Below are positions 1 to 64,000 of a stretch of DNA of 64,000 nt, in pieces. The notes under the pieces were generated by a model. It searched no databases, was not told the origin of the DNA, and worked only from the letters and a program-made list of their open reading frames with translations. Each line of letters starts with the position of its first letter. The stretch's first letter is position 1. Origin of the DNA: Methanocorpusculum sp. (lineage in GTDB: Archaea; Halobacteriota; Methanomicrobia; Methanomicrobiales; Methanocorpusculaceae); the NCBI GenBank assembly GCA_017408885.1, contig JAFQTT010000003.1, positions 299,128-363,127 of the forward strand, given 5' to 3'. The translations under genes and the position numbers were made by a program.

Positions 1-1067
1 TGTTATGCAGTTTTTCTCTTCGCGCCAGTGCATGCCTTTGGCAATCGCATCCTGATGCGAGCCGGAGAATGCTGCAAATACTAATGCCCCTGCATAAGGC
101 TGACGATCTGGAACATGCATGCGGGTTACTCTCTCATAGACTTCTACAATTTTCGGCATCTCTGCAAAGTCAAGCCCAGGATCCACACCCTGCGCATACA
201 TGTTCAATGCAAGAGTTACGAGATCGGTGTTTCCGGTCCGTTCTCCGTTTCCAAAGAGTGTTCCTTCGATGCGGTCTGCACCTGCCAAAATCCCGAGCTC
301 GGCATCAGCAACAGCACAGCCTCTGTCGTTGTGCGGATGAAGGGAGACAACGACCTCTTCGCGGTATTTGAGGTTGTCGCACATGAACTCGACCTGATCT
401 GCATAGACATGAGGGCTTGAGAGCTCGACTGTTACCGGCAGGTTGATGATTGCTTTTCTGTCCGGCGTAGGCTTCCAGATATCAAGGACAGCGTTACAAA
501 CAGAAAGAGCGAACTCTGGTTCTGTTCCGGTGAATGATTCAGGTGAGTACTCAAAGCGGTATGGAGCTCCGGTTTCTTCGGCGATTTTTTTGCAGAGTAC
601 GGCTCCTTCAACTGCGATTTTGGTAATCTCTTCTTTGGATTTTCTAAACACCTGTTCTCTTTGTGCAACGGATGTTGAGTTATAGAGGTGAACGACTGCA
701 TTTTTGCAGCCTTCAAGTGCCTTGAAGGTTTTTCTGATGATGTGCTCTCTGCTTTGGGTTAAAACCTGTACAGTGACATCGTCTGGTATCATGTCCTGTT
801 CGATTAAGGTCCGAAGGAAGGTGTATTCAGTCTCAGACGCGGCAGGGAAACCAACTTCGATTTCTTTGAAGCCAATGTCTACTAAGAGCTTGAAGAACTC
901 GAGTTTTTCTTCGAGGCTCATTGGGATGATTAAGGACTGATTTCCGTCTCTTAAGTCAACTGAGCACCAGACAGGGGGCTGTTCTATTCTGCTTTTCTCA
1001 ACCCATTTACGGGCGGGGTTCTTTACTGTAAAGAACTGTGTTGTGTATTTTTCTGCGTTGTGCATGC
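1..1067 (-). CDS. leuA: 2-isopropylmalate synthase (5' part, runs off the left edge)
   Basis: Condenses acetyl-CoA with 2-oxoisovalerate, the first committed step of leucine synthesis. About 355 N-terminal residues are present. Visible are the LRDGNQS motif near residue 40 at the start of the TIM barrel, [12 protein letters not shown] region ([10 protein letters not shown]), and the metal-binding SLHPHNDRG motif. The N-terminal extension ([18 protein letters not shown]) and the wording of the barrel fit the long, actinobacterial-type LeuA rather than the shorter archaeal citramalate/isopropylmalate synthases; that suggests acquisition by transfer. The C-terminal regulatory domain lies outside the window. 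The ATG at 1067 has only a weak GAG upstream. It lies 83 nt after the stop of a leader ORF (1151-1249). Confidence 0.9.
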
Positions 1068-1085
1068 TCTTTTTGAGGATGACAA

Positions 1086-1097
1086 AAGCTTTCGCTT
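1086..1097 (-). promoter_or_regulatory. Small GAAA-tetraloop hairpin before leuA
   Basis: On the minus strand AAGC-GAAA-GCTT can form a 4-bp stem (6 bp with two G-T pairs) capped by a GNRA loop and followed by TTG. It lies 19 nt before the leuA ATG. It may be part of the leader fold; too short to call a terminator. Confidence 0.3.
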
Positions 1098-1127
1098 CCG
1101 GATATTTGATGAAATTCGATACGGTAT

Positions 1128-1139
1128 GACGAATACGTC
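1128..1139 (-). promoter_or_regulatory. Post-stop hairpin motif GACG-TATT-CGTC of the leuA leader
   Basis: A self-complementary 12-mer (GACG, loop TATT, CGTC), extendable to 5 bp, starts 11 nt after the stop codon of the leuA leader ORF. The identical 12-mer lies 13 nt after the stop of the ilvB leader ORF (8066-8077). Identity in an otherwise diverged stretch suggests a functional RNA element. Confidence 0.5.
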
Positions 1140-1150
1140 AGTGGTTTGAA

Positions 1151-1249
1151 TTATGCACGTAGTGCGGATAGGAAAAGAGCTGCGGCAGATAGGGTTGCCT
1201 GGGTGGAAGAGTATTTCGATGCGGTACAGGGTTTGGTGTGTGTTTGCAT
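1151..1249 (-). CDS. Predicted leuA leader peptide, 32 aa, Leu-containing tail
   Basis: An ATG at 1249 follows GAGGTGA with 9 nt spacing, a good archaeal Shine-Dalgarno. The ORF begins MQTHTKPC, has a core ASKYSSTQATLSAAALF, and ends LSALRA-stop (TAA at 1151-1153). Four Leu codons fall in the last 13 codons: CTA, CTT, CTA, CTA. The peptide is homologous to the ilvB leader ORF at 8091-8207: 17 of the first 26 residues are identical by eye, and synonymous bases are also kept (for example CGCATCGAAA and CCTATCTGCCGCA). After residue 26 the two diverge, Leu here and Ile there. Inference: a cis-acting leader peptide whose translation reports leucyl-tRNA supply to leuA 83 nt downstream. Confidence 0.72.
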   Translation of the reverse strand: MQTHTKPCTASKYSSTQATLSAAALFLSALRA

Positions 1250-1312
1250 TGGTTTCTTCACCTCGGCGTATGTGTGTTAACATATGTCATACTTGTAAGG
1301 ATAAATAAGTAT
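1250..1312 (-). promoter_or_regulatory. Promoter and 5' UTR of leuA leader
   Basis: On the minus strand a TATA-like CTTATTTATCC lies at about 1300-1310. A start about 25 nt downstream would fall near 1275-1280, leaving a UTR of roughly 28 nt that carries GAGGTGA (1258-1264 region) before the leader ATG. An 8-bp palindrome TGTTAACA (1275-1282), inside flanking GTATG/CATAC arms (1268-1272, 1288-1292), sits at the expected start site and might be an operator. Confidence 0.5.
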
Positions 1313-1354
1313 GGGTAAGCTATCTGTCACTCGGCTGAAAATGAGGGTAAACCC

Positions 1355-1729
1355 TCACAAAACCTCCGCCACTGCTTCCACTTCCACCAAAGCCCCACGC
1401 GGCAAATCTTTTACTGCAACACAGCTTCGTGCAGGCTTATTCGGCATAAACTCCGCATACACCGCATTAAATGCGGCAAAGTCCGCCATATCCGAAAGGA
1501 AACACGTTGTCTTGACAACCGTCTCCGGCGATGCCCCGGCAGCCTCGAGTACCGCACAGAGATTTTCCATAACCTGCCGTGTCTGGGTGGTGATATCCGC
1601 CCCCACAATCTCTCCTGTCTCCGGGGAAAGGGCAATCTGTCCGGAGGTAAAGCAGAGTCCGCCGGATACAACTGCCTGCGAATAGGGGCCGAGTGCTGCC
1701 GGTGCCCAGTCGGTATGTATCTGCTTCAT
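1355..1729 (-). CDS. ridA: RidA/YjgF enamine-imine deaminase
   Basis: 124 residues, full length for the RidA family. It hydrolyses reactive 2-aminoacrylate and 2-aminocrotonate enamines released by PLP dehydratases such as threonine deaminase. Seen: N-terminal APAALGPYSQAV, FTSGQIAL, and RSCVAV with Arg101, equivalent to the substrate-carboxylate arginine of the family. The start ATG overlaps the ilvA stop (ATGA), so it is the last gene of the ilv operon. Its partner is the enzyme directly upstream, which makes the enamine it detoxifies. Confidence 0.93.
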   Translation of the reverse strand: MKQIHTDWAPAALGPYSQAVVSGGLCFTSGQIALSPETGEIVGADITTQTRQVMENLCAVLEAAGASPETVVKTTCFLSDMADFAAFNAVYAEFMPNKPARSCVAVKDLPRGALVEVEAVAEVL

Positions 1730-2943
1730 GGTTCCCGCTCCAGAAGCTTAAAGCCCGCACCGCACAGCGCATCTTTAATGGCTTTGATATGGTCGAAGTT
1801 TCTCGTCTCCAGCGTCAGGCGCAGATAGCATCCGTTCACATCCGCTCCTTCGCAGGTGTGTTCATGGAACACTGCTGTTACATTGCCGCCTTCGCGGGCG
1901 ATAATCTCAGATACCTGCATGAGCTGTCCCGGCTTGTCCACGAGTTCGATTAAGAGCTGACAGCTTCGTCCGGACATCAGCAGACCGCGGGCAATGACGC
2001 GGGAGAGGATGGTCACATCAATGTTTCCTCCGGAGAGAAGACAGACTGCCTTCTTTCCCGCAAGATCCACTTTGCCAAACATCGCAGCGGCCACCGCAAC
2101 CGCTCCGGCTCCTTCGGTTACCAGTTTGTGCCGCTCCATCAGCGCCAGAATCGCCGCAGAGATTTCATCGTCGGTGACCGTTACAATCTCATCCACGTAC
2201 CGCGAGCACAGCTCATAGGTAAGCGATCCTGGCTGTTTTACCGCGATACCGTCTGCGATAGTAAATACCGAGTCGAGCGCTTCGATGTGCGAATCATGAA
2301 TCGAGTTCAGCATGGAGGGAGCGCCTGATGCCTGCACGCCGTAGACTTTGACATTCGGATTCAGCGCTTTCAGAGTAAAAGCGATGCCGGAGATTAATCC
2401 GCCGCCGCCGATCGGCACTAAGACCGCGTCTAAATCCGGTACCTGCTCTATGAGTTCGAGGGCGATTGTTCCCTGGCCGGCAATCACATCCGCATCATCA
2501 AACGGGTGGATGAATGTATATCCAAACTCGTTTTGCAGTTCCAGCGCCTTCTGATATGCATCATCATAGACGCCGTCGACCAGACAAATCTCCGCCCCGT
2601 AGCTTCGCGTTGCTTCAACTTTGGAAATCGGCGCACCGTTCGGCAGACAGATTACTGCCCGGATGCCGTTTTTCTGTGCGGCAAGGGCAACCCCCTGGGC
2701 ATGGTTTCCGGCAGAGCAGGCGATAACGCCTTTTGCCTTCTCCTCTGCCGAGAGCTGCGACATCTTATAGCATGCCCCGCGGACCTTGAAGGAACCTGTT
2801 ACCTGCAGGTTCTCGGTTTTCAGATACAGTTCGAGCCCCGGCGCAAGTTTCGGGGCATAGAGTACGTCAGTTTTCCGCACCACATCGCGGAGGACGTAGC
2901 TTGCTTTATAGACACTGTCCAATGTGAGTTCTTTTTCCGTCAT
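1726..2943 (-). CDS. ilvA: Threonine ammonia-lyase (threonine deaminase) with ACT domain
   Basis: 405 residues. Converts threonine to 2-oxobutyrate, the isoleucine-specific entry step, with PLP. Seen: TGSFKVRGA with the PLP lysine at residue 53, a glycine-rich VPIGGGGL phosphate site, LLSGGNID, and a C-terminal ACT domain (about 330-405) starting LLIELVDKPGQL. The single-ACT, 400-residue layout is that of the catabolic-like/short biosynthetic type (TdcB/IlvA2) rather than the two-ACT E. coli IlvA. It lies 10 nt downstream of ilvD and overlaps ridA by 4 nt. Confidence 0.93.
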   Translation of the reverse strand: MTEKELTLDSVYKASYVLRDVVRKTDVLYAPKLAPGLELYLKTENLQVTGSFKVRGACYKMSQLSAEEKAKGVIACSAGNHAQGVALAAQKNGIRAVICLPNGAPISKVEATRSYGAEICLVDGVYDDAYQKALELQNEFGYTFIHPFDDADVIAGQGTIALELIEQVPDLDAVLVPIGGGGLISGIAFTLKALNPNVKVYGVQASGAPSMLNSIHDSHIEALDSVFTIADGIAVKQPGSLTYELCSRYVDEIVTVTDDEISAAILALMERHKLVTEGAGAVAVAAAMFGKVDLAGKKAVCLLSGGNIDVTILSRVIARGLLMSGRSCQLLIELVDKPGQLMQVSEIIAREGGNVTAVFHEHTCEGADVNGCYLRLTLETRNFDHIKAIKDALCGAGFKLLEREP

Positions 2944-2953
2944 AGTTTCCCTC

Positions 2954-4624
2954 TCAGCCGCGGAACTGGTTGATGACTGCTCCGCGGTCCGCAGAACTTA
3001 CCTGCTCTGCATACCGTGCCAGACAGCCGGTAAGGCCGGTCTTCTTTTTGATTTCCATTGTTTCTTTGCGTGCTGCTATCTCTTCGTCTGATACATCAAG
3101 CGATATCGAGTACTCCGGGATGTTGATGGAGATTCTATCCCCGTCTTTGACATAGGCAATCAGCCCGCCGCGGACTGCCTCCGGTGAGACATGTCCAATA
3201 GATGCCCCGCGGGTAGCACCGGAGAAGCGTCCGTCAGTGATTAACGCCACATCGCGGTCCAGTCCCATGCCGGCGATAGCAGATGTCGGAGACAGCATCT
3301 CCCGCATGCCTGGTCCTCCGGCAGGACCTTCATAGCGGATGACCACCACATCGCCTTTTTTAATCTCTCCTGCGTAAATTGCCGATATTGCCTCCTCTTC
3401 GGAGTCAAATACCCGGGCAGGACCTGCGTGCACCAGCATCTCCTCTGCAACCGCACTTCTCTTGACCACACAGCCGTCCGGTGCTAAGTTTCCGCGAAGA
3501 ACCGCGATACCTCCTGTTTTGCTGTACGGATTGTCTGCAGGGCGGATGACCTCCGGGTTTTTGTTCTTTGCCTGTGCGATGTTTTCGCCTATGGTCTTTC
3601 CAGTGCAGGTTAGAGCCGAGAGATCGAGAAGTCCTATCCGGTTAAGTTCAGAAAGCACCGCATAAACTCCGCCTGCCTCGTCCAAGTCTTCCATGTAGGT
3701 GTTTCCGGCAGGAGCCAAGTGGCAGAGGTTCGGCGTTTTCTCACTGATTTCGTTTGCCATGTCAAGGTTCAGAGTAATACCGCACTCGTTGGCGATTGCC
3801 GGCAGGTGGAGCATACTGTTCGTGGAACATCCAAGCGCCATGTCTGCAGTGAGTGCATTTCTGAATGCCGCCTCGGTCATAATATCACGCGGACGGATGT
3901 TTTTCCGGACAAGATCCATTACCTGCATGCCCGCATGTTTGGCAAGCGCGATTCTGGCGGAATAGACCGCCGGAATCGTGCCGTTGCCGGAAAGTCCCAT
4001 GCCGAGCACCTCAGTTAAGCAGTTCATCGAGTTTGCCGTGTACATGCCGGAGCACGAACCGCAGGTAGGACACGTCTTCTGCTCGCAGACGGCAAGCTCT
4101 TCTTCGGTGATTTTTCCAGCGGTATAGGCGCCGACTGCTTCAAACATGCTGGAAAGACTCGTCTTTTTCCCGTTCAGCTTTCCGGCAAGCATGGGACCTC
4201 CGGAAACAAAGATTGTCGGGATGTTGAGACGGGCGGCTGCCATCAGCAGTCCCGGGACATTTTTGTCGCAGTTTGGGACCATGACAAGACCGTCAAAGCC
4301 GTGAGCTCGGACCATTGCCTCGGTGGAATCGGCGATGATGTCGCGGGTAATCAGCGAGTACTTCATGCCGGTATGTCCCATGGCGATGCCGTCACAGACC
4401 GCAATCGCCGGGAACATAATCGGGGTTCCTCCGGCCATGGCAACACCGAGCTTTACAGCCTCGACAATCTTGTCGAGGTTCATGTGTCCCGGTACAATCT
4501 CATTGTGTGAACTGACGATACCGATTATTGGCCGCGAAAGCTCCTCTCCGGTCAGACCTAACGCGTGGTACAGACTTCTGTGCGGAGCATTGGCAAATCC
4601 GTCAACGATAGTATCCTGTATCAT
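2954..4624 (-). CDS. ilvD: Dihydroxy-acid dehydratase
   Basis: 556 residues. Dehydrates 2,3-dihydroxy acids to 2-oxoisovalerate and 2-oxo-3-methylvalerate with an Fe-S cluster. Seen: PNCDKNVPG with cluster cysteine 119, [18 protein letters not shown] near residue 190, and [10 protein letters not shown] near the C-terminus. I place the start at ATG 4624, two bases after the ilvC stop; an upstream in-frame start would add twelve residues that overlap ilvC and have no family counterpart. Confidence 0.95.
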
Positions 4625-4626
4625 GA

Positions 4627-6148
<1,522 letters not shown>

Positions 6149-6152
<4 letters not shown>

Positions 6153-7855
6153 GCGGCTTCCTCCTTTGCGGTGATGATATCGTCGATTGAGCCTCCTGGC
6201 GGAAGCATCGGGAGGACAAATTCATCTTTGTCGATTACGGTGTCGATGACAAACGGGCCTTCGTGAGAAAGGGCCGCAGACAGTGCGGCACGGAGTTCTT
6301 CTTCGGTGGTGACGCGGACCGCTTTTGCGCCGAATGCTTCGGCAAGTTTGACGAAGTCGGTTTTGCGGTTGAGCAGAGTGTGCGAGTATCGTTTTCCGTA
6401 GAAGAGCGTCTGCCACTGGCGAACCATGCCGAGGACGCCGTTGTTGAGGAGGACAACGGTTACCGGCAGATTGTACGAGACAGCGGTTGCCATTTCGTTT
6501 AAGTTCATGCCGAAACTGCCGTCTCCTGTGACAAGGATGCTTCTGCCTCCTGTTCCAACAGCCGAACCAACAGCAGCCCCAAGCCCGAATCCCATCGTAC
6601 CGAGCCCGCCGCTTGAGGCAAACGTCCGCGGACGTTCAAAGGCGGCGTACTGTGCGGTCCACATCTGATGCTGTCCGACATCTGTTGCGATTACGATATC
6701 CGGGGTTTTTGCGGCGTTGATACAGTCGAAGATCTTCTTCGGCGTCAGAGCATCGCCTGCGGCAGCTTCGGCGGCGTCTAAGATGCGGCGTCCTTCTTCT
6801 TTGAGGGATGCAACTTTTGCCGTCCATGCCGGATGAGATGCAGATGCGCACTGTTCCAGGATGCGGGAAACCGTTGATGTGATGTCTCCGGAGATTCCGC
6901 AGTCGACATGGATGTTTTTGCCGATTTCCGCAAAGTCTGCGTCGATATGGATGACTTTTGCGCCGCTGGCGTACTTTTCGGCGTTTCCGGTTGCCCGGTC
7001 GCTGAAGCGAACCCCGATACCAATGACAAGGTCTGCTTCTTTGTTTGCCATCGAAGATGCATAGGTTCCGTGCATGCCCTGCATGCCAAGGAACCGCGGC
7101 GAGTGTCCAAGCCCTGCGGTAAGGCCCATGAAGGTACATCCGATGCAGGCGTCGATTTTGTCAGCGAGTGCTAAAACGTCCTCCGCGGCGCCGGATGCAG
7201 CAGCCCCTCCGCCGATGTAGAGGTATGGGCGTTCTGCGGCATTGATGAGCGAGACGGCTTTTTCTATCAGAGATTCGTCTGCTTTCTTCTGCGGAAATGC
7301 TTCAACAACTCCGCATGGCTCAAAGAGGCATTCAGCTGTCTGGACGTCCTTTGGGATGTCAATGAGCACAGGTCCGGGTCTTCCAGACTTGGCGATTTGG
7401 AAAGCTTCGCGGATGGTGTCTGCGAGGTCTTCGACATCTGATACGAAGTAGTTGTGCTTCGTAATCGGCATGGTAACCCCTGTGATGTTGATTTCCTGAA
7501 AGCTGTCCTTTCCAATCTGAGAAGATGCGACGTTTCCGGTGATTGCGATTAAAGGGATGGAGTCAAGCATGGCTGTCGCGATTCCTGTGACGAGGTTGGT
7601 TGCACCCGGTCCAGAGGTCGCGATGACTACGCCGACTTTTCCGGTTGCCCGGGCGTAGCCGTCGGCTGCGTGTGATGCACCCTGTTCATGTGCTGTCAGC
7701 ACATGGGATAGCCGGTCGCTGGCGTTGTAGAGTGCATCATAGATGGTCAATACCTGACCTCCGGGATAGCCGAAGACATCGGTAACTCCCTGTTCTATGA
7801 GAGTCTCAACGACGATTTCTGCGCCGTTCATCTTTTTGCAAGTGGTCGTTGTCAT
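6149..7855 (-). CDS. ilvB: Acetolactate synthase, large catalytic subunit
   Basis: 568 residues. Thiamine-diphosphate enzyme that opens valine, leucine and isoleucine synthesis. Seen: GYPGGQVLTIYDAL, catalytic Glu57 in AHEQGASHAADGYAR, and the TPP/Mg motif GDGSFGMN...NNG near residues 440-470. I choose ATG 7855 (MTTTTCKK), preceded by GGAAG at 7 nt, over a TTG start at 7927 whose extra residues (MYVLPCRALTF) have no counterpart in the family. About 236 nt of untranslated sequence then separates it from the leader ORF at 8091-8207. First gene of ilvBNCDA-ridA. Confidence 0.94.
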
Positions 7856-7927
7856 ACGATTCTTCCAGATTTTGTTTACGAATACAATCATGCCGAATGT
7901 TAGCGCGCGGCATGGTAACACATACAA

Positions 7928-8008
7928 TCAGTACAATTGGTGAAGATATCCCGACAGGAATTTCTGAAACAACCCCGTCCTTCTCGAACAGACTTCTGCA
8001 TTGTGCAT
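7928..8008 (-). CDS. Possible 26-aa ORF headed by a relic of the leuA start
   Basis: An ATG at 8008 begins MHNAE, the same five residues that begin leuA, then continues with unrelated residues to TGA at 7928. On the minus strand AAGAGCATGCACAA is identical to the leuA start region, followed after one mismatch by GCAGAA. The ATG lies 82 nt after the leader stop, against 83 nt in leuA. It probably marks the junction where a leuA leader copy was fused upstream of ilvB. Whether it is translated is unknown; its upstream signal is weak. Confidence 0.4.
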   Translation of the reverse strand: MHNAEVCSRRTGLFQKFLSGYLHQLY

Positions 8009-8029
8009 GCTCTTAACAGAGAGTATGCA
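8004..8029 (-). promoter_or_regulatory. Hairpin in the ilvB leader
   Basis: TGCAT-CTCT arms with a 1x1 mismatch pair with AGAG-ATGCA across a 6-nt loop, giving 9 bp. The hairpin encloses the relic ATG at 8008. It has no U-run, so it is not an obvious terminator; it could hide or expose a translation start. Confidence 0.4.
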
Positions 8030-8065
8030 GGAACGTTCGTTTAACGGATAAAGTCGGGTTTAATT

Positions 8066-8077
8066 GACGAATACGTC
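8066..8077 (-). promoter_or_regulatory. Post-stop hairpin motif GACG-TATT-CGTC of the ilvB leader
   Basis: The same 12-mer as at 1128-1139, placed 13 nt after the stop of the ilvB leader ORF. Flanking AATT on both sides could extend the stem with a bulge. Confidence 0.5.
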
Positions 8078-8090
8078 TGAATTTTCAGCT

Positions 8091-8207
8091 TTATGCAATA
8101 ATGGCAATAATGCTAATAATACTAATAATGAAAAGAGATGCGGCAGATAGGCGTGCCTGAGTAGAGGATGATTTCGATGCGGGTGTTGTTTGCGTTGTTC
8201 TTTGCAT
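8091..8207 (-). CDS. Predicted ilvB leader peptide, 38 aa, Ile-rich tail
   Basis: An ATG at 8207 follows GAGGTGA with 9 nt spacing. The ORF begins MQRTTQTTP, has the core ASKSSSTQARLSAASLF, and then ends in II-S-II-S-II-A-II-A before TAA (8091-8093). All eight isoleucines use ATT, in four pairs within the last 12 codons. It is homologous to the leuA leader ORF (1151-1249) in sequence, start signal and following hairpin, while the tail has changed from Leu to Ile. Inference: a leader peptide that senses charged tRNA-Ile (perhaps also Ala/Ser) to control ilvBNCDA. A small structural or membrane peptide is the alternative. Confidence 0.75.
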   Translation of the reverse strand: MQRTTQTTPASKSSSTQARLSAASLFIISIISIIAIIA

Positions 8208-8270
8208 GTGGTTTCTTCACCTCGTAGTATGTATGTCAGATTATATCTGACCTGATATAATAAAAAGGTT
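8208..8270 (-). promoter_or_regulatory. ilv operon promoter with 17-bp dyad
   Basis: On the minus strand TTTTTATTATATC (8254-8266) is a good archaeal TATA box. A perfect dyad GTCAGAT-3nt-ATCTGAC (8235-8251) sits directly downstream, at the expected transcription start, a classic place for a repressor. The Shine-Dalgarno GAGGTGA and leader ATG follow. Sequence from the leader ATG up to about the GTATGT repeat resembles the leuA leader; the dyad itself is not shared. Confidence 0.55.
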
Positions 8271-8367
8271 GCGCATCATAAATTCAGCTATGCCTTGTAA
8301 TCAAGGAATACCTAATCTGATTACTAATTGGAGAGGGATAAAAACCCTCAAAAAATATTGATTTTCA

Positions 8368-8388
8368 AAACACCTGATACAGGTGTTT
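8368..8388 (-). terminator. Hairpin at the end of the ACT-domain gene
   Basis: AAACACCTG-3nt-CAGGTGTTT forms a perfect 9-bp stem that overlaps the stop codon of the minus-strand ACT gene and is followed by T-rich sequence (ending in TTTTTTG at about 8351). It fits a transcript end. Confidence 0.6.
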
Positions 8389-8821
8389 AGAAATTATAAT
8401 CCTTTGCCGGAAGCAGCTCAAGACCGGATTTCTTAATCTTCTCAACAGCCTCAACCGGATTTTCGACCTTTGCAATCAGTGCTCCATAGTCTTTGGTACG
8501 GTAACCGTAAGAGTACTCGATGTTGATTCCAAGGTCACCTAAGAGACCGACTACCTCATAGAGACCTCCTGGCACATCGTTCATCTTGATTGCCAAGACA
8601 TCCGTGTACTTTAACACATAATTCTTCTTCGCAAATGCCTCGAATGCAACCTCCGGTTTATCAACAATCGCACGGACAACACCGAAATTGTTTGCCTCTG
8701 CAATATAGAATGCCTGAATTGAGATACCTGCATCAAGGAAAATTTTTGCAATTGCAGCAAGCTTTCCTGCTTTGTTCTCTGAGAAGATAGACAGCTGTTT
8801 GATGATATACTCTTCACTCAT
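8387..8821 (-). CDS. Tandem ACT-domain protein
   Basis: 144 residues comprising two ACT domains (about 5-70 and 72-140; LSIFSENKAGKLAAIAKIF and MNDVPGGLYEVVGLL). ACT domains bind amino acids, so this is probably an aromatic amino acid sensor that adjusts the neighbouring acyl-CoA ligases; no enzyme domain is present. It starts one base after the upstream paaK stop, in the same operon. In many methanogens this type of protein is encoded with phenylacetate-CoA ligase and indolepyruvate oxidoreductase. Confidence 0.8.
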   Translation of the reverse strand: MSEEYIIKQLSIFSENKAGKLAAIAKIFLDAGISIQAFYIAEANNFGVVRAIVDKPEVAFEAFAKKNYVLKYTDVLAIKMNDVPGGLYEVVGLLGDLGINIEYSYGYRTKDYGALIAKVENPVEAVEKIKKSGLELLPAKDYNF

Positions 8822-8822
8822 T

Positions 8823-10127
8823 TTACATCACTCTCTTGTCGATAACACGTCTTGCTTTACCCTCAAAACGCGGAAGGGAATTCGGCGGACACAGCTCAAC
8901 TCTTGCGGAGACATTTAATGCATCGCGAAGAGTACGCTCTGCGATTCTCTGCATCTCCATAAGTCCGTTGACGCCGTCAGTCATTGCATCCGGCTTCAGC
9001 TCAACCTTGACCAGCATATCATCCAGACGTCCCTCGCGGGAAACCTCAATCATGAAGTGGCTGGTTAAGAACGAGTTCTTCAGGAGAGCATGCTCAACTG
9101 CCGATGGGAATACATTGATTCCGCGGATAATAAGCATATCGTCCACACGACCGCTTAAGCGGGCAATTCTGGGGCTTGTTCTGCCGCACGGACAGTCACC
9201 CTCAAGGATAGAAGTGATGTCTCCGATTCTGTAGCGAATCATCGGGATTGCCTCCTTCTTTAAGACAGTCATGGTAAGCTCTCCCTTCTCTCCAGGCTCT
9301 AACTGCTCGCCGGTTTCAGGATCAATGATTTCAACGTATGCTAAGTCTGCGCCGATGTGGATACCGTTGAGTTCGGAACAGTCGGTAAACATTGGTCCTG
9401 AAATCTCGGAAGTTCCAAAGATATCGTGTGCAACGATTCCGGACTTCTCGTAGATGTACTTTCTCATCTCGTCAGTCCATGGTTCCGCACCAAGGATTGC
9501 GGTTCTGACCTGAGTATCCTTTCTCATGTCAACGCCCATCTTCTCTGCAACATCGAGTAAGTGGATTAAGTAAGACGGAGTACAGGCGATGGCAGTAGAG
9601 CCTAAGTCCTGTGCAAGTTCAATCTGACGCTTGGAGTTTCCAGTGGATGCCGGAATAACAGTGGCTCCAACCTTCTCTCCTCCGTAGTGGAGACCAAGAC
9701 CTCCGGTGAAGAGACCGTATCCGTAACAGACCTGTAAAACATCTTTTTTGCCGATGCCGCAGGAAACAAGTGAGCGTGCAAGGGCTTCAGTCCAGAGATT
9801 ATCAATATCGCCCTGTGTGTAGGCGACAACCGTTGGCTTTCCGGTAGTACCGGAGGAAACATGGTATCTCACGACATCGTCTTTTGGAACACAGACAAGC
9901 TTATCCGGATAATTGTCGCGGAGGTCGGTCTTGCGCATAAACGGAAGCTTGGTGATGTCCTGAATACACTTAATATCATCAGGACGAACACCTGCTTCCT
10001 TCATCTTTCCGCTGTAAAACGGAGAGTTAGCATATAAGCGGGTGACTAACTGTTTTAATTCCTGATACTGGAGCTTTTCCATCTCCGGTTTCGGCATCGT
10101 CTCAATCTTTTCGTTGTAGTACTGCAT
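8823..10127 (-). CDS. paaK: Phenylacetate-CoA ligase (copy 2)
   Basis: 434 residues, AMP-forming ligase of the PaaK family. Seen: VSSGTTGKPTVVAYT adenylate loop near residue 95, DIFGTSEISGP, YRIGDITS and a C-terminal domain with RGINVFPSAVEHALL. Likely activates aryl acids, or works in reverse on aryl-CoA esters formed by the indolepyruvate oxidoreductase encoded at 22.7-25 kb, conserving ATP. Start ATG 10127 lies 4 nt after the stop of the first copy; an in-frame upstream start would overlap that gene. Confidence 0.88.
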   Translation of the reverse strand: MQYYNEKIETMPKPEMEKLQYQELKQLVTRLYANSPFYSGKMKEAGVRPDDIKCIQDITKLPFMRKTDLRDNYPDKLVCVPKDDVVRYHVSSGTTGKPTVVAYTQGDIDNLWTEALARSLVSCGIGKKDVLQVCYGYGLFTGGLGLHYGGEKVGATVIPASTGNSKRQIELAQDLGSTAIACTPSYLIHLLDVAEKMGVDMRKDTQVRTAILGAEPWTDEMRKYIYEKSGIVAHDIFGTSEISGPMFTDCSELNGIHIGADLAYVEIIDPETGEQLEPGEKGELTMTVLKKEAIPMIRYRIGDITSILEGDCPCGRTSPRIARLSGRVDDMLIIRGINVFPSAVEHALLKNSFLTSHFMIEVSREGRLDDMLVKVELKPDAMTDGVNGLMEMQRIAERTLRDALNVSARVELCPPNSLPRFEGKARRVIDKRVM

Positions 10128-10131
10128 TTTT

Positions 10132-11418
10132 TTAAACCGTCCTGCGGTCAATAACACGTTTTGCTTTTCCTTCAAAGCGGGGAAGGGATCCCGGCTCTTT
10201 GAGTTCGACACGGGCGCGAATGGTCAGCGTCTCCTGAAGAGCTTTCATAATTTTTGCCTGGAGTCTTGAAAGGTCCGCGAGTTCGCCGGAGAAGACAGAC
10301 TTGCTCATCTCGACTTCTATTGTCATCTCGTCAAGGTGGTTGATTCTGTCGATGTAAACCATGAACTGGTCTCCGACATCCGGGATGTTCTTTAAGACGT
10401 GTTCAATCTGACTCGGGAATACGTTGATTCCGCGAATCGTGAGCATATCGTCGCTTCTTCCAAAGAAGCGGGCAAGCTTCTGTCCCCTGCCGCATGGACA
10501 GTCATCTTCCATGAGCATGGTGATATCTCCTGTGCGGTAGCGCAGAAGCGGCATTGCTTCTTTGACGAGCGGTGTTACGACGAGTTCTCCTTTCTCGCCG
10601 GCTTCGAGTGTTTCTCCGGTCTTGGGGTCAATAATCTCGACGAGGTAGCTGTCGTGCCAGATGTGAAGACCGTCCTGTTCCTGACATTCAAAGGCGACGC
10701 CCGGACCGAAAAGTTCGCTCATTCCATAGCTGTCGTAGGCTTTGACGCCTAAACGGTTTTCAAGGTCACGTCTTGTGTTGTCAGACCATGCTTCGGCACC
10801 AAAGCATCCGATTTTAAGAGAACTTAAGTCAGCGTTCATCTCTTCGGCTACTTCGGTTAAGTGCATGGCGTAACTTGGAGTACAGTGAAGAGCGGTTACG
10901 CCGAAGTCCTGAATCATTTCAATCTGACGTTTGGTGTTTCCAACGCCTGACGGGACTACAGCACATCCGATGGCTTCGGCTCCCATGTGGATTCCAAGAC
11001 CACCGGTGAATAAGGAATAGTTTGCTGCGTTCTGGAAGATATCGCCTGCTTTGATTCCAACCATGGTGAAGTTGCGGGCTAAGAGTTCAGTCCATGCGGC
11101 AAGATCGTTTTTGGTGTAGGCGACAACAGTCGGCTTTCCTGTGGTGCCGGATGTTGTGTGGATACGGTTTACCTGGTTCATCGGTACGGCTAAGAATCCG
11201 AATGGATATCCGCCGCGAAGATCTGCCTTTTTGGTGAACGGGATTTTGGTGATGTCGTCTAAGGTCTTGATGTCATCAGGAGAGATTCCTGCCTCTTTGA
11301 ACATCTGTTTGTAAAATCCGACATTCTGAGTCTGCTTAATGGTTGCCTTTAGGCGTTTTAGCTGGAGCTCTTTTAGGTCTTTGCCCTTTAAGGTCTCCAT
11401 CTTTTCATTCCAAAACAT
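10132..11418 (-). CDS. paaK: Phenylacetate-CoA ligase (copy 1)
   Basis: 428 residues. Paralogue of the downstream copy, with TTSGTTGKPTVVAYT, YDSYGMSELFGPG, YRTGDITM and GINVFPSQIEHVL. The pair together with the ACT protein forms one minus-strand operon. The copies differ throughout, so they probably prefer different aryl acids (for example phenylacetate and indoleacetate). The substrate cannot be read from the sequence. Confidence 0.88.
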   Translation of the reverse strand: MFWNEKMETLKGKDLKELQLKRLKATIKQTQNVGFYKQMFKEAGISPDDIKTLDDITKIPFTKKADLRGGYPFGFLAVPMNQVNRIHTTSGTTGKPTVVAYTKNDLAAWTELLARNFTMVGIKAGDIFQNAANYSLFTGGLGIHMGAEAIGCAVVPSGVGNTKRQIEMIQDFGVTALHCTPSYAMHLTEVAEEMNADLSSLKIGCFGAEAWSDNTRRDLENRLGVKAYDSYGMSELFGPGVAFECQEQDGLHIWHDSYLVEIIDPKTGETLEAGEKGELVVTPLVKEAMPLLRYRTGDITMLMEDDCPCGRGQKLARFFGRSDDMLTIRGINVFPSQIEHVLKNIPDVGDQFMVYIDRINHLDEMTIEVEMSKSVFSGELADLSRLQAKIMKALQETLTIRARVELKEPGSLPRFEGKAKRVIDRRTV

Positions 11419-11548
11419 AATTTATTCCTGCTCTTTGCTGTACGTGTGTATGGCACAAGGTGTCATGCTACTCGTTAGCACCCTACATATATGATGTGCT
11501 ACATATTAAGGGTTGCTTAATCACTTCAAAAAAGATGTGAAAAAAGTA

Positions 11549-12148
11549 TTATTTGCGGCAGACAATCGCCGCGTGGTCGATGTGATACGGATTAAGCCAC
11601 AGGCTCTTTTCGATTGTAAGACCGGCTGCTTCAAGCTCTGCGCAGCTTTCCGCAAAGACCTCTTCTGGAGTTTTTCTGATGTCGACAGAACGTGTCTTAA
11701 GCATCAGAATAAGCCTGCCTCCTTTTTTCAGGAATGGAATGTGGCGGACTGCAATTCCTGCCTGATTGGGCTGAGCCACATCCATGTACACCATGTCAGC
11801 AGGCTCTAAAAGGGCTGCATACTCTCTTGGTCTTGTGGCATCTCCATAGATTGGGATGATGTTTTTACGTCTTGCAGAAACAGCCAGTAAATCCTGCATC
11901 GGGCGCGGAGCGAACTCGACAGCATAGACGCACTCGGTGTAGTCTGCAACGTGCGAGACTGTCGTACCGTTGGCCGCTCCTAAGTAGAGCACAACCTCAT
12001 CTTTTTTCAGGTCTGTTGTCTTGTCAAGATACCAGAGTGCAGAAAGTTTGCTTCTGTACGGATCCCAAACGCGGCATCCTTCAAGCATTCTTTCTCCATA
12101 GACGCCGCCTGCACCTTCAGACACCAGAGTTCCCCGAATGTCCTTCAT
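11549..12148 (-). CDS. flpA: Fibrillarin-like rRNA/tRNA 2'-O-methyltransferase
   Basis: 199 residues. Catalytic subunit of archaeal box C/D sRNPs, which methylate ribose 2'-OH at sites chosen by guide RNAs. Seen: N-terminal YGERMLEGCRVWDPYRSKL, SAM-binding VVLYLGAANGTTVSHVAD at about 47-64, GDATRPREY, and MDVAQPNQ. Start overlaps the nop5 stop (ATGA), so the two subunits are co-translated. Confidence 0.95.
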   Translation of the reverse strand: MKDIRGTLVSEGAGGVYGERMLEGCRVWDPYRSKLSALWYLDKTTDLKKDEVVLYLGAANGTTVSHVADYTECVYAVEFAPRPMQDLLAVSARRKNIIPIYGDATRPREYAALLEPADMVYMDVAQPNQAGIAVRHIPFLKKGGRLILMLKTRSVDIRKTPEEVFAESCAELEAAGLTIEKSLWLNPYHIDHAAIVCRK

Positions 12149-12981
12149 TTGGAAACCTCCATGAGTTTGTCAATCTTTTCGTTTGCATCAGCGAGGAATG
12201 CCTCGTCAAGTTCTCCCCGAAACGCATCAAGGCGGGCTGCGATTGCAAGTTTGGAGGCTAAAATTCTCGCAAGCTTTCCTCTTACATCACGCGGGGCGTT
12301 GTGAACTCTTCTGTGCTGAAAAATCAGACCGTGTTTTGGGGAAGGAGTGCCTGCTCTGATATGGGAGAATAACGCAGACTCAGCTCCAAGAACCTGAATC
12401 GAAGAAGCGGCCATTCTGGAAATTATGGAAAGACCGCCTGCTCTAGACATTAACCGTGCGGCAACCAGCCCTCCGACTAAGGCACTCATATTCGGGATTA
12501 CCTCATCTGCTTTGCGTGAGACATCCTTCATGAGCTGGGTTCTAAGATTTGTGAGAGACAAAATCTCGCGGGCTACATGTTTCATCGAAGGGTTTTTGGA
12601 TTTTGCAATGGTCTGAATGAACTTCTTCGATGCGGCTTTATTGTATTTTCTGGATGAATCCGGGGTTGTTGACTGATGCCATTCAGTAAGCCTCTCTGTT
12701 AAAAGATTGATGACCTCATCAAGTTCATCGAGCATACGCACCATCTGCAGAAGGTCTGTGTCCTTTTCAGAAAGAGAGGCGGCAATTCCTTCTTCAGCCA
12801 TTGAGGAGGCGACAGCTCTGACAGATGCTATATATTCGGCTCTGGATGATACAAGCCCTGCATCTTTTAGCTCTGTCCAGTCGCAGAGCTTCTTTGGAGC
12901 GTTATCAGTATTTTTCCGAACCCTTTCTGCAGCCTCGCTTGTATCGATTGAGTAAGAGCCGGATTCCCCATACCAGTTCAT
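12145..12981 (-). CDS. Nop5/Nop56 family box C/D sRNP core protein
   Basis: 278 residues. Scaffold that joins fibrillarin to the L7Ae-bound guide RNA. Seen: a coiled-coil/helical region (about 90-140) and the Nop domain with PNMSALVGGLVAARLMSRAGGL, IQVLGAESALFSH and KHGLIFQH followed by RGKLARILASKLAIAAR. It is short compared with eukaryotic Nop56, as usual in archaea. Start at ATG 12981 (MNWYGESG); a longer ORF reading upstream lacks family support. Confidence 0.93.
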   Translation of the reverse strand: MNWYGESGSYSIDTSEAAERVRKNTDNAPKKLCDWTELKDAGLVSSRAEYIASVRAVASSMAEEGIAASLSEKDTDLLQMVRMLDELDEVINLLTERLTEWHQSTTPDSSRKYNKAASKKFIQTIAKSKNPSMKHVAREILSLTNLRTQLMKDVSRKADEVIPNMSALVGGLVAARLMSRAGGLSIISRMAASSIQVLGAESALFSHIRAGTPSPKHGLIFQHRRVHNAPRDVRGKLARILASKLAIAARLDAFRGELDEAFLADANEKIDKLMEVSK

Positions 12982-13077
12982 GATGTAATAGTATGTTCTT
13001 CCTGACAGATTATTGTGCCGCGAGATACTGCAAACCCGCGGCAAAATAATCAATAATAAAAGACAAATAAATTTAGT

Positions 13078-14016
13078 ATGCTGAATACGTACAGGGGATG
13101 CCTGCTTGGGGCAGTTTTAGGCGATGCCCTTGGGATGCCGTATGAGACGCTTCCGGCAAGACGGCTTGGAAGACTTAGTGCACCGGCATTTGGAAGAGCC
13201 TACCGAGGTCATCCGAACCACAACCTGCTTCCGGGACAATATACTGATGATGGACAGATTATCCTAATCGCCGCAAGAAACTTAAGTGATGGTGCATTCA
13301 ATCAGGAAGAGTATGCAAAAGAGCTTCTTAGAACATACTCGCTTAATAAATTCAGATATCCTGACGGAGTACTTTTTGCGGCATGCAAGAGAATGGAGAG
13401 CTCAAATAACCTGCTTGAGTCAGGAGTTAACTCTGAATCTGCCGGATGCATGAGCCTGGCTGTTCCATTTGCTCTCGCATTCAAAGACAGAAAGGAGATG
13501 GCAAAGGCCTTAATTCCTGTATGCTGTATCACCCATACTCACCCTGCAGCCCACGCGGCAACCCTTGGTTTTGCACTTCTGCTCAATACTTTAATCGAAA
13601 CACATGATGTAAATGCGGCATTTGCAGCTCTGGATTCTGCGGCACAGAATATGGATGCAGAGCTTTTCACAAGACTTCAGACAGCATACCGCTTTGAATC
13701 ATCAGGTATGAGTGTGGATGAGGCGGCAGCAGTTATCGGAACTTCGTCTTCAGTATACCAGACGCTTCCAATGGCCGCTTTCCTCTGCAAAAGATTCTAT
13801 GTCCCAGAAGAACTTTTAGCGGCGGCGGTTACCGTTGGCGGAAATGCAGGAACAATTACGATGCTGTGCGGAGCATTTGCCGGAGCAAGGTTTGGAATCG
13901 AGTCTCTTCCAGCAGAGCTTCTAAGAAGTCTTGAGAGAGTAAGCGTCTTCGATGAGCTTGCGGCAAAGTTCTACGAAGCAGGTTTACCAAAAGAAGAAGA
14001 GCCCAAGGAAGAATAA
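13078..14016 (+). CDS. ADP-ribosylglycohydrolase (DraG/ARH3 family)
   Basis: 312 residues. Removes ADP-ribose from proteins, nucleic acids or metabolites using two metal ions. Seen: GCLLGAVLGDALGMPYE, the metal-ligand motif YTDDGQI near residue 58, THTHPAAHAA, and GGNAGTITMLCGAFAGARFG, which replaces the more usual GGDTDT/GGDADT second metal motif. The Asp pair of that motif is therefore not evident, and activity is uncertain. Divergent from nop5 across a 96-bp AT-rich gap. Confidence 0.82.
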   Translation: MLNTYRGCLLGAVLGDALGMPYETLPARRLGRLSAPAFGRAYRGHPNHNLLPGQYTDDGQIILIAARNLSDGAFNQEEYAKELLRTYSLNKFRYPDGVLFAACKRMESSNNLLESGVNSESAGCMSLAVPFALAFKDRKEMAKALIPVCCITHTHPAAHAATLGFALLLNTLIETHDVNAAFAALDSAAQNMDAELFTRLQTAYRFESSGMSVDEAAAVIGTSSSVYQTLPMAAFLCKRFYVPEELLAAAVTVGGNAGTITMLCGAFAGARFGIESLPAELLRSLERVSVFDELAAKFYEAGLPKEEEPKEE

Positions 14017-14069
14017 ATTCTCTTTTTTGACTGTTGTCTTATTTGAAAAAACGGTAAGAATGAAAAGAG

Positions 14070-14402
14070 TTATTCAGAAGATATTCCATCGAGCTGTTCT
14101 GCAAGACGCGGAATATCAACTGAAACAATCATCCAAAGCTTGTCTAAGTCGATGTCTGCATATCCGTGAATGAGTTTGTCGCGGGTTCTTGCCATTTCAC
14201 GAATTGGGATATCCGGGTGTGCTTCCAGAAATTCAGCAGACAGCCTTTTTGCCGCTTCACCGATAACTTCAAGAGATCGAATTAAGGCATTCTGATACAG
14301 CATGCTTTCAAATAACTCTTCACGAGATATTTTCGGCAGTGTTTCAAGGATGAAGTCAGCCTGGTGTTTGATGTCTCCGATGTAGAGTTCGTCTTTTTTC
14401 AT
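14070..14402 (-). CDS. hepT: HepT-like RNase toxin (DUF86)
   Basis: 110 residues. HEPN ribonuclease of the MntA-HepT toxin-antitoxin type. Seen: the R-x4-H-x-Y motif at Arg74, His79, Tyr81 (RDKLIHGY), the catalytic and AMPylation site of the family. Its start overlaps the mntA stop by 4 nt. A second, diverged pair lies at 54128-54780. Confidence 0.85.
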   Translation of the reverse strand: MKKDELYIGDIKHQADFILETLPKISREELFESMLYQNALIRSLEVIGEAAKRLSAEFLEAHPDIPIREMARTRDKLIHGYADIDLDKLWMIVSVDIPRLAEQLDGISSE

Positions 14403-14731
14403 GCAGCAGCCTCTGTTTCATTTCCGAAGAGAATCATTTCCGGCTCGACATATTTTCGAAGTCTTTCATTCATCCAGCGGATTGATACGAAGTCGATGTT
14501 TCTTCCAAAGAGAGTTTCTAAATATTCTGTTACGTGAGCGTATTCAAAGAGATCGCCTCTTCCCTCTTCAAATGCGTACAGCACATCAACATCAGAGCTT
14601 TCGCTGTCGTCACCCCGTGCAACAGAGCCGAAAATGCCAATCGTTTTGATGCCGAAACGTTTCTTAAGCTCAGGGAGATGGTTCTGAAGTTTTTCGAGAA
14701 CCTCTTCTCTGATGCTGACATATGCTGACAT
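14399..14731 (-). CDS. mntA: MntA-type minimal nucleotidyltransferase antitoxin
   Basis: 110 residues. Pol-beta fold with GSVARGD and the catalytic pair Asp47/Asp49 (SSDVDVL). In characterised pairs MntA adds AMP to the HepT tyrosine and silences the toxin. Encoded directly upstream of hepT. A TATA-like TTATATC lies about 35 bp upstream at 14770. Confidence 0.85.
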   Translation of the reverse strand: MSAYVSIREEVLEKLQNHLPELKKRFGIKTIGIFGSVARGDDSESSDVDVLYAFEEGRGDLFEYAHVTEYLETLFGRNIDFVSIRWMNERLRKYVEPEMILFGNETEAAA

Positions 14732-14865
14732 TAGTTATTGTATAATTAGTACAGAGCAGATATAAGTTTTTAGGAGGGAAAAACAGGCTGCCTCTTCCCC
14801 CACATTCAAAGATTTTCAGACCAACGGGCGGAAAGTGTATAAGAATTACGCCCTAATATTATCCT

Positions 14866-16146
14866 ATGAATACCATCCTCCAGACAGCACTGGATTTAAC
14901 CGAACTGTCTCGGGCAATGCAGATAGCCCGCGAAGCTGTTCTCGGCGGAACCGATTGGATAGAAGCGGGAACTCCCTTAATCAAAAGCGAGGGAATGAAC
15001 GCGGTTCGCGAACTTGCAAAAGAGTTTCCGAACCACAAAATTATTGCAGACCTGAAAACCTCTGATACAGGAGGCCTCGAGGTCGAAATGGCAGCAAAGG
15101 CAGGCGCAGATGTTGTCTGCATCTTAGCATCCGCAGATGACGCGGTAATCCTTGATGCTCTTCGGGGCGCTGCACTTTATGGTGTCGAGCTGATGGCAGA
15201 TATGATGAATGTGGCAGATGTCGCATCACGTGCCAGACAGCTTGCAGACATGGGTGTTCATATCATAAATGCCCACGTTGGAATCGACCAGCAGATGGAG
15301 GGAAAAAATCCTCTCGATATCTTATCCGAGATTAGCGGGCTTGGCGTAAAGGTCGCAGCGGCAGGAGGGCTGAATGCTGAAACAGCGGCAGCGGCAGCGG
15401 CAGCCGGCGCAGATATTGTAATTGTAGGTGCAGGAATTGTGAAGGCCGCAGATGTTGAGGCCGCGGCACGCGCTGTCCGCGAGGCGATTGATTCACCCGC
15501 TGCTGCAAAGCCGAAGACAAAAACCGTAGACGATGAGATTCGTGAAATCTTAAACGAAGTCTCAGCCCCTCACGTAACTGATGCCCTCTACAGAAAAGGA
15601 GCAATGTGGGGAATCTCAGCCCGCCACGTCCCAAAAAAGATGGTTGGAAAAGCCGTGACAGTCCAAACATTTGGCGGCGACTGGTCAAAGCCGGTTCAGG
15701 CAATCGATGTCTGCGAGGCAGGAGATGTCCTCGTCATAAACAACAGCGAGAGATGCGACATCGCACCCTGGGGAGAGCTTGCCACCCGTTCTGCAATTAA
15801 CCGCGGGGTTGCCGGAATCATCATCGACGGGGCAGTCCGTGACTGGGACGACATCATCGAACTGGATATACCGGTATATGCAAAGGCAATCCAGCCAAAT
15901 GCCGGAGAGCCGAAGGGCTTTGGCGAAATCAATGCTGAAATTACCTGCTGCGGACAGCCGGTGCGCCCGGGAGACTGGATTATCGGAGACCTTTCAGGAA
16001 TTGTTGTTATTCCACGCGAGCGTGCATACGAGGTTGCCCGCCGCGCCCATGAGATTTACAAGACCGAGATTCGCGTAAGAGAGGAAATTCGCCGCGGCGG
16101 AACTCTTGGTTCGCTTCAGCAGCTTCTTCGGTGGGAGAAGAAATGA
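14866..16146 (+). CDS. hps: 3-hexulose-6-phosphate synthase fused to an RraA-like domain
   Basis: 426 residues. The N-terminal barrel (about 1-210: ALDLTELSRAMQIA, ADLKTSDTGG, HVGIDQQ, AAAGGLNAET) is hexulose-6-phosphate synthase/formaldehyde lyase, which in archaea without an oxidative pentose pathway yields ribulose 5-phosphate. After a Pro/Lys/Thr linker (about 212-222) comes an RraA-like domain (about 225-415) with GGDWSKPVQAIDVCEAGDVLVI and DGAVRDWDDI; relatives are aldolases or RNase E regulators. A TATA-like GTGTATAAGA at about 14837 puts the start site at or next to the ATG, so the mRNA may be leaderless. First gene of an operon with TPR and ogg. Confidence 0.88.
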   Translation: MNTILQTALDLTELSRAMQIAREAVLGGTDWIEAGTPLIKSEGMNAVRELAKEFPNHKIIADLKTSDTGGLEVEMAAKAGADVVCILASADDAVILDALRGAALYGVELMADMMNVADVASRARQLADMGVHIINAHVGIDQQMEGKNPLDILSEISGLGVKVAAAGGLNAETAAAAAAAGADIVIVGAGIVKAADVEAAARAVREAIDSPAAAKPKTKTVDDEIREILNEVSAPHVTDALYRKGAMWGISARHVPKKMVGKAVTVQTFGGDWSKPVQAIDVCEAGDVLVINNSERCDIAPWGELATRSAINRGVAGIIIDGAVRDWDDIIELDIPVYAKAIQPNAGEPKGFGEINAEITCCGQPVRPGDWIIGDLSGIVVIPRERAYEVARRAHEIYKTEIRVREEIRRGGTLGSLQQLLRWEKK

Positions 16147-16925
16147 GAAAGCCAAAAGTTACAAACCCGTCTGATCCGGTTCTCTGGTGTAAGGAAGCAG
16201 CAACCCGAATGGAGGCAGGAGACAGCAAAGGTGCTATCTACTGTTATCAGGAGTCGCTGAAGCTGAGACCGGAGGTCTCGGATGTCTGGTTCAACGTAGG
16301 CCTTCTCTACGAGAAGAGCGGAGACCGCGAGGCAGCACTAGGGTGCTATCTTACCGCGTCAAAGATGTTTCCATCAGACTTCCGCTTCCCGGCAGAGAGA
16401 GCACGCATGCTTGCAGAGATGAAGCACTTCTCAGAAGCCGCAGAGGTTATATCAGAAGCAGTTACCATCAATCCTCACTCACCGCTTCTTTTGTCAAACA
16501 AGGCGGCGTACCTGATTTTCTCTCAGAATCCGGCGGAGGCTTTGAAAGCGGCAGACGAGGCTTTATCCATTGATCCGGCATACACAGCAGCCTTCCTGCA
16601 TAAGGCGCATGCTCTGCTTCTCTTAGGAAATGGAGAGGAGGCACGCACCGTTTTGGATGAGGCAGACGAGAGCGACCCTCGCGTATTGAAGATGAAGGCA
16701 AACATCAGCCTTCGCCTGTCTGATTTTGCAGCAGGCCTTTCTGCTGCGCAGAAACTGGTTGAGATGACTCCGGAAGATGACGAGGCATGGAGCCTTTTAG
16801 GCTCGGCATCCGCATACTCAGGAGACACCGAAGGGGCGGTAAAGGCGTTTATGCAGGCAATGAAGCTGAATCCAAAGGAGAAGTCCTACAAGGCAAATCT
16901 CGTTGCCGTAAAGGGTATGAAGTAA
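16143..16925 (+). CDS. TPR-repeat protein
   Basis: 260 residues made almost entirely of tetratricopeptide repeats (about seven, e.g. WFNVGLLYEKSGDREAALGC, AFLHKAHALLLLGNGEEA). No signal peptide or membrane segment, so a cytoplasmic scaffold; partner unknown. I choose ATG 16143, which overlaps the hps stop (ATGA), over a GTG four codons upstream. Confidence 0.8.
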   Translation: MRKPKVTNPSDPVLWCKEAATRMEAGDSKGAIYCYQESLKLRPEVSDVWFNVGLLYEKSGDREAALGCYLTASKMFPSDFRFPAERARMLAEMKHFSEAAEVISEAVTINPHSPLLLSNKAAYLIFSQNPAEALKAADEALSIDPAYTAAFLHKAHALLLLGNGEEARTVLDEADESDPRVLKMKANISLRLSDFAAGLSAAQKLVEMTPEDDEAWSLLGSASAYSGDTEGAVKAFMQAMKLNPKEKSYKANLVAVKGMK

Positions 16926-16927
16926 CA

Positions 16928-17767
16928 ATGAAGTCCCTAAAACTAACCGTCCCCTTCAATCTTGACCTCTCTGTTTCCTGCGGTCAGTCTTTTCGATGGA
17001 GAAAGATTAACGGGTTCTGGTACGCTCCCGTGGGCGAAGCAGTCTGGAAGGTGAAGCAGGATGGTGATGTCCTGTTCTACGACGGGACAACCGAAGAAGA
17101 CCTCATCAGATATTTTGGATTGGATGTACCGCTCGATGACATCCTAAAAGACATCGATCGTGATGACCTGATTCACTCGGCAGTTTCATCGTGCAGAGGT
17201 CTTCGCCTCCACAGACAGCCGACATTCGAGTGTCTGATTTCATACATCTGTGCGACATGTGCAAATATACCCGGAATTCAGATGCGGATTGAAAATCTCG
17301 CAAAAACCTATGGCCGCCCGCTTGAAGCTGACGGGATGACATTCTACACATTCCCAAATCCTGCGGATTTAGCATGCGAAGCACCGGAAAATATCCGGCT
17401 CTGCAAGGTCGGATACCGCGACAAATACATCTGCGGGGCAGCGGCCTACGCGGCAGAGAATCCAAACTGGGATGAACGGATTTTCGCGATGAGTTATGCG
17501 GAGGCGAAGCGCGAGCTGACATCTCTTTCCGGTGTGGGCCCGAAGGTTGCAGACTGTGTTCTGCTCTTCGCATTTGAAAAATACGAGGCAGTCCCAATAG
17601 ACGTCTGGATGGAGAGGATTTTCAGGACGCGGTATCTTTGTTCGGAGAAGAAGCTCTCGTATGAAAAAGCGGCAGGATATGCGAGAGAGCATTTCGGAAA
17701 GTATGCGGGGTATGCGCAGGAGTACCTGTTTGCGGAGAGGGAAATAATCGCTAAAAAAGGAGAGTAA
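16928..17767 (+). CDS. ogg: 8-oxoguanine DNA glycosylase/AP lyase (Ogg1 type)
   Basis: 279 residues. Excises 8-oxoguanine and nicks the strand by beta-elimination. Seen: N-terminal FNLDLSVSCGQSFRW, typical of the OGG1 N-domain, then the HhH-GPD module with LSGVGPKVADC. Lys206 matches the Schiff-base lysine and Asp225 (VPIDVWM) the catalytic aspartate. The usual NNNI loop reads CANI here. Start ATG 16928 is 2 nt after the TPR stop; converges on srp54 with a 4-nt gap. Confidence 0.92.
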   Translation: MKSLKLTVPFNLDLSVSCGQSFRWRKINGFWYAPVGEAVWKVKQDGDVLFYDGTTEEDLIRYFGLDVPLDDILKDIDRDDLIHSAVSSCRGLRLHRQPTFECLISYICATCANIPGIQMRIENLAKTYGRPLEADGMTFYTFPNPADLACEAPENIRLCKVGYRDKYICGAAAYAAENPNWDERIFAMSYAEAKRELTSLSGVGPKVADCVLLFAFEKYEAVPIDVWMERIFRTRYLCSEKKLSYEKAAGYAREHFGKYAGYAQEYLFAEREIIAKKGE

Positions 17768-17771
17768 GGTT

Positions 17772-19112
17772 TTACATAGGACCCATAGGTCCCATGCCGC
17801 CTTTCTGCATCTGCTTCATCATTTTACCCATGGCCATGCGGTTTCCGCGGAAGCCTTTGAGGGTTTTCTGCATCATCTTGTAGTATTTCATCAGGTCGCG
17901 AACCTCTTCAAGAGATGTTCCGGAACCTTTTGCAACACGAATCATGCGGGAGGTGTTGATTAAAGACGGCTCGTCTAACTCCTGCGGAGTCATCGAATCC
18001 ATGATGATTCTAAACCGCTTCATCTTCTCAGCAGTTCCATCGAGTGCTTCGCTTGGAAGCTTCATACCGCCAAGAGGCAGCATGGACATAACCTGCTTTA
18101 ACGGTCCCATCTTCTGGACTGCTTCGAGCTGTTTGTACATGTCATTTAACGAGAACTTGCCGCGAAGCATTGCATTGACGTCAACGTCTTCTGCATCAAT
18201 CGACTCCTCTGCCTTCTCGACTAAGGCTTTGAGGTCACCCATTCCAAGAAGGCGTGAGATAAATCCGTTCGGCTCGAACTTCTCGAGGTCGTCGATGGTT
18301 TCTCCTTCTCCGATGAAGACGATACCGGACTGAGTCTCGGCAACGGCAGACATTGCACCTCCACCTTTTGCGGTACCATCCATCTTGGTAACGATTACGC
18401 CGTCGATTCCGATAGCTTCGTGGAATCTTCTTGCCTGCTCGCGGGCTGCCTGACCGATTGCCGCGTCAATCACGAGCCAGCGGTGATCAGGGTGTAAGAA
18501 GTCATTAATCTGAGTAATCTCATCGATTAAGTCGTCCTCTAATGCGTGACGTCCAGCGGTATCGACAATGATGACCTCGTTGTCCTTTAAGACTTCCAGA
18601 CCATCGCGGACGATTTTTACCGCGTCCTTTTCCATCGGATCGCCGTAGCATGGGACGTTCATTTTCTTACAGAGCGTCTCGAGCTGTGCAAATGCTCCCG
18701 GACGGAAGTTGTCTGCACCAATCGCCGCGACTTTAAGTCCCTTTCTCTGGAAGTAGCGGCAGAGCTTTCCGGTCGTTGTGGTCTTTCCAGAACCCTGAAG
18801 ACCGGCCATTAAGATTTTCTGCGGGCGAAGGGCGAAGTCTGCCTCCTTTCCAACAAGTCCTACTAACTCCTGATAGACGATGCGGAGAACATGCTCGCGG
18901 GCGTTGATTCCCTTCGGCATGTCCTCTGCCAATGCACGGGACTTAATCGACTGGGAAAGCTGCATGACGAGCTTGACGTTTACATCAGACGAAAGAAGCG
19001 CACGCTGTAAGTCGCGGACAAGTTCATCAACTGCGGCGCGGTCAATGACCGTCTTTCCCGCGAGCTTCTTCATCGCATCCTTTAAGGAGTTGGAGAGGTT
19101 ATCGAGAACCAT
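17772..19112 (-). CDS. srp54: Signal recognition particle 54 kDa protein
   Basis: 446 residues. GTPase that binds signal sequences and 7S RNA. Seen: N domain (1-90), P-loop [14 protein letters not shown] near 106, [18 protein letters not shown], and a C-terminal M domain with a methionine/glycine-rich tail ([19 protein letters not shown]). The start overlaps the ftsY stop by one base (TGATG), so it is coupled to its own receptor. Confidence 0.97.
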
Positions 19113-20206
19113 CAGTTATCCTCTCCGAAGATTTCGTCGATGATAAGAGACGGGGTAAACGGTTTCATATCGGTGTACTCCTGTCCGACACCAAGGAACA
19201 CAAGCGGCTTTCCAATTGTGTAGGCGATGGAGATAGCAGCGCCTCCTTTCGGGTCCATATCGACTTTGGTTAAGATAACTCCGTCGGTGGAGACGGTCTT
19301 TTCGAACTCTTCAGCACGGATTACCGCATCGTTTCCGGCGACTGCTTCATCCACATAGAAGACTAAATCCGGCTTCATGACGCGCTTGATTTTGTCAAGC
19401 TGGTTCATGAGGTTTACTCTGTTGTGGAAACGTCCGGCAGAATCTGCGAGGACGACATCAGTGTTGTGTGCCTTTGCGTAGTTTACGGTATCGAAGAGGA
19501 CGGCAGACGGATCTGCTCCCTCCTGATGTGCGATGAGTTTGACGCCTAATCTGTCACAGTGGACGCGAATCTGCTCGATAGCGCCGGCTCTGAAGGTGTC
19601 GCCTGCTCCGACAACAACAGACAGCCCCTGGGACTGGAGAAGGGCTGCGATTTTTGCAACAGATGTGGTCTTGCCTGTTCCGTTGACACCGGTGAAGAGA
19701 ATTTTGACGGGCTTCTCGTGAGTATTGATGTATTGTACGAGGTCAAATCCGTCTCCTAAGACATTCTCGATTGCGTGTTTGAGTGCTTCTGTTACCACTT
19801 TGTCTGCGGAGTCGAACATTTTGCGGTGCGTTCCGACGAGCTCTTTTTTCATGTGCTCGGTGATGGCTTCAGCTACCGGATAGGCGACATCTGCTTCGAG
19901 GAGCACCATCTGTAAGTCAAAGAGGGTTTCTTCGATGTCCTTTTCGGAGAGAACAAACTCGCGTTCGACAACTAATGTCTTTAAGCGGGAGAAGATGCTT
20001 GGACGTTTTGCTTCTTCCTCCTCTTCTTCTAAGACCGGCTCAGGTTTTGGCACTTCCTGAACAGGTGCCGCGGGCGAAGCAGGAGCTGCATCATCTATTT
20101 TGGTTTCGGTTATCGGAGTTTCCGGTGCGGGTAATTCCTCTAAAACAGGAGTTTCTTCCTTCTTTTTCTTACCCAGACCGAGAACTCTCTTCAGTCCTTC
20201 AAACAT
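19112..20206 (-). CDS. ftsY: SRP receptor FtsY
   Basis: 364 residues. Membrane-associated GTPase that docks SRP. An acidic, Pro/Glu-rich A region (about 20-70) precedes NG domains with [22 protein letters not shown] and [15 protein letters not shown] box GGAATTTATAGCC (about 20229-20241) sits about 25 bp upstream, so the transcript is probably nearly leaderless. Confidence 0.96.
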
Positions 20207-20244
20207 TATTTATTTATTCGGCGGTCAGGCTATAAATTCCTCTC

Positions 20245-20258
20245 TATCTATAGATAGT
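20245..20258. promoter_or_regulatory. 14-bp palindrome upstream of the ftsY TATA box
   Basis: CTATCTATAGATAG is a perfect palindrome just upstream of the ftsY TATA box and after the hydrolase stop. Possible activator or repressor site; no factor is known. Confidence 0.35.
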
Positions 20259-20281
20259 ATTGAAGGATTTTTGAGGAAAAA

Positions 20282-21175
20282 TTATCGAAGCAGTACTTTT
20301 AGGAAATCGCGTTTCTTTTCGATATGAATCCCGTGTCCACAGTCAAACCTGACAACAGAACACAGAGTCAGCCGCACAACCTCTGCCAAATCCTCTTCAG
20401 ATAGAGCACACATCAAAATTCCGTTGTCCTCTGCGGATTTTGCTTTCAGAAATATTGTCTCACAGGAAATCTTTTTCAGAATTTCTGCATGAGACAATCC
20501 GTCGTTGAAAGAGTTGGTGTAGAACGCTTCCCCAAACCGCGGGTCGTAATTGTTCATCCCGACAAATCCTGCAAGCGCATATTTTGGCCAGAAGGGCACT
20601 TTCAGATTTTTGTCCGGATGGTTTGTCCGGAATTTCCTGGCAGATGCGGTCAGTTTTTCGCGAACATTTTCTCTGGATTTCTCCGGGAAGAAGTTCCATG
20701 CGTACTGGTTTTCGAAGTAGAAGAGAGGGAAATCCGTCTCATCGCTTTGCAGGAAACGGTGACAAACTGTTGAGAGGTCAACATAGTTGAAGGTTGAAAA
20801 TCGTCTCTCACCTTCACATGAGAAAAATGGCGGATCTTCTAAGATGAGGCGCTCACATAGGTTGGTTTCCGCAGCAATCTGCGCAGCAATAAGTCCTCCT
20901 GAAGAGTGACCAAGAATGGTACATTTCTCTTTTACGACTTCGCGGATGAAATCTGAAACAGCGTCTGCGCAGGCTTTTAGGGTGTAGAGTTTCGGGTTGT
21001 GCAGGCTTTTTCCATGTCCGAAGCAGTCCACAGCATAGACATGATACTGTTTTGCGAGTTTTGGTATGACACTGCCAAAGCTTGTGCTGTCTGTCCCTTG
21101 TGCATGCAGAAAAACGAGCGGCTTTCCCTCTCCTGCTTCATAATAATGAAGCCCAAAGATGTCCCCTTCCTTCAT
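20282..21175 (-). CDS. Alpha/beta hydrolase
   Basis: 297 residues. Seen: oxyanion region FLHAQGTDSTSF, nucleophile elbow GHSSGG near residue 95, and a C-terminal FDCGHGIHIEKKRDFL carrying the likely catalytic His. Substrate unknown. Its start overlaps the preceding small gene by 4 nt, and it is the last gene of the iorAB-desulfurase run. Confidence 0.8.
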   Translation of the reverse strand: MKEGDIFGLHYYEAGEGKPLVFLHAQGTDSTSFGSVIPKLAKQYHVYAVDCFGHGKSLHNPKLYTLKACADAVSDFIREVVKEKCTILGHSSGGLIAAQIAAETNLCERLILEDPPFFSCEGERRFSTFNYVDLSTVCHRFLQSDETDFPLFYFENQYAWNFFPEKSRENVREKLTASARKFRTNHPDKNLKVPFWPKYALAGFVGMNNYDPRFGEAFYTNSFNDGLSHAEILKKISCETIFLKAKSAEDNGILMCALSEEDLAEVVRLTLCSVVRFDCGHGIHIEKKRDFLKVLLR

Positions 21176-21531
21176 TTCAGCAGCTCGTCAATCCGTTTCT
21201 GCCTAAACTTTTCCTTTTCCTTAAGGGGTGCAATGTCTGCCCCTTCCTTAAACGAAGAGAAAAGAGAGTAGAGAAAATCGGTTGTTATCTCCATTGTCTC
21301 CCGCTTGAAGCGGACTTCGACTGTTGTGTCTCCGGCAAATCCTTTAATCGAGAACCAGTTCGGCTTTTCAAAGTTGTAGTAACCGTCTCCCATCTCTTCA
21401 AGCGTGGTCACTCTTCCAAAGTACTTCAGGTACTCGAAGAACTCTTTCGAAAGAGGTTCATCTATCTGGTACTCCTTCATGTACGAGCCGTCTGCACAGG
21501 ATTTATGCTGAATTGAGCCTTGAAGCCGCAT
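21172..21531 (-). CDS. Hypothetical protein, 119 aa
   Basis: Not recognised. Soluble, charged, no membrane segment; centre reads YYNFEKPNWFSIKGFAGDTTVEVRFKRET, followed by a lysine-rich C-terminus. GGAGAT precedes the ATG at 21531 by 8 nt, supporting a start inside the desulfurase 3' end (29-nt overlap). Co-transcribed between a cysteine desulfurase and a hydrolase. Confidence 0.65.
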   Translation of the reverse strand: MRLQGSIQHKSCADGSYMKEYQIDEPLSKEFFEYLKYFGRVTTLEEMGDGYYNFEKPNWFSIKGFAGDTTVEVRFKRETMEITTDFLYSLFSSFKEGADIAPLKEKEKFRQKRIDELLK

Positions 21532-22654
21532 TTTTTGCTATCTCCAATATTGCGTCTGCCGCCGTTTTGCATTCCTCGTCAGTTGTGAAACAGGACAGAC
21601 TGATTCTCACACTGCCTGCGCCGCCGTCGATTTTCTCGTGAACGAGCGGGGCACAGTGAAGTCCGGTACGTGTTACAATGCCGTACTTTCTCGAGAGAAT
21701 GAATCCGACATCTTCGCAGGACAAGCCTTCGATATTGAACGAGATGACAGGTACTTCCGGCATCTCATAATGGACGCGGATGTTTTCCGCCTCGCGGAAA
21801 CGGCTTATTAGATACTCGCTCTGCCGCTTTGCTCTCGCATGAATCTCTGAGATGCCGAGACTTTCAACATACGAGATGCCTTCCGCGAGAGCTGCAAGGC
21901 CTGTCACGTTCTGCGTTCCGCACTCGAACTTTTCAGGCATTTCATTTGGCTGATACAGCTCTGAGGAACGAGTACCTGTACCTCCGAAACGGCTTGGGGC
22001 AATGCTGTCTGCATCTTTGAGGTAGAACCCGCCTGTTCCGGCAACTCCGAGAAGTGCTTTGTGTCCGGTAAACACAAACGCATCGCATCCAATCTTTTCC
22101 ACATCAACATTGATGTGCCCTGCCGTCTGTGCACCGTCTACGATGAAGAAGATTCCTTTGTCGTGAAGAATTTCTGAGACCGCCTCCACATCCTGAACCG
22201 AACCTAAAACATTGCTTGCATGGCTCATCACCACAAGCTTCGTGTCCTTTCTGATGAGTTCAGAAATCACATCAGGACTGACTTTTCCAGAAGAAAAGTC
22301 TGCGATGTCAAGGGCGACATTTCCTGCTCTCTGGTTCTCAAACAGCGGACGGAGAACAGAGTTGTGATCGAGTGCTGTTGTTACCGCACGGCATCCTTTG
22401 TTTTTCAGAAGAAAGCCGTTGATTAATGTGTTTAGAGAATCTGTTGCGTTCTGAGAAAAGACAATTTTTTCAGGTTCGGTGCTAAAAAGTCCTGCTGCCT
22501 TTTCGCGGGCGAGGCTTACATAGTCAATTCCCTGAGTTCCTGTTGTTCTGCCGGAACCGAATACCGGAAGTTCAAGAGATTTGGCCAAAACATCTTTTAC
22601 GCTCTGTGGTTTCGGCCAGGAGGTTGCGGCGTTGTTCAGGTAAATTGGGGGCAT
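21503..22654 (-). CDS. Cysteine desulfurase/selenocysteine lyase family protein
   Basis: 383 residues, class V PLP aminotransferase fold. Seen: IYLNNAATSWPKP, DGAQTAGHINVD, the PLP lysine in FTGHKALLG near residue 195, and the active cysteine in TRTGLHCAPLVHE. Supplies sulfur from cysteine; in this operon it could feed the Fe-S clusters of the ferredoxin oxidoreductase just upstream (inference). Starts 9 nt after iorB. Confidence 0.88.
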   Translation of the reverse strand: MPPIYLNNAATSWPKPQSVKDVLAKSLELPVFGSGRTTGTQGIDYVSLAREKAAGLFSTEPEKIVFSQNATDSLNTLINGFLLKNKGCRAVTTALDHNSVLRPLFENQRAGNVALDIADFSSGKVSPDVISELIRKDTKLVVMSHASNVLGSVQDVEAVSEILHDKGIFFIVDGAQTAGHINVDVEKIGCDAFVFTGHKALLGVAGTGGFYLKDADSIAPSRFGGTGTRSSELYQPNEMPEKFECGTQNVTGLAALAEGISYVESLGISEIHARAKRQSEYLISRFREAENIRVHYEMPEVPVISFNIEGLSCEDVGFILSRKYGIVTRTGLHCAPLVHEKIDGGAGSVRISLSCFTTDEECKTAADAILEIAKNAASRLNSA

Positions 22655-22663
22655 TAAAAAAGT

Positions 22664-23248
22664 TTAGAGGACAACCTCGCGACCGAGGTTGAATGCCTTC
22701 TCGTTTATTTCAACAGTCTTTGGAGGAACGTTTCTGCGGACTGCTTCTGCGAGTGACTTTACCGCAAGCGGCAGAGTGTGAGATGCTGCACCCATTAAGA
22801 CGATGTTTGCGGCAAGCGGGCTTCCGGCCTTCGTTGCGATCTCTGTCGCATCGATTAAGATTACTTTGTGTCCGCCTGCCTTGAGTTCTGCTTCGACATC
22901 CTCAATCTTTGGAACAGGCAGTTTGTTCGAGTAGACGGATGTTGGAACAACCATCTCGCGGTTGATAATCATCGTTCCATTCGGCTTTAAGAAGTGACGG
23001 TAGCGAAGAGCCTCTAAGACATCGAATGCGATTAAGAGATCTGCGGTTCCGGGAGCGATTAACGAGCCGAACTTGCCGTCGATTCTGATGTGAGTTTCAA
23101 CAGAGCCTCCTCTCTGGGACATTCCATGGGTTTCTGCTCCTCTGACGTGGCGGCCTTCCAGGACGCAAGCATCTCCTAAGACGTTGGATGCGAGGATTGT
23201 GCCCTGTCCTCCGATTCCAACGATTAATACATCGTAACTCTTCTTCAT
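22664..23248 (-). CDS. iorB: Indolepyruvate:ferredoxin oxidoreductase, beta subunit
   Basis: 194 residues. Gamma/beta domain of a 2-oxoacid oxidoreductase (VLIVGIGGQGTILASNVLGD, GAETHGMSQRGGSVETHIR). With IorA it oxidatively decarboxylates aryl pyruvates to aryl-acetyl-CoA with ferredoxin reduction, or the reverse. Start overlaps the iorA stop by 4 nt. Confidence 0.94.
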   Translation of the reverse strand: MKKSYDVLIVGIGGQGTILASNVLGDACVLEGRHVRGAETHGMSQRGGSVETHIRIDGKFGSLIAPGTADLLIAFDVLEALRYRHFLKPNGTMIINREMVVPTSVYSNKLPVPKIEDVEAELKAGGHKVILIDATEIATKAGSPLAANIVLMGAASHTLPLAVKSLAEAVRRNVPPKTVEINEKAFNLGREVVL

Positions 23249-25029
23249 GAGCGTGCACCTCCTCTGTGAATTGCACCTGCAGGACAGATGTCAGCACAGA
23301 CACCGCATCCGGTACAAAGGGATGTTGTGCGTGCTGCTCCGTTTTCATCAGTCTCTAAGGCCGGACAGCCGTATCTGATGCATGCTCCGCATTTGAGACA
23401 GCGGTCAGCGTCTACGACATATCTGCTGCGCTTGATTCCAAGGCGTTTGTTCATGATAACGCACGGCTGTTTTGCGATGATGACCTTGACGCCTTCCTTT
23501 TCTTTTGCTTCCTTTAAGACAGCTAAGAGGTGGGTTAAGTCATACGGGTCAACTGACTCTACGAACTTTACTCCGCAGGCGCGTGCAAGCTCTTCTAAGG
23601 AAATCTTCGGGGACTCAACACCGCAGGCAGTCATTCCGGTGTTCGGGTTCGGCTGGTGACCGGTCATTGCGGTGATTCTGTTGTCGAGGATGATTACAGT
23701 CTGGTTTGCGTTGTTGTAGACTGCGTTGATTAATCCGTTGACACCTGTGTGGAGGAAGGTTGAGTCTCCAATGGTGGAGACTACTTCTGCTCCTTCGACA
23801 GAGTGGGCGATTCCTGAACCTACGGTGACGGATGCACCCATACAAATGGTGGTATCAACTGCGCCAAGCTGGAGACCTAAGGTATAGCATCCGATGTCAG
23901 ACGGGAAGATTCCGTCTTTGAAGACCTTCTTCATTGCGTAGAAGACGGAACGGTGCAGGCATCCGGGGCAAAGGATTGCAGGTCTTGCCGGTACTTCTGC
24001 AGCAGCCGGTGCGTCAGGGAATGCGTTTTCTGCAAAGCCTACAGCGCTTAAGGCTTTGGCGACTAATGCAGTTGAGAATTCTCCTTCGTGCGGAAGTGTT
24101 CCGTCAAGTTTTCCGTGAACGACAACACCGTTGGAAGCTGCAAGGACTGCTTCTTCGATTACCGGCATGAGTTCTTCGACAACGAGAACTTCTTCGTGCT
24201 GTGCGATGATTTCTGCAAGCCATTTGCGGTCGATTGGGTATGCACCGATCTTTGCAAAGGAGATGTCGTCTGCGAGAATCTCTTCAACGTACGAGGCAGA
24301 GATACCGCCTGCGATGACGAGTTTTTTACCGCGGATTTCTGCGCGGTTATATCCTGCGTCAACGAGGTGTTTTGCAACAGCTTCCTGCTTTTTGGTGAGT
24401 TCGACGTGAAGCACTCTGGTGTGTGCCGGAACGACTACGTACTGTTTCGGGTTTTTCTCGAATGCTCCCTTGCGATCTGACGGAGTCTGCGCTCCAAGTT
24501 CTACATCGCTTTTTGAGTGGCAGATACGGGTTGTCGGGCGGAAGAGAACTGGAAGAGAGAACTTTTCGGAGAGTTCCCATGCGGATTTGATGAAGTCATG
24601 CGCTTCCTGTACTGAGGATGGGTCAAGACATGGAATCTGAGCAAACTTTGCGTACATTCTCGAGTCCTGCTCGTTCTGGGAGCTGTGTGCAAACGGATCG
24701 TCAGCGGAGAGGACGACAAATCCGCCTTTGGTTCCGGTGGAGGACGAGGTCATTAACGGGTCGGCTGCGACATTTAATCCGACATGTTTCATAGTGACAA
24801 TCGAGCGCAGTCCGCACCAGCTTGCGGCAAGCGCGTTTTCGAAGGCGACCTTCTCATTTACTGACCATTCAAGGTAGAACCAGGGGTCTTTCTGTGTTCT
24901 AAGGCGGTCAATTACTTCAGACGACGGGGTTCCCGGATAGCCGGAAACGAAGTCAATTCCGGATTCGAGACACGCGTGGGCGATTGCATCGTTTCCAAGG
25001 AGATATTTTTTGGAACTCTCTTCAGCCAT
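23245..25029 (-). CDS. iorA: Indolepyruvate:ferredoxin oxidoreductase, alpha subunit
   Basis: 594 residues. N-terminal pyrimidine-binding domain (DFVSGYPGTPSSEVID), a TPP domain (CPGCLHRSVFYAMKK; GDSTFLHTGVNGL...DN), and two C-terminal [4Fe-4S] sites, CLKCGACIRYGC and CTGCGVCADICP. Links aromatic amino acid metabolism to ferredoxin; the two PaaK ligases at 8.8-11.4 kb are plausible partners. First gene of a five-gene operon. Shares a short AT-rich upstream region with tRNA-Ile. Confidence 0.95.
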   Translation of the reverse strand: MAEESSKKYLLGNDAIAHACLESGIDFVSGYPGTPSSEVIDRLRTQKDPWFYLEWSVNEKVAFENALAASWCGLRSIVTMKHVGLNVAADPLMTSSSTGTKGGFVVLSADDPFAHSSQNEQDSRMYAKFAQIPCLDPSSVQEAHDFIKSAWELSEKFSLPVLFRPTTRICHSKSDVELGAQTPSDRKGAFEKNPKQYVVVPAHTRVLHVELTKKQEAVAKHLVDAGYNRAEIRGKKLVIAGGISASYVEEILADDISFAKIGAYPIDRKWLAEIIAQHEEVLVVEELMPVIEEAVLAASNGVVVHGKLDGTLPHEGEFSTALVAKALSAVGFAENAFPDAPAAAEVPARPAILCPGCLHRSVFYAMKKVFKDGIFPSDIGCYTLGLQLGAVDTTICMGASVTVGSGIAHSVEGAEVVSTIGDSTFLHTGVNGLINAVYNNANQTVIILDNRITAMTGHQPNPNTGMTACGVESPKISLEELARACGVKFVESVDPYDLTHLLAVLKEAKEKEGVKVIIAKQPCVIMNKRLGIKRSRYVVDADRCLKCGACIRYGCPALETDENGAARTTSLCTGCGVCADICPAGAIHRGGARS

Positions 25030-25091
25030 AATTCTGTATATATTGGTTATATGAGTGGATTAAGTATACGGCAGGTTTGCATGCATCAATT

Positions 25092-25106
25092 GAAAAAATA
25101 TAAATA
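25092..25106 (+). promoter_or_regulatory. TATA box of tRNA-Ile
   Basis: AAAAAATATAAATATG lies about 35 bp before the mature tRNA 5' end, which is the expected place for an archaeal tRNA promoter. Its complement (ATTTATATTTTTT) could serve iorA on the other strand. Confidence 0.6.
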
Positions 25107-25134
25107 TGCCAACAGCATATCTTATAGGGTAACA

Positions 25135-25208
25135 GGGCGCGTAGCATAGCTAGGTGGTGCGCTCGGCTGATAACCGAGAGGTCATGAGTTCGAATCTCAT
25201 CGTGCCCA
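25135..25208 (+). tRNA. tRNA-Ile (anticodon GAT)
   Basis: Cloverleaf: acceptor GGGCGCG pairs with CGTGCCC (one G-T), anticodon stem CTCGG/CCGAG around CTGATAA with GAT at 25169-25171, and a T arm ATGAGTTCGAATCTCAT. Discriminator A at 25208; no CCA encoded and no intron. Confidence 0.97.
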
Positions 25209-25304
25209 CTGTTTTTCTTTTGTTTTGTAACTCTCAAAGAAGAGTGTAAGCTTTCGTTTCTGAAAATATTTCAGGATCTTAAAATTCAGAAGTGTAAAAA
25301 AAAA

Positions 25305-26597
25305 TTATTCGATTGGGTTGGCAACAGCCTCAGCCATTACCTCGCAGACAATCTCAAGACCCTTAATCAGAATATCATCAGGGATTGTAATTGCCGCCAT
25401 GATTTTAACAACCGTATCCTCTCTTCCGCAGAGTTCTAAGATGACACCTTTCTCAAAGCAGCGTCTGCGGATATCATAAGCCAGCAAAGGAGAGTACTCA
25501 CCAAAGTCAACTCCCCACATAACTCCCATACCGCGAACAGGCAGATTGTCTGCAATCTTTGGAACGCGCTCTTCGAGGAACTCGCGGATGATTCCTTCCT
25601 TTCTCTTACACTCTGCCTCGAGATTATCATTGATGAGACACTCAAGTGCTGCCTTTCCGGCAATAAATGCAAGCTGGAATCCGCGGAACGTTCCGTTGTG
25701 CTCTCCGGGGAGCAGAACATCATACTCAGGCTTCACGAGAGCGATTGCCGCAGGCATTCCGATTCCTCCAATCGACTTTGCCATAACAACGATATCCGGT
25801 TTGATGCCTGCTCTCTCGAAGGAGAAGAAAGAACCGGTCCTTCCGCAGCCTGCCTGAATATCATCGACAATCAGCATCATGTCATGCTTATCGCAAAGAT
25901 CACGGGCCCTTCTGAGCCACTCTTCGGAGAGAACAAAAATACCGCCTTCTCCCTGCACAGTCTCCACAATCAGTGCCGCAGGCTTGTCAACACCGCTGTG
26001 ATCATTTGAGATGAGCATATCCATGTAGGCGATGGTATCCATCTCCGGCATCATTGCAGGGTGCGGAATGTGAGTTACATTTCCTAAAGTAACGCCGCAT
26101 GCATCGCGGGCACTTCTCTCAGTCGTTAAAGAAAGAGAACCAAGAGACATTCCATGGAAGCCGCCCATCAGAGCAAAAATATTCGAGCGTCCCTTTGCCT
26201 TGCGGGCGATTTTTAACGCGGCTTCTACTGCGTTTGTACCGGTAGGACCTGGAAACATCACTTTGTACTCAAAGCCTCTCGGGGTGAGAATCAAATCCTG
26301 AAGTGTCTGAATGAACTCGCCCTTTGCAATCGAGTACATATCAAGGCCGTGCAGCAGTCCGTCTCCTGCGAGATACTCAAGGACTTTTCCTTTGATGTAA
26401 TCATTGTTGTGACCATAGTTACAACTTCCAGCACCGCAAAGGAAATCAATGTATTCGTGATCGTCCTGATCATACAGAAGCGAGCCTTTTGCTCTGGTAA
26501 AGATTACCGGATATTTTCTACAGTATGACCGTACGTTGCTTTCGTATTTTTCGAATACAGCAGGTTCCATCATCTTGTTTTCGTTGTTTAAATCCAT
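25305..26597 (-). CDS. ectB: Diaminobutyrate-2-oxoglutarate aminotransferase (EctB type)
   Basis: 430 residues, class III PLP aminotransferase. The wording is that of EctB: FEKYESNVRSYCRKYPVIF, DFLCGAGSCNYGHNN, FPGPTGTNAVEAALK, DDIQAGCGRTGSFF and MAKSIGGIGMP with the PLP lysine. EctB makes L-2,4-diaminobutyrate from aspartate semialdehyde. No ectA or ectC lies within this window, so the end product may not be ectoine. GGAG 8 nt before ATG 26597 sets the start. Confidence 0.87.
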   Translation of the reverse strand: MDLNNENKMMEPAVFEKYESNVRSYCRKYPVIFTRAKGSLLYDQDDHEYIDFLCGAGSCNYGHNNDYIKGKVLEYLAGDGLLHGLDMYSIAKGEFIQTLQDLILTPRGFEYKVMFPGPTGTNAVEAALKIARKAKGRSNIFALMGGFHGMSLGSLSLTTERSARDACGVTLGNVTHIPHPAMMPEMDTIAYMDMLISNDHSGVDKPAALIVETVQGEGGIFVLSEEWLRRARDLCDKHDMMLIVDDIQAGCGRTGSFFSFERAGIKPDIVVMAKSIGGIGMPAAIALVKPEYDVLLPGEHNGTFRGFQLAFIAGKAALECLINDNLEAECKRKEGIIREFLEERVPKIADNLPVRGMGVMWGVDFGEYSPLLAYDIRRRCFEKGVILELCGREDTVVKIMAAITIPDDILIKGLEIVCEVMAEAVANPIE

Positions 26598-27028
26598 AGA
26601 CCGCACTCCTTTCTATCGGATAGGGTGAATTTAGTGGAAATCTGCTCCCGCATGAACAATCGGCGGCTTTGAGATATCAATATGTTTGTTGCCCCCCTCA
26701 GGATTTAAAACTGTCCCTTCAGAAACAGTCGCATAGAGCCTGATTTAGAGCGGTTTGCGGGCTATGCTTAGAGTTCAAAAAACCCCCTGCACCCCCAAAA
26801 TCCCCATTCATGACACAAGCGGGGGTGGATGGGGGAAAATACAATATTTTTCGAGTTGCAACCCGCGCGTGGAAAAACAAATTATAGAGCTATTTTTTCG
26901 GCGCGGATTATACAGATTGGAAATTTCGGATTTTTAAGCCCGAATTGAGGTACACAGCTTAACACACATGTGACTTTTCATTAACTCACTGAATACCTTT
27001 AATCTCATAAGAAACAAATAAGATACAC
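26598..27028. other. 431-bp intergenic region with several hairpins
   Basis: Divergent region between ectB and argC with no credible gene. It holds ACTGT/ACAGT arms (about 26710-26729), GCATAG/CTATGC arms (about 26731-26767), and a strong C-rich/G-rich stem at 26783-26835. A short in-frame ORF over the C/G tracts (26755-26937) has unnatural composition and is not called. Confidence 0.5.
26783..26835. repeat. C/G-rich inverted repeat
   Basis: CCCCCTGCACCCCC (26783-26796) faces GGGGGTGGATGGGGG (26821-26835) across a 24-nt loop: two 5-bp G-C blocks with an imperfect middle. Could be a transcription terminator for an unseen RNA, a protein site, or a mobile-element remnant. Confidence 0.5.
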
Positions 27029-28021
27029 ATGGATATCGCGATTGTCGGAGCATCCGGTTATGCCGGAGGTGACTTAATCAGACTTCTCCTCTCCCACAAA
27101 GAGGCAAACATCGTCTGTGCCACCTCCAGAAAGCTTGCCGGAACTCCGGTCACTAAAGACCACATACATCTCAAAAATTTAATCGACATCGATTATACCA
27201 ATCCGGATATCGACGACATCGACGCGGATTTCGCATTCCTCGCTGTCCCGCACACAGCAGCCATGCAGTATGCAGGAAAACTCAAAGAACGCGGAATCAA
27301 GACCGTTGACTTCTCCGCAGACTACCGTCTCCCGCAGGATGTCTACGAGAAAACCTACGGAGTAACACACACAGCATACTTCAAAGCACCATACGGTCTG
27401 CCTGAACTTCATCGCGAAGAAATCAGAAAAGCAGACTTCGTCGCAAACCCGGGATGCTTCCCGACAGGAGCAACACTTTCCGCAGCGCCAATGGCAAAGT
27501 TTGCAGAGACGATTATCTACGACTCAAAAAGCGGAGTATCAGGTGCAGGCGACTCAGTCTCTGAAACCACACACTATCCAAACGTTGACGAAAATATCAA
27601 CCCGTACAAGATAACCGTACACCGTCACGTCCCGGAGATGCGCCAGGAGATGGCATTCCTTGGTTCCTCTGCCTCCGTCTACTTCACCCCGCACCTGCTT
27701 CCGGCAATCCGCGGAATCATCACAACCGCACACATCCTCTTAAAAGAGCCGATGACCAAAGAAGAGGTCGCAAAAGCATACGAGGAGTTCTACAAGGATG
27801 AACACTTTGTACGCTTACAGCACGCCAAACTCGGCGGTGTTCGCGGTTCGAACTTCTGCGATATCAACTGGGAGCTCGAAGCAGACGGAAGACGTCTTGT
27901 CGCCGTATCCGCAATCGACAACCTGGTAAAAGGAGCAGCCGGACAGGCAATCCAGAATATGAATATCATGTGCGGATTTGACGAAATTGAAGGCATCAGA
28001 ATGCCGGGAATGTTCCCATGA
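27029..28021 (+). CDS. argC: N-acetyl-gamma-glutamyl-phosphate reductase
   Basis: 330 residues. NADPH-dependent third step of the acetylated arginine pathway. Seen: [16 protein letters not shown] nucleotide fold at the N-terminus, active cysteine in [12 protein letters not shown] near residue 148, and HRHVPEM. Overlaps argJ by 4 nt (ATGA). Confidence 0.96.
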
Positions 28022-29181
28022 GCGATATTATGAAGAGCATCTGTGCAGTCGAAGGTGTTGAGGCTGCCGGAGTTAAGGAAGGAAAGTACGGTCTTGCATT
28101 AATCCGTGCATCAGGAACCGGAGCTGCGGTCTTTACCAAAAACCGCGTCAGAGCACCGGTCGTCAACCTGATGGCAGAGAGAACCCTTCGCGGAAAGTTA
28201 GACGGAGTTATCGTTAACAGCGGATGTGCAAATGCATACACCGGAAAGCGCGGATTCGAGGATGCAAAAACCATGGCGCAGATTGGTGCTGAGGCTCTTG
28301 GAATCGACGAGATGAACTGCGGTGTCGCAAGCACCGGAGTTATTGGAAGATACTTGGATCTCGACTTAATCCGCCGCCAGACAGCAGCAGTCGCACCAAA
28401 CCTCGCACACTCATCTGCCGCAGAGGACGCAGCAGCCCGCGCAATCATGACAACCGACACAGTTCCAAAGCACGCGCTTGTCAGAGCTGACGGGTTCACC
28501 GTTGCCGGAATCTGTAAAGGTTCTGGAATGATTGCACCGAATATGGGAACCATGCTCTCCTTTGTCTACACCGATGCAGAAGTCCCGGCAGACACCCTTC
28601 GCGAGTGTCTGAGAACTGCGGTCAACCGTTCCTTAAACCGTGTGGTAGTCGACGGAGACGAGAGTACGAATGACTCCCTCTTCTGTACCGCAACAGGCGA
28701 GGCAGGAAAAGTTCCAACCGAAAAGTTCGCAGCAGCCCTTGAAGAAGCATGCATTCAGCTTGCCAAACAGATAGCAGCAGACGGAGAAGGGGCTACCAAA
28801 CTCCTCGAAGTCAAGGTATGCGGATGCAGACGCGAAGAGGATGCAGACAAAATCGCCAAAGCAGTTATCCGCTCTCCGCTTGTTAAGTCCGCGGTTTACG
28901 GCGAGGACCCGAACTGGGGACGCGTTGTCTGTGCAGCAGGTTACTCAGGCGTTGAGTTCGAAGTCGATGAACTCTCCCTTTCGATTGGAGAGGGAGAAAG
29001 CGAGGTTTCCCTTGTCAGAAACGGAGAAATCACTGCTGACCTTGACAAAGCAAAGGAGGCAATGCGCGGAAAACGCGTTGTCTTTACCCTCACCCTTGAG
29101 TCAGGAGAAGCCGAAGCCACCGCATGGGGCTGTGACCTGACAGAAGAATATGTAGAGATTAACGGGAAGTACACAACATGA
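28018..29181 (+). CDS. argJ: Glutamate N-acetyltransferase (ArgJ)
   Basis: 387 residues. Recycles the acetyl group from N-acetylornithine to glutamate. Seen: the self-cleavage site in [13 protein letters not shown] (Thr becomes the new N-terminal nucleophile, about residue 183), [11 protein letters not shown] and [11 protein letters not shown] replaces the commoner MAT before the nucleophile. Overlaps argB by 4 nt. Confidence 0.95.
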
Positions 29182-30068
29182 CAAACAGCAGACAGAATGT
29201 ATTAATGGAAGCGCTTCCGTACATCCGGAAGTTCCACAAGAAGACGATTGTAATCAAACTCGGAGGTCACGCGATGGTTGACCACAACATCATGAACACC
29301 GTAGTCGAGGATGCAGTTCTTCTGCATTATGTCGGCATGCGTGTTGTTCTCGTGCACGGCGGAGGACCGGAGATTACCGAGAAGATGAAGGCTGTCGGAA
29401 AAGAGCCGAAGTTTGTCGGCGGTCTCCGTGTAACAGACAAAGACACCTTAGAGATTGCCCAGATGGTTCTGGCAGGCAAAATCAGCAACACCATTGTCTC
29501 GATGATTGCAAAGAACGGTGCTAAAGGTGTCGGTATCTCTGGAAACGACGGCGGATTAGTCATCGCAGAAAAAACAGGCCTGAAGAAGGTTCAGGTTGGA
29601 GATAAGGAAATCGAGGTCGACTTAGGATTTGTGGGAGACATCCGCGAGATTAATCCGCAGCTTTTAGAGACAATGCTCGATGCAGGATATATTCCGGTTG
29701 TCTCTCCGCTTGCACTCGACAAGAAAGGAAATGACTTAAACATCAACGCAGACACCATGGCTGGAGAGCTTGCCGTTGCCCTCAAGGCATACAAACTGAT
29801 TTCCTTAACTGATGTCGACGGTGTCATGAACAAGGAAAGAACAGAGCTCTACCACCGCTTAACCTTAAAGAACATCGATGCCTTAATGGCTGACGGAACT
29901 ATCTCAGGCGGTATGATTCCAAAGATTCAGGCAAGCGTAAACGCAGTCCGCCACGGTGTTGAGGGAGCACACATCTTAAACGGAAATGCCGAGCACAACC
30001 TGCTCCTTGAGCTGTTCACAGACTTTGGTGTCGGAACGATGATTACGGCATCGATGATTTCCCTCTAA
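29178..30068 (+). CDS. argB: Acetylglutamate kinase
   Basis: 296 residues. Phosphorylates N-acetylglutamate. Seen: [28 protein letters not shown] and the [14 protein letters not shown] region. Third gene of argCJB; no argD or argF nearby. A T-rich stretch follows the stop. Confidence 0.96.
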
Positions 30069-30120
30069 TTCTCTTTTTTAAACAAACTATTTATCCTCAA
30101 ACCTCCGAGTATCATATACT

Positions 30121-30582
30121 ATGCTTGAAGTCATTTTGTCCCCGCAGATTCTGCCATGGGTACTGATTGCGGCAGGAATTATTTTTCTGCTCATAGAAGC
30201 AGTCTCACCCGGATTTTTCATGGCAGTCCCGGGAACAGCACTGGTTGTTTTAGGCGTTCTGGCATTCTTTGCGTATGATCTGATGCTTACACCATTCGGT
30301 GTCATCGCCGCAGTCGTCGGAGCTGCGGCAGCGGCAGCCGTCACAATTCTTGTTTACCGCAAAGCATCACCTGATAAGAAACCTGAGACAATAAGTAAAG
30401 ACACAATTGTCGGAAAGAGGGGAAGAGTTACCACAGAAGTGACTGCTGATTCAATCTCCGGCAAAGTAGAAATTGACGGTGCTCTCTGGAGTGCCAGAAG
30501 CACAGGAAAAATAATCCCTGCCGGAACAGACGTTGTTGTTGTTGCCTCACAGGGAGTTCACATCACCGTGGAGGAGATTTAA
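30121..30582 (+). CDS. NfeD-like membrane protein
   Basis: 153 residues. Three hydrophobic segments in the first 80 residues (WVLIAAGIIFLLIEAV, GTALVVLGVLAFFAYDL, GVIAAVVGAAAAAAVTILV) followed by a small OB-fold NfeD domain (GKRGRVTTEV...GALWSARSTG). Partner of the SPFH protein starting on the next base; such pairs organise membrane microdomains. Confidence 0.88.
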   Translation: MLEVILSPQILPWVLIAAGIIFLLIEAVSPGFFMAVPGTALVVLGVLAFFAYDLMLTPFGVIAAVVGAAAAAAVTILVYRKASPDKKPETISKDTIVGKRGRVTTEVTADSISGKVEIDGALWSARSTGKIIPAGTDVVVVASQGVHITVEEI

Positions 30583-31629
30583 ATGTTAGAGTTCCCGACA
30601 CTTGTTCTCGCAATCGTTTTAGTTGTTTTAATCCTCCTTTTATTCGCAAAAGGAGTGGTCATTGTCCAGCCGTATCAGAAAGGTCTTGCAATCCGTCTTG
30701 GAACATACACCGGACAGTTAAATCCAGGTTTTAAGTGGGTTGTGCCGTTCATCACAAAGGTTGTAAAACTCGACCTTAGAACTCAGGTTATCGATGTTCC
30801 GTCTCAGGAAGTTATCACAAAGGATAACTCTCCGACTGATGTCGATGCAATCATCTATGTCCGCGTGATGGATCCGGAGCGTGCATTCTTCGAGGTTTCC
30901 AACTACCGTCAGGCAACAGTTGCTTTAGCCCAGACAAGTCTTCGCGGTATCATCGGAGATATGGAGCTTGATGAGATTCTCTACAACCGTGATATGATTA
31001 ACACCCGCCTGCGTGATATTCTGGATAAGGAAACCGACCAGTGGGGTGTGAAGATTGAGCGTGTGGAGATTAAGGAGGTCAATCCAATCGGTGCAGTCAA
31101 GCAGGCAATGACAGAGCAGACAGCAGCCGAGCGTGAGAGAAGAGCTGCAATCTTAAAAGCTGACGGAGAGAAGAGGGCTGCAATCTTAAAAGCGGAAGGT
31201 CTTCGTCAGAGTATGATTTTAGAGTCCGAAGGAGAGCGTCAGAGTAAGATTCTAAGAGCAGAAGGAGAGCGTCAGAGTAAGATTTTACAGGCTCAGGGAG
31301 AAGCACAGGGTCTTAGAATTTTAGCACTCGGTTCACGTGCACTCGATAAAAGGGCAGTTACTGTTCTCTCTCTTGATGCTCTGCAGAAGATGGCAGACGG
31401 TCAGGCAACGAAGATTATCTATCCATTCGAGGTCTCGAATCTGTTAAAGCAGGGTGCAAAGTTTTTGGGAGGAGACGAGCCGTTTGAGCCGGATGTTATC
31501 CCGGATGTGGACTTAGATGAGAGTATCTTAGGCGACCTGCCGGATAAGGATGAGATTGCAAGAGCTGTTGACAGTGCAAAGAGTGCTTCTTCGATGTCTT
31601 CTGAAGAGAAGATTGAGGAGAAGGAGTAA
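30583..31629 (+). CDS. SPFH/band 7 (slipin-type) membrane protein
   Basis: 348 residues. One N-terminal membrane segment, then a band 7 domain (VQPYQKGLAIRLGTYTGQLNPG, DVPSQEVITKDN) and a long coiled coil whose 10-residue repeats read AERERRAAILKADGEKRAAILKAEG and GERQSKILRAEGERQSK. Acidic C-terminus. Forms oligomers at the membrane with the NfeD-like protein. Confidence 0.92.
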   Translation: MLEFPTLVLAIVLVVLILLLFAKGVVIVQPYQKGLAIRLGTYTGQLNPGFKWVVPFITKVVKLDLRTQVIDVPSQEVITKDNSPTDVDAIIYVRVMDPERAFFEVSNYRQATVALAQTSLRGIIGDMELDEILYNRDMINTRLRDILDKETDQWGVKIERVEIKEVNPIGAVKQAMTEQTAAERERRAAILKADGEKRAAILKAEGLRQSMILESEGERQSKILRAEGERQSKILQAQGEAQGLRILALGSRALDKRAVTVLSLDALQKMADGQATKIIYPFEVSNLLKQGAKFLGGDEPFEPDVIPDVDLDESILGDLPDKDEIARAVDSAKSASSMSSEEKIEEKE

Positions 31630-31653
31630 TCCTTTTTTTTCTTTTTTTTTTTA
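31630..31653 (+). terminator. T-run terminator after the SPFH gene
   Basis: CC followed by two long T stretches separated by one C, directly after the stop codon; intrinsic archaeal termination commonly uses such T tracts. Confidence 0.7.
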
Positions 31654-31817
31654 GGAAATACACGCCCTGTTGGTGAGTATTACCCACACTCATATCACTA
31701 CTCGTGTTTCTTGAGTAAGTTAACGGTTAATTCCCATCAACATTTGTCATGATAGGTTAGAATATGTGAGAACGCGAGATGATTACAAGGATTTGGAAAA
31801 AAGAGGGTGTTTTAGGC

Positions 31818-34235
31818 TTAAGGAGTGTAACTTGCCGGATAGTTGACAGTTACGCCTTCATAGCTATTAAGTCCGGAAACACCTTTATCACCACCGAACA
31901 GCTGATCAAATACGATAAGCTGATTGTGTGTCTCTGTTTCATCGTGTTCACACTTGGTCAGATCAATTCCATCAGTGCTAGCACCTGCTTCTACACGTTT
32001 GAACTTGTATTCTCCTTCTCCAGCGTAAGATGGTGTGCCATAAGATGAATCTTCACAGTAATGATAGTTGATCCAGTCTCCATAGGTAACTACTACATTT
32101 TCACAAGTGACGTAGCCTGTTGGGTCTGCTACATTGGTATTGCTATCAACATTACCAATCAGCATTCCTGCCAGACGGTAGTTCCAATACTGATAGTTGG
32201 ATGCAACGTCATTATATGAATCGATTTCGCAATTTACAGTACAGTCTTTAAACGTAAGTTCTGCGTCTCCATAGATTCCTCCAACAATACCTCCAAGAAC
32301 ACAATCATAAGTTCCCCAGAGAGAAGAAACCTTAGTATCTTCAACAATCACATTCTTGAAAGTTTGTTTTCCATTAACTTCACCAACTACACCACCGGTA
32401 TATCTATTGTAGTTCTGAATGCGTGAATTTGTTACTTTTATGTTTTCATAGACGCAGTTTCCATAGGAATAACCAACAACTACTCCCATATCGATACATT
32501 CCATCACAATATCTGCATTATCTACATTAAGGTCCTTAATGGTGGCATTAACAACTGAAGCAAAGAGACCTCCACCTTCAGTACTGTAATCTAAGCCTAA
32601 AGCCCATCCATTCTGATACAGATTCTTAATGGTGTGTCCTTGTCCATCAAAGGTTCCCTTGAATACTACACTATATCCATATCCAATTGGGTCAAAGCTA
32701 ACACGTTCTCCGTTAGAATCATACTTTTCAAGGTCAAGGTCAGCAGTCAGTTTGATGGTTTTTCCTTCATAGGTGTTACCAGAATCAACATCCATTGCAA
32801 ATGCTTTAAGTGCGGCTGGACTGCTAACTTCTTTGATGTCCTCTCCCATAATCCAGATGAAGACATCTGTGTGTTTGTTCGATGAATCTACAGTCATATC
32901 ATCTTTGGAATAAGGACCAAATATTTCACCTGCATTCATCTTCTCACTGTAGTCACCATAGGGATTTGTCTTCTGGTCAACAATGATAAGAACATCATTT
33001 ACAGTACTGTCTGTAACTCTACTTCCTCTTGCCGCACCAGCAATACCTCCGATATCACGGTATGCTTTAAGGGTGACATCAGTTACAGTGTTTCCTGAAA
33101 GTACGCCCGGAGCACCATTTTCATCCAGTGCATGGTGACCAACGATGCCGCCAACCTTAGCTCCATCGTCATACTCGTTATCACCAACAAGTATTGGAAC
33201 AGCAGTAATCTCAGAATCAGAAACAGTGCAGTCCTTTACATATCCGTATACGGTACCTCCGACAATACCTCCAACCTTATTAGAACCATCTACCTTTGCA
33301 TTCTTAACAGTTACACTTTCAATAATTCCACTGTTAAAGATATTTCCAGCGACAACTCCGACACCTGTAGCCTCGGTATCCACTACAGCTCCATCAAAGA
33401 TAACATCCTTGATTTCACCATTTAAGACGCTGAAGAATCCAACATTACCTTCACCAGTAGTAATCTTCAGATTCTTGATAGAGTGTCCATCTCCATCAAA
33501 TACACCGCGGAATTTTGTGGTGGATGTTCCAATAGGAGTCCACTCCTCACCTTCGAGGTCAATGTCTGCAGTCAGTTTAACAGTTGTTCCTTCATAGCCG
33601 TTACCTGCGTTGACAGAATCTCTAAATTTCTTAAGCTGTTCAAGACTGCCAATAGTAATTTCCGTTTCTGCATTTGGATTAACGGACCAGTGTGCATTGA
33701 ATGTAAGTCTGTCAGTATGTTTTCCAGAAAGGGTTGCTCCCTTACCTTCTGTTTTGAAGATTAACTTCTCTGCATTTTCAGAGACACCTTCGGATACTAC
33801 CAGAACAACATTGTCATTTGCAGTAACAGCATTTCCATTATCTTTGATTACAGAGTATGGAATCCTACTTACAATAAAGTCAGTGTCTGCTCCATTCTGG
33901 AGATTGAAATCATGAAGACTGTTAACAGTAACAGTAAGCATGCTTTTTGCCGGAAGGAGAACATTTGATAAACTAACTTCTCCAGTGTGTTCCAGATTTT
34001 CGTTGAAGCTCACATCACTTGGAATCTTTAACACATATGTTGAAACTAAATCATATTCAAGATCCATACCATCGGTTTTATCTGCTGGTTGCAGAGGGAC
34101 CGTTGGTGTCGTCTGTGTCTCCTCAGTAGTCCCCTCTGATGCCTGAGTTTCCCCGGTTACATCATCAGCACTCACTACACCTGCCATGGAGAAAACCATC
34201 GCAAGAGCGAGGAGAATCGTTAAGAATTTCTTCAT
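31818..34235 (-). CDS. Secreted GLUG-repeat beta-helix protein
   Basis: 805 residues. Signal peptide (MKKFLTILLALAMVFSMAGVVSA), a Thr/Glu-rich linker (25-55), a beta domain (about 60-190), then two homologous repeat halves. Each half starts with a unit reading LKKFRDSVNAGNGYEGTTVK or LKAFAMDVDSGNTYEGKTIK and continues with GLUG-type repeats (VGGIVGG, FDGDGHSIKNL, FDGQGHTIKNL). No C-terminal anchor or sorting signal is seen. Probably a surface adhesin or sheath component; it follows a small membrane protein gene by 36 nt. Confidence 0.82.
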   Translation of the reverse strand: MKKFLTILLALAMVFSMAGVVSADDVTGETQASEGTTEETQTTPTVPLQPADKTDGMDLEYDLVSTYVLKIPSDVSFNENLEHTGEVSLSNVLLPAKSMLTVTVNSLHDFNLQNGADTDFIVSRIPYSVIKDNGNAVTANDNVVLVVSEGVSENAEKLIFKTEGKGATLSGKHTDRLTFNAHWSVNPNAETEITIGSLEQLKKFRDSVNAGNGYEGTTVKLTADIDLEGEEWTPIGTSTTKFRGVFDGDGHSIKNLKITTGEGNVGFFSVLNGEIKDVIFDGAVVDTEATGVGVVAGNIFNSGIIESVTVKNAKVDGSNKVGGIVGGTVYGYVKDCTVSDSEITAVPILVGDNEYDDGAKVGGIVGHHALDENGAPGVLSGNTVTDVTLKAYRDIGGIAGAARGSRVTDSTVNDVLIIVDQKTNPYGDYSEKMNAGEIFGPYSKDDMTVDSSNKHTDVFIWIMGEDIKEVSSPAALKAFAMDVDSGNTYEGKTIKLTADLDLEKYDSNGERVSFDPIGYGYSVVFKGTFDGQGHTIKNLYQNGWALGLDYSTEGGGLFASVVNATIKDLNVDNADIVMECIDMGVVVGYSYGNCVYENIKVTNSRIQNYNRYTGGVVGEVNGKQTFKNVIVEDTKVSSLWGTYDCVLGGIVGGIYGDAELTFKDCTVNCEIDSYNDVASNYQYWNYRLAGMLIGNVDSNTNVADPTGYVTCENVVVTYGDWINYHYCEDSSYGTPSYAGEGEYKFKRVEAGASTDGIDLTKCEHDETETHNQLIVFDQLFGGDKGVSGLNSYEGVTVNYPASYTP

Positions 34236-34270
34236 AAATCTTTTACCTCGATTTTAAAGATTTTTCACAC

Positions 34271-34831
34271 TTAGATTACCACAAGTGTTGTTCCCATATT
34301 CGCATTGTTGGTTGGTGTGCCAACTGAACCATCCTCATTAATGCGATACGGCTGTACGTGAATTAGTGCATCGTAGGTTCCCAAACTAAGTGTCTGGTTA
34401 AGTTTAATGCTCTGGATGTGCTTTCCCGGAGGTACTGCACCCGACTTATACAGTGAAATGTATTTGTCACCATCAGGAAGAAGCAGTTCGAATGTCAGGT
34501 AATACAGACCTTCGTTCTCTTCGGGGTTGTAGAAATCAACAGAATTAATTTCAGTTGTTCCTGAAGGAATTGTAATTCTGCCCCATCCTGGGATTGCTAC
34601 ATTCGGTTCGATGTTTGAATTAACAATCGGTGTAACATAATCACCGGCGTTGGTATCAATCTTCAAACCGTCCTCGTCTTCTGAAGAACTGCCTGGTGTG
34701 CCAATACCAAGCCAAATGAGGAAACTGTAGTCTCCGGTTATGATTGAACCAACCATAAGCCCACCGAAGCCAAGAGACAAAACAAGCGCGATTACTAAGA
34801 CAATAATTGCAACCTTTCCTGCTTTGCCCAT
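34271..34831 (-). CDS. Small membrane-anchored exported protein
   Basis: 186 residues. One N-terminal membrane segment (VAIIVLVIALVLSLGFGGLMVG) with a short basic head, then an acidic Ser linker and an outside beta-rich domain (GRITIPSGTTEINSVDFYNP). GGAGGT 7 nt before ATG 34831 sets the start. Not recognised as a family; it could anchor or export the GLUG protein encoded next. Confidence 0.7.
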   Translation of the reverse strand: MGKAGKVAIIVLVIALVLSLGFGGLMVGSIITGDYSFLIWLGIGTPGSSSEDEDGLKIDTNAGDYVTPIVNSNIEPNVAIPGWGRITIPSGTTEINSVDFYNPEENEGLYYLTFELLLPDGDKYISLYKSGAVPPGKHIQSIKLNQTLSLGTYDALIHVQPYRINEDGSVGTPTNNANMGTTLVVI

Positions 34832-35122
34832 CTCAGAAACCTCCAAAGGTCATTTTGCTAATTGGATAAATGCTACTCATATAGCAAGGTATAATATTGT
34901 AATCGTCCTGCCATAAATATATCTCAAACAAATGTTATTTGAATTACAAATAATTATACTACATTGCAAATAAGAAGCAAATAAACCCAGACATACTTAC
35001 CAATGAACATCCACATCAACATTACTCGATTTAAAGCGCGGATTAAAATGCATATTTGTAATTTATTTGAACCTCAAATGTCGCACTCTCACTATTATTT
35101 TCCAAGAACACAAATATTCCCA
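34832..35122. promoter_or_regulatory. AT-rich divergent regulatory region with 11-bp-spaced repeats
   Basis: Two GCAAATAA copies (34966-34973 and 34977-34984, period 11) and an inverted pair of TTATTTGAATTACAAATA-like and TATTTGTAATTTATTTG motifs (34935-34951 and 35053-35069). TATA-like boxes face both ways. Likely operator for the ribbon-helix-helix protein encoded at 35123. Confidence 0.5.
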
Positions 35123-35395
35123 ATGTCTCCAAATACCAGAATTAGAAAAAAACAGATGTCAATAAAACTTCCTCCGGATATTGAACAAAAGATTCGTGAT
35201 GCAGTTGAATCCGGAGAGTTTACCAACACCACCGATGCAATAACAGGAATGTTAAGATTATATTTCCAGAATAACGATGTCGCAAAACTTCAGGCAGAGA
35301 TTATCTCACTAAGAAATGATGTTGAACTTCTTAAAATGAGAAGCGAATATTTCGAGAAGAAGCTCTGTGAAGTAACAGTAAATACAAAACGCTGA
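35123..35395 (+). CDS. Ribbon-helix-helix regulator with coiled-coil tail
   Basis: 90 residues from ATG 35123. RHH fold: strand QMSIKLP, helix PDIEQKIRDAVESGEF, helix NTTDAITGMLRLYF; then a coiled coil (KLQAEIISLRNDVELLKMRSEYFEKKL). A longer ORF from 35003 adds 40 residues that look non-coding. Probably autoregulatory; may control the divergent surface-protein genes. Confidence 0.75.
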   Translation: MSPNTRIRKKQMSIKLPPDIEQKIRDAVESGEFTNTTDAITGMLRLYFQNNDVAKLQAEIISLRNDVELLKMRSEYFEKKLCEVTVNTKR

Positions 35396-35425
35396 CGAAC
35401 AAAACAGACAAAAACAATATCCAAA

Positions 35426-35809
35426 TTATTTTGGTTGTGGAGTATATCTCCACTCAAGCCCCCTCTTATTTCCGAAATTCACTAAAAGCCCCTCTTTTAA
35501 CCCTGTAGCTTCAAGATAGTGACCTATCTGTTCCTCATGAACCTTTGCTAAACAGCGAACCGCTTTTAGTTCAATGATAATTGAATCATTCACTAAAACA
35601 TCTGCAACATAATCTCTGTGCAGATTAACTCCCTTGTAGAAAACAGGGATTCGAACTTGAAGCCTTGCAGAAAAACCTGCCTCCTCCAACTCCATCTGGA
35701 ATGCTTTCTCATACACCGATTCAGAAAAGCCGCTTCCGAGATTGTGTCTAACCTTCATTGCGCATCCAACAATTCTGTACATATCCGAGTTTACATCTAA
35801 CTTATTCAT
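35426..35809 (-). CDS. GxxExxY family protein
   Basis: 127 residues. Seen: VRHNLGSGFSESVYEKAF (the GxxExxY signature), YKGVNLHRDYVADVLVND and IIELKAVRCLAKVHEEQIGHYL, a PD-(D/E)XK-like core with D and ExK. Function of the family is not established; often found as a lone accessory gene. GGAG 6 nt before ATG 35809 supports the start. Confidence 0.8.
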   Translation of the reverse strand: MNKLDVNSDMYRIVGCAMKVRHNLGSGFSESVYEKAFQMELEEAGFSARLQVRIPVFYKGVNLHRDYVADVLVNDSIIIELKAVRCLAKVHEEQIGHYLEATGLKEGLLVNFGNKRGLEWRYTPQPK

Positions 35810-35819
35810 AGACAGCTCC

Positions 35820-36080
35820 GAAGCCCTTGCGTACACCGCGGCGGGCTTACAAGGCTGGCGTGACAGCCCAAGGATGATATTGCTTCTGGGATTGGAAGCC
35901 GAAGGCTGACAAGACCAGAGGCATTATCTTCCTTGGGATAGAACGCCTGTGCCCCGCCCATTTTTTGTATATTAAGGAGGGCGTAAAGAAAACAGAAGAG
36001 TGCGCCGCAGTCCGCAGGTGAAATACCTGCGGTAAGCAGGGATGAACCGAGGACAAAGGAGCAGTCTTATGTTTTTAGCC
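35820..36080 (+). ncRNA. Candidate structured RNA in a 413-bp gene-free stretch (strand uncertain)
   Basis: No protein is credible in 35810-36222. The stretch folds strongly: CCCAAGGATGATA (about 35868) pairs with the region ending TATCTTCCTTGGG (about 35938) in a helix of about 23 bp with few mismatches, enclosing CTGG/CCAG and an AGCC/GGCT hairpin. GGCT-8nt-AGCC lies upstream. A 3' part reads GGTGAAATACCTGCGGTAAG, which faintly recalls the P10-P12 region of RNase P RNA, but the universal GGAAAGTCC block is absent. I cannot assign a family; the strand is a guess. Confidence 0.4.
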
Positions 36081-36155
36081 CGACGGAAAAACAGCAAAAG
36101 AGCATCAACCGTTTAATCTATCTTCAAAAAAGAAATCTCACAAAAAAATATTTTT

Positions 36156-36197
36156 CCCGCCGAATAGAGCGGCGCGGTTAGCAGCCGCTCCGGCGGG
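36156..36197 (-). terminator. Strong GC hairpin with U-run after the DP1 gene
   Basis: CCCGCCG and GAGCGGC pair with GCCGCTC and CGGCGGG (14 bp, 4-nt bulge, 10-nt loop). On the minus strand it is followed by AAAAATATTTTTTTG and lies 26 nt after the DP1 stop, resembling an intrinsic terminator. Confidence 0.7.
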
Positions 36198-36222
36198 CTC
36201 TCCTACACCAAACCAAAAAAAC

Positions 36223-37650
36223 CTACTTCATGAAACAGTACTTCTCATACGACAGCGTAGACAAATCAACAATGACAGCCTCCGCAGGCGTTGGAGAAAT
36301 ATTCATCTGCTTCTGGAAAGAAGTCTGAGACTGCCAGGTACCGGCATTAACCCCAAGAACTCCGCGATAATTAATAACCTCTGAGATATGCACATGTCCT
36401 GTGTGCAGAATATCCGGAACTTTTCTGATAATCATATTATCCTGATCCATAGAAAGAAGCGGAGTTCTCTGACCATAGATTGGACTTAAGTGACGCCTCT
36501 GAAGCATCGCCTTCATGATTTCGCCAGGATGCTCATATGAAGCTCCAGGGATAAACTTAATCAGATCATCAATACTTCTTCCGTGATACATAAGAGTTGA
36601 AACCGACTGGATACTGACAACAGCCGGATTCTCAACAAAACTTACATTACTCTTGAAAGTTCTTCTAAACTCATCAGGAATAACAGGCTGAGGCTCAGCC
36701 CCTCTTACTGCATCGTGATTTCCCGGGGCGACTACAATCTGAAGATGTTTAGGCATACCTGCCAGAAGCTCTCCTACACGGTCATACTGCTCATAGATGG
36801 TTTTGATTGTAAGCTCCTGATCCTGATTCGGATAGATACCAATACCGTCAACCACATCACCATCGATTAAGAGATAGTTAACCTCCGGATGGTTGTGCAT
36901 CCACTCAGTAAACCTGTCCCAACTGTCCTCAAGGAATGTGTTACTTCCAACATGCACATCCGAGATAAGAGCAACCTTTGCAGGCTCGCCTCTTGGAGGA
37001 GAGAAGGTATGCGTGAGAGGGATGTCAGGTCTAAAGAACGTATCAGCAAACACCATCCCCGAAGATATACCCCCGGGCTGTGCCGGCGCAAGCTTTCCTT
37101 TAACCCCTATGACCTCATCGGGCAGAATCTTTTCCGCCTCATCAAACCCTTCGCGGTTTTTATTGAACAGCACCTTGATGAATCCGGTAGGATCCTCAAT
37201 TTCAACGATACGGTGTCCCTTACCTGAAGTTGAGGTCGAAACAACCATACCGATAACACCAATGTCGGAATCAGCATACTTACTTCCAGATCTCGTGAGA
37301 GCCTCAATTGGATAAGGAGTAAGCCTTCCCTTCATCATCTGGGCTAAAGTATCGTAACGGTTCCTAAACATCCTGTAGCTTGACTCAGGATCAGGAAGAG
37401 GTATAGATGCCCCCTCACGTCCTGCAAGAATTTCAGGAAGAGAAGCAAGACCTACATCCAGCTTATCAGTTCGAAGAGCCGTCATTCCGGCAACTTCCTT
37501 CGGGGTTACAACCGTTACCCCGTGAGGAAGAGAACTGATAATTCCCTCGATAACACCAGACGCTCCGCTTTCGCTGACATAATTTACGACCTCAGGATGA
37601 ACCAGAAGGCCTGCGTCGAGGAACCGCTGAACAATTGCCCGCTTCTGCAT
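36223..37650 (-). CDS. polB: DNA polymerase D small subunit (DP1)
   Basis: 475 residues. Proofreading 3'-5' exonuclease subunit of euryarchaeal PolD. Seen: N-terminal helical region, OB fold (about 130-205, VEIEDPTGFIKVLFNK), then a calcineurin-type phosphoesterase: LISDVHVGS, LLIDGDVVDGIG, VVAPGNHDAVRG, YHGRSIDD and ILHTGHVHISEV. The catalytic motifs are intact. Its start overlaps the aminotransferase stop by one base, in the operon led by cdc6. Confidence 0.95.
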   Translation of the reverse strand: MQKRAIVQRFLDAGLLVHPEVVNYVSESGASGVIEGIISSLPHGVTVVTPKEVAGMTALRTDKLDVGLASLPEILAGREGASIPLPDPESSYRMFRNRYDTLAQMMKGRLTPYPIEALTRSGSKYADSDIGVIGMVVSTSTSGKGHRIVEIEDPTGFIKVLFNKNREGFDEAEKILPDEVIGVKGKLAPAQPGGISSGMVFADTFFRPDIPLTHTFSPPRGEPAKVALISDVHVGSNTFLEDSWDRFTEWMHNHPEVNYLLIDGDVVDGIGIYPNQDQELTIKTIYEQYDRVGELLAGMPKHLQIVVAPGNHDAVRGAEPQPVIPDEFRRTFKSNVSFVENPAVVSIQSVSTLMYHGRSIDDLIKFIPGASYEHPGEIMKAMLQRRHLSPIYGQRTPLLSMDQDNMIIRKVPDILHTGHVHISEVINYRGVLGVNAGTWQSQTSFQKQMNISPTPAEAVIVDLSTLSYEKYCFMK

Positions 37651-38810
37651 TATAAGGAATCCACAAACTCACCGATACGGCGAACCGCCTCAATAAGCCG
37701 CGGACGGTCAACGGCATAACAGGTTCTAACGTGACCCTCTCCGCTTTCTCCAAATGCACTGCCCGGAACAACTGCGACCTGCTGTTCCTTTAAGAGACGT
37801 TCTGCAAACTCCTCATCGGAAAGTCCTGTGGACTCGATAGATGGGAAAGCATAGAACGCACCCTGCGGGAGGTGGCAGGAAAGTCCGATGTCGTTTAAGC
37901 CCTTGACAAAGAGGTTTCTTCTGATGCGGTACTCTGAAACCATCTCGTTTTTCGCATCCTCGCCGGACTTGATTGCCTCAACCGCGGCAAACTGCGAGGC
38001 AGTAGGTGCCGACATCATACAGTACTGGTGAATCTTGAGAGCCGCATCGCAAATCTCCTTTGGAGCGCAGAGATATCCAAGACGCCAGCCGGTCATCGCA
38101 TATGCCTTCGAGAAACCGTTTAATGTAATTGTGCGCTCGAAAAGTCCATCGATTGAAGCTGTTGCTGTGTGTTTTAAATCGTAGGACAGTTCCGAATAAA
38201 CCTCATCGGAGATGACAAGCAGGTCATGGTCGATGATGATGTCAGAGATCGCCTTGAGGTCATCTTTGTCCATGACACCTCCTGTCGGGTTGTTTGGGAA
38301 GTTCATCATCAAGACCTTGGTCTTTGGTGTGATGTGTTCCATCAGTGCGTCAGGGGTGATTTTGAACTGATCCTCGGCTCTGCACGGCAGCGGCTTTGGA
38401 ATACCGCCTGCCAGATAGACCTCCGGCTGATAGGAAACGAAACATGGATCAACCACTAAAACCTCGTCTCCCGGGTTCACCACAGCACGCATTGCGATAT
38501 CGAGTGCCTCGGAGACACCGGTTGTGAATATGACTTCCGATGTCGGATCGTACTCTACACCGTAACGGTTTTTGAAGTCCTCAGAGAGCAGACCGCAGAG
38601 TTCGGGAAGTCCGCGGTTTGAGGTATACATGGTCATGCCCTTCTCAATTGAGGTGATGGCGGCCTTCGAGATGCTCCATGGAGTATCGAAGTCAGGTTCT
38701 CCTACACCTAAACTGATGACGTCTCCTTCCATCGTTAATACGAGGTCGAAGAACTTTCTGATTCCCGACGGCTTAATGTCGCGGGCAACGTCTGATACAA
38801 AGCTGCGCAT
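37650..38810 (-). CDS. Class I/II PLP aminotransferase
   Basis: 386 residues. Aspartate/aromatic aminotransferase superfamily: GVGEPDFDTP, TSNRGLPELCGLL, NFPNNPTGGVM, SDEVYSELSY, and the PLP lysine in LNGFSKAYAMTGWRLGY near residue 230. Substrate undetermined; archaeal relatives act on aspartate, aromatic acids or both. Preceded by an Lrp-type regulator (8 nt gap), so amino acid responsive control is plausible. Confidence 0.88.
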   Translation of the reverse strand: MRSFVSDVARDIKPSGIRKFFDLVLTMEGDVISLGVGEPDFDTPWSISKAAITSIEKGMTMYTSNRGLPELCGLLSEDFKNRYGVEYDPTSEVIFTTGVSEALDIAMRAVVNPGDEVLVVDPCFVSYQPEVYLAGGIPKPLPCRAEDQFKITPDALMEHITPKTKVLMMNFPNNPTGGVMDKDDLKAISDIIIDHDLLVISDEVYSELSYDLKHTATASIDGLFERTITLNGFSKAYAMTGWRLGYLCAPKEICDAALKIHQYCMMSAPTASQFAAVEAIKSGEDAKNEMVSEYRIRRNLFVKGLNDIGLSCHLPQGAFYAFPSIESTGLSDEEFAERLLKEQQVAVVPGSAFGESGEGHVRTCYAVDRPRLIEAVRRIGEFVDSL

Positions 38811-38818
38811 TTTTAGCC

Positions 38819-39310
38819 TCAGAAGTGAATGAGCTGCCTGTCGCGGTTTCCGGGACGCGACATTGGAACTCCCTGTTCTTTGTAGGTTCGCATGATAATC
38901 TGCGTCATGGTTTCGCGAACACCATCAATAGATGCAATCTGTTCTGCGACAAAGCGGGAAACCTCAGTCATGGTTTTTCCGTGGATGGTTATCTGGAAGT
39001 CGTGGGTTCCGGTTAAGAGGTGCACGCTTTCGACCTGCGGGAAGCGGGAAATCTTCTCGGCAATGCCGTCATAGCCGAGACCTTTCTCCGGGGTTACTTT
39101 GAGAGATAAGACAACAATTACATTGTCCTCGCCGGTAACGGAGTAGTCGATAACAGCAGTACAGCTGCGAAGAATTCCGGCATCCTTGAGTCCTGTGATT
39201 CTTGCCTCGACCTCATCTTCTGAAATCTCGAGCATGCAGGCAAGTTCGGCAGACGGGATTCTACTGTTGTTCTGTAATTCCTTTAAGATTTTTGCGTCAA
39301 TTTCGTCCAT
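38819..39310 (-). CDS. Lrp/AsnC family transcriptional regulator
   Basis: 163 residues. N-terminal winged helix (MDEIDAKILKELQNNSRIPSAELA), then an effector-binding RAM domain (VIVVLSLKVTPEKG, VHLLTGTHDFQITIHG). Senses an amino acid, likely a substrate of the aminotransferase encoded next. ATG 39310 fits the family start; the longer ORF does not. Confidence 0.92.
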   Translation of the reverse strand: MDEIDAKILKELQNNSRIPSAELACMLEISEDEVEARITGLKDAGILRSCTAVIDYSVTGEDNVIVVLSLKVTPEKGLGYDGIAEKISRFPQVESVHLLTGTHDFQITIHGKTMTEVSRFVAEQIASIDGVRETMTQIIMRTYKEQGVPMSRPGNRDRQLIHF

Positions 39311-39321
39311 GATATTCACCT

Positions 39322-40590
39322 TTATTTGAGAAGCGGAGTAAGAATAGAGCATTCCGCAAAGCGCGGTTCGCTCATGATTACCTTACGTATGTCATTTGTT
39401 GGGCTCTTAAAATAAATTTCCGTTGTTCTGCCGTATCTTCCATGAGAAACAACCCTGGATGTGACGATTCCAAGCATGGTTAAGTCGTTAATCAGATCGG
39501 ATACTCTTCTGTGGCTTAACGGGTCGGTATCAAGTTCGCGGGCCAGCTCGCGGTAGACGTTGATTACAGCACTGCTGGTGAAGACCTTCTGCCCGGAGGA
39601 GGAGAGAAGAAGCATGGAGCAGAGCACAATCTTGCTCTGAACAGGCAGCGTCTTGATGCACTCGCTCATGGTATCTGTCTCGATGCTTTCCTGTGCTGCG
39701 CCGACGTGTTTTATCTGAACGATGTCAGCTCCTTCGCGTTCTGCAAGTTCTCCTGATACGCGGAGTAAATCAAGTGCGCGGCGTGCGTCACCGTGTTCCT
39801 GTGCGGCGCGTGCTGCACAAAGTCCGATGACTTCTTCGGGGACGACATCCGGGAGGAATGCGGTTTTTGCTCTCTGGTTCAGGATGTCGCGGAGCTGGTC
39901 TGCGTTGTACGGCGGGAAGACGATTTCTTCTTCGGATAGGGAGGATAAGACGCGGGGGTCAAGGAAGTCTTTGAAGGTTAGGTCGTTGGAGATTCCAATG
40001 ATGCAGACCCTTGAATTTACCAAATCGCTGTTGATTCTGGTTAAGCTGTATAATGTGTCGTCTCCGCTTTTCTTGACGAGTTTGTCGATTTCGTCAAGTA
40101 CGATGATCTGAAGACCTCCTGCCTGTTCTAAGATGTTTTTGAGCTCAGAGTATACCTGATCGGTGTGCCATCCGGTAGGCGGGATGGTGTTTTTGACGCG
40201 GTCGCTCGGCTTTAGGTCAAGTCCTGATACATGGTTTGCAATCTGAGCTAAGACGCGGTACTGGGTGTCGATGGTTTCGCAGTTTAAGTGAACGAGGCGG
40301 CAGGGGGTGAATCCTGAGCTTTCGTTTTCGAGTTCGGTTCCGACAAATTTGACGGTAGCAGTCTTTCCGGTTCCGGTTTTTCCGTAGATCAGGATGTTGG
40401 AAGGGGTTGCTCCCTGGAGGGCAGGTGCTAGGATTTCTGCGATTGAGTCTATCTGGTCTGCTCTGTGCGGGAGTTCACGCGGGCTGTAACTGTGGCGCAG
40501 GACCTCTCGGTTTTTGAAAATTTTATTTGCAGTGATGTATTTTTTGAATAGTCCGGTTGGTTTGTACGGTTCGGTATTTTCTTCGGTCAT
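39322..40590 (-). CDS. cdc6: Orc1/Cdc6 origin-recognition and initiator protein
   Basis: 422 residues. AAA+ initiator that binds ORB repeats and loads MCM. Seen: Walker A ILIYGKTGTGKTATVKFVG near residue 65, Walker B IIVLDEIDKL, sensor region CIIGISNDLTFKDFL, HGDARRALDLLR, and a C-terminal winged helix (VYRELARELDTDPLSHRRVSDL). The likely origin lies directly upstream, the common archaeal arrangement. Confidence 0.96.
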   Translation of the reverse strand: MTEENTEPYKPTGLFKKYITANKIFKNREVLRHSYSPRELPHRADQIDSIAEILAPALQGATPSNILIYGKTGTGKTATVKFVGTELENESSGFTPCRLVHLNCETIDTQYRVLAQIANHVSGLDLKPSDRVKNTIPPTGWHTDQVYSELKNILEQAGGLQIIVLDEIDKLVKKSGDDTLYSLTRINSDLVNSRVCIIGISNDLTFKDFLDPRVLSSLSEEEIVFPPYNADQLRDILNQRAKTAFLPDVVPEEVIGLCAARAAQEHGDARRALDLLRVSGELAEREGADIVQIKHVGAAQESIETDTMSECIKTLPVQSKIVLCSMLLLSSSGQKVFTSSAVINVYRELARELDTDPLSHRRVSDLINDLTMLGIVTSRVVSHGRYGRTTEIYFKSPTNDIRKVIMSEPRFAECSILTPLLK

Positions 40591-40848
40591 GCCGCTGTTG
40601 TCTCCCTCTGTTGTATGTATATCTCTTTGCTGTATCTCCTAATAAAGTAGGGGTACTGCGAGTGGAGGAAAGATAACAGGACAGATGTGGAGAGAAGGGA
40701 AAAGGGAAAAGGGAAGATGTTGAAGAAAATGCTGAACTTTAAGGAGGGAAAGATTGAGAAGGAGGAAGTACTACCTCTACCTATTCCCAAAGACATGTAA
40801 GAACATGACCTGAGGTAAACCAAACAGATTATATATCCAATACCACCA

Positions 40849-40860
40849 TTTCGAGTGGAA
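40849..40860 (+). repeat. ORB-like element A
   Basis: TTTCGAGTGGAA, preceded by CCACCA. Shares the 12-mer with element C at 40941; the core resembles the archaeal ORB dyad TCCAGTGGAAAC. Confidence 0.6.
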
Positions 40861-40911
40861 TTGTCAGACAAATATGCCGGATTGCATACCTGTATATATG
40901 CAGACACAATA

Positions 40912-40936
40912 TTTCCATCGGAAAGGGAGAGACCCC
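40912..40936 (-). repeat. ORB-like element B with G-string
   Basis: On the minus strand GGGGTCTCTCCC is followed by TTTCCGATGGAAA. Element D (41446-41470) is the same arrangement on the plus strand, so B and D form an inverted pair about 520 bp apart. Confidence 0.7.
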
Positions 40937-40940
40937 TCTG

Positions 40941-40963
40941 TTTCGAGTGGAACAAGTGGAAAC
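40941..40963 (+). repeat. ORB-like element C
   Basis: TTTCGAGTGGAAC followed immediately by AAGTGGAAAC, two half-sites in tandem. Confidence 0.6.
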
Positions 40964-41039
40964 CCATACCCCGCCTCCGCATGCAGCTCACCCTTTAAAT
41001 AGTTTAAATACGTCGCAAAAAAATAAGCCCAAATAAGCC

Positions 41040-41340
41040 TCCGTTTTTTCCAGTTCCCTGTTTTTTCCTCTCTTACTTCTCCATTTTTCCTACCTTTCCA
41101 CCCCAGTTCCAGCTCCTTTCCATCCTACTTCACACTGTTTTACTCTCCTTTCGCTTTTGCTTTTTCTTCCCCTATCTTCCTTCTCTTCTTCATTTTCTCC
41201 TTTCGCTTTTGCTTTTTCTTCCCCCATCTTCCTTCTCTTCTTCATTTTCTCCTTTCACTTTGCTTCCTCTTCATTCCTCTTCTTTTGCTTTTTCATTTTT
41301 TCATTTTTTCTTCTTCGTTTTTTCCTTTTCTAAAAATCAA
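41040..41340 (+). other. Polypyrimidine tract with strong strand asymmetry
   Basis: About 300 bp in which the plus strand is almost wholly C and T, with very few purines. It lies between the inverted ORB elements. It includes a 52-bp tandem repeat (41145-41248). A candidate unwinding or intramolecular-triplex region. Confidence 0.75.
41145..41275 (+). repeat. 52-bp tandem pyrimidine repeat
   Basis: Two units (41145-41196, 41197-41248) differ at about one base; a third partial, diverged unit starts at 41249. Each begins CTCCTTTCGCTTTTGC and ends CTTCTTCATTTT. Confidence 0.85.
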
Positions 41341-41445
41341 AATCTTTATATGTTTATAGGTCGAGTTACTTATGAATAAAAAAATACGAATTTTATTATC
41401 CGAAGTTTACTAGGGTACAATAAAATCAGTTCCATTCGCAACAAA

Positions 41446-41470
41446 GGGGTCACCCTCTTTCCGATGGAAA
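41446..41470 (+). repeat. ORB-like element D with G-string
   Basis: GGGGTCACCCTC then TTTCCGATGGAAA, inverted copy of element B. A further weak match on the minus strand reads GCGAATGGAAC at about 41427-41437. Confidence 0.7.
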
Positions 41471-41679
41471 AATTCTGAACTCTTTTCTGCAACACCCAAA
41501 AATTCCGGGAAATCCTGATGCAGTAACACTGACACATCATACAGAAAACCCCGAAATCCCCCAAACAAACACCATCTCAAAAAAACCGTCAGGAAAAAGC
41601 AAATCAGCAAAAAAAGAAAAATGCGGGGATATCTAAAGTCCCCAATCCAAAAATTCCTGCAAAGAATACCCAATCCGTC

Positions 41680-42015
41680 CTATTCTGCGTGGATTAACAC
41701 AAGAAGCATCTTAAACCGGGTAATCGGATGCACTGCATGCGGGACATTTGCCGGCATAATCAGCATATCCCCTTCTTTTACGATATGCGGTTCTCCGCCT
41801 ATTGGAATCTCCGCTTCTCCTTCCAGACCAATTACCAACGCATCAAACGGAGCGGAATGCTCAGAAAGACCTTCCCCTGCCTCGAATGCAAATGCCGTCA
41901 CTGTTCCTGCCTTCTTGTTCACCACCATCCGGGAAACAACCGAACCTTCCTGATAGTCAGCAAGAGACTTCAGATCAATAACCTTCCCGATTAACTCACG
42001 CGGATCATATTTCAT
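41680..42015 (-). CDS. Small cupin-domain protein
   Basis: 111 residues, one cupin barrel: SEHSAPFDALVIGLEGEAEI and EGDMLIMPANVPHAVHP, carrying the two conserved cupin motifs. The first motif lacks the usual double His (reads H-S-A-P), so metal binding may be incomplete. Function unknown. Confidence 0.85.
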   Translation of the reverse strand: MKYDPRELIGKVIDLKSLADYQEGSVVSRMVVNKKAGTVTAFAFEAGEGLSEHSAPFDALVIGLEGEAEIPIGGEPHIVKEGDMLIMPANVPHAVHPITRFKMLLVLIHAE

Positions 42016-42128
42016 ATCAGATAATACTCCATTCTGTCATATAAACATGCGGAAAAAGGAAGCAGAAAAATCTGCCTCTTGGTTTTCTGCCTCCGGCATT
42101 CCGCCTCCATTTTTCTATTTCCCTGCTT

Positions 42129-43700
42129 TTATACGCAGTTCAGCGTCACTAAATCAGCCTCAACGGTGGTCGACGGCTGGAGGTTGAAGGTCTTGACGAG
42201 GACATCAAGCACTGCAGGCGATACGAACTTCGGGAGTGTCGGACCAAGCATGATGTTCTTGACACCGAGGTGCAGGAGGGCAAGCAGGACTAATACTGCC
42301 TTCTGTTCATACCATGCAATGTTGTATGAGATTGGAAGATCATTTACACCGCACTTGAATGCATCCGCGAGAGCTAAAGCGATGGCCACCAGACTGTAAC
42401 AGTCATTACACTGGCCTGCATCCAAGACACGCGGGATTCCTTCGATGTCTCCCAAATCAAGGGAGTTATAGCGGAACTTTGCACATCCGGCGGTTAAGAT
42501 TACCGTGTCTTTTGGAAGCGCCTTAGCAAACTCGGTGTAGTATTCGCGTTCCTTGTCGCGTCCGTCACAGCCTGCCATGACCACAAAGCGGCGAATCTTT
42601 CCGGAGTTGATAAGCTCAATCACTGTTCCTGCAAGGGACAGCACAGCTTCATGTCCGCAGCCGGTGAGTAGCGGCTTTCCGTCGCCAAGCTGCGTCGGCG
42701 GTGCACAGGTCTTTGCAAGGGCGATGAGTTCGGAGAAGTCCTTCTTGCCGTCCACTTCTGCTATGTGGCGGCAGCCGTCAAAGCCGACAGCGCCGGTGGT
42801 AAACACCTTTGCCTTGTAGGAGGAAAGAGGCGGTACCAGACAGTTGGTGGTGAAGAGGATTGGACCGTTGAACTGCGGCATCTCCTCTCTCTGGTTTGGC
42901 CAGGCAGTTCCGTAGTGTCCCTTGAGGTGCGGGTACTTCTTGAATCCCGGGTATGCGTGTGCGGGGAGCATCTCGCCGTGGGTGTAGATGTCAACACCTG
43001 CATCTGCGGTTGCTTCGAGGAGGAGCTCTAAGTCCTTTAAGTCGTGTCCGGTAATGAGAATTCCCGGCTTGTCGCCGACGGTGGTCGGCACCTGGGTAAT
43101 CTCCGGAACGCCGTAGGTGTGGTTTGCGGCATCGAGAAGGGCGAGTGCAGAGACGCCAAACTGTCCGCATTCGAGTGCGAGTCCGACACGCTCGTCAATT
43201 GAGAGCTGCTTGAAGCGGGAGGCAAGGGCTTTGGTGATGAATGCCGGGATTGCCTCGTCAACTTTACCGAGGGCTACTGCATGGGAGTAGTATGCGGCAA
43301 GTCCTTTGATGCCGAAGACGAGAAGGGAGATTAAGGAGCGGTCGTTTTCGTCTTCGATTGATTCGAGGGAGATGTCTGCGTCGGCGGTGAGGATTACCGG
43401 CTTCCAGCTGACGGCAGCCGGTTCTCCTTCGACCTTCGGGAGTGCGTCGCGGGCGGAGATGATGCAGTCTAAGTATCCCTGGAAGCGTGCTTCGTCAAAG
43501 CTGACGTTGGTCAAGGTTGCAAAGAGTGCTTCCAAGAGACAGTTGTCGGGGATTTTTCCTGCGGCTTCCAGGCGGTAGCAGAGACCGGATGCGGCATACA
43601 GGACAGCATCCTGGTATGCTGCAACAGATTTGTTCTTTCCGCAGACGCCGCCTGCCTGACAGGCAGGGGATTTTGCTTCCTGGCATTGGTTACAGTACAT
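42129..43700 (-). CDS. hcp: Hybrid cluster protein (hydroxylamine/NO reductase)
   Basis: 523 residues. N-terminal cluster cysteines Cys3, Cys6, Cys14 and Cys20 in CNQCQEAKSPACQAGGVC, a spacing typical of the anaerobe type; C-terminal hybrid-cluster ligands around GCAKFRYNSLDLGDIEGIPRVLD and AGQCNDCYS. Acts in nitrosative or oxidative stress defence. Shine-Dalgarno AGGTGA precedes the ATG. Divergent from an HxlR regulator. Confidence 0.95.
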   Translation of the reverse strand: MYCNQCQEAKSPACQAGGVCGKNKSVAAYQDAVLYAASGLCYRLEAAGKIPDNCLLEALFATLTNVSFDEARFQGYLDCIISARDALPKVEGEPAAVSWKPVILTADADISLESIEDENDRSLISLLVFGIKGLAAYYSHAVALGKVDEAIPAFITKALASRFKQLSIDERVGLALECGQFGVSALALLDAANHTYGVPEITQVPTTVGDKPGILITGHDLKDLELLLEATADAGVDIYTHGEMLPAHAYPGFKKYPHLKGHYGTAWPNQREEMPQFNGPILFTTNCLVPPLSSYKAKVFTTGAVGFDGCRHIAEVDGKKDFSELIALAKTCAPPTQLGDGKPLLTGCGHEAVLSLAGTVIELINSGKIRRFVVMAGCDGRDKEREYYTEFAKALPKDTVILTAGCAKFRYNSLDLGDIEGIPRVLDAGQCNDCYSLVAIALALADAFKCGVNDLPISYNIAWYEQKAVLVLLALLHLGVKNIMLGPTLPKFVSPAVLDVLVKTFNLQPSTTVEADLVTLNCV

Positions 43701-43781
43701 GGATTTTCACCTGCTATATTTTGTATACTAAGTATTATATCCATACTAAGATATATAAGAAAGAGTTTCCAAAAATATATC
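43701..43781. promoter_or_regulatory. hcp/hxlR divergent promoter with repeated ATACTAAG
   Basis: ATACTAAG occurs at 43725-43732 and 43743-43750 (18 bp apart, direct). TATA-like boxes face both ways: GATATAATA on the minus strand near 43738 and AAGATATATAAG on the plus strand near 43755. The repeats overlap both core promoters, as expected for an operator bound by the adjacent regulator. Confidence 0.55.
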
Positions 43782-44141
43782 ATGGACGAAAACTGCACGG
43801 TGAATCTGACGGTCAAGTATCTGACGAAGAAATGGACGCTGCTGATTATTTTGGAGATTTATAAGGGAGAAAACCACACGCGGCGGTTCTCGGAGCTGAA
43901 GGAGAAGCTGGGAGACATCACGCCGAAGATTCTCTCCGAGCGGCTTCAGGAGCTGGAAGAGGAAGGGGTTGTGATTAAGCACGTCGATGCATCGACAGTT
44001 CCGGTGAAGTCTGAATATACGCTTTCCGAAAGCGGGATGGAGCTGATTTCGGTGATTCGCGGGATTAAGTACTGGGCTCTCAAGTGGAAGATTGATAATA
44101 TTCCGTGCGGGCAGCAGGAGTGTAAGAACTGTAAGCTTTGA
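43782..44141 (+). CDS. HxlR-family winged-helix regulator
   Basis: 119 residues. The N-terminal Cys5 (MDENCTVNL) before the KKWTLLIILEI helix is the HxlR redox-sensing position; then FSELKEKLGDITPKILSERLQELEEEGVV and a C-terminal Cys cluster (IPCGQQECKNCKL) that could bind metal or an Fe-S cluster. Expected to control hcp in response to reactive nitrogen, oxygen or electrophiles. The ATG lies about 28 bp from a TATA box, suggesting a leaderless mRNA. Confidence 0.87.
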   Translation: MDENCTVNLTVKYLTKKWTLLIILEIYKGENHTRRFSELKEKLGDITPKILSERLQELEEEGVVIKHVDASTVPVKSEYTLSESGMELISVIRGIKYWALKWKIDNIPCGQQECKNCKL

Positions 44142-44274
44142 GTTTTTGCCTTCGGCTTCCGATTCTGGTACGGATATTTCTTTTTAGAACAGGAAATGAG
44201 AGAAAACAAGCTAAGGAATGGCTTTTCTCCTAAATTGAATAATTGTGTGTTTTCCTGTCTTTGGACACATTTTG

Positions 44275-44494
44275 AAAAACCGCAGATAACGCAGATGCGG
44301 GCTTTCAGCCCGCGCAGCTCGTCGCTGTCGCTCGCTTACGCTCACGACCTGCTTCGCAGCCGCTTTGGAGCTGCCAAAATTATTCTCTAAAGCAAAAAGC
44401 AACGCTAAAGCGGCTGCGAAGCAGGTCCGAGCAATGCGAGGACAGCGACGCGTTGCGCAGGCGTTAGCCTGCATCTGCGTTATCTGCGGTTTTT
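44275..44494. mobile_element. Large inverted-repeat element (MITE-like), about 220 bp
   Basis: Left arm 44275-44366 and right arm 44407-44494 are imperfect inverted copies of about 90 bp around a 40-bp centre. Each arm begins AAAAACCGCAGATAACGCAG and ends at GCTTCGCAGCCGCTTT. Arms contain inner hairpins (GCGGGC/GCCCGC; GCAGGC/GCCTGC) and GTCGCTGTC-type repeats. No transposase ORF. Composition is far more GC-rich than the flanks. The rest of the gene-free stretch 44142-44550 shows nothing. Confidence 0.75.
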
Positions 44495-44550
44495 CTTCAT
44501 GTGTACTGTGGCAATCTCAGAAAACAGAATTTACGAGCAAGGCACATTTT

Positions 44551-44919
44551 TTAGTTTAAGATATAGGTTGCAAGCACTTTATCGAGTGCCCTGATGTCCA
44601 CGCCTTTTCTGAGGCTGATGGTAATTCTTCCCGCCTTTGTCCACATCTCAACCTCGGCGTCGAAGTCGAGCCTTCCGGCGTTTTCGGTTGAGTACATCAC
44701 AATCGAAGAGTACGGAAGGGTATAGACCTCCACCTTTTTGCCGGTGATTCCCTGTGCGTCGCGGACAATCAGGCGTTTGTTGGTGAAGACTGCCGAGTCG
44801 CGAATGGTCTTGTAGGCACAGACCGGTTTTTCTCCTTCGACCAGGATCTCTGATACATCATCCGGGATATCGCACGGGCTGATGAACGTCCATGCAGTTA
44901 AGGGCTGTAAATCACTCAT
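44551..44919 (-). CDS. Bacterial-type PH domain protein
   Basis: 122 residues. Single pleckstrin-like fold: VFTNKRLIVRDAQGITGKKVEVYTLPYSSI is typical of the bPH family. Cytoplasmic, function unknown. Divergent from the membrane regulator at 45017. Confidence 0.82.
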   Translation of the reverse strand: MSDLQPLTAWTFISPCDIPDDVSEILVEGEKPVCAYKTIRDSAVFTNKRLIVRDAQGITGKKVEVYTLPYSSIVMYSTENAGRLDFDAEVEMWTKAGRITISLRKGVDIRALDKVLATYILN

Positions 44920-45016
44920 AGCATATCATACGGGGGGAGGGTATGAATAGTTTCTTATTTTCAGTGGTGGAAAATGCTCAATCTCTTTATATCTCTCTTT
45001 TGTACAATACTTTCTC

Positions 45017-46387
45017 ATGGATAGAAAGAACCGGAGATTTCTGGGTGCTGTTCTTCTGCTTCTCCTCATTCTCGGCACTGCCGGATGTATCGCTGAGGAT
45101 TCGGAAGTTCTCTTCTCCCTGCCGGGGGAAACCACGCTGTACGCAAAAGATGACAAGGCTGTTTCCGATTTTGTACCGTATATTCCACGGGGCGTACACT
45201 CCTATCAGTTCCTGACATTTGATACACTTCCGCCGCATGATGATATCATCAGTCTTCCAATAATTTTCCTCGGTGAGGAAAGGACCGCGGTTCTGGAAAA
45301 ACAGCCTGATTCAATAGATGACGGCATCGATTCCTATTACGGATATCTGGAAGGTGATGCTGACTCTTACATTATTTTTGTCCTCTCTGAGAGAGGTATT
45401 CGTGGAACGGTAGATACAAAAGACGTTTCAATTTGTATCTCATCTGTCGGCAGTTACGGAAAAACTCTCAACGGAAAACCTCTGTATTATGTTTATGACC
45501 AGAAAAAGCAGACCACTCCATTTGAAATTGCATTTGCCCTTTTCCTGATGTATGTAAATGCGGTCAGCCCCTCTTCATCTACGGATATTTTGATTTCTGA
45601 GGTTTTGGAGACTGTTGATGAGGCGGATGTTATTGTTCTAACAGATGAAGATTTGAAAGAATATCCTGTTCTTCTTCGTGCTCTTAAAAGCGGCACGTCC
45701 AGCATTCCGGTTTATGATTCCGGTCTCTATGTTCCCTTCGGCGGAATTTCCGGCAGTGAGTACTTCCGGATTATGGAGAAATTTGAGAACAGGTATGTTT
45801 CCTTTGAAGGAACGGTCTATCTGATACTCAACGGTCCGGTATCAAGCGGGGGCATTGGATGGGACAATGTTGTTTCAGCTCTTGCAAAAACCGCAGGTGT
45901 TCTGGTTTTTGCTTCGGCTGTTGTTCTGGTGACAGTGAACTTTTTCCGTTCCGTCAGTTCCGCCGCTTCGGACTCAAAGAGTATGCAGATTCAGCTCTAT
46001 ATCGAAGAGAATCCGGGTGTTGGTGAAAGTGATATTGTCAAAGGTCTTGGCTACTCACGCGGTTCAACCGTGCATCAGCTCAAAAAACTGATACGCGACA
46101 AACGGGTTCTGGAAAAACCGTATCACAAAACTGTCCGGTATTATCCGGCAGAATCGCGGACAAGAGAGGATGACGTCTTTGATGCCGCTCTTCGCCGGGA
46201 AAAACCTGCGGCGATTCTTTCTGCTTTACAGAAACACCCGATGACTCTTTCAGAACTTGAACGAGAGACTGATATCTCCCGGTATTCTCTTCGCTGGCAT
46301 CTTTCGCGGATGGAAGAGAATGGAATTATTCTTCGGAAGGAAGAGGCGGGAAGAGTTTTCTACTCACTTTCCAAAGAAGAGAAGTGA
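45017..46387 (+). CDS. Membrane-anchored regulator: lipobox, external domain, TM, two winged helices
   Basis: 456 residues. A signal segment with lipobox LGTAGC (Cys24) leads an outside domain (about 25-290). Its part YYGYLEGDADSYIIFVLSER-like region GRGIRGTVDT resembles the propeptide of reprolysin-type metalloproteases, without any zinc HExxH site. A membrane helix (about 293-313, VLVFASAVVLVTVNFF) follows, then two winged-helix modules (about 325-390 and 395-456; VHQLKKLIRDKRV, LSELERETDISRYSLRWHLSRMEENGII). A one-component signal transducer by architecture. TATA CTTTATAT at 44985-44992 implies a leaderless mRNA. Confidence 0.75.
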   Translation: MDRKNRRFLGAVLLLLLILGTAGCIAEDSEVLFSLPGETTLYAKDDKAVSDFVPYIPRGVHSYQFLTFDTLPPHDDIISLPIIFLGEERTAVLEKQPDSIDDGIDSYYGYLEGDADSYIIFVLSERGIRGTVDTKDVSICISSVGSYGKTLNGKPLYYVYDQKKQTTPFEIAFALFLMYVNAVSPSSSTDILISEVLETVDEADVIVLTDEDLKEYPVLLRALKSGTSSIPVYDSGLYVPFGGISGSEYFRIMEKFENRYVSFEGTVYLILNGPVSSGGIGWDNVVSALAKTAGVLVFASAVVLVTVNFFRSVSSAASDSKSMQIQLYIEENPGVGESDIVKGLGYSRGSTVHQLKKLIRDKRVLEKPYHKTVRYYPAESRTREDDVFDAALRREKPAAILSALQKHPMTLSELERETDISRYSLRWHLSRMEENGIILRKEEAGRVFYSLSKEEK

Positions 46388-46414
46388 GCGCAGTATCCCT
46401 ATCCTGTTCTTTTT

Positions 46415-47206
46415 TTATTTTGCAAACCGCTTCGCCGCAGAATTTCTGATGGAGTTTTTCAGCTGACAGGTACGCTCTTTACAGGTTGCGCACTGCAGAG
46501 TCTTGTTCGACCCTTCCCAGAATCTTTCCGGATGGCGTGCATAGGAAATCTCCCAGTGGAGAAGCACGACAAGCGAGGTGAAGAACAGACTCCAGCTGTA
46601 GAAGCTCGGGATAAAGAGCATCGGGGTAAACATCATGAAGTGTCCCCAGTCGTAGATTCTGCAGTTGATACAGCATTTGTTCTTCATGAAAAATGTCTGG
46701 AACGGACAGAAAATCAGGATGCAGATGTAGTCGCAGAGGAAGAAGAACACCGTCAGCATCAGAAGGTCTGCCGGAAGCAGAATTCCCAAAAGACAGAGGA
46801 TGCCGAATATTGCGTTAAACGAAAGCCAGACCAGCATGATGATAAGCGCTGCAACGTTCTGCTTCTGGACATATTTTGCAAGCGCTAACGGGTCGTGGTC
46901 TGCCGGGCGGTACTCGCTCTCCTTTGCCTTCTTCCACGCCATGGATAAGCGGTTGTTTGGAATCAGGTGGGAGAGCATGATTACCATAAAAAGAATCCAG
47001 AGAGCGTGCACGAAGGTAAAGCCTTCGGTTATCGGCTGGAACATCATGGCGGTGATGTTTTCCCGGTTTGTCAGGTAGAGGAGGAGGAACGCGAGGAAAA
47101 CGGCAATCCGGATAGCGAATTTGAAGAGATAGAACTTCAGCTCGCGGGTTTTTCGAATCCCGCGGGTTACGGCTTTTTCCGTGTACTCTTTCAGTTCTGC
47201 CTTCAC
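46415..47206 (-). CDS. Multi-spanning membrane protein with Cys motifs
   Basis: 263 residues, not recognised. About five membrane segments (IAVFLAFLLLYL, ALWILFMVIMLSHLI, ALIIMLVWLSFNAIFGI, LLMLTVFFFLCDYICILIF, FTSLVVLLHWEI). Two cysteine motifs, KCCINCRIYDWGHF between segments and CATCKERTCQ at the C-terminus, suggest metal or Fe-S binding on one face. Convergent with the membrane regulator. Confidence 0.7.
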   Translation of the reverse strand: MKAELKEYTEKAVTRGIRKTRELKFYLFKFAIRIAVFLAFLLLYLTNRENITAMMFQPITEGFTFVHALWILFMVIMLSHLIPNNRLSMAWKKAKESEYRPADHDPLALAKYVQKQNVAALIIMLVWLSFNAIFGILCLLGILLPADLLMLTVFFFLCDYICILIFCPFQTFFMKNKCCINCRIYDWGHFMMFTPMLFIPSFYSWSLFFTSLVVLLHWEISYARHPERFWEGSNKTLQCATCKERTCQLKNSIRNSAAKRFAK

Positions 47207-47283
47207 TGTCTGTCCTCTGTTGGTTAGTAAATCTTGACCGTTCAGCGATATAAGCCCGGTGGTCGAATCAGAAAAAAGAGTTA

Positions 47284-48204
47284 TTATTCATCCCGCACAG
47301 AAAGCCGCAGGACATCAGGCCTTGCATAATGTCCGCAGACATCATGCTCCATGCGGCTTTCGACTACCTTCTGCATGGCAAGGTCTGCATAGATGATGCC
47401 TTCTCTGTCCCAGACCGTCTCCGAGATCTCATGTCCGTAAGGGTCTATGATGCAGCTTCCGCCGCGGCAGACAATATCCGGCAGGGCGGCAATTTCTGCT
47501 TCTGCTGATGCGGTCTCTGGGTAGTCGGACTTTTTGAAGAACATGTCGCAGTTGATGAAATAGCAGTGTCCTTCTATTGCGATGTGCCGGATGGTGTTCT
47601 GCCATTCTGCATTGTCGTTGGTGTTTGGCGAGATGTAGAGGGAGACACCTTTTTGATACAATGCCACGCGGGCAAGCGGCATGTAGCTTTCCCAGCAGAT
47701 GAGATTTCCCATTCTGCCCCAGGGGGTTTCCATTACCGGGAAGAACTCTTTATCCGCATCTCCCCAGACAACCCTCTCGCTTCCGGTGGGCTTGAGTTTT
47801 CGGTGGTTGAGCGCTTCACCTTTGGGCGATATCATCATGTTGGAGTTGTAGAGAGTTGCTGTTACCGCGTCCCGCTCGGAGTATCCGATGCTGATGTAGA
47901 CACCGTACTCTTTCGCCGCCGCGATAATTTTCTGCATCTCCTCTCCGTCTGCGAGGATTGAGTTATCCGAGTAGACCTTCCAGTCCTTTCTGCCTTCGGC
48001 ATTTCTGCTTCCAACCGTGAACCCGTAGGTCATGCCGTAGGGGTATCCGGGGATGAACAGCTCCGGAAAGACAATCAGTTCCGCACCGTGCTCAGCACAC
48101 TCTTTGGTGAGCGCGAGCACCTTTTCCACGCAGGCGTCTTTGTCAAACATCACGGGTGTTGCCTGTACAACTGCGATTTTGCAGGTATCAGCTAACTGTT
48201 TCAT
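47284..48204 (-). CDS. Nitrilase (carbon-nitrogen hydrolase branch 1)
   Basis: 306 residues. Catalytic triad Glu48 (FPELF), Lys136 (HRKLKPT) and Cys170 (NLICWES). The motifs RKLKPTGSERVVWGD and ICWESYMPLAR, plus QNTIRHIAIEGHCY, are those of true aliphatic nitrilases (nitrile to acid and ammonia) rather than amidases. Such enzymes are rare in archaea to my knowledge. GGAG 5 nt before ATG 48204; start overlaps the SdpI-like gene by 4 nt. Confidence 0.85.
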   Translation of the reverse strand: MKQLADTCKIAVVQATPVMFDKDACVEKVLALTKECAEHGAELIVFPELFIPGYPYGMTYGFTVGSRNAEGRKDWKVYSDNSILADGEEMQKIIAAAKEYGVYISIGYSERDAVTATLYNSNMMISPKGEALNHRKLKPTGSERVVWGDADKEFFPVMETPWGRMGNLICWESYMPLARVALYQKGVSLYISPNTNDNAEWQNTIRHIAIEGHCYFINCDMFFKKSDYPETASAEAEIAALPDIVCRGGSCIIDPYGHEISETVWDREGIIYADLAMQKVVESRMEHDVCGHYARPDVLRLSVRDE

Positions 48205-48842
48205 GATTTCTCCTGTTTTGCGTATTGGAATGAGTAGAGTGTCGGAATCAGCACCATAAGCAGGATGATGCCAAGCATCACAAGTAAGTTCGCAAGAGGA
48301 CTGGTGACTGTTATCAAAAGACCGCCTGCAACCCAGACCGCCCCTGCCATCCGGTGGGTTCTCTCCCAGTTCTCTTCGCTTGCAAGTGTCCAGGGAAGCC
48401 GGATACCCATTGTTCGGTTCTGCTTGCAGCGCGGCAGATAGAATCCGACTGCTGCAAGAAGGAGACCTGCGGCGGCGGTGATGATGAATCCGACATTCAG
48501 CAGTATTCCGCAGGCAAAGGCATAGATTACTGCTCCGCATATGACGGAAATTATTGGAACTACCCACAACATCACTTTGATGAGCTGTGAATTGTCCCGG
48601 TTTTTCTTTTCCAGAGAGACCATTAGGACACAGAACCAGTGCATGGCAAGCATAAAAAGCGGCAGCCCGAAGATGAGTGCTGCCTTGCTCATGTAACCAT
48701 CCGGTTCACCATGGATATTCCAGTGGGCAACCAGAACATCCGGGAGGATGTTCCAGAGACAAAGCCCCGCAAACAGCGGGAGCAGGGTGATTATTGAGGA
48801 GAAAATGAGGGTTCGTTTGTGTTCTTTGAGCAGGCTTTTCAT
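48201..48842 (-). CDS. SdpI-like membrane protein (DUF1648)
   Basis: 213 residues, six membrane segments. DUF1648 signature LPDVLVAHWNIHGEPDGYMSK followed by an SdpI-type half with GFYLPRCKQNRTMGIRLPWTLASEENWERTHRMAG. SdpI is an immunity protein and signal receptor in Bacillus; the role here is unknown. Start placed at ATG 48842. Confidence 0.85.
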   Translation of the reverse strand: MKSLLKEHKRTLIFSSIITLLPLFAGLCLWNILPDVLVAHWNIHGEPDGYMSKAALIFGLPLFMLAMHWFCVLMVSLEKKNRDNSQLIKVMLWVVPIISVICGAVIYAFACGILLNVGFIITAAAGLLLAAVGFYLPRCKQNRTMGIRLPWTLASEENWERTHRMAGAVWVAGGLLITVTSPLANLLVMLGIILLMVLIPTLYSFQYAKQEKS

Positions 48843-48909
48843 CTTCTTAGCAGTATTGGCTTTGATTCTACATTGAGTTATTGTATAGTGGATTTCCAGC
48901 AACCGCAGG

Positions 48910-48931
48910 AAGCAATGCGATAGCATTGCTT
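48910..48931 (-). terminator. Hairpin after trkH
   Basis: AAGCAATGC-4nt-GCATTGCTT, a perfect 9-bp stem starting 7 nt after the trkH stop. No U-run follows, so it may stabilise or process the mRNA rather than terminate it. Confidence 0.45.
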
Positions 48932-48938
48932 TATGATG

Positions 48939-50423
48939 TTACTTGTGTCCTCTGGTTACCGACTCCCATCCAAATCCGCGAATCAGTCCCCAGAATAAAA
49001 TCATCACCGGGATGATTTCCAGTCTTGCCGCCCACATCACAATAAACAGCAGAACCTTGGAATAATCCGGCATCAGTGCCGAAATCATTCCGGCGCTTGC
49101 TCCGTTGTTTCCAACACAGCTTAGCACGTCAAAGATAGTGCCTGCCGCGTTTGATGCGAAGTATGGATCGTGCAGGAGGATAATCAGCGTTCCTGCCAGG
49201 AGCAGGAGATAGCAGAGAATCAAGAGAAGCGACTTGGAGACAAGGGTTTCTGCCTGGCTTTCCTTTACTGCCTTTCCGTTGTGGCGCATTAAAACAACAG
49301 CCTTCGGGCTTAAAACCGCACGCTTAAACCACCAGACAAGCGTCTCGCCCATGATTTTGATACGGTCAATCTTGATACCTCCGGAGGTACTGCCCTGTGC
49401 ACCTCCCATCAGCATGAAGATTCCCAAGAAAAGCATCGGCGCCATTCCCCATCCTGCAAAGTCCGTGTTCTGGAATCCCGTCGAAGAAATGGCAGTTCCT
49501 GCCATGAAAAGACCTTCGCGGAATGCCTGTTCAACCGAGAGACCGTTTGCAAAAATTAAGTCAAAGATGAGAACCACGGAGACAAAGAGGAATGCCAGAA
49601 TCATTGCCCGAAGCACTCTGTCGCGGAAGAACTCGCGAATCGAACGCTTCGCATAGGTTAAGTAGTAAAGACGGAATGGAACAGCTCCCGCAATCATAAT
49701 CGGAATCAAGACCATCTCAAGCGCGAAGTTCTGGAAGTGCGAGATTCCGGCGGCATAAATCGACATACCGCCTGTGGCGATACCGCAGAGCGCTAAGTTT
49801 ACCGCATCCCAGAGACCAACACCGGTTAAAAGAATCGCAAGGACTGCCGCGACGGTTAAGACCGCGTAAATCTTCCACATCTGAAATGCCGTCGCGATAA
49901 CGCTCGGCATAAACGCCTGACCGCCGGATTCAGAGGTGTACATGCCGCGGGTGATAAGTCCGCTCCTTGTGGCAACCGTTAAGGTGAACGCGACAATTCC
50001 AAGACCTCCTACCCACTGCATAAAGGAGCGCCAGAAAAGCAGCGTCTTCGGCCATGACTCGATGTCTGCCACAACCGAAAATCCGGTTCCGGTCCATGCG
50101 GACATGGACTCGAATGCCGCATCTAAAAAGGACATACCGGTAAAAAGGAAGGGAAGCGACCCGCAGAGACCAACGATTACCCAGACAAGAGCTGTCGCGG
50201 CAATAGAGGTGCTGGTCCGCGGGACTTTGGATGTTTTGGGGAGGAAGCGGAGCAGCAGTCCGATTCCGCATAAGGAAACGGTTGCGGTCGCCATCCAGGG
50301 AAGAGTTTCCCACTCTTCAAACAGACAGCCGACAAGAATTGCGGCAAGCGATGTCAGACCGATTAAAATCAGTCCGGGTCCTAAGTCACGACCAAGTGCG
50401 GGAAGCTCTTTTATCAGTTCCAT
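48939..50423 (-). CDS. trkH: Trk/Ktr potassium transporter, membrane subunit
   Basis: 494 residues. Four M1-P-M2 repeats; first filter SAWTGTGFSV and motif RSFMQWVGGLGIVAFTL; later pore loops contain GIATGGMS, ISSTGFQNTD and CVGNNGAS. Needs a cytoplasmic TrkA partner, not seen in this window. Starts on the base after the DUF2150-like gene. Confidence 0.93.
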   Translation of the reverse strand: MELIKELPALGRDLGPGLILIGLTSLAAILVGCLFEEWETLPWMATATVSLCGIGLLLRFLPKTSKVPRTSTSIAATALVWVIVGLCGSLPFLFTGMSFLDAAFESMSAWTGTGFSVVADIESWPKTLLFWRSFMQWVGGLGIVAFTLTVATRSGLITRGMYTSESGGQAFMPSVIATAFQMWKIYAVLTVAAVLAILLTGVGLWDAVNLALCGIATGGMSIYAAGISHFQNFALEMVLIPIMIAGAVPFRLYYLTYAKRSIREFFRDRVLRAMILAFLFVSVVLIFDLIFANGLSVEQAFREGLFMAGTAISSTGFQNTDFAGWGMAPMLFLGIFMLMGGAQGSTSGGIKIDRIKIMGETLVWWFKRAVLSPKAVVLMRHNGKAVKESQAETLVSKSLLLILCYLLLLAGTLIILLHDPYFASNAAGTIFDVLSCVGNNGASAGMISALMPDYSKVLLFIVMWAARLEIIPVMILFWGLIRGFGWESVTRGHK

Positions 50424-50963
50424 TTATTCTTCGTTCTTTCTCTGGATGAATCCGAGCGTGAGGTTCAATGCATCAAGCACATCTTCCTGTGCTAAGGCAT
50501 AGTCACGCATGGCAGAGTAGAGCATGTAGATGATGTCGTATCCGTAGAAGTGGATTGCGTCTTCTGCGGTGAGTTTGGATGTGTAGGTGTCAATGATGAA
50601 GCCGTCGTTGGAAAACATCAGTTCCATGATGTCTCCGTTTTCGGAGAGGACGCAGAACTGCTGGTCGACTTTTTTGGTCGGGTTGTCCGGTCTGAAGGGT
50701 ACAGGATCTGCGGATTTGCCTAAGATAATCATCTTTTCGGCATAGTATTTCTGATCGTAGAGTTCCCCTTTGGTGTCCATCTTTGCCTTTAAGAGGAATT
50801 CCTGTCCGATTTCTCCGACGATTTCTCCAACAGTGTGCGCCATCATGGCGAGAAGTTTTGCGTTTTCCTTTTCAATTTCGCCGGCTGCGGTTTCCTGTGC
50901 TTCTTTGGTTTCGGCAACAAGGCTTTTGAGCCTGGCAAATCCCTGTTCGACTATTTCATCCAT
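50424..50963 (-). CDS. DUF2150-like archaeal protein
   Basis: 179 residues. Alpha-helical, acidic N-terminal half (RLKSLVAETKEAQETAAGEIEKENAKLL), then GDIMELMFSNDGFIID. Resembles an archaeal family of unknown function (probably DUF2150). Contiguous with trkH, so a role in potassium uptake control is possible but unproven. Confidence 0.65.
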   Translation of the reverse strand: MDEIVEQGFARLKSLVAETKEAQETAAGEIEKENAKLLAMMAHTVGEIVGEIGQEFLLKAKMDTKGELYDQKYYAEKMIILGKSADPVPFRPDNPTKKVDQQFCVLSENGDIMELMFSNDGFIIDTYTSKLTAEDAIHFYGYDIIYMLYSAMRDYALAQEDVLDALNLTLGFIQRKNEE

Positions 50964-51030
50964 ATGTAGAATATAGTATGTATCTTCCGATAGATTAACC
51001 TACAGTCAAAAGCTATGTATAGGAGAGTTT

Positions 51031-51951
51031 ATGGAGTATTTTGTTGCCCTGAATCAGGTTCTGGTGTTGTTTCTGTTAATTGGTGTGGGTTTTTTCTGCC
51101 GCCGGGCAGGGATTTTGAATGAGAATTCGGTGTCGTCTCTTTCAAAGTTTCTGTTAAATATCTGTATTCCGGCGATGATTATCTATTCAATGCAGATTCC
51201 GTTTTCGCAAAGCATTGCGGAAAAGAGCGGGATGCTGTTAATCGGGGCAGTTCTCTATTATCTGGTTGCGTTTGGTGTCTGCTGGGTAACACCGTACCTT
51301 CTCCGCTGTAAGAGAGAGGAGTTTGGGGTTTTCCGGTTTATGACGATGTTTTCGAACTCGATGTTTATGGGATTCCCGATTCTTTCGATGCTGTATGGAA
51401 GCGAGGCGATTTTTTATGCGGCGATTTTTAATATTCCGTTTACGCTTCTGACGTATTCTGTTGGTATCTGGCTTCTGCGTTCGGGAAAGGGCGGTGTTTC
51501 GTTTTCGTGGAAGCTTCTTTTGAATGCGGCGTTTCTTTCGACGTTTGTGGGTATTGTGTTCTTTGTAACGTCGTTTTCGATTCCCGATCCGTTCTACGGG
51601 GCGCTTGGTCTGCTGTCCGATGTGACAACTCCGCTGTCGCTGATTGTTACAGGAGGTTTTCTTGCAAGTCTGGAAACCAGGGCGATTTTTTCCAATGTCC
51701 GGCAGTATTTTGCAGCCGGTATCCGGCTTCTGGCAATTCCGGCACTCACGTTTGCGGTCTGTTCTCCGTTTATCTCCGATCCGCTGATTTTGGGAATCGC
51801 GGTGGTGACAGCAGGTATGCCGGCTGCGGTGAATACGGTAATTTTAGCTGAAGAGCATGATGCAAGGCCTGATATTGCGGCGCAGGGGGTGTTTATCTCG
51901 ACACTTTTGTGTGTTGTGACACTGCCGATGCTTGCGGTGTTTTTGGGATAA
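51031..51951 (+). CDS. AEC (auxin efflux carrier) family transporter
   Basis: 306 residues, about ten membrane segments in two five-helix repeats: GVGFFCRRAGILNENSVSSLSKFLLNICIPAMI and, in the second half, VVTAGMPAAVNTVILAEEH. Exports or imports small organic anions; substrate unknown. Confidence 0.88.
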   Translation: MEYFVALNQVLVLFLLIGVGFFCRRAGILNENSVSSLSKFLLNICIPAMIIYSMQIPFSQSIAEKSGMLLIGAVLYYLVAFGVCWVTPYLLRCKREEFGVFRFMTMFSNSMFMGFPILSMLYGSEAIFYAAIFNIPFTLLTYSVGIWLLRSGKGGVSFSWKLLLNAAFLSTFVGIVFFVTSFSIPDPFYGALGLLSDVTTPLSLIVTGGFLASLETRAIFSNVRQYFAAGIRLLAIPALTFAVCSPFISDPLILGIAVVTAGMPAAVNTVILAEEHDARPDIAAQGVFISTLLCVVTLPMLAVFLG

Positions 51952-51966
51952 GTTCTTACCCCTTTT

Positions 51967-52266
51967 TCAAATCACCAGATACAAAACAAACACCGCGAAA
52001 ATTGCACACAGTACCGAGACCATGACAGGCGCTTTTTTCCATCCGAGAATCCCTGCGGCGGCAAGTCCTGCTCCCTGCGCATACATGCCGACAGCCATCA
52101 TCTGGCTTGCGCCGGCAAAAACGGCGACGGACATAAAGCAGGTCTCAAAGATGTCAAAACCTGCCTGCCGCGCCATAATCGCGTAGGCGATGCCAACCGG
52201 GATAAATCCGAGAAGGACGGGGATTCCTGCACGGGCTCCGGCAAGATACTCGTCTCTTTTGCTCAT
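51967..52266 (-). pseudogene. Truncated AzlC-like branched-chain amino acid exporter
   Basis: 99 residues, against about 230 for AzlC. The N-terminal signature is intact (YLAGARAGIPVLLGFIPVGIAYAIMARQAG, SVAVFAGASQMMAVG), but after about residue 68 it jumps to a sequence like the AzlC C-terminal helix (WKKAPVMVSVLCAIFAVFVLYLVI). This suggests an internal in-frame deletion. No AzlD follows. Its start overlaps the FmdE-like stop by 4 nt. Confidence 0.6.
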
Positions 52267-52700
52267 TCGGTTCTCAGGGTGAAGAGCTTTTCATCCGGAG
52301 TACTGAATGCCTGTTCCAGGAGTTCTTCCTGAATTTCGTTGAAGCGTGCGGTCTCTTCTGCGGATGCAGTGCCCGCTCTGACTTTTTCGCGGAGTGCGTC
52401 TCCTTCTGAGTTTTTGATTTTGCTTCCCGGCACTTCGTCGATGAAGAGCTTCTCGCCGTTTGGTTTCTCTAAGATGAAGTGAAGCTCTCCTTTGTCTTCA
52501 ATGGTTAATGTCTCGTCGGTTAAGCCGAAGGTGTGCCGCAGGGCATCTAAAGGACAGCGGTTGGTTGTGGAATAAACGCGGATACTCTCTTCACCTGCCC
52601 ATTTCGCGGCGGCTTTTGCCATTTTGTATCCGATGGCGATTCCCGGACAGCGGTGTCCGTGAGCGTTGGCTATTTCATCAAATGCGGGAAGTTGTGTCAT
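52263..52700 (-). CDS. FmdE-family protein without zinc ribbon
   Basis: 145 residues. Carries the FmdE signature HGHRCPGIAIGYKMA and a second cysteine motif TTNRCPLDALRHTFG, then an Asp/Glu-rich helical tail. It lacks the C-terminal zinc ribbon of classical FmdE and is not next to formylmethanofuran dehydrogenase genes. Role unknown; metal or molybdenum-cofactor related functions have been proposed for the family. Confidence 0.82.
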   Translation of the reverse strand: MTQLPAFDEIANAHGHRCPGIAIGYKMAKAAAKWAGEESIRVYSTTNRCPLDALRHTFGLTDETLTIEDKGELHFILEKPNGEKLFIDEVPGSKIKNSEGDALREKVRAGTASAEETARFNEIQEELLEQAFSTPDEKLFTLRTE

Positions 52701-52709
52701 AAAAAAAGA

Positions 52710-53018
52710 TTAGAGGTATTTGTGGGCACGGAGCCAGTCTACCTGCGGGGTAGTGTAGCGGTAGACGATGTCGCACTTGTCGTCCTGGAAGTCCCAGGGG
52801 ATGACAATTAAGATGTCTCCTTCGCGAATCCAGATCCGTTTCTTGATTTTGCCCTTGATTCTTCCAAGGCGGGTAACACCGTCGGAACAGCGGACTCTGA
52901 TGTGGTTTGAGCCGAGCATGAGTTCTGCCTGAGCAAACTGTTCCTTTTCTTTCTTGTTCGGAAGCTTTACGCGGATAATGCTGCCGTCTTCGGCAACATC
53001 CTGTTTATCATTCTCCAT
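52710..53018 (-). CDS. Translation initiation factor aIF1A
   Basis: 102 residues. OB fold with IIRVKLPNKKEKEQFAQAELMLGSNHIRVRCSDG and WIREGDILIVIPWDFQDDKCDIVYRY. Binds the 30S A site during initiation. ATG 53018 fits the family. Confidence 0.95.
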   Translation of the reverse strand: MENDKQDVAEDGSIIRVKLPNKKEKEQFAQAELMLGSNHIRVRCSDGVTRLGRIKGKIKKRIWIREGDILIVIPWDFQDDKCDIVYRYTTPQVDWLRAHKYL

Positions 53019-53155
53019 GAACCCCAAGTGATATTCTCCTTCTGTATGTATTTGTATTGAGGTAAGATAAATGATTGGAATGACTGACGGGTTGAAAACC
53101 TACTGTATTAATTACTCTGCCGTCGTTTGTTAAGATAACTAAGGACTGGTGCGCC

Positions 53156-54085
53156 ATCACAAAATATACATTCCTCGTAAACCCGCAGTCGTCATCCGGG
53201 AGCGGAGAGAAGGTCTGGAATAAAATTGAGCCTGAGCTCAAGCGCCGGAGAGTTGCATACCGTGTCCTCTTCACCACACCGGAGTGCGGAGCGACCGAGA
53301 CTGTCCGGCGGTTTACAGCAGATAAGAGGCGGCATACGTTAATCGTTCTCGGCGGCGACGGGACAATAAACGAGGTGGTAAACGGTATTGCCGATGTAAG
53401 CAAGATAACGCTTGGCTATATCCCGACAGGTTCGGGCAATGATTTTACGCGGGCGCTGAATCTCCCAACCAAACCGCTTGCGGCTCTGGAAACTGTGCTC
53501 AATCCGGGACGTCTGGTGCCGCTTGATATCGGCTGTGCCAAGCTTGATTCCGTCCCGCGGAAGTTTGCGGTATCTTCCGGAATCGGGTTTGACGCATCGG
53601 TCTGTCATTTTGTGGAGAAATCTCCGTTCAAGGCATTCTTAAACCGCATTCACCTGGGAAACCTCATCTATACCGGAGTCGCTCTAAAGCGGCTGTTTCT
53701 TGATTCGCGGGTTGATGCGGATGTCATCTTGGATGACGGAGAGCCGCGGCATTTCCCAAACGTGTACTTTGCGGCATGTATGAATCATCCGTATGAAGGC
53801 GGGGGATTCTTCTTCTGCCCGGAAGCGAAGACTGATGACGGGATGCTCGATGTGCTGGTGGCAGCAGATATTCCGCTTCCGAAGGTGTTTTTCATTCTCC
53901 CGACGGCATTTTTCGGAAAGCATACCGGATTTTCCGGCGTTCATATTTTCCGATGCAGAAAGGCTGAAATCAGAGCAAAAGAGCCGCTTGCGATGCATAC
54001 CGACGGAGAACCGGCGGCTGTCGGAACTGTGCTGAAGGCGGAAATCTGCAAGGAGCAGATTCTGCTGATGGTGCCTGCAGTCTGA
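53156..54085 (+). CDS. Diacylglycerol kinase/YegS-type lipid kinase, no canonical start codon
   Basis: About 309 residues. Conserved N-terminus TFLVNPQSSSGSGEKVW, then LIVLGGDGTINEVVNG, YIPTGSGNDFTR, and the C-terminal beta domain (MHTDGEP). Reading back in frame there is no ATG, GTG or TTG between the stop at 53093-53095 and the GTG at 53375, which falls inside the nucleotide motif. The family start would lie near ATC 53156, preceded by GGTG. Either a near-cognate start (ATC or the CTG at 53117) is used, or a start was lost or mis-sequenced. A TATA-like TATTAATTA at 53106 fits a start here. Confidence 0.75.
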   Translation: MTKYTFLVNPQSSSGSGEKVWNKIEPELKRRRVAYRVLFTTPECGATETVRRFTADKRRHTLIVLGGDGTINEVVNGIADVSKITLGYIPTGSGNDFTRALNLPTKPLAALETVLNPGRLVPLDIGCAKLDSVPRKFAVSSGIGFDASVCHFVEKSPFKAFLNRIHLGNLIYTGVALKRLFLDSRVDADVILDDGEPRHFPNVYFAACMNHPYEGGGFFFCPEAKTDDGMLDVLVAADIPLPKVFFILPTAFFGKHTGFSGVHIFRCRKAEIRAKEPLAMHTDGEPAAVGTVLKAEICKEQILLMVPAV

Positions 54086-54127
54086 GGAATCTATTTATGA
54101 CCTCCTGCCGCATATAAATACAAAGAC

Positions 54128-54436
54128 ATGTCAGCAAAGCAGGAAATTCTTGAGACACTCAGGCGCGAGTTCCCGTATCTTCAGCAGCGGTTTGGTCTGG
54201 TGCAGCTCAGGCTTTTCGGCTCGGTATCACGCGGAGAGGATACGGAGACCAGTGACATTGATTTGCTCTATATTTTCCAGCCGGAGTATGATACGTACCA
54301 CAATACTTTTGCACTGCATGAATACCTGACCGCTCTTTTCGGAAGGAAAGTGGATTTGGTGTCAGAAGAGTGGAGCGGTGAGCGTTTCTTATCCTATGCT
54401 CTGCAGGATTCCGTTCTTCTGGGAGAAACTGCCTGA
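54128..54436 (+). CDS. mntA: MntA-type nucleotidyltransferase antitoxin (second pair)
   Basis: 102 residues. GSVSRGED with catalytic Asp43/Asp45 (SDIDLL). Only loosely similar to the copy at 14399-14731. Upstream CTATTTATG near 54091 is a likely TATA box. Confidence 0.85.
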   Translation: MSAKQEILETLRREFPYLQQRFGLVQLRLFGSVSRGEDTETSDIDLLYIFQPEYDTYHNTFALHEYLTALFGRKVDLVSEEWSGERFLSYALQDSVLLGETA

Positions 54437-54780
54437 TGTCTTCTGAGATTCTCGCCCGCCTCGAAGACATTCTGGAACAGACGGAAAATATTTTGTCCGT
54501 GGTGGACGGGATGACGTTTGAGGTCTTCTTATCGCATGTTGCATGGAGTGCCGCGGTTATCCGGTTTTTTGAAGTCATCGGAGAAGCGGCAAAATATATT
54601 CCGGAGGATTTCCGTCTCCGCTATCCGGATGTTGCGTGGAAGGAGCTTGCAGGATTTCGTGATGTTCTGATTCACAATTATCCAAAAGTGAACCTTCGTC
54701 AGGTCTGGAATTTTGCGGTTGATGATGTTCCGCCGCTGAAACTGCGGATAGAAGAAATCATCAGGGAAATGAAAAAATAA
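54436..54780 (+). CDS. hepT: HepT-like RNase toxin (second pair)
   Basis: 114 residues. R-x4-H-x-Y at Arg75, His80, Tyr82 (RDVLIHNY). Start overlaps the mntA stop by one base (TGATG). Confidence 0.85.
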   Translation: MSSEILARLEDILEQTENILSVVDGMTFEVFLSHVAWSAAVIRFFEVIGEAAKYIPEDFRLRYPDVAWKELAGFRDVLIHNYPKVNLRQVWNFAVDDVPPLKLRIEEIIREMKK

Positions 54781-54793
54781 CTTATCCTCTTTT

Positions 54794-54970
54794 TTAGTGT
54801 CTCTTCAGAAACGAGATGACAAACCCGCCGCTTGCAGTAAGACTTAGAATGCAGGCGAGGAAAAACATCGTCATCGGCTGGCTTTCCGTCTGGTATGCTG
54901 CGGCGATTCCGAAAAAGACTGCGGCACAGAAGAACAGGATGCCGGGGATGAGTTTTGTTACGTCGGTCAT
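54794..54970 (-). CDS. Small two-helix membrane protein, 58 aa
   Basis: ATG 54970 to TAA 54794. Begins MTDVTKLIPGILFFCAAVFF and contains a second hydrophobic segment FFLACILSLTASGGFVISFL, with a basic end (KRH). Starts 14 nt after the aspS stop, so probably co-transcribed. Shine-Dalgarno is weak. Function unknown. Confidence 0.55.
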   Translation of the reverse strand: MTDVTKLIPGILFFCAAVFFGIAAAYQTESQPMTMFFLACILSLTASGGFVISFLKRH

Positions 54971-54984
54971 AAAAAAAGGTGGGG

Positions 54985-56274
54985 TTATGGGCTGACTCTG
55001 TGGCGGTCACGCGGGAAGAGAACACCCTCTCTGATATTCTGGAGACCGAGCATGGTCATGATAAGACGCTCAGTTCCAAGACCCCAGCCTGCATGCGGCG
55101 GCATACCGTATTTGAACGGGTTTAAGTAGAAGTCGAATGCGTCAACGTTTAATCCCTTCTCCTTAATCTGCTGGACAAGCAGGTCGTAGATGTGGCAGCG
55201 CTGTGCTCCGGAGGAGAGTTCCATTCTTGGGTGCATCATATCGAATGCGCGGCAGACTTCCGGTCTGTCCAAAAACGGCATGGTGTAGAATGGTCTGGTG
55301 GATGAAGGCCACTCGGTGATGAAGTACATGGTGCCCATCTTTTCTCCGATGATTCTCTCGGATGCAGAGGATAAGTCGTCGCCGAAGACGAGCGGTTCTC
55401 CGCCTTCGGTGGAGATGGCGATAGCCTCTTCGTAGGTGATTCTCGGGAACGGAACGGATGGTACCTGGAAGTCTTCGATTCCAAGGGTTGCGAGTGCATC
55501 TGCGCAGTGGTCTTTGACGTACTGGTATGCGTATGCAACGACGTTTTCGAGAACAGACATAGCGTCTTCCTGGTCTGCGAAGGACATTTCGATATCAATC
55601 GAGGTTGCTTCGTTTAAGTGGCGGACGGTGTTGTGTTCTTCTGCACGGAAGATTGCACCGATTTCAAAGACTCGGTCGAATCCTGCACTCATGAGCATCT
55701 GTTTGTAGAGCTGCGGGGACTGGTTTAAGAATGCCTCTTTGTCGAAGTATGCGAGCGGGAAGAGTTCGGTTCCTCCTTCGGTTGCGGCTGCGACAATCTT
55801 CGGGGTCTGGGTCTGGGTGAATCCGTGGTCCCAGAGGTATTCGCTGATTGCGCGAAGAACTGCGCTTCTGATCTGGAAGATGGCGTTTACTCTCGGCTTT
55901 CTTAAGTCAAGGTATCTGTTGTCAAGGCGAGTGTCTAAGTCTGCCGGGACTTTTTCGGAGACGTCAAGCGGAAGCGGAGTTGCTGCACGGGAGAGTACAG
56001 TTAAGGTCTCCGGGACAAGTTCTCGTCCTCCCGGTGCTTTTTCGGTTGCTTTTACAACACCGGTGCATTCGATGACAGACTCGCGGCTGATTTCCTTTAA
56101 TGCAGCGAGGACTTCTTCAGATACCTTTTTCTTCGGGATGGTGACCTGAAGGATGCCTGTTCTGTCACGGACAAGTAAGAAGGTAAGACCGCCTAAGTCT
56201 CTTTCTTCGTGAACCCAGCCAGCAACGTGTGCCTGACCGATTTCCGGGGTGACTTCTTTTATTGGTATGCGCAT
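54985..56274 (-). CDS. aspS: Aspartyl-tRNA synthetase (archaeal type)
   Basis: 429 residues. N-terminal anticodon-binding OB fold (VAGWVHEERDLGGLTFLLVRDRTG), class II motifs including FRAEEHNTVRHLNE and the C-terminal GWGLGTERLIMTMLG. Length and lack of the bacterial GAD insertion fit the archaeal enzyme, which may also charge tRNA-Asn. ATG 56274 (MRIPIKEV) is the family start; an upstream in-frame reading is not. Confidence 0.95.
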   Translation of the reverse strand: MRIPIKEVTPEIGQAHVAGWVHEERDLGGLTFLLVRDRTGILQVTIPKKKVSEEVLAALKEISRESVIECTGVVKATEKAPGGRELVPETLTVLSRAATPLPLDVSEKVPADLDTRLDNRYLDLRKPRVNAIFQIRSAVLRAISEYLWDHGFTQTQTPKIVAAATEGGTELFPLAYFDKEAFLNQSPQLYKQMLMSAGFDRVFEIGAIFRAEEHNTVRHLNEATSIDIEMSFADQEDAMSVLENVVAYAYQYVKDHCADALATLGIEDFQVPSVPFPRITYEEAIAISTEGGEPLVFGDDLSSASERIIGEKMGTMYFITEWPSSTRPFYTMPFLDRPEVCRAFDMMHPRMELSSGAQRCHIYDLLVQQIKEKGLNVDAFDFYLNPFKYGMPPHAGWGLGTERLIMTMLGLQNIREGVLFPRDRHRVSP

Positions 56275-56338
56275 AAAATCTCTTATGTATTGGACGTCAG
56301 GATAGATTATAGTTTGCAGAGGTGTTGGAAAAAAGAGG

Positions 56339-57085
56339 TTATTTTGTGATGATGAGAGTTCCACAACTGTCTGTGATTGGAACCTTCGGGACAAAACCAT
56401 ACTTCTTTTCAAAATCGTTAACGGCTTCTTTTACACCTTTCCATTCATTAGTCGGGTTATAATCATGAATCATAATGTATCCTCCCTCCACAAGTCTTGG
56501 GTAGAAGTATTCTAATCCTGCTAATATTGGGAGATATAAGTCACAGTCAAGAGATACAAAGATGAACCTATCTTCAAGCCCCTCAACTGTCTCAGGGAAG
56601 TATCCTTTTCTAACTACACACTTATCAGGGTGTTGCATTTTTGAAAGAACAATGTCTATCGATGTATTTCTAAATTGAGTGAGGGCTTTATCACTGGTGT
56701 AATCATTTTCCCGTTCATGTTTGATGTCAACATCAGCGAATCCTTCAAAAGTGTCAAAGAGATAAAGTGTTGATTCTGGGTAAAGTTGGTTTATGATTGA
56801 GCTGAAGTCTCCTCTGAATACACCAAGTTCGGCAACTGCTCCAGTTAATCCTTTTTTCTTAATCTCCTCTGCTAAGAGTTCAAGTGTTCTGAAGCGGACA
56901 TAATCTACGAGCAGTCCTTCTTTATCTTTAGAATACCTTTTCCATCTGGATGGTGAAACGTTGTCATAACCCATTCCTTTAGCAACAAATGAAGTGTTTC
57001 CATATTTTTTTGAAAATGGTATATGTTGTGATAAAAATGTCAGCAATTCTGATGTTCGGTAGTAGATGAATCCAGGGATATCCAT
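56339..57085 (-). CDS. TylF/MycF-type SAM-dependent O-methyltransferase
   Basis: 248 residues. SAM site GAVAELGVFRGDFSSIIN near residue 85, LYLFDTFEGFADVD, FVSLDCDLYLPILAGLEYFYPRL with metal-binding acidic residues, and MIHDYN. Family members methylate sugars or phenolics; here probably a surface glycan (inference). AT-richer than its neighbours, a lone accessory gene beside a regulator. Confidence 0.83.
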   Translation of the reverse strand: MDIPGFIYYRTSELLTFLSQHIPFSKKYGNTSFVAKGMGYDNVSPSRWKRYSKDKEGLLVDYVRFRTLELLAEEIKKKGLTGAVAELGVFRGDFSSIINQLYPESTLYLFDTFEGFADVDIKHERENDYTSDKALTQFRNTSIDIVLSKMQHPDKCVVRKGYFPETVEGLEDRFIFVSLDCDLYLPILAGLEYFYPRLVEGGYIMIHDYNPTNEWKGVKEAVNDFEKKYGFVPKVPITDSCGTLIITK

Positions 57086-57140
57086 TAAATTATTGTAAGT
57101 TATTGGCTTACATAATACTTTCTACAACTCACATAGAGTG

Positions 57141-57159
57141 ATACTATACGAATACTATA
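57141..57159. promoter_or_regulatory. Direct repeat ATACTATA, 11-bp period
   Basis: Two copies (57141-57148, 57152-57159) end 15 bp before the start of the ribbon-helix-helix gene. An 11-bp period places both on one DNA face, suitable for RHH dimers; likely its operator. Confidence 0.5.
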
Positions 57160-57174
57160 ATTCAATAAGAGTAA

Positions 57175-57525
57175 ATGGCAAGAACAAAAACTAATCCATC
57201 TTCCTCAGTGACATTTCGCATGCCCAATTCTCTCCTCAAAGAGATTGATGAGCTTGCTGTCCAAAATTCTCATGATAGGACAGCGGAAATTAATGGTGCA
57301 TGTAAGTATTGGGTATCAGTTGGTGGTGTTAGTGGGGTGAATTTTTCTGCATCTGCGAAAATTGCTGAGTTGGAAGAACACATTATAAGACTTGAATCGT
57401 CGATAGGTGACTTGTCCAAAAATTTAGAAAACCTTGAGAAAAATAATTCAACTCTCCTTGCTGTTATCGAAAGCAACGAACATACAATAAAGCGGCTTCT
57501 GGAAACTCTATCCAGACAGCATTAA
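57175..57525 (+). CDS. Ribbon-helix-helix regulator with coiled-coil tail (second)
   Basis: 116 residues. RHH segment SVTFRMPNSLLKEIDELAVQN, a helix with DRTAEINGACKYWV, then a long coiled coil (KIAELEEHIIRLESSIGDLSKNLENLEKN). Same architecture as the gene at 35123, but sequences differ. Probably autoregulated; may also control the divergent methyltransferase. Confidence 0.75.
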   Translation: MARTKTNPSSSVTFRMPNSLLKEIDELAVQNSHDRTAEINGACKYWVSVGGVSGVNFSASAKIAELEEHIIRLESSIGDLSKNLENLEKNNSTLLAVIESNEHTIKRLLETLSRQH

Positions 57526-57624
57526 ATCTTCTCTTCATCTCTATTTTTGAAAGTAAGTATAGTGTCACTTTTATGTGGTGTCGAATTCTACATTAGTGAT
57601 ACAAACAATTTGGGAGGATAGCAT

Positions 57625-58056
57625 ATGTTTCATTATATCTGGCCAATAGTATTAGTTATCCTGTCAAACGTGATGTATCAGCTCTGTGCCCGTAGGATGC
57701 CGAACAGTGTTGATCCGTTTGCCGCTCTTACCGTAACCTATCTGGTTGGCGCTGCCGCATCCCTTCTTCTGTATCTTCTTCTGCACAAAGGCGGAAACAT
57801 CATCGAAGAGTTCAGCCAGATAAACTGGGTACCTTTTATCTTCGGTCTGGTAATTGTCGGAATTGAGGTTGGGTGGATTTTTGTGTACCGGGCAGGCTGG
57901 CAGGTGAGTACTGCTCCCATTGTCCAGAGTGCCATCGTTGCCGTGATTCTTATCATACTGGGTTTTCTTCTCTTCAAGGAGTCCATGACCTGGAATAAGA
58001 TTCTTGGGATTGCCGTCTGTATACTTGGGCTCTTTTTCATCAATCTAAAACCCTAA
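57625..58056 (+). CDS. EamA/DMT-type small transporter
   Basis: 143 residues, five membrane segments in one EamA unit (WPIVLVILSNVMYQLCAR, FGLVIVGIEVGWIFVYRAGW, FKESMTWNKILGIAVCILGLFFI). Half the length of a full DMT transporter, so probably works as a dimer. Substrate unknown. Confidence 0.82.
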   Translation: MFHYIWPIVLVILSNVMYQLCARRMPNSVDPFAALTVTYLVGAAASLLLYLLLHKGGNIIEEFSQINWVPFIFGLVIVGIEVGWIFVYRAGWQVSTAPIVQSAIVAVILIILGFLLFKESMTWNKILGIAVCILGLFFINLKP

Positions 58057-58173
58057 TCCTCTTTTGGCAAAACACATATCCCTTCTCTAAACCTATAGAA
58101 AATCATCGTGTCCCGCCTTCAAAACCCTAATACCCTCAGGCGACATATACTATCCTGTGCAGATACTTTGCAT

Positions 58174-58845
58174 ATGAAAGGCCCCCGCCTGACCTATACG
58201 CAATCGCGTGGGATGAGGGACGGGACAACAAGATATGCTACAGGCACCCCCTGCCTGGTCAAAGATTCGCGAGGACATGCAATAGCATCCGGTGAACGGT
58301 ATCGGTTAACGGCAGGGGACAGACCTTTTGACGACGGGGTAAGTCCTGTCATTTCCGAACTTCTCCTGGTCGCTGTAACTGTTGTTCTGGCAGTGATTGT
58401 TGCTGCATCACTTTTTGGTCTATTTTCTGATACAATCTCCCCATCTGAACAGCCCGAGATTTTGAAGATAACATCCATATCGCATTACTCTGACTCCGGA
58501 AAACTCACGTATGCCGGAATCATAACTCTCAAAAATATCGGGTACGAAGACATCCAAAACCGAAGGCACGGAATGTACATATCGATAAACGAAGAACGTA
58601 CTAATTCAGTTATCGAAACCCTTTGTTCATCTGACTTCATTCCAACACATCACTATGGTGTACGCTTAATCAAAGGGGCAGGTCCTCATGGAGATGTATG
58701 GGAATCAGGAGCGCTTGGGGTGATTGATTTGTCTGATAAAATGATTCACCCGGGAGATTTGGTAACGGTTGAGGTTTACCGTTTAGACACTGGAGAAATC
58801 ATCTCACGCTCGAAACTGTATGCTCCATCTGTTTTCGAAGAATGA
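58174..58845 (+). CDS. Type IV pilin-like protein (archaeal class III signal)
   Basis: 223 residues from ATG 58174. DDGVSPVISELLLVAVTVVLAVIVAASLF is the archaeal pilin N-domain with prepilin-peptidase site before or within GVSPV, followed by a beta-rich outside domain. The leader before the signal is unusually long (about 53 residues, basic and Thr-rich) from any in-frame start (58108, 58174 or 58213). TATA CATATACTATC at 58143 favours 58174. Confidence 0.72.
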   Translation: MKGPRLTYTQSRGMRDGTTRYATGTPCLVKDSRGHAIASGERYRLTAGDRPFDDGVSPVISELLLVAVTVVLAVIVAASLFGLFSDTISPSEQPEILKITSISHYSDSGKLTYAGIITLKNIGYEDIQNRRHGMYISINEERTNSVIETLCSSDFIPTHHYGVRLIKGAGPHGDVWESGALGVIDLSDKMIHPGDLVTVEVYRLDTGEIISRSKLYAPSVFEE

Positions 58846-58891
58846 GAACATATATCCTCATTCAAGGCGTATACATTAAGTAGAAGATACT

Positions 58892-59833
58892 ATGCCGAAA
58901 CACTGCGATATTCCGGTAAAACAGTTCATCCCAAGAGCAGGGATGACGGTTAATGAACTCATCACGGAAATGGGAAATGCCGGAGCCTATAACGGAGGAA
59001 GCCTTTTTGGCGCAGTCGAGCTTTACGAAAAGATGCTCAGCGACCCGGATATGACGAAATTCTTCGGTCTTTCCGGAGCTATGGTGCCGGCTGGAATGGG
59101 TGGAGTTGTCTCCACACTCATGGAAAAAGGACACATTGATGTCTTAACCTCTACTGGTGCAAACTTAACCCACGATATCATCGAGGCAATCGGCTGCCAC
59201 CATTACAAGGGAACAGCCGAGTGTGATGACATTGAACTCAGACAGGATGATATTAACAGAATCTATGATGTCTTCCTGCCAAACGAAGCATACATTGAAC
59301 TCGAGGACTTCATTCAGGATGTCTATTCCAGTCTGCCGGAGAAGCCGATTACCATCAGCGCTCTGCTCCGTACCATTGGAGAACAGCTTGACACTGGTAT
59401 TCTTGCAACCGCGGCAAAGAATGATATTCCGGTTTACTGTCCGGCATTTCAGGACTCGGTTCTTGGTCTTCAGTACTGGATGTACTCTCAGTTCCACAAG
59501 AAGACTATTCTTGATGCAATCGGTGACATGCACAACCTCATGAATACTGCATTCAATGTCAAGAAGGCAGGAGCGGTCTTTGTCGGCGGCGGTGTGCCGA
59601 AGAACTTCACTCTTCAGACTATGCTTATGACGGAGAATGCATTTACCTATGTCATTCAGTTAACCGGAGACCGCCCTGACTTAGGAGGACTTTCCGGCGC
59701 AACGCTTGATGAGGCAAAGTCGTGGGGTAAGATTGGGGAAGGCGGAGTTGGAATCACTGTTTACGGTGATGCAACAATTACACTTCCAGTCCTTGCAACC
59801 GCAACACTCGAACGTCTGGAGGGACGCAAATAA
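58892..59833 (+). CDS. dys: Deoxyhypusine synthase
   Basis: 313 residues. Transfers aminobutyl from spermidine to aIF5A. Seen: LSGAMVPAGMGGVVSTLME, LTSTGANLTHD, GILATAAKNDIPVYCPAFQD, and the catalytic lysine region GATLDEAKSWGKI. Overlaps pyrF by one base (TAATG). Confidence 0.95.
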   Translation: MPKHCDIPVKQFIPRAGMTVNELITEMGNAGAYNGGSLFGAVELYEKMLSDPDMTKFFGLSGAMVPAGMGGVVSTLMEKGHIDVLTSTGANLTHDIIEAIGCHHYKGTAECDDIELRQDDINRIYDVFLPNEAYIELEDFIQDVYSSLPEKPITISALLRTIGEQLDTGILATAAKNDIPVYCPAFQDSVLGLQYWMYSQFHKKTILDAIGDMHNLMNTAFNVKKAGAVFVGGGVPKNFTLQTMLMTENAFTYVIQLTGDRPDLGGLSGATLDEAKSWGKIGEGGVGITVYGDATITLPVLATATLERLEGRK

Positions 59834-60471
59834 TGGCAGATTTATTATTAGCACTTGATGTGAAAGGAAAGGAAAAGGCAGTCGAAGTCGCAGAAGCCTG
59901 TGCAGGCGAGATTGACGCAATCAAAATCGGATACCCGCTTGTGCTGTCCGCAGGTCTTGGAATTGTCAAAGACCTTGCAAAGTTTGGAACGCCGATTATT
60001 GCAGACTTTAAAGTAGCAGACATCCCAAACACCAACTCCCTTATCTGCGAGGAGGTCTTTGCGGCAGGATGTTCAGGTATCATTACGCACGCATTCTGCG
60101 GTGAGGATTCTCTTTCCGCAATCGTTGACGGGGCACACGCTCACGGAGGCGAAGCATATGTGGTCTGCGAGATGAGCCACCCGGGAGCACTTACTTTCTT
60201 AACCGGAGCAAACGCAGAAAAGATGGCAGGTATGGCCAAGGCTGCTGGGGCAGACGGTATTATTGCCCCGGCTACCCGCCCTGAGAGAACGGCAGTTCTT
60301 CGTGAAATCATCGGAAATGATATGAAAATCTGTTCTCCGGGTGTTGGTGCGCAGGGTGCTCAGCCTGAGGATGTAAAGAAGTATGTTGACGGCATTATCG
60401 TTGGCCGTGCAATCTATGAAGCTGAGGATGTAAAGGCAGCCGCCCACGCATACAAGCTTCGCTGTATCTAA
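59833..60471 (+). CDS. pyrF: Orotidine 5'-phosphate decarboxylase
   Basis: 212 residues. Last step of UMP synthesis. LLLALDVKGKEKA, IIADFKVADIPNTN (catalytic D-x-K-x-x-D), SHPGA and SPGVGAQGAQPEDV. Translationally coupled to dys. Confidence 0.95.
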   Translation: MADLLLALDVKGKEKAVEVAEACAGEIDAIKIGYPLVLSAGLGIVKDLAKFGTPIIADFKVADIPNTNSLICEEVFAAGCSGIITHAFCGEDSLSAIVDGAHAHGGEAYVVCEMSHPGALTFLTGANAEKMAGMAKAAGADGIIAPATRPERTAVLREIIGNDMKICSPGVGAQGAQPEDVKKYVDGIIVGRAIYEAEDVKAAAHAYKLRCI

Positions 60472-61322
60472 TTTTCAAAGATACACCCTTCTTTTTTACC
60501 GCATTTTGTTGTCCAGAGCAGGTGTGGTACTTGGAAAATTTTCCGGCAGATTACAAATGAAATCTGATTTTTATTCCGTACATCATATGCGATAAAGTCG
60601 GGCTTTGAAAGGAAATTTGTCAGAAGATTACTTATCAGAATCCTTTCCCAGAGCGGGATTTGCCTCATCTCTTCATCTTTGAACCGTGAGGATAACTGTC
60701 CACGCAGATATTCCGGACGGTTTTTGGAAAACCACATGAGAACTATTGGTGAAAATGATTCAACAGCAGCATTTCCATTATGCTCTTTAAGGATGTCTGC
60801 GGTTTTTTCACAAAGTTTTGCACATTCAAAGTATGCTTTGATTTCAACTAACAGAGGAGCTCTGCCTGTTTCTTTTAGTACATCAGAGAGGAGGGGAATT
60901 GTTTCTTCTGAACCAAAGAGCGGTATTTTTTGGAGTTCTGAAAATGTAAGGTCTGATATTTTCTCCGTTCTTCCTGCGGCACGAAGCAGAGTTTCGTCAT
61001 GGAATACTACAACTTCGTCATCTTTGGTGAGACGTACATCAAGCTCAATCCCAACGCCTGCATCTTTTGCGAGACGAAATGCGGAGATAGTATTTTCAGG
61101 TACTGTGTCATGAAGTCCGCGATGTGCAAAAGAATTTTTACAGAAGGTTTCTGCTTTACTTTTTCTTTTTCCATACGGGTGTATGAGACAGAGGTAGAGG
61201 ATTATGATTACTAATACAAGTATGATGTACACGTATGTGTTAGATTGGTTTGGATGGGTAATAAGAGCATTTCTGCAAAACGCAAAACAGGCACAGCCGC
61301 ATGTACTTCGTGCCTGCTTCAT
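60468..61322 (-). CDS. Membrane-anchored glycerophosphodiester phosphodiesterase
   Basis: About 284 residues. One membrane helix (YVYIILVLVIIILYLCLIH), then a GDPD barrel: FAHRGLHDTVPENTISAF, GIELDVRLTKDDEVVVFHDETLLR, and LLVEIKAY. Hydrolyses glycerophosphodiesters from polar lipids. Start uncertain: ATG 61322 lies inside the 86-bp repeat, while a GTG at 61232 would start just before the helix. Confidence 0.83.
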   Translation of the reverse strand: MKQARSTCGCACFAFCRNALITHPNQSNTYVYIILVLVIIILYLCLIHPYGKRKSKAETFCKNSFAHRGLHDTVPENTISAFRLAKDAGVGIELDVRLTKDDEVVVFHDETLLRAAGRTEKISDLTFSELQKIPLFGSEETIPLLSDVLKETGRAPLLVEIKAYFECAKLCEKTADILKEHNGNAAVESFSPIVLMWFSKNRPEYLRGQLSSRFKDEEMRQIPLWERILISNLLTNFLSKPDFIAYDVRNKNQISFVICRKIFQVPHLLWTTKCGKKEGCIFEN

Positions 61323-61555
61323 GCCCCTTTTCACTCACTGCCTCTCACTTCGTTCGAGGCACTTTCGCAAAAACAGGCACAGCCGCACGCCTTTCAGTCG
61401 TGCTCAGTGCCTGTCTTTGATCAGTACCCCTCGTTTCACTTAGGGCACTTTCGCAAAAACAGGCACAGCCGCATGCACTTCGTGTCTGCTCCATGCCCCT
61501 TTTCTCTCACTGCCTCTCACTTCGTTCGAGGCACTTTCGCGAAAAGGGGCACTTT
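61282..61555. repeat. Tandem repeat, about 86-bp period, three units
   Basis: GCAAAAACAGGCACAGCCGC recurs at 61282 (one A fewer), 61367 and 61453. Between copies 1 and 2, and after copy 3, CACTGCCTCTCACTTCG with TTCGAGGCACTTTCGC recurs; unit 2 is more diverged. The block ends with a palindrome-like GCACTTTCGCGAAAAGGGGC. It fills the gap between GDPD and rpa; ORFs across it are artefacts. Confidence 0.85.
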
Positions 61556-61568
61556 CGCACCGCGCGGT

Positions 61569-61615
61569 ATGGTATTTATATAGTAGAAAATCATAGGTGT
61601 AATTGGAGATCAATT
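61569..61615 (+). promoter_or_regulatory. rpa promoter and ribosome-binding site
   Basis: TATTTATATAG (61573-61583) is a strong TATA box directly after the repeat. GGAGAT lies 5 nt before ATG 61616, which decides the start over an ORF that reads back into the repeat. Confidence 0.7.
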
Positions 61616-63229
61616 ATGGATGCAAAACAGATCCAACAGATTACCGACAGAATCTCCCTGAATTTACAATCTAAAGGAGTATCGCCGGACACGCAGAGCA
61701 TTTTTGACAAGCTTGCGGCATACATCAATGATTTTGGTGTGGTGGCAACAGAAGCAGAACGCAAGGTCTTATCGGATCAGTACAAGAAGTACGACATTCC
61801 GGAAGAGACAAAACCAGTATCTCACCCATCTTCCTCATCTGGAAATGAAGTCGTAAATCTTGCAGACATTCAGGAAAGCGACTGGGTAACGGTTGAGGTA
61901 AAGGTTGTAGCACTGCAGCCTCCAAACTCACCAGCCATATCTCAGACAGGAGTTTTCGCAGACAGTACCGGGGCTGTGCGCTTTGTTACATTCTCGAAGG
62001 CTTCAGAACTTCCGGAACTTGAGCTTGAGAAATGGTACCGCATTGAGTCTGCTGTTGTTGATTCATTCCGCGGGGCATTAAATCTGAAGATGCATTCCGG
62101 TTCGAAGATTTCTGAGATTGAGGATGACCGCTGTCTTGTACCGGCTTCACCTACTCCGGTTTCCGAAGTCAAGCCGGGAGTTGTTCCATGCATCCATGTA
62201 AAATTTGTTGACGAATGGGAGTCCAGAAGTGACCGTATGCTTCAGACGGGACTTGTTGCTGACGAGTCAGGCCGTATGAAATTTGTTATCTGGAATGACC
62301 CGAATAAAGAGAAACTGAAGGTTGGCTCTGTATATACTATATTCTATGCAGGTGTTGACGAGTTCAACGGAAGATATTCTCTTACATTAAACTCTGCCAT
62401 GTGGCTTGAGGATGATGAGGCTTCTCTTTCTTCGGTAAAAGTCCGCGGAACATCTGCGCCGACTGAGCCTCTTCCGGTTTCCCGCATTCGTGATTTGGAA
62501 ACCGGATATGCAAGTGTTCGCGTGAAGTTTGTTGAAGAGTGGGAATCCAGAAGTGATCGTATGCTTCAGACAGGACTTGTCGGAGATGAATCAGGTCGCA
62601 TGAAGTTTGTTATCTGGAAGGATGACAAGAAGCAGCCGCTTGAGCTTGGACGCATCTATAATATTACAAATGCAAAGGTGGACGAGTTTAACGGCAGACT
62701 TTCACTTTCTCTGAACCCGTCAGAGTATTCTGTAGAAGCTGATGCGTCTGACTTTGAGGTTGGAACCCAGCTCGATGAGATTTCCGGAGCATTAGTGCAG
62801 ATTTCGAAGGGTTCCGGTCTTATTAAACGTTGTCCTGTTGAGGGCTGTGGTCGTGCACTTTCCAAGCAGAATTTATGTCCGGTTCATGAGATTCAGAATA
62901 ATTATGTCTATGACATGAGAATCAAGGCTGTTGTTGACGATGGTCACAAGGCATATAATGTGCTGTTCGGTCGCGAACTGACTGAAGAGATTTCAGGCAT
63001 GACTATGGATGAGGCGATTGATATCGGAACAAGCAGTCCGCTTGGTCTTGATGAGGTTCTTGTTCAGATGACCGAACGCCTTTGCGGACGTTATGTGAGC
63101 TGTAAAGGTTCAATGTTCGATAACCGTCTGATGGTTAAGTCTGTTGAGTTTATAAAATATGACGCATCCGAGGTTGCATCACTTATGAATCGTGCAGGTG
63201 AGGGTGTAAATCAGGAGGGTGAGTTATGA
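61616..63229 (+). CDS. rpa: Replication protein A, single-stranded DNA-binding, with zinc finger
   Basis: 537 residues. After a helical N-terminus come OB folds at about 75-170, 195-295 and 305-400, then a zinc finger (CPVEGCGRALSKQNLCPVH) inserted before a fourth OB-like region. OB folds 2 and 3 are near duplicates: WESRSDRMLQTGLVADESG against WESRSDRMLQTGLVGDESG. Binds ssDNA in replication and repair. Overlaps the next gene by 4 nt. Confidence 0.94.
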   Translation: MDAKQIQQITDRISLNLQSKGVSPDTQSIFDKLAAYINDFGVVATEAERKVLSDQYKKYDIPEETKPVSHPSSSSGNEVVNLADIQESDWVTVEVKVVALQPPNSPAISQTGVFADSTGAVRFVTFSKASELPELELEKWYRIESAVVDSFRGALNLKMHSGSKISEIEDDRCLVPASPTPVSEVKPGVVPCIHVKFVDEWESRSDRMLQTGLVADESGRMKFVIWNDPNKEKLKVGSVYTIFYAGVDEFNGRYSLTLNSAMWLEDDEASLSSVKVRGTSAPTEPLPVSRIRDLETGYASVRVKFVEEWESRSDRMLQTGLVGDESGRMKFVIWKDDKKQPLELGRIYNITNAKVDEFNGRLSLSLNPSEYSVEADASDFEVGTQLDEISGALVQISKGSGLIKRCPVEGCGRALSKQNLCPVHEIQNNYVYDMRIKAVVDDGHKAYNVLFGRELTEEISGMTMDEAIDIGTSSPLGLDEVLVQMTERLCGRYVSCKGSMFDNRLMVKSVEFIKYDASEVASLMNRAGEGVNQEGEL

Positions 63230-63819
63230 GTGAATTTGTAAGTCAGACTGCTTACGAGCGTGAACCGGCAAAGCGTGTTTTCGCGGCTGAGCTTCGCGAG
63301 GCTTCGAGAACAATCCGCGATGAAGGTGATGAGAAGAGTCCAACATATCTTCTTCTGCCAACAGGAGAGCGCTGCAACCGTATTATGATTGCTGGGGCAA
63401 TCACTGATAAGAGTAAGGCTGGAGATCAGAATGTTCAGTATCGTGCAAAAGTTTCTGATCCAACAGGTATATTCTATATCAATGCCAGCTCTTATCAGCC
63501 GGAAGCTATGCTCCAGTTGGCAAAAATTGATACTGAGATGCCGTCATTTGTGGTTGTCATTGGTAAACCGAATGCTTATACAACTCCGGAGGGCAGAGTT
63601 CTTGTTTCGGTGCGCGCTGAGGCTGTGCAGGTGGTTGATCGTGATACGCGTGACTTGTGGATTCTGGATACTGCGCGCGCAACTCTGGATCGAATTGATG
63701 TTATGTTTGGCGCGAATGAGACTGTATCTCCAGATGCAGCACTTGCAAAGGAGACATATCCACAGAAGGCAGACCATTGGAAGAAGGTCGTATTCGACGC
63801 ACTTTCAAAATTGGTCTGA
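63226..63819 (+). CDS. RPA-associated OB-fold protein
   Basis: 197 residues. COG3390-type partner of archaeal RPA (RPA41/Rpap-like): EREPAKRVFAAELREAS, an OB fold (RIMIAGAITDKSK...YRAKVSDPTGIFYINASSYQPEA) and a helical C-terminus. Co-translated with rpa. Confidence 0.88.
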   Translation: MSEFVSQTAYEREPAKRVFAAELREASRTIRDEGDEKSPTYLLLPTGERCNRIMIAGAITDKSKAGDQNVQYRAKVSDPTGIFYINASSYQPEAMLQLAKIDTEMPSFVVVIGKPNAYTTPEGRVLVSVRAEAVQVVDRDTRDLWILDTARATLDRIDVMFGANETVSPDAALAKETYPQKADHWKKVVFDALSKLV

Positions 63820-64000
63820 CCAAATCTCTTTTTTCATGATGCACAATGCTTCAAATTTAATTTCGAAGCTTATTTATGTATCTGGATCCAACTATGTTAC
63901 CTCACAAGTCAGACAGTTTCCTGAGATAGGGAAACTGAATCTGAGGACTTGTCATGCCTTGCTCTCTTCGAAGTTTCTTCGAAGGGTTTATAAGTTGTGG
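63820..64000. other. Right-edge intergenic region
   Basis: TCTCTTTTTTC after the stop is a T-run terminator. GCTTC/GAAGC arms lie at about 63849-63870. A TATA-like CTTATTTATG (63869) precedes a hairpin RNA candidate, and GGGTTTATAAG near 63987 looks like the promoter of a gene beyond the edge. Confidence 0.5.
63897..63960 (+). ncRNA. Candidate small RNA hairpin
   Basis: ACAAGTC (63904-63910) pairs with GACTTGT (63946-63952), and CAGTTTCC (63914-63921) with GGAAACTG (63930-63937; 7-8 bp), enclosing asymmetric loops AGA and AATCTGAG. A TATA box at 63869 predicts a start near 63895. Could be a guide RNA or an operator cruciform; no box C/D or H/ACA signature is convincing. Confidence 0.35.

Follow-up and report, generated by a model that had tools for sequence, protein, structure and literature searches.

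The window, a 64,000-nt stretch of contig JAFQTT010000003.1 from Methanocorpusculum sp., carries genes of a leu and an ilv operon on its minus strand. The 5' part of leuA, encoding a 2-isopropylmalate synthase of the PRK03739/yeast-type family, occupies positions 1..1065 (minus strand) and runs beyond the window edge; leuC, leuD, and leuB come after it on the contig, with leuD assigned by position and reading frame. The gene for the acetolactate synthase large subunit, ilvB (6149..7855, minus strand), is the first of an ilvB-ilvN-ilvC-ilvD-ilvA-rid operon, the remainder of which (ilvN, ilvC, ilvD, ilvA, and the Rid-family gene) spans 1355..6152 on the same strand. The genome is that of an archaeon, with a fibrillarin-like protein encoded on the same contig and methyl-coenzyme M reductase encoded in the assembly.

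Each operon is preceded by a short minus-strand ORF, namely, a Leu leader of 32 codons before leuA (MQTHTKPCTASKYSSTQATLSAAALFLSALRA; 1151..1249) and an Ile leader of 38 codons before ilvB (MQRTTQTTPASKSSSTQARLSAASLFIISIISIIAIIA; 8091..8207), both located as a preliminary description of this DNA had reported. The Shine-Dalgarno (SD) sequence GAGGTGA lies in front of each, at 1258..1264 and 8217..8223 (minus strand), respectively. It had been placed 9 nt from both start codons, which is right for the ilvB leader, but the distance is 8 nt in the leuA leader. The control codons of the Leu leader are CTA, CTT, CTA, and CTA (codons 20, 25, 27, and 30), and the tail of the Ile leader holds eight ATT codons (positions 8129-8094, minus strand). 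Both sets were confirmed, as was their match to the product of the downstream operon (Leu before leuA and Ile before ilvB). A recount on the translations reproduced the reported 17 identical residues among the first 26 of the two leaders; since the other 9 differ, the claim that the leaders differ only in the tail was too strong. In their layout, both ORFs have what is expected of putative leader peptides: they are short, led by an SD, adjoin an operon, and contain control codons for its product.

The calculated SD strength is -11.8 kcal/mol in both leaders against the anti-SD sequence used. Of the 386 ORFs in the window that begin with ATG and encode 25-45 aa, 6 reach this value, both leaders included. 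The SDs of the genes are far weaker, at -5.0 kcal/mol for leuA and -3.3 kcal/mol for ilvB. At the local Ile frequency, the probability of at least 8 Ile in 12 residues is 2e-7, and 12-residue windows within the 45 long ORFs of the window contain at most 5 Ile. We also surveyed contig C3 (363 kb, ~23% of the assembly), on which 104 distinct SD-led short ORFs precede a long ORF. Among them, the top single-residue run belongs to the ilvB leader (8/12; the runner-up has 6), and the leuA leader is unremarkable by composition, its 4 Leu in the last 13 residues giving P = 0.026 when taken alone. The case for the leuA leader is therefore built on homology, rare codons, and conservation, not on composition. 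Indeed, CTA makes up 2.4% of Leu codons here, yet it accounts for 3 of the 4 Leu codons of the Leu leader. For Ile, ATC is used more often than ATT, yet every Ile codon of the ilvB leader is ATT.

With the source genome designated G000, we found homologous leaders in two further species of the genus Methanocorpusculum (G013 and G015). They occur at all five places with known sequence, i.e., before leuA in G000 and G015 (L105:1093-1191) and before ilvB in G000, G015 (L089:1115-1234), and G013 (L088:3466-3585, minus strand); the start of leuA in G013 falls in an assembly gap and is hence absent from this count. The ilvB leaders of G013 and G015 are identical, leaving two independent lineages. 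Between G000 and G015, the ilvB leader is identical in 106 of 120 columns (88%) and the untranslated region (UTR) behind it in 144 of 267 (54%), with gaps counted as differences. The changed codons of this leader comprise 7 synonymous and 3 nonsynonymous ones plus one whole-codon insertion, and within codons 2-26 there are 5 synonymous and no nonsynonymous changes (P = 0.003). The Ile run is kept between the lineages at 8 versus 7 codons, all ATT. Judged from these substitution patterns, the ilvB leader is under selection as a peptide. Overall, the leuA leader is conserved no better than the promoter region (71/104 versus 44/61 columns; 53/93 in the UTR), with its Leu tail identical in 35 of 42 columns versus 36 of 62 in the N-terminal part and all four Leu positions kept in G015. 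Persistence of the control codons in relatives, which the preliminary description had proposed as a check, was thus seen in both relatives that carry the system. In addition, the gene order is swapped between the species: ilvBNCDA-rid is followed by leuACDB in G000, and leuA, leuC, and leuB lie ahead of ilvB in G015 and likewise in G013, which has a leuA remnant beside the gap. Despite this swap, the leaders remain with their own operons.

The UTR before ilvB contains a leuA-start relic (AAGAGCATGCACAATGCAGAA; 7994..8014, minus strand) that is identical in 20 of 21 positions to leuA 1071-1051. The ilvB leader therefore appears to have been copied from the leuA leader, with Leu recoded to Ile.

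RNA folding gave a mixed picture. In the MFE structure for G000 leuA, the start region of the gene (AAAAAGAGC-ATG; 1053..1075, minus strand), which is complementary to leader codons A-A-L-F, pairs with a core arm of the leader (CTGCCGCAGCTCTTTT; 1173..1188, minus strand). This predicted pairing has a p of 0.0015 in G000; it is absent from G015 leuA (p = 0.62) and weak in the ilvB UTRs (p = 0.09-0.16). The end of the leader (GTGCAT/TGCATA) may also pair with the leuA start in both leuA species, at a chance level of 5-6% each. A different, long-range helix is predicted for the ilvB UTRs, joining a 5' arm of CATACATAC plus the SD (GGTGAAGAA; 8213..8235, minus strand) to a 3' arm of TCTTCACC plus GTATGTG (7918..7946, minus strand), the latter lying ~60-100 nt upstream of the ilvB start. 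Its p values are 0.003, 0.008, and 0.006 in the three ilvB UTRs, and it is unsupported in the two leuA UTRs (0.78 and 0.56). Structure z-scores were -3.45 for G000 leuA and lay between -0.7 and -2.0 in the four other UTRs. With the ribosome masked in RNAfold over each Leu or Ile codon in turn, the start codons were not released. More specifically, the G000 leuA start became less free (0.34 unmasked versus 0.27, 0.15, 0.12, and 0.04 masked), and the 15 bases before it rose from 0.51 to 0.59-0.61 with the ribosome at either of two of the four codons; the G015 leuA start lay between 0.21 and 0.39, and the ilvB UTRs were unchanged, with the G000 ilvB start unpaired in every state. Simple sequestration of the start codon does not hold up as a demonstrated full model, given that it fits G000 leuA only and that the masking result is not the one it requires.

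Taking these data together, we consider it probable that leuA and ilvB are controlled by leader peptides through ribosome stalling, whatever the output of that control. The leaders would tie expression of leuA and ilvB to the supply of leucine and isoleucine, in that a ribosome lacking the charged tRNA would halt at the run of control codons and thereby alter the reading of the downstream gene. The preliminary description had called this a likely attenuation system; the homologous, conserved leaders and their matching codons uphold that view, whereas the masking test and the lack of G015 pairing run contrary to it. Whether the output is translational strikes us as an even call. We settled on it since there is no T-tract terminator between leader and gene, since the genes have weak SDs and the leaders strong ones, and since the leuA start in G000 can pair with the Leu-codon region of the leader. 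At leuA, stalling would leave the ribosome sitting on the leader arm, with the start of the gene freed, and a completed leader would let that start close; at ilvB, the step downstream of stalling is less defined than for leuA.

The same leaders and codons would also serve if stalling acted on transcription, by altering the structure of the nascent RNA or exposing it to an archaeal termination factor; with the amino acid in ample supply, RNA polymerase would then stop ahead of leuA or ilvB. Transcription and translation are coupled in archaea, which counts for this variant, as does a hairpin-forming palindrome after the stop codon of the Leu leader (TGACG-TATT-CGTCA; 1127..1140, minus strand), whose stem is kept in both leuA UTRs while the loop changes to AAAC in G015. 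However, this stem is lost from the ilvB UTRs of G013 and G015, and the five UTRs showed no second, shared hairpin that could compete. Between leader and gene, T-runs reach at most 4 in G000 leuA and at most 3 in the four other UTRs, which agrees with the earlier remark that no canonical U-run terminator is obvious and falls short of a classical oligo-T intrinsic terminator. We therefore regard control at the level of transcription as unlikely. It is more doubtful still that the conserved region acts chiefly at the DNA level, as operator and promoter for a regulator, with ORFs that are incidental or merely aid ribosome loading. A promoter- or operator-like element (TATTTATC plus GTATGACATATGTTAACACACATA; 1269..1307, minus strand), whose role as a promoter is presumed, does precede the Leu leader; its GTATGACATATGTTAACACACATA part is identical before leuA in G000 and G015, a similar motif recurs closer to ilvB in G013 and G015, and a 19-position pattern drawn from the element has one perfect match in the assembly, all others having 3 mismatches. 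Such an operator would leave unexplained the exclusively synonymous change in codons 2-26 of the ilvB leader, the in-frame codon insertion, the matching control codons, and the strong SDs.

Tandem Repeats Finder reports 9-nt units across the Ile tail, and so the Ile run could stem from slippage and be a meaningless repeat in a nonfunctional duplicate, the leuA-start relic marking the region as duplicated. We find this very improbable, given that the run is in frame, that 7-8 Ile codons and the stop are kept in two lineages where UTR identity is down to 54%, and that the SD and start codon are kept too. Hardly credible, finally, is the notion that the ORFs encode small functional proteins, such as membrane-associated peptides with the Ile tail as a hydrophobic anchor. 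Such a role would suit the peptide-level selection seen in the N-terminal part of the ilvB leader and the hydrophobicity of its 12-residue tail, but 12 residues are short for a membrane span, and the leuA homologue lacks a tail of this kind and has a drifted N-terminal part (36/62 columns). Moreover, the ORFs are linked in cis with leu or ilv genes at 5 of 5 known places, and a protein-database search with the 41-codon open frame of the ilvB leader returned no candidate.

Control by amino acid-specific leader peptides, the reading we prefer, is classical in bacteria. The leader before leuA resembles the Salmonella leu leader (PMC1183508) in being a short SD-led ORF before the operon with product-matching codons and the rare CUA; in that system, changing three CUA codons to CUG lowered the sensitivity of the attenuator (PMC1183508). 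It differs from bacterial leu and ilv attenuators in its archaeal host, the lack of an oligo-T terminator, and the position of the control codons at the ORF end, and also in the homology between its leu and ilv leaders. In the LEU element of Actinobacteria, leuA is preceded by a Leu-codon upstream ORF (uORF) whose codon region pairs with the ribosome-binding site of leuA (PMC1262725). Here, too, the codon region of a Leu-codon uORF is predicted to pair near the leuA start, in G000 only. In the LEU element, the partner is the SD of leuA, located at a pseudoknot's base, whereas the partner here consists of the start codon and preceding bases, in one of two species; the folding used predicts no pseudoknots. 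Counting against our reading, mutation of candidate control codons before ilvB in Streptomyces coelicolor left regulation unaffected (PMC1262725). In ermC-type translational attenuation (PMC10219788), stalling on a uORF would likewise expose the start of the main gene, but the inducer is an antibiotic, and here the signal would be uncharged tRNA. That tool paper states in general terms that uORFs regulate in archaea. The preliminary description knew of no experimentally proven archaeal example, and among the matches listed from open-access PMC full text, we likewise found no demonstrated archaeal case of an amino acid leader peptide.

T-boxes sense amino acid supply. Rfam searches gave no family in window positions 1-12000 (E up to 1) or in loci L147, L148, L105, and L179 (E up to 0.1), and only tRNA in the whole window at the gathering threshold; hence, no known riboswitch or T-box was found at the searched archaeal loci, where the T-box covariance model (RF00230) had no match. 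Of 80 bacterial loci, 8 were tested, and 4 of these matched it (L007, L008, L010, and L012), directly before ilvB in L007 and L008 and before leuA in L012. In L007 and L008, two clostridial relatives, the T-box sits in the same place before ilvB as the Ile leader; the difference is that sensing here would go through a translating ribosome rather than direct tRNA binding.

A search of 232 genomes of the order found the leader peptide in 3, and the system is thus not general to Methanomicrobiales. It occurs only alongside a bacterial-type leu/ilv gene set that is closest to Clostridia, and the nearest clostridial contig arranges the genes in the same order downstream of a T-box and lacks a leader ahead of leuA. 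In the evolutionary course that we envisage, a clostridial-type leu/ilv operon would have been acquired, its T-box now being absent; leuA would have had an archaeal promoter-leader module in front of it, and a duplicate of this module, leuA start included, would have been put before ilvB, its tail recoded from Leu to Ile. We lean somewhat toward this scenario of archaeal attenuation, as the first of its kind in Archaea and the first homologous leader pair re-aimed at two amino acids. If it is true, archaeal ribosomes monitor amino acid supply in cis and seem to do so with no T-tract terminator, and a regulatory device was swapped after gene transfer, from T-box to leader peptide, and re-aimed by one recoded tail. 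Archaeal attenuation would also become directly testable through a few codon changes.

We also scanned 55 loci for upstream short ORFs with branched-chain runs. These comprised 13 ilvB and 12 leuA loci of the genus and 30 ilvB loci of the order (the best scoring from 135 genomes), with L100-L103 (fragments or weak matches) and L116-L134 omitted. Under a strict filter, which the known leuA leaders escape, the scan returned the three known ilvB leaders and one other match, located upstream of a leuA homologue (L115); this 60-aa ORF does not resemble a leader.

The window is a segment of contig 3 in a 1.55-Mb assembly (G000), whose organism is a methanogen, since the assembly encodes methyl-coenzyme M reductase. 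Also encoded in the window are a fibrillarin-like methyltransferase and an SRP54 whose best-scoring model is the eukaryotic-type one. On its minus strand, ilvB-ilvN-ilvC-ilvD-ilvA-rid is followed by leuA, and leuC, leuD, and leuB lie beyond the window after leuA. The two leader ORFs claimed in the preliminary description were borne out, one of 38 codons before ilvB (8091-8207, minus) and one of 32 codons before leuA (1151-1249, minus). Upstream of the ilv leader, we observed a small gene (8387-8821), a phenylacetate-CoA-ligase-like gene (8823-10211), and a second such gene, its likeness judged by eye (10132-11418), all on the minus strand; an indolepyruvate oxidoreductase beta subunit is encoded at 22664-23248.

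The tail of the ilvB leader (i.e., its C-terminal control-codon part) has Ile at 8 of 12 residues (P = 2e-7); the maximum in any 12-residue stretch among the 45 long ORFs of the window is 5. Among the 104 distinct SD-led short ORFs that precede a long ORF on contig 3, this leader ranks first for single-residue runs (8; runner-up, 6), and the leuA leader is not outstanding by composition within that class. When the 386 small ATG ORFs of the window are ranked by SD strength, both leaders fall among the top 6. CTA makes up 2.4% of Leu codons, yet it provides three of the four in the leuA leader (binomial, ~5e-5). In this respect, the leader is like the Salmonella leu attenuator, which also uses CUA control codons and in which changing its three CUA codons to CUG is described as lowering leucine sensitivity (PMC1183508).

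Comparison with G015, another Methanocorpusculum genome carrying the system, showed that 106 of 120 alignment columns are identical in the ilvB leader, whereas the UTR that follows it matches at 144 of 267. Ten leader codons changed, seven synonymously and three nonsynonymously, and these three are the first tail codons. Codons 2-26 show five synonymous changes, no nonsynonymous ones, and one inserted codon (P 0.003). The tail holds eight ATT codons in G000 and seven in G015, which has one Val. In the leuA leader, the N-part has drifted (36/62 columns identical), whereas the C-part is kept (35/42), including all four Leu positions (CTA, CTT, CTC, and CTA in G015); as a whole, this leader is no more conserved than its promoter region (44/61 columns). 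In anatomy and selection, the system works like a leader-peptide attenuator and is a candidate member of the wider family. Through ribosome stalling at the control codons, the downstream gene would become responsive to the supply of the amino acid. Among the matches listed in the open-access PMC literature on archaeal attenuation, we found no demonstrated archaeal amino-acid attenuator. For Streptomyces coelicolor ilvB, PMC1262725 describes no effect of mutating upstream candidate control codons.

A DNA comparison of the ilvB leader region with 25 genomes of the genus and a leader-peptide comparison with 232 genomes of the order both gave matches in three, namely G000, G013, and G015, which are also the three that carry a bacterial-type ilvB (87-88% identical). 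Ten other genomes of the genus have a full-length ilvB of 46-55% identity, another (G022) shows ilvB fragments, and eleven, ten of them <90% complete, have no ilvB match. Identity of ilvB with Clostridia reaches 72%. The leuA gene is 86% identical to that of G015, and the remaining IPMS-like matches are at ≤32%, except for one short segment at 44%. An assembly gap takes in the start of G013 leuA and leaves 191 C-terminal residues; in this locus (L147), a run of N from about 14000 upward covers the leuA 5' part and its possible leader. The five comparable leaders represent only two independent lineages because the G013 and G015 ilvB leaders are identical. The order is ilv then leu in G000 (window 1-8207) and leu then ilv in G013/G015 (loci L147 and L148), and the leaders remain with their own operons despite the exchanged order of the leuACDB and ilvBNCDA-rid halves.

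The window's gene order, ilvB-N-C-D and then ilvA-rid-leuA, recurs on a clostridial contig from MAG RGIG4680 (roe deer rectum; L007:2488-12488, near-identical operon order), with identities of 72% (ilvB), 73% (ilvN), 88% (ilvC), 85% (ilvD), 82% (ilvA), 59% (rid), and 84% (leuA). Its source is likely a relative of the donor, and we infer that the leu/ilv operon was acquired by transfer. Marsupial Methanocorpusculum lineages are described as having genes of bacterial origin, and host-associated ones as differentially enriched in amino-acid biosynthesis genes (PMC10035134). The clostridial operon is preceded by a T-box; T-boxes were detected in 4 of 8 bacterial loci tested and were not detectable in the window or the archaeal relatives' loci. 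On the clostridial contig, leuA follows 18 nt after the rid stop, has an ordinary SD, and is not preceded by a leader ORF; the window's rid-leuA gap is 289 nt. In addition, the G000 ilvB UTR holds a 21-base copy, with one difference, of the leuA start region (7994-8014, minus). This relic points to leuA as the probable source from which the ilvB module was copied, and the tail of the copy has Ile where that of the leuA leader has Leu. The relic opens a 26-codon ORF in G000, MHNAEVCSRRTGLFQKFLSGYLHQLY (7928-8008, minus), at whose ATG G013 and G015 have CTG.

Regarding the step that would follow stalling, a classical transcription attenuator was ruled out because no oligo-T terminator lies between leader and gene, the longest T-run being 4. 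Translational attenuation is our first choice, given this absence, the weakness of the leuA and ilvB SDs, and a predicted pairing in G000 leuA of leader codons A-A-L-F with the start codon and the bases that precede it (p 0.0015). The base stem in the LEU element of Actinobacteria is similar, although there, as described in PMC1262725, the partner of the Leu codons is the leuA SD instead of the start codon region. Two results speak against translational attenuation. G015 leuA lacks the leader-core:start pairing (p 0.62), and ilvB shows it weakly (p 0.09-0.16). In addition, when a ribosome was modelled as masking each control codon in turn, the predicted fold did not release the start codon; at G000 leuA it was less free than without masking, and no response was seen in the ilvB UTRs. 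Fold stability is notable only for G000 leuA (z -3.45) among the five UTRs. In the ilvB UTRs, a long-range helix is predicted between the leader 5' end plus SD and the stretch just before ilvB (p 0.003-0.008). Just before ilvB, there is also a leuA-promoter-like motif (TATGCTAACACACA in G013/G015; 7890-7925, minus, in the window and about 1425-1465 in L089, the G015 ilvB locus), and a 6-bp hairpin in which one change is compensatory lies there too; together, they are perhaps a second operator or promoter.
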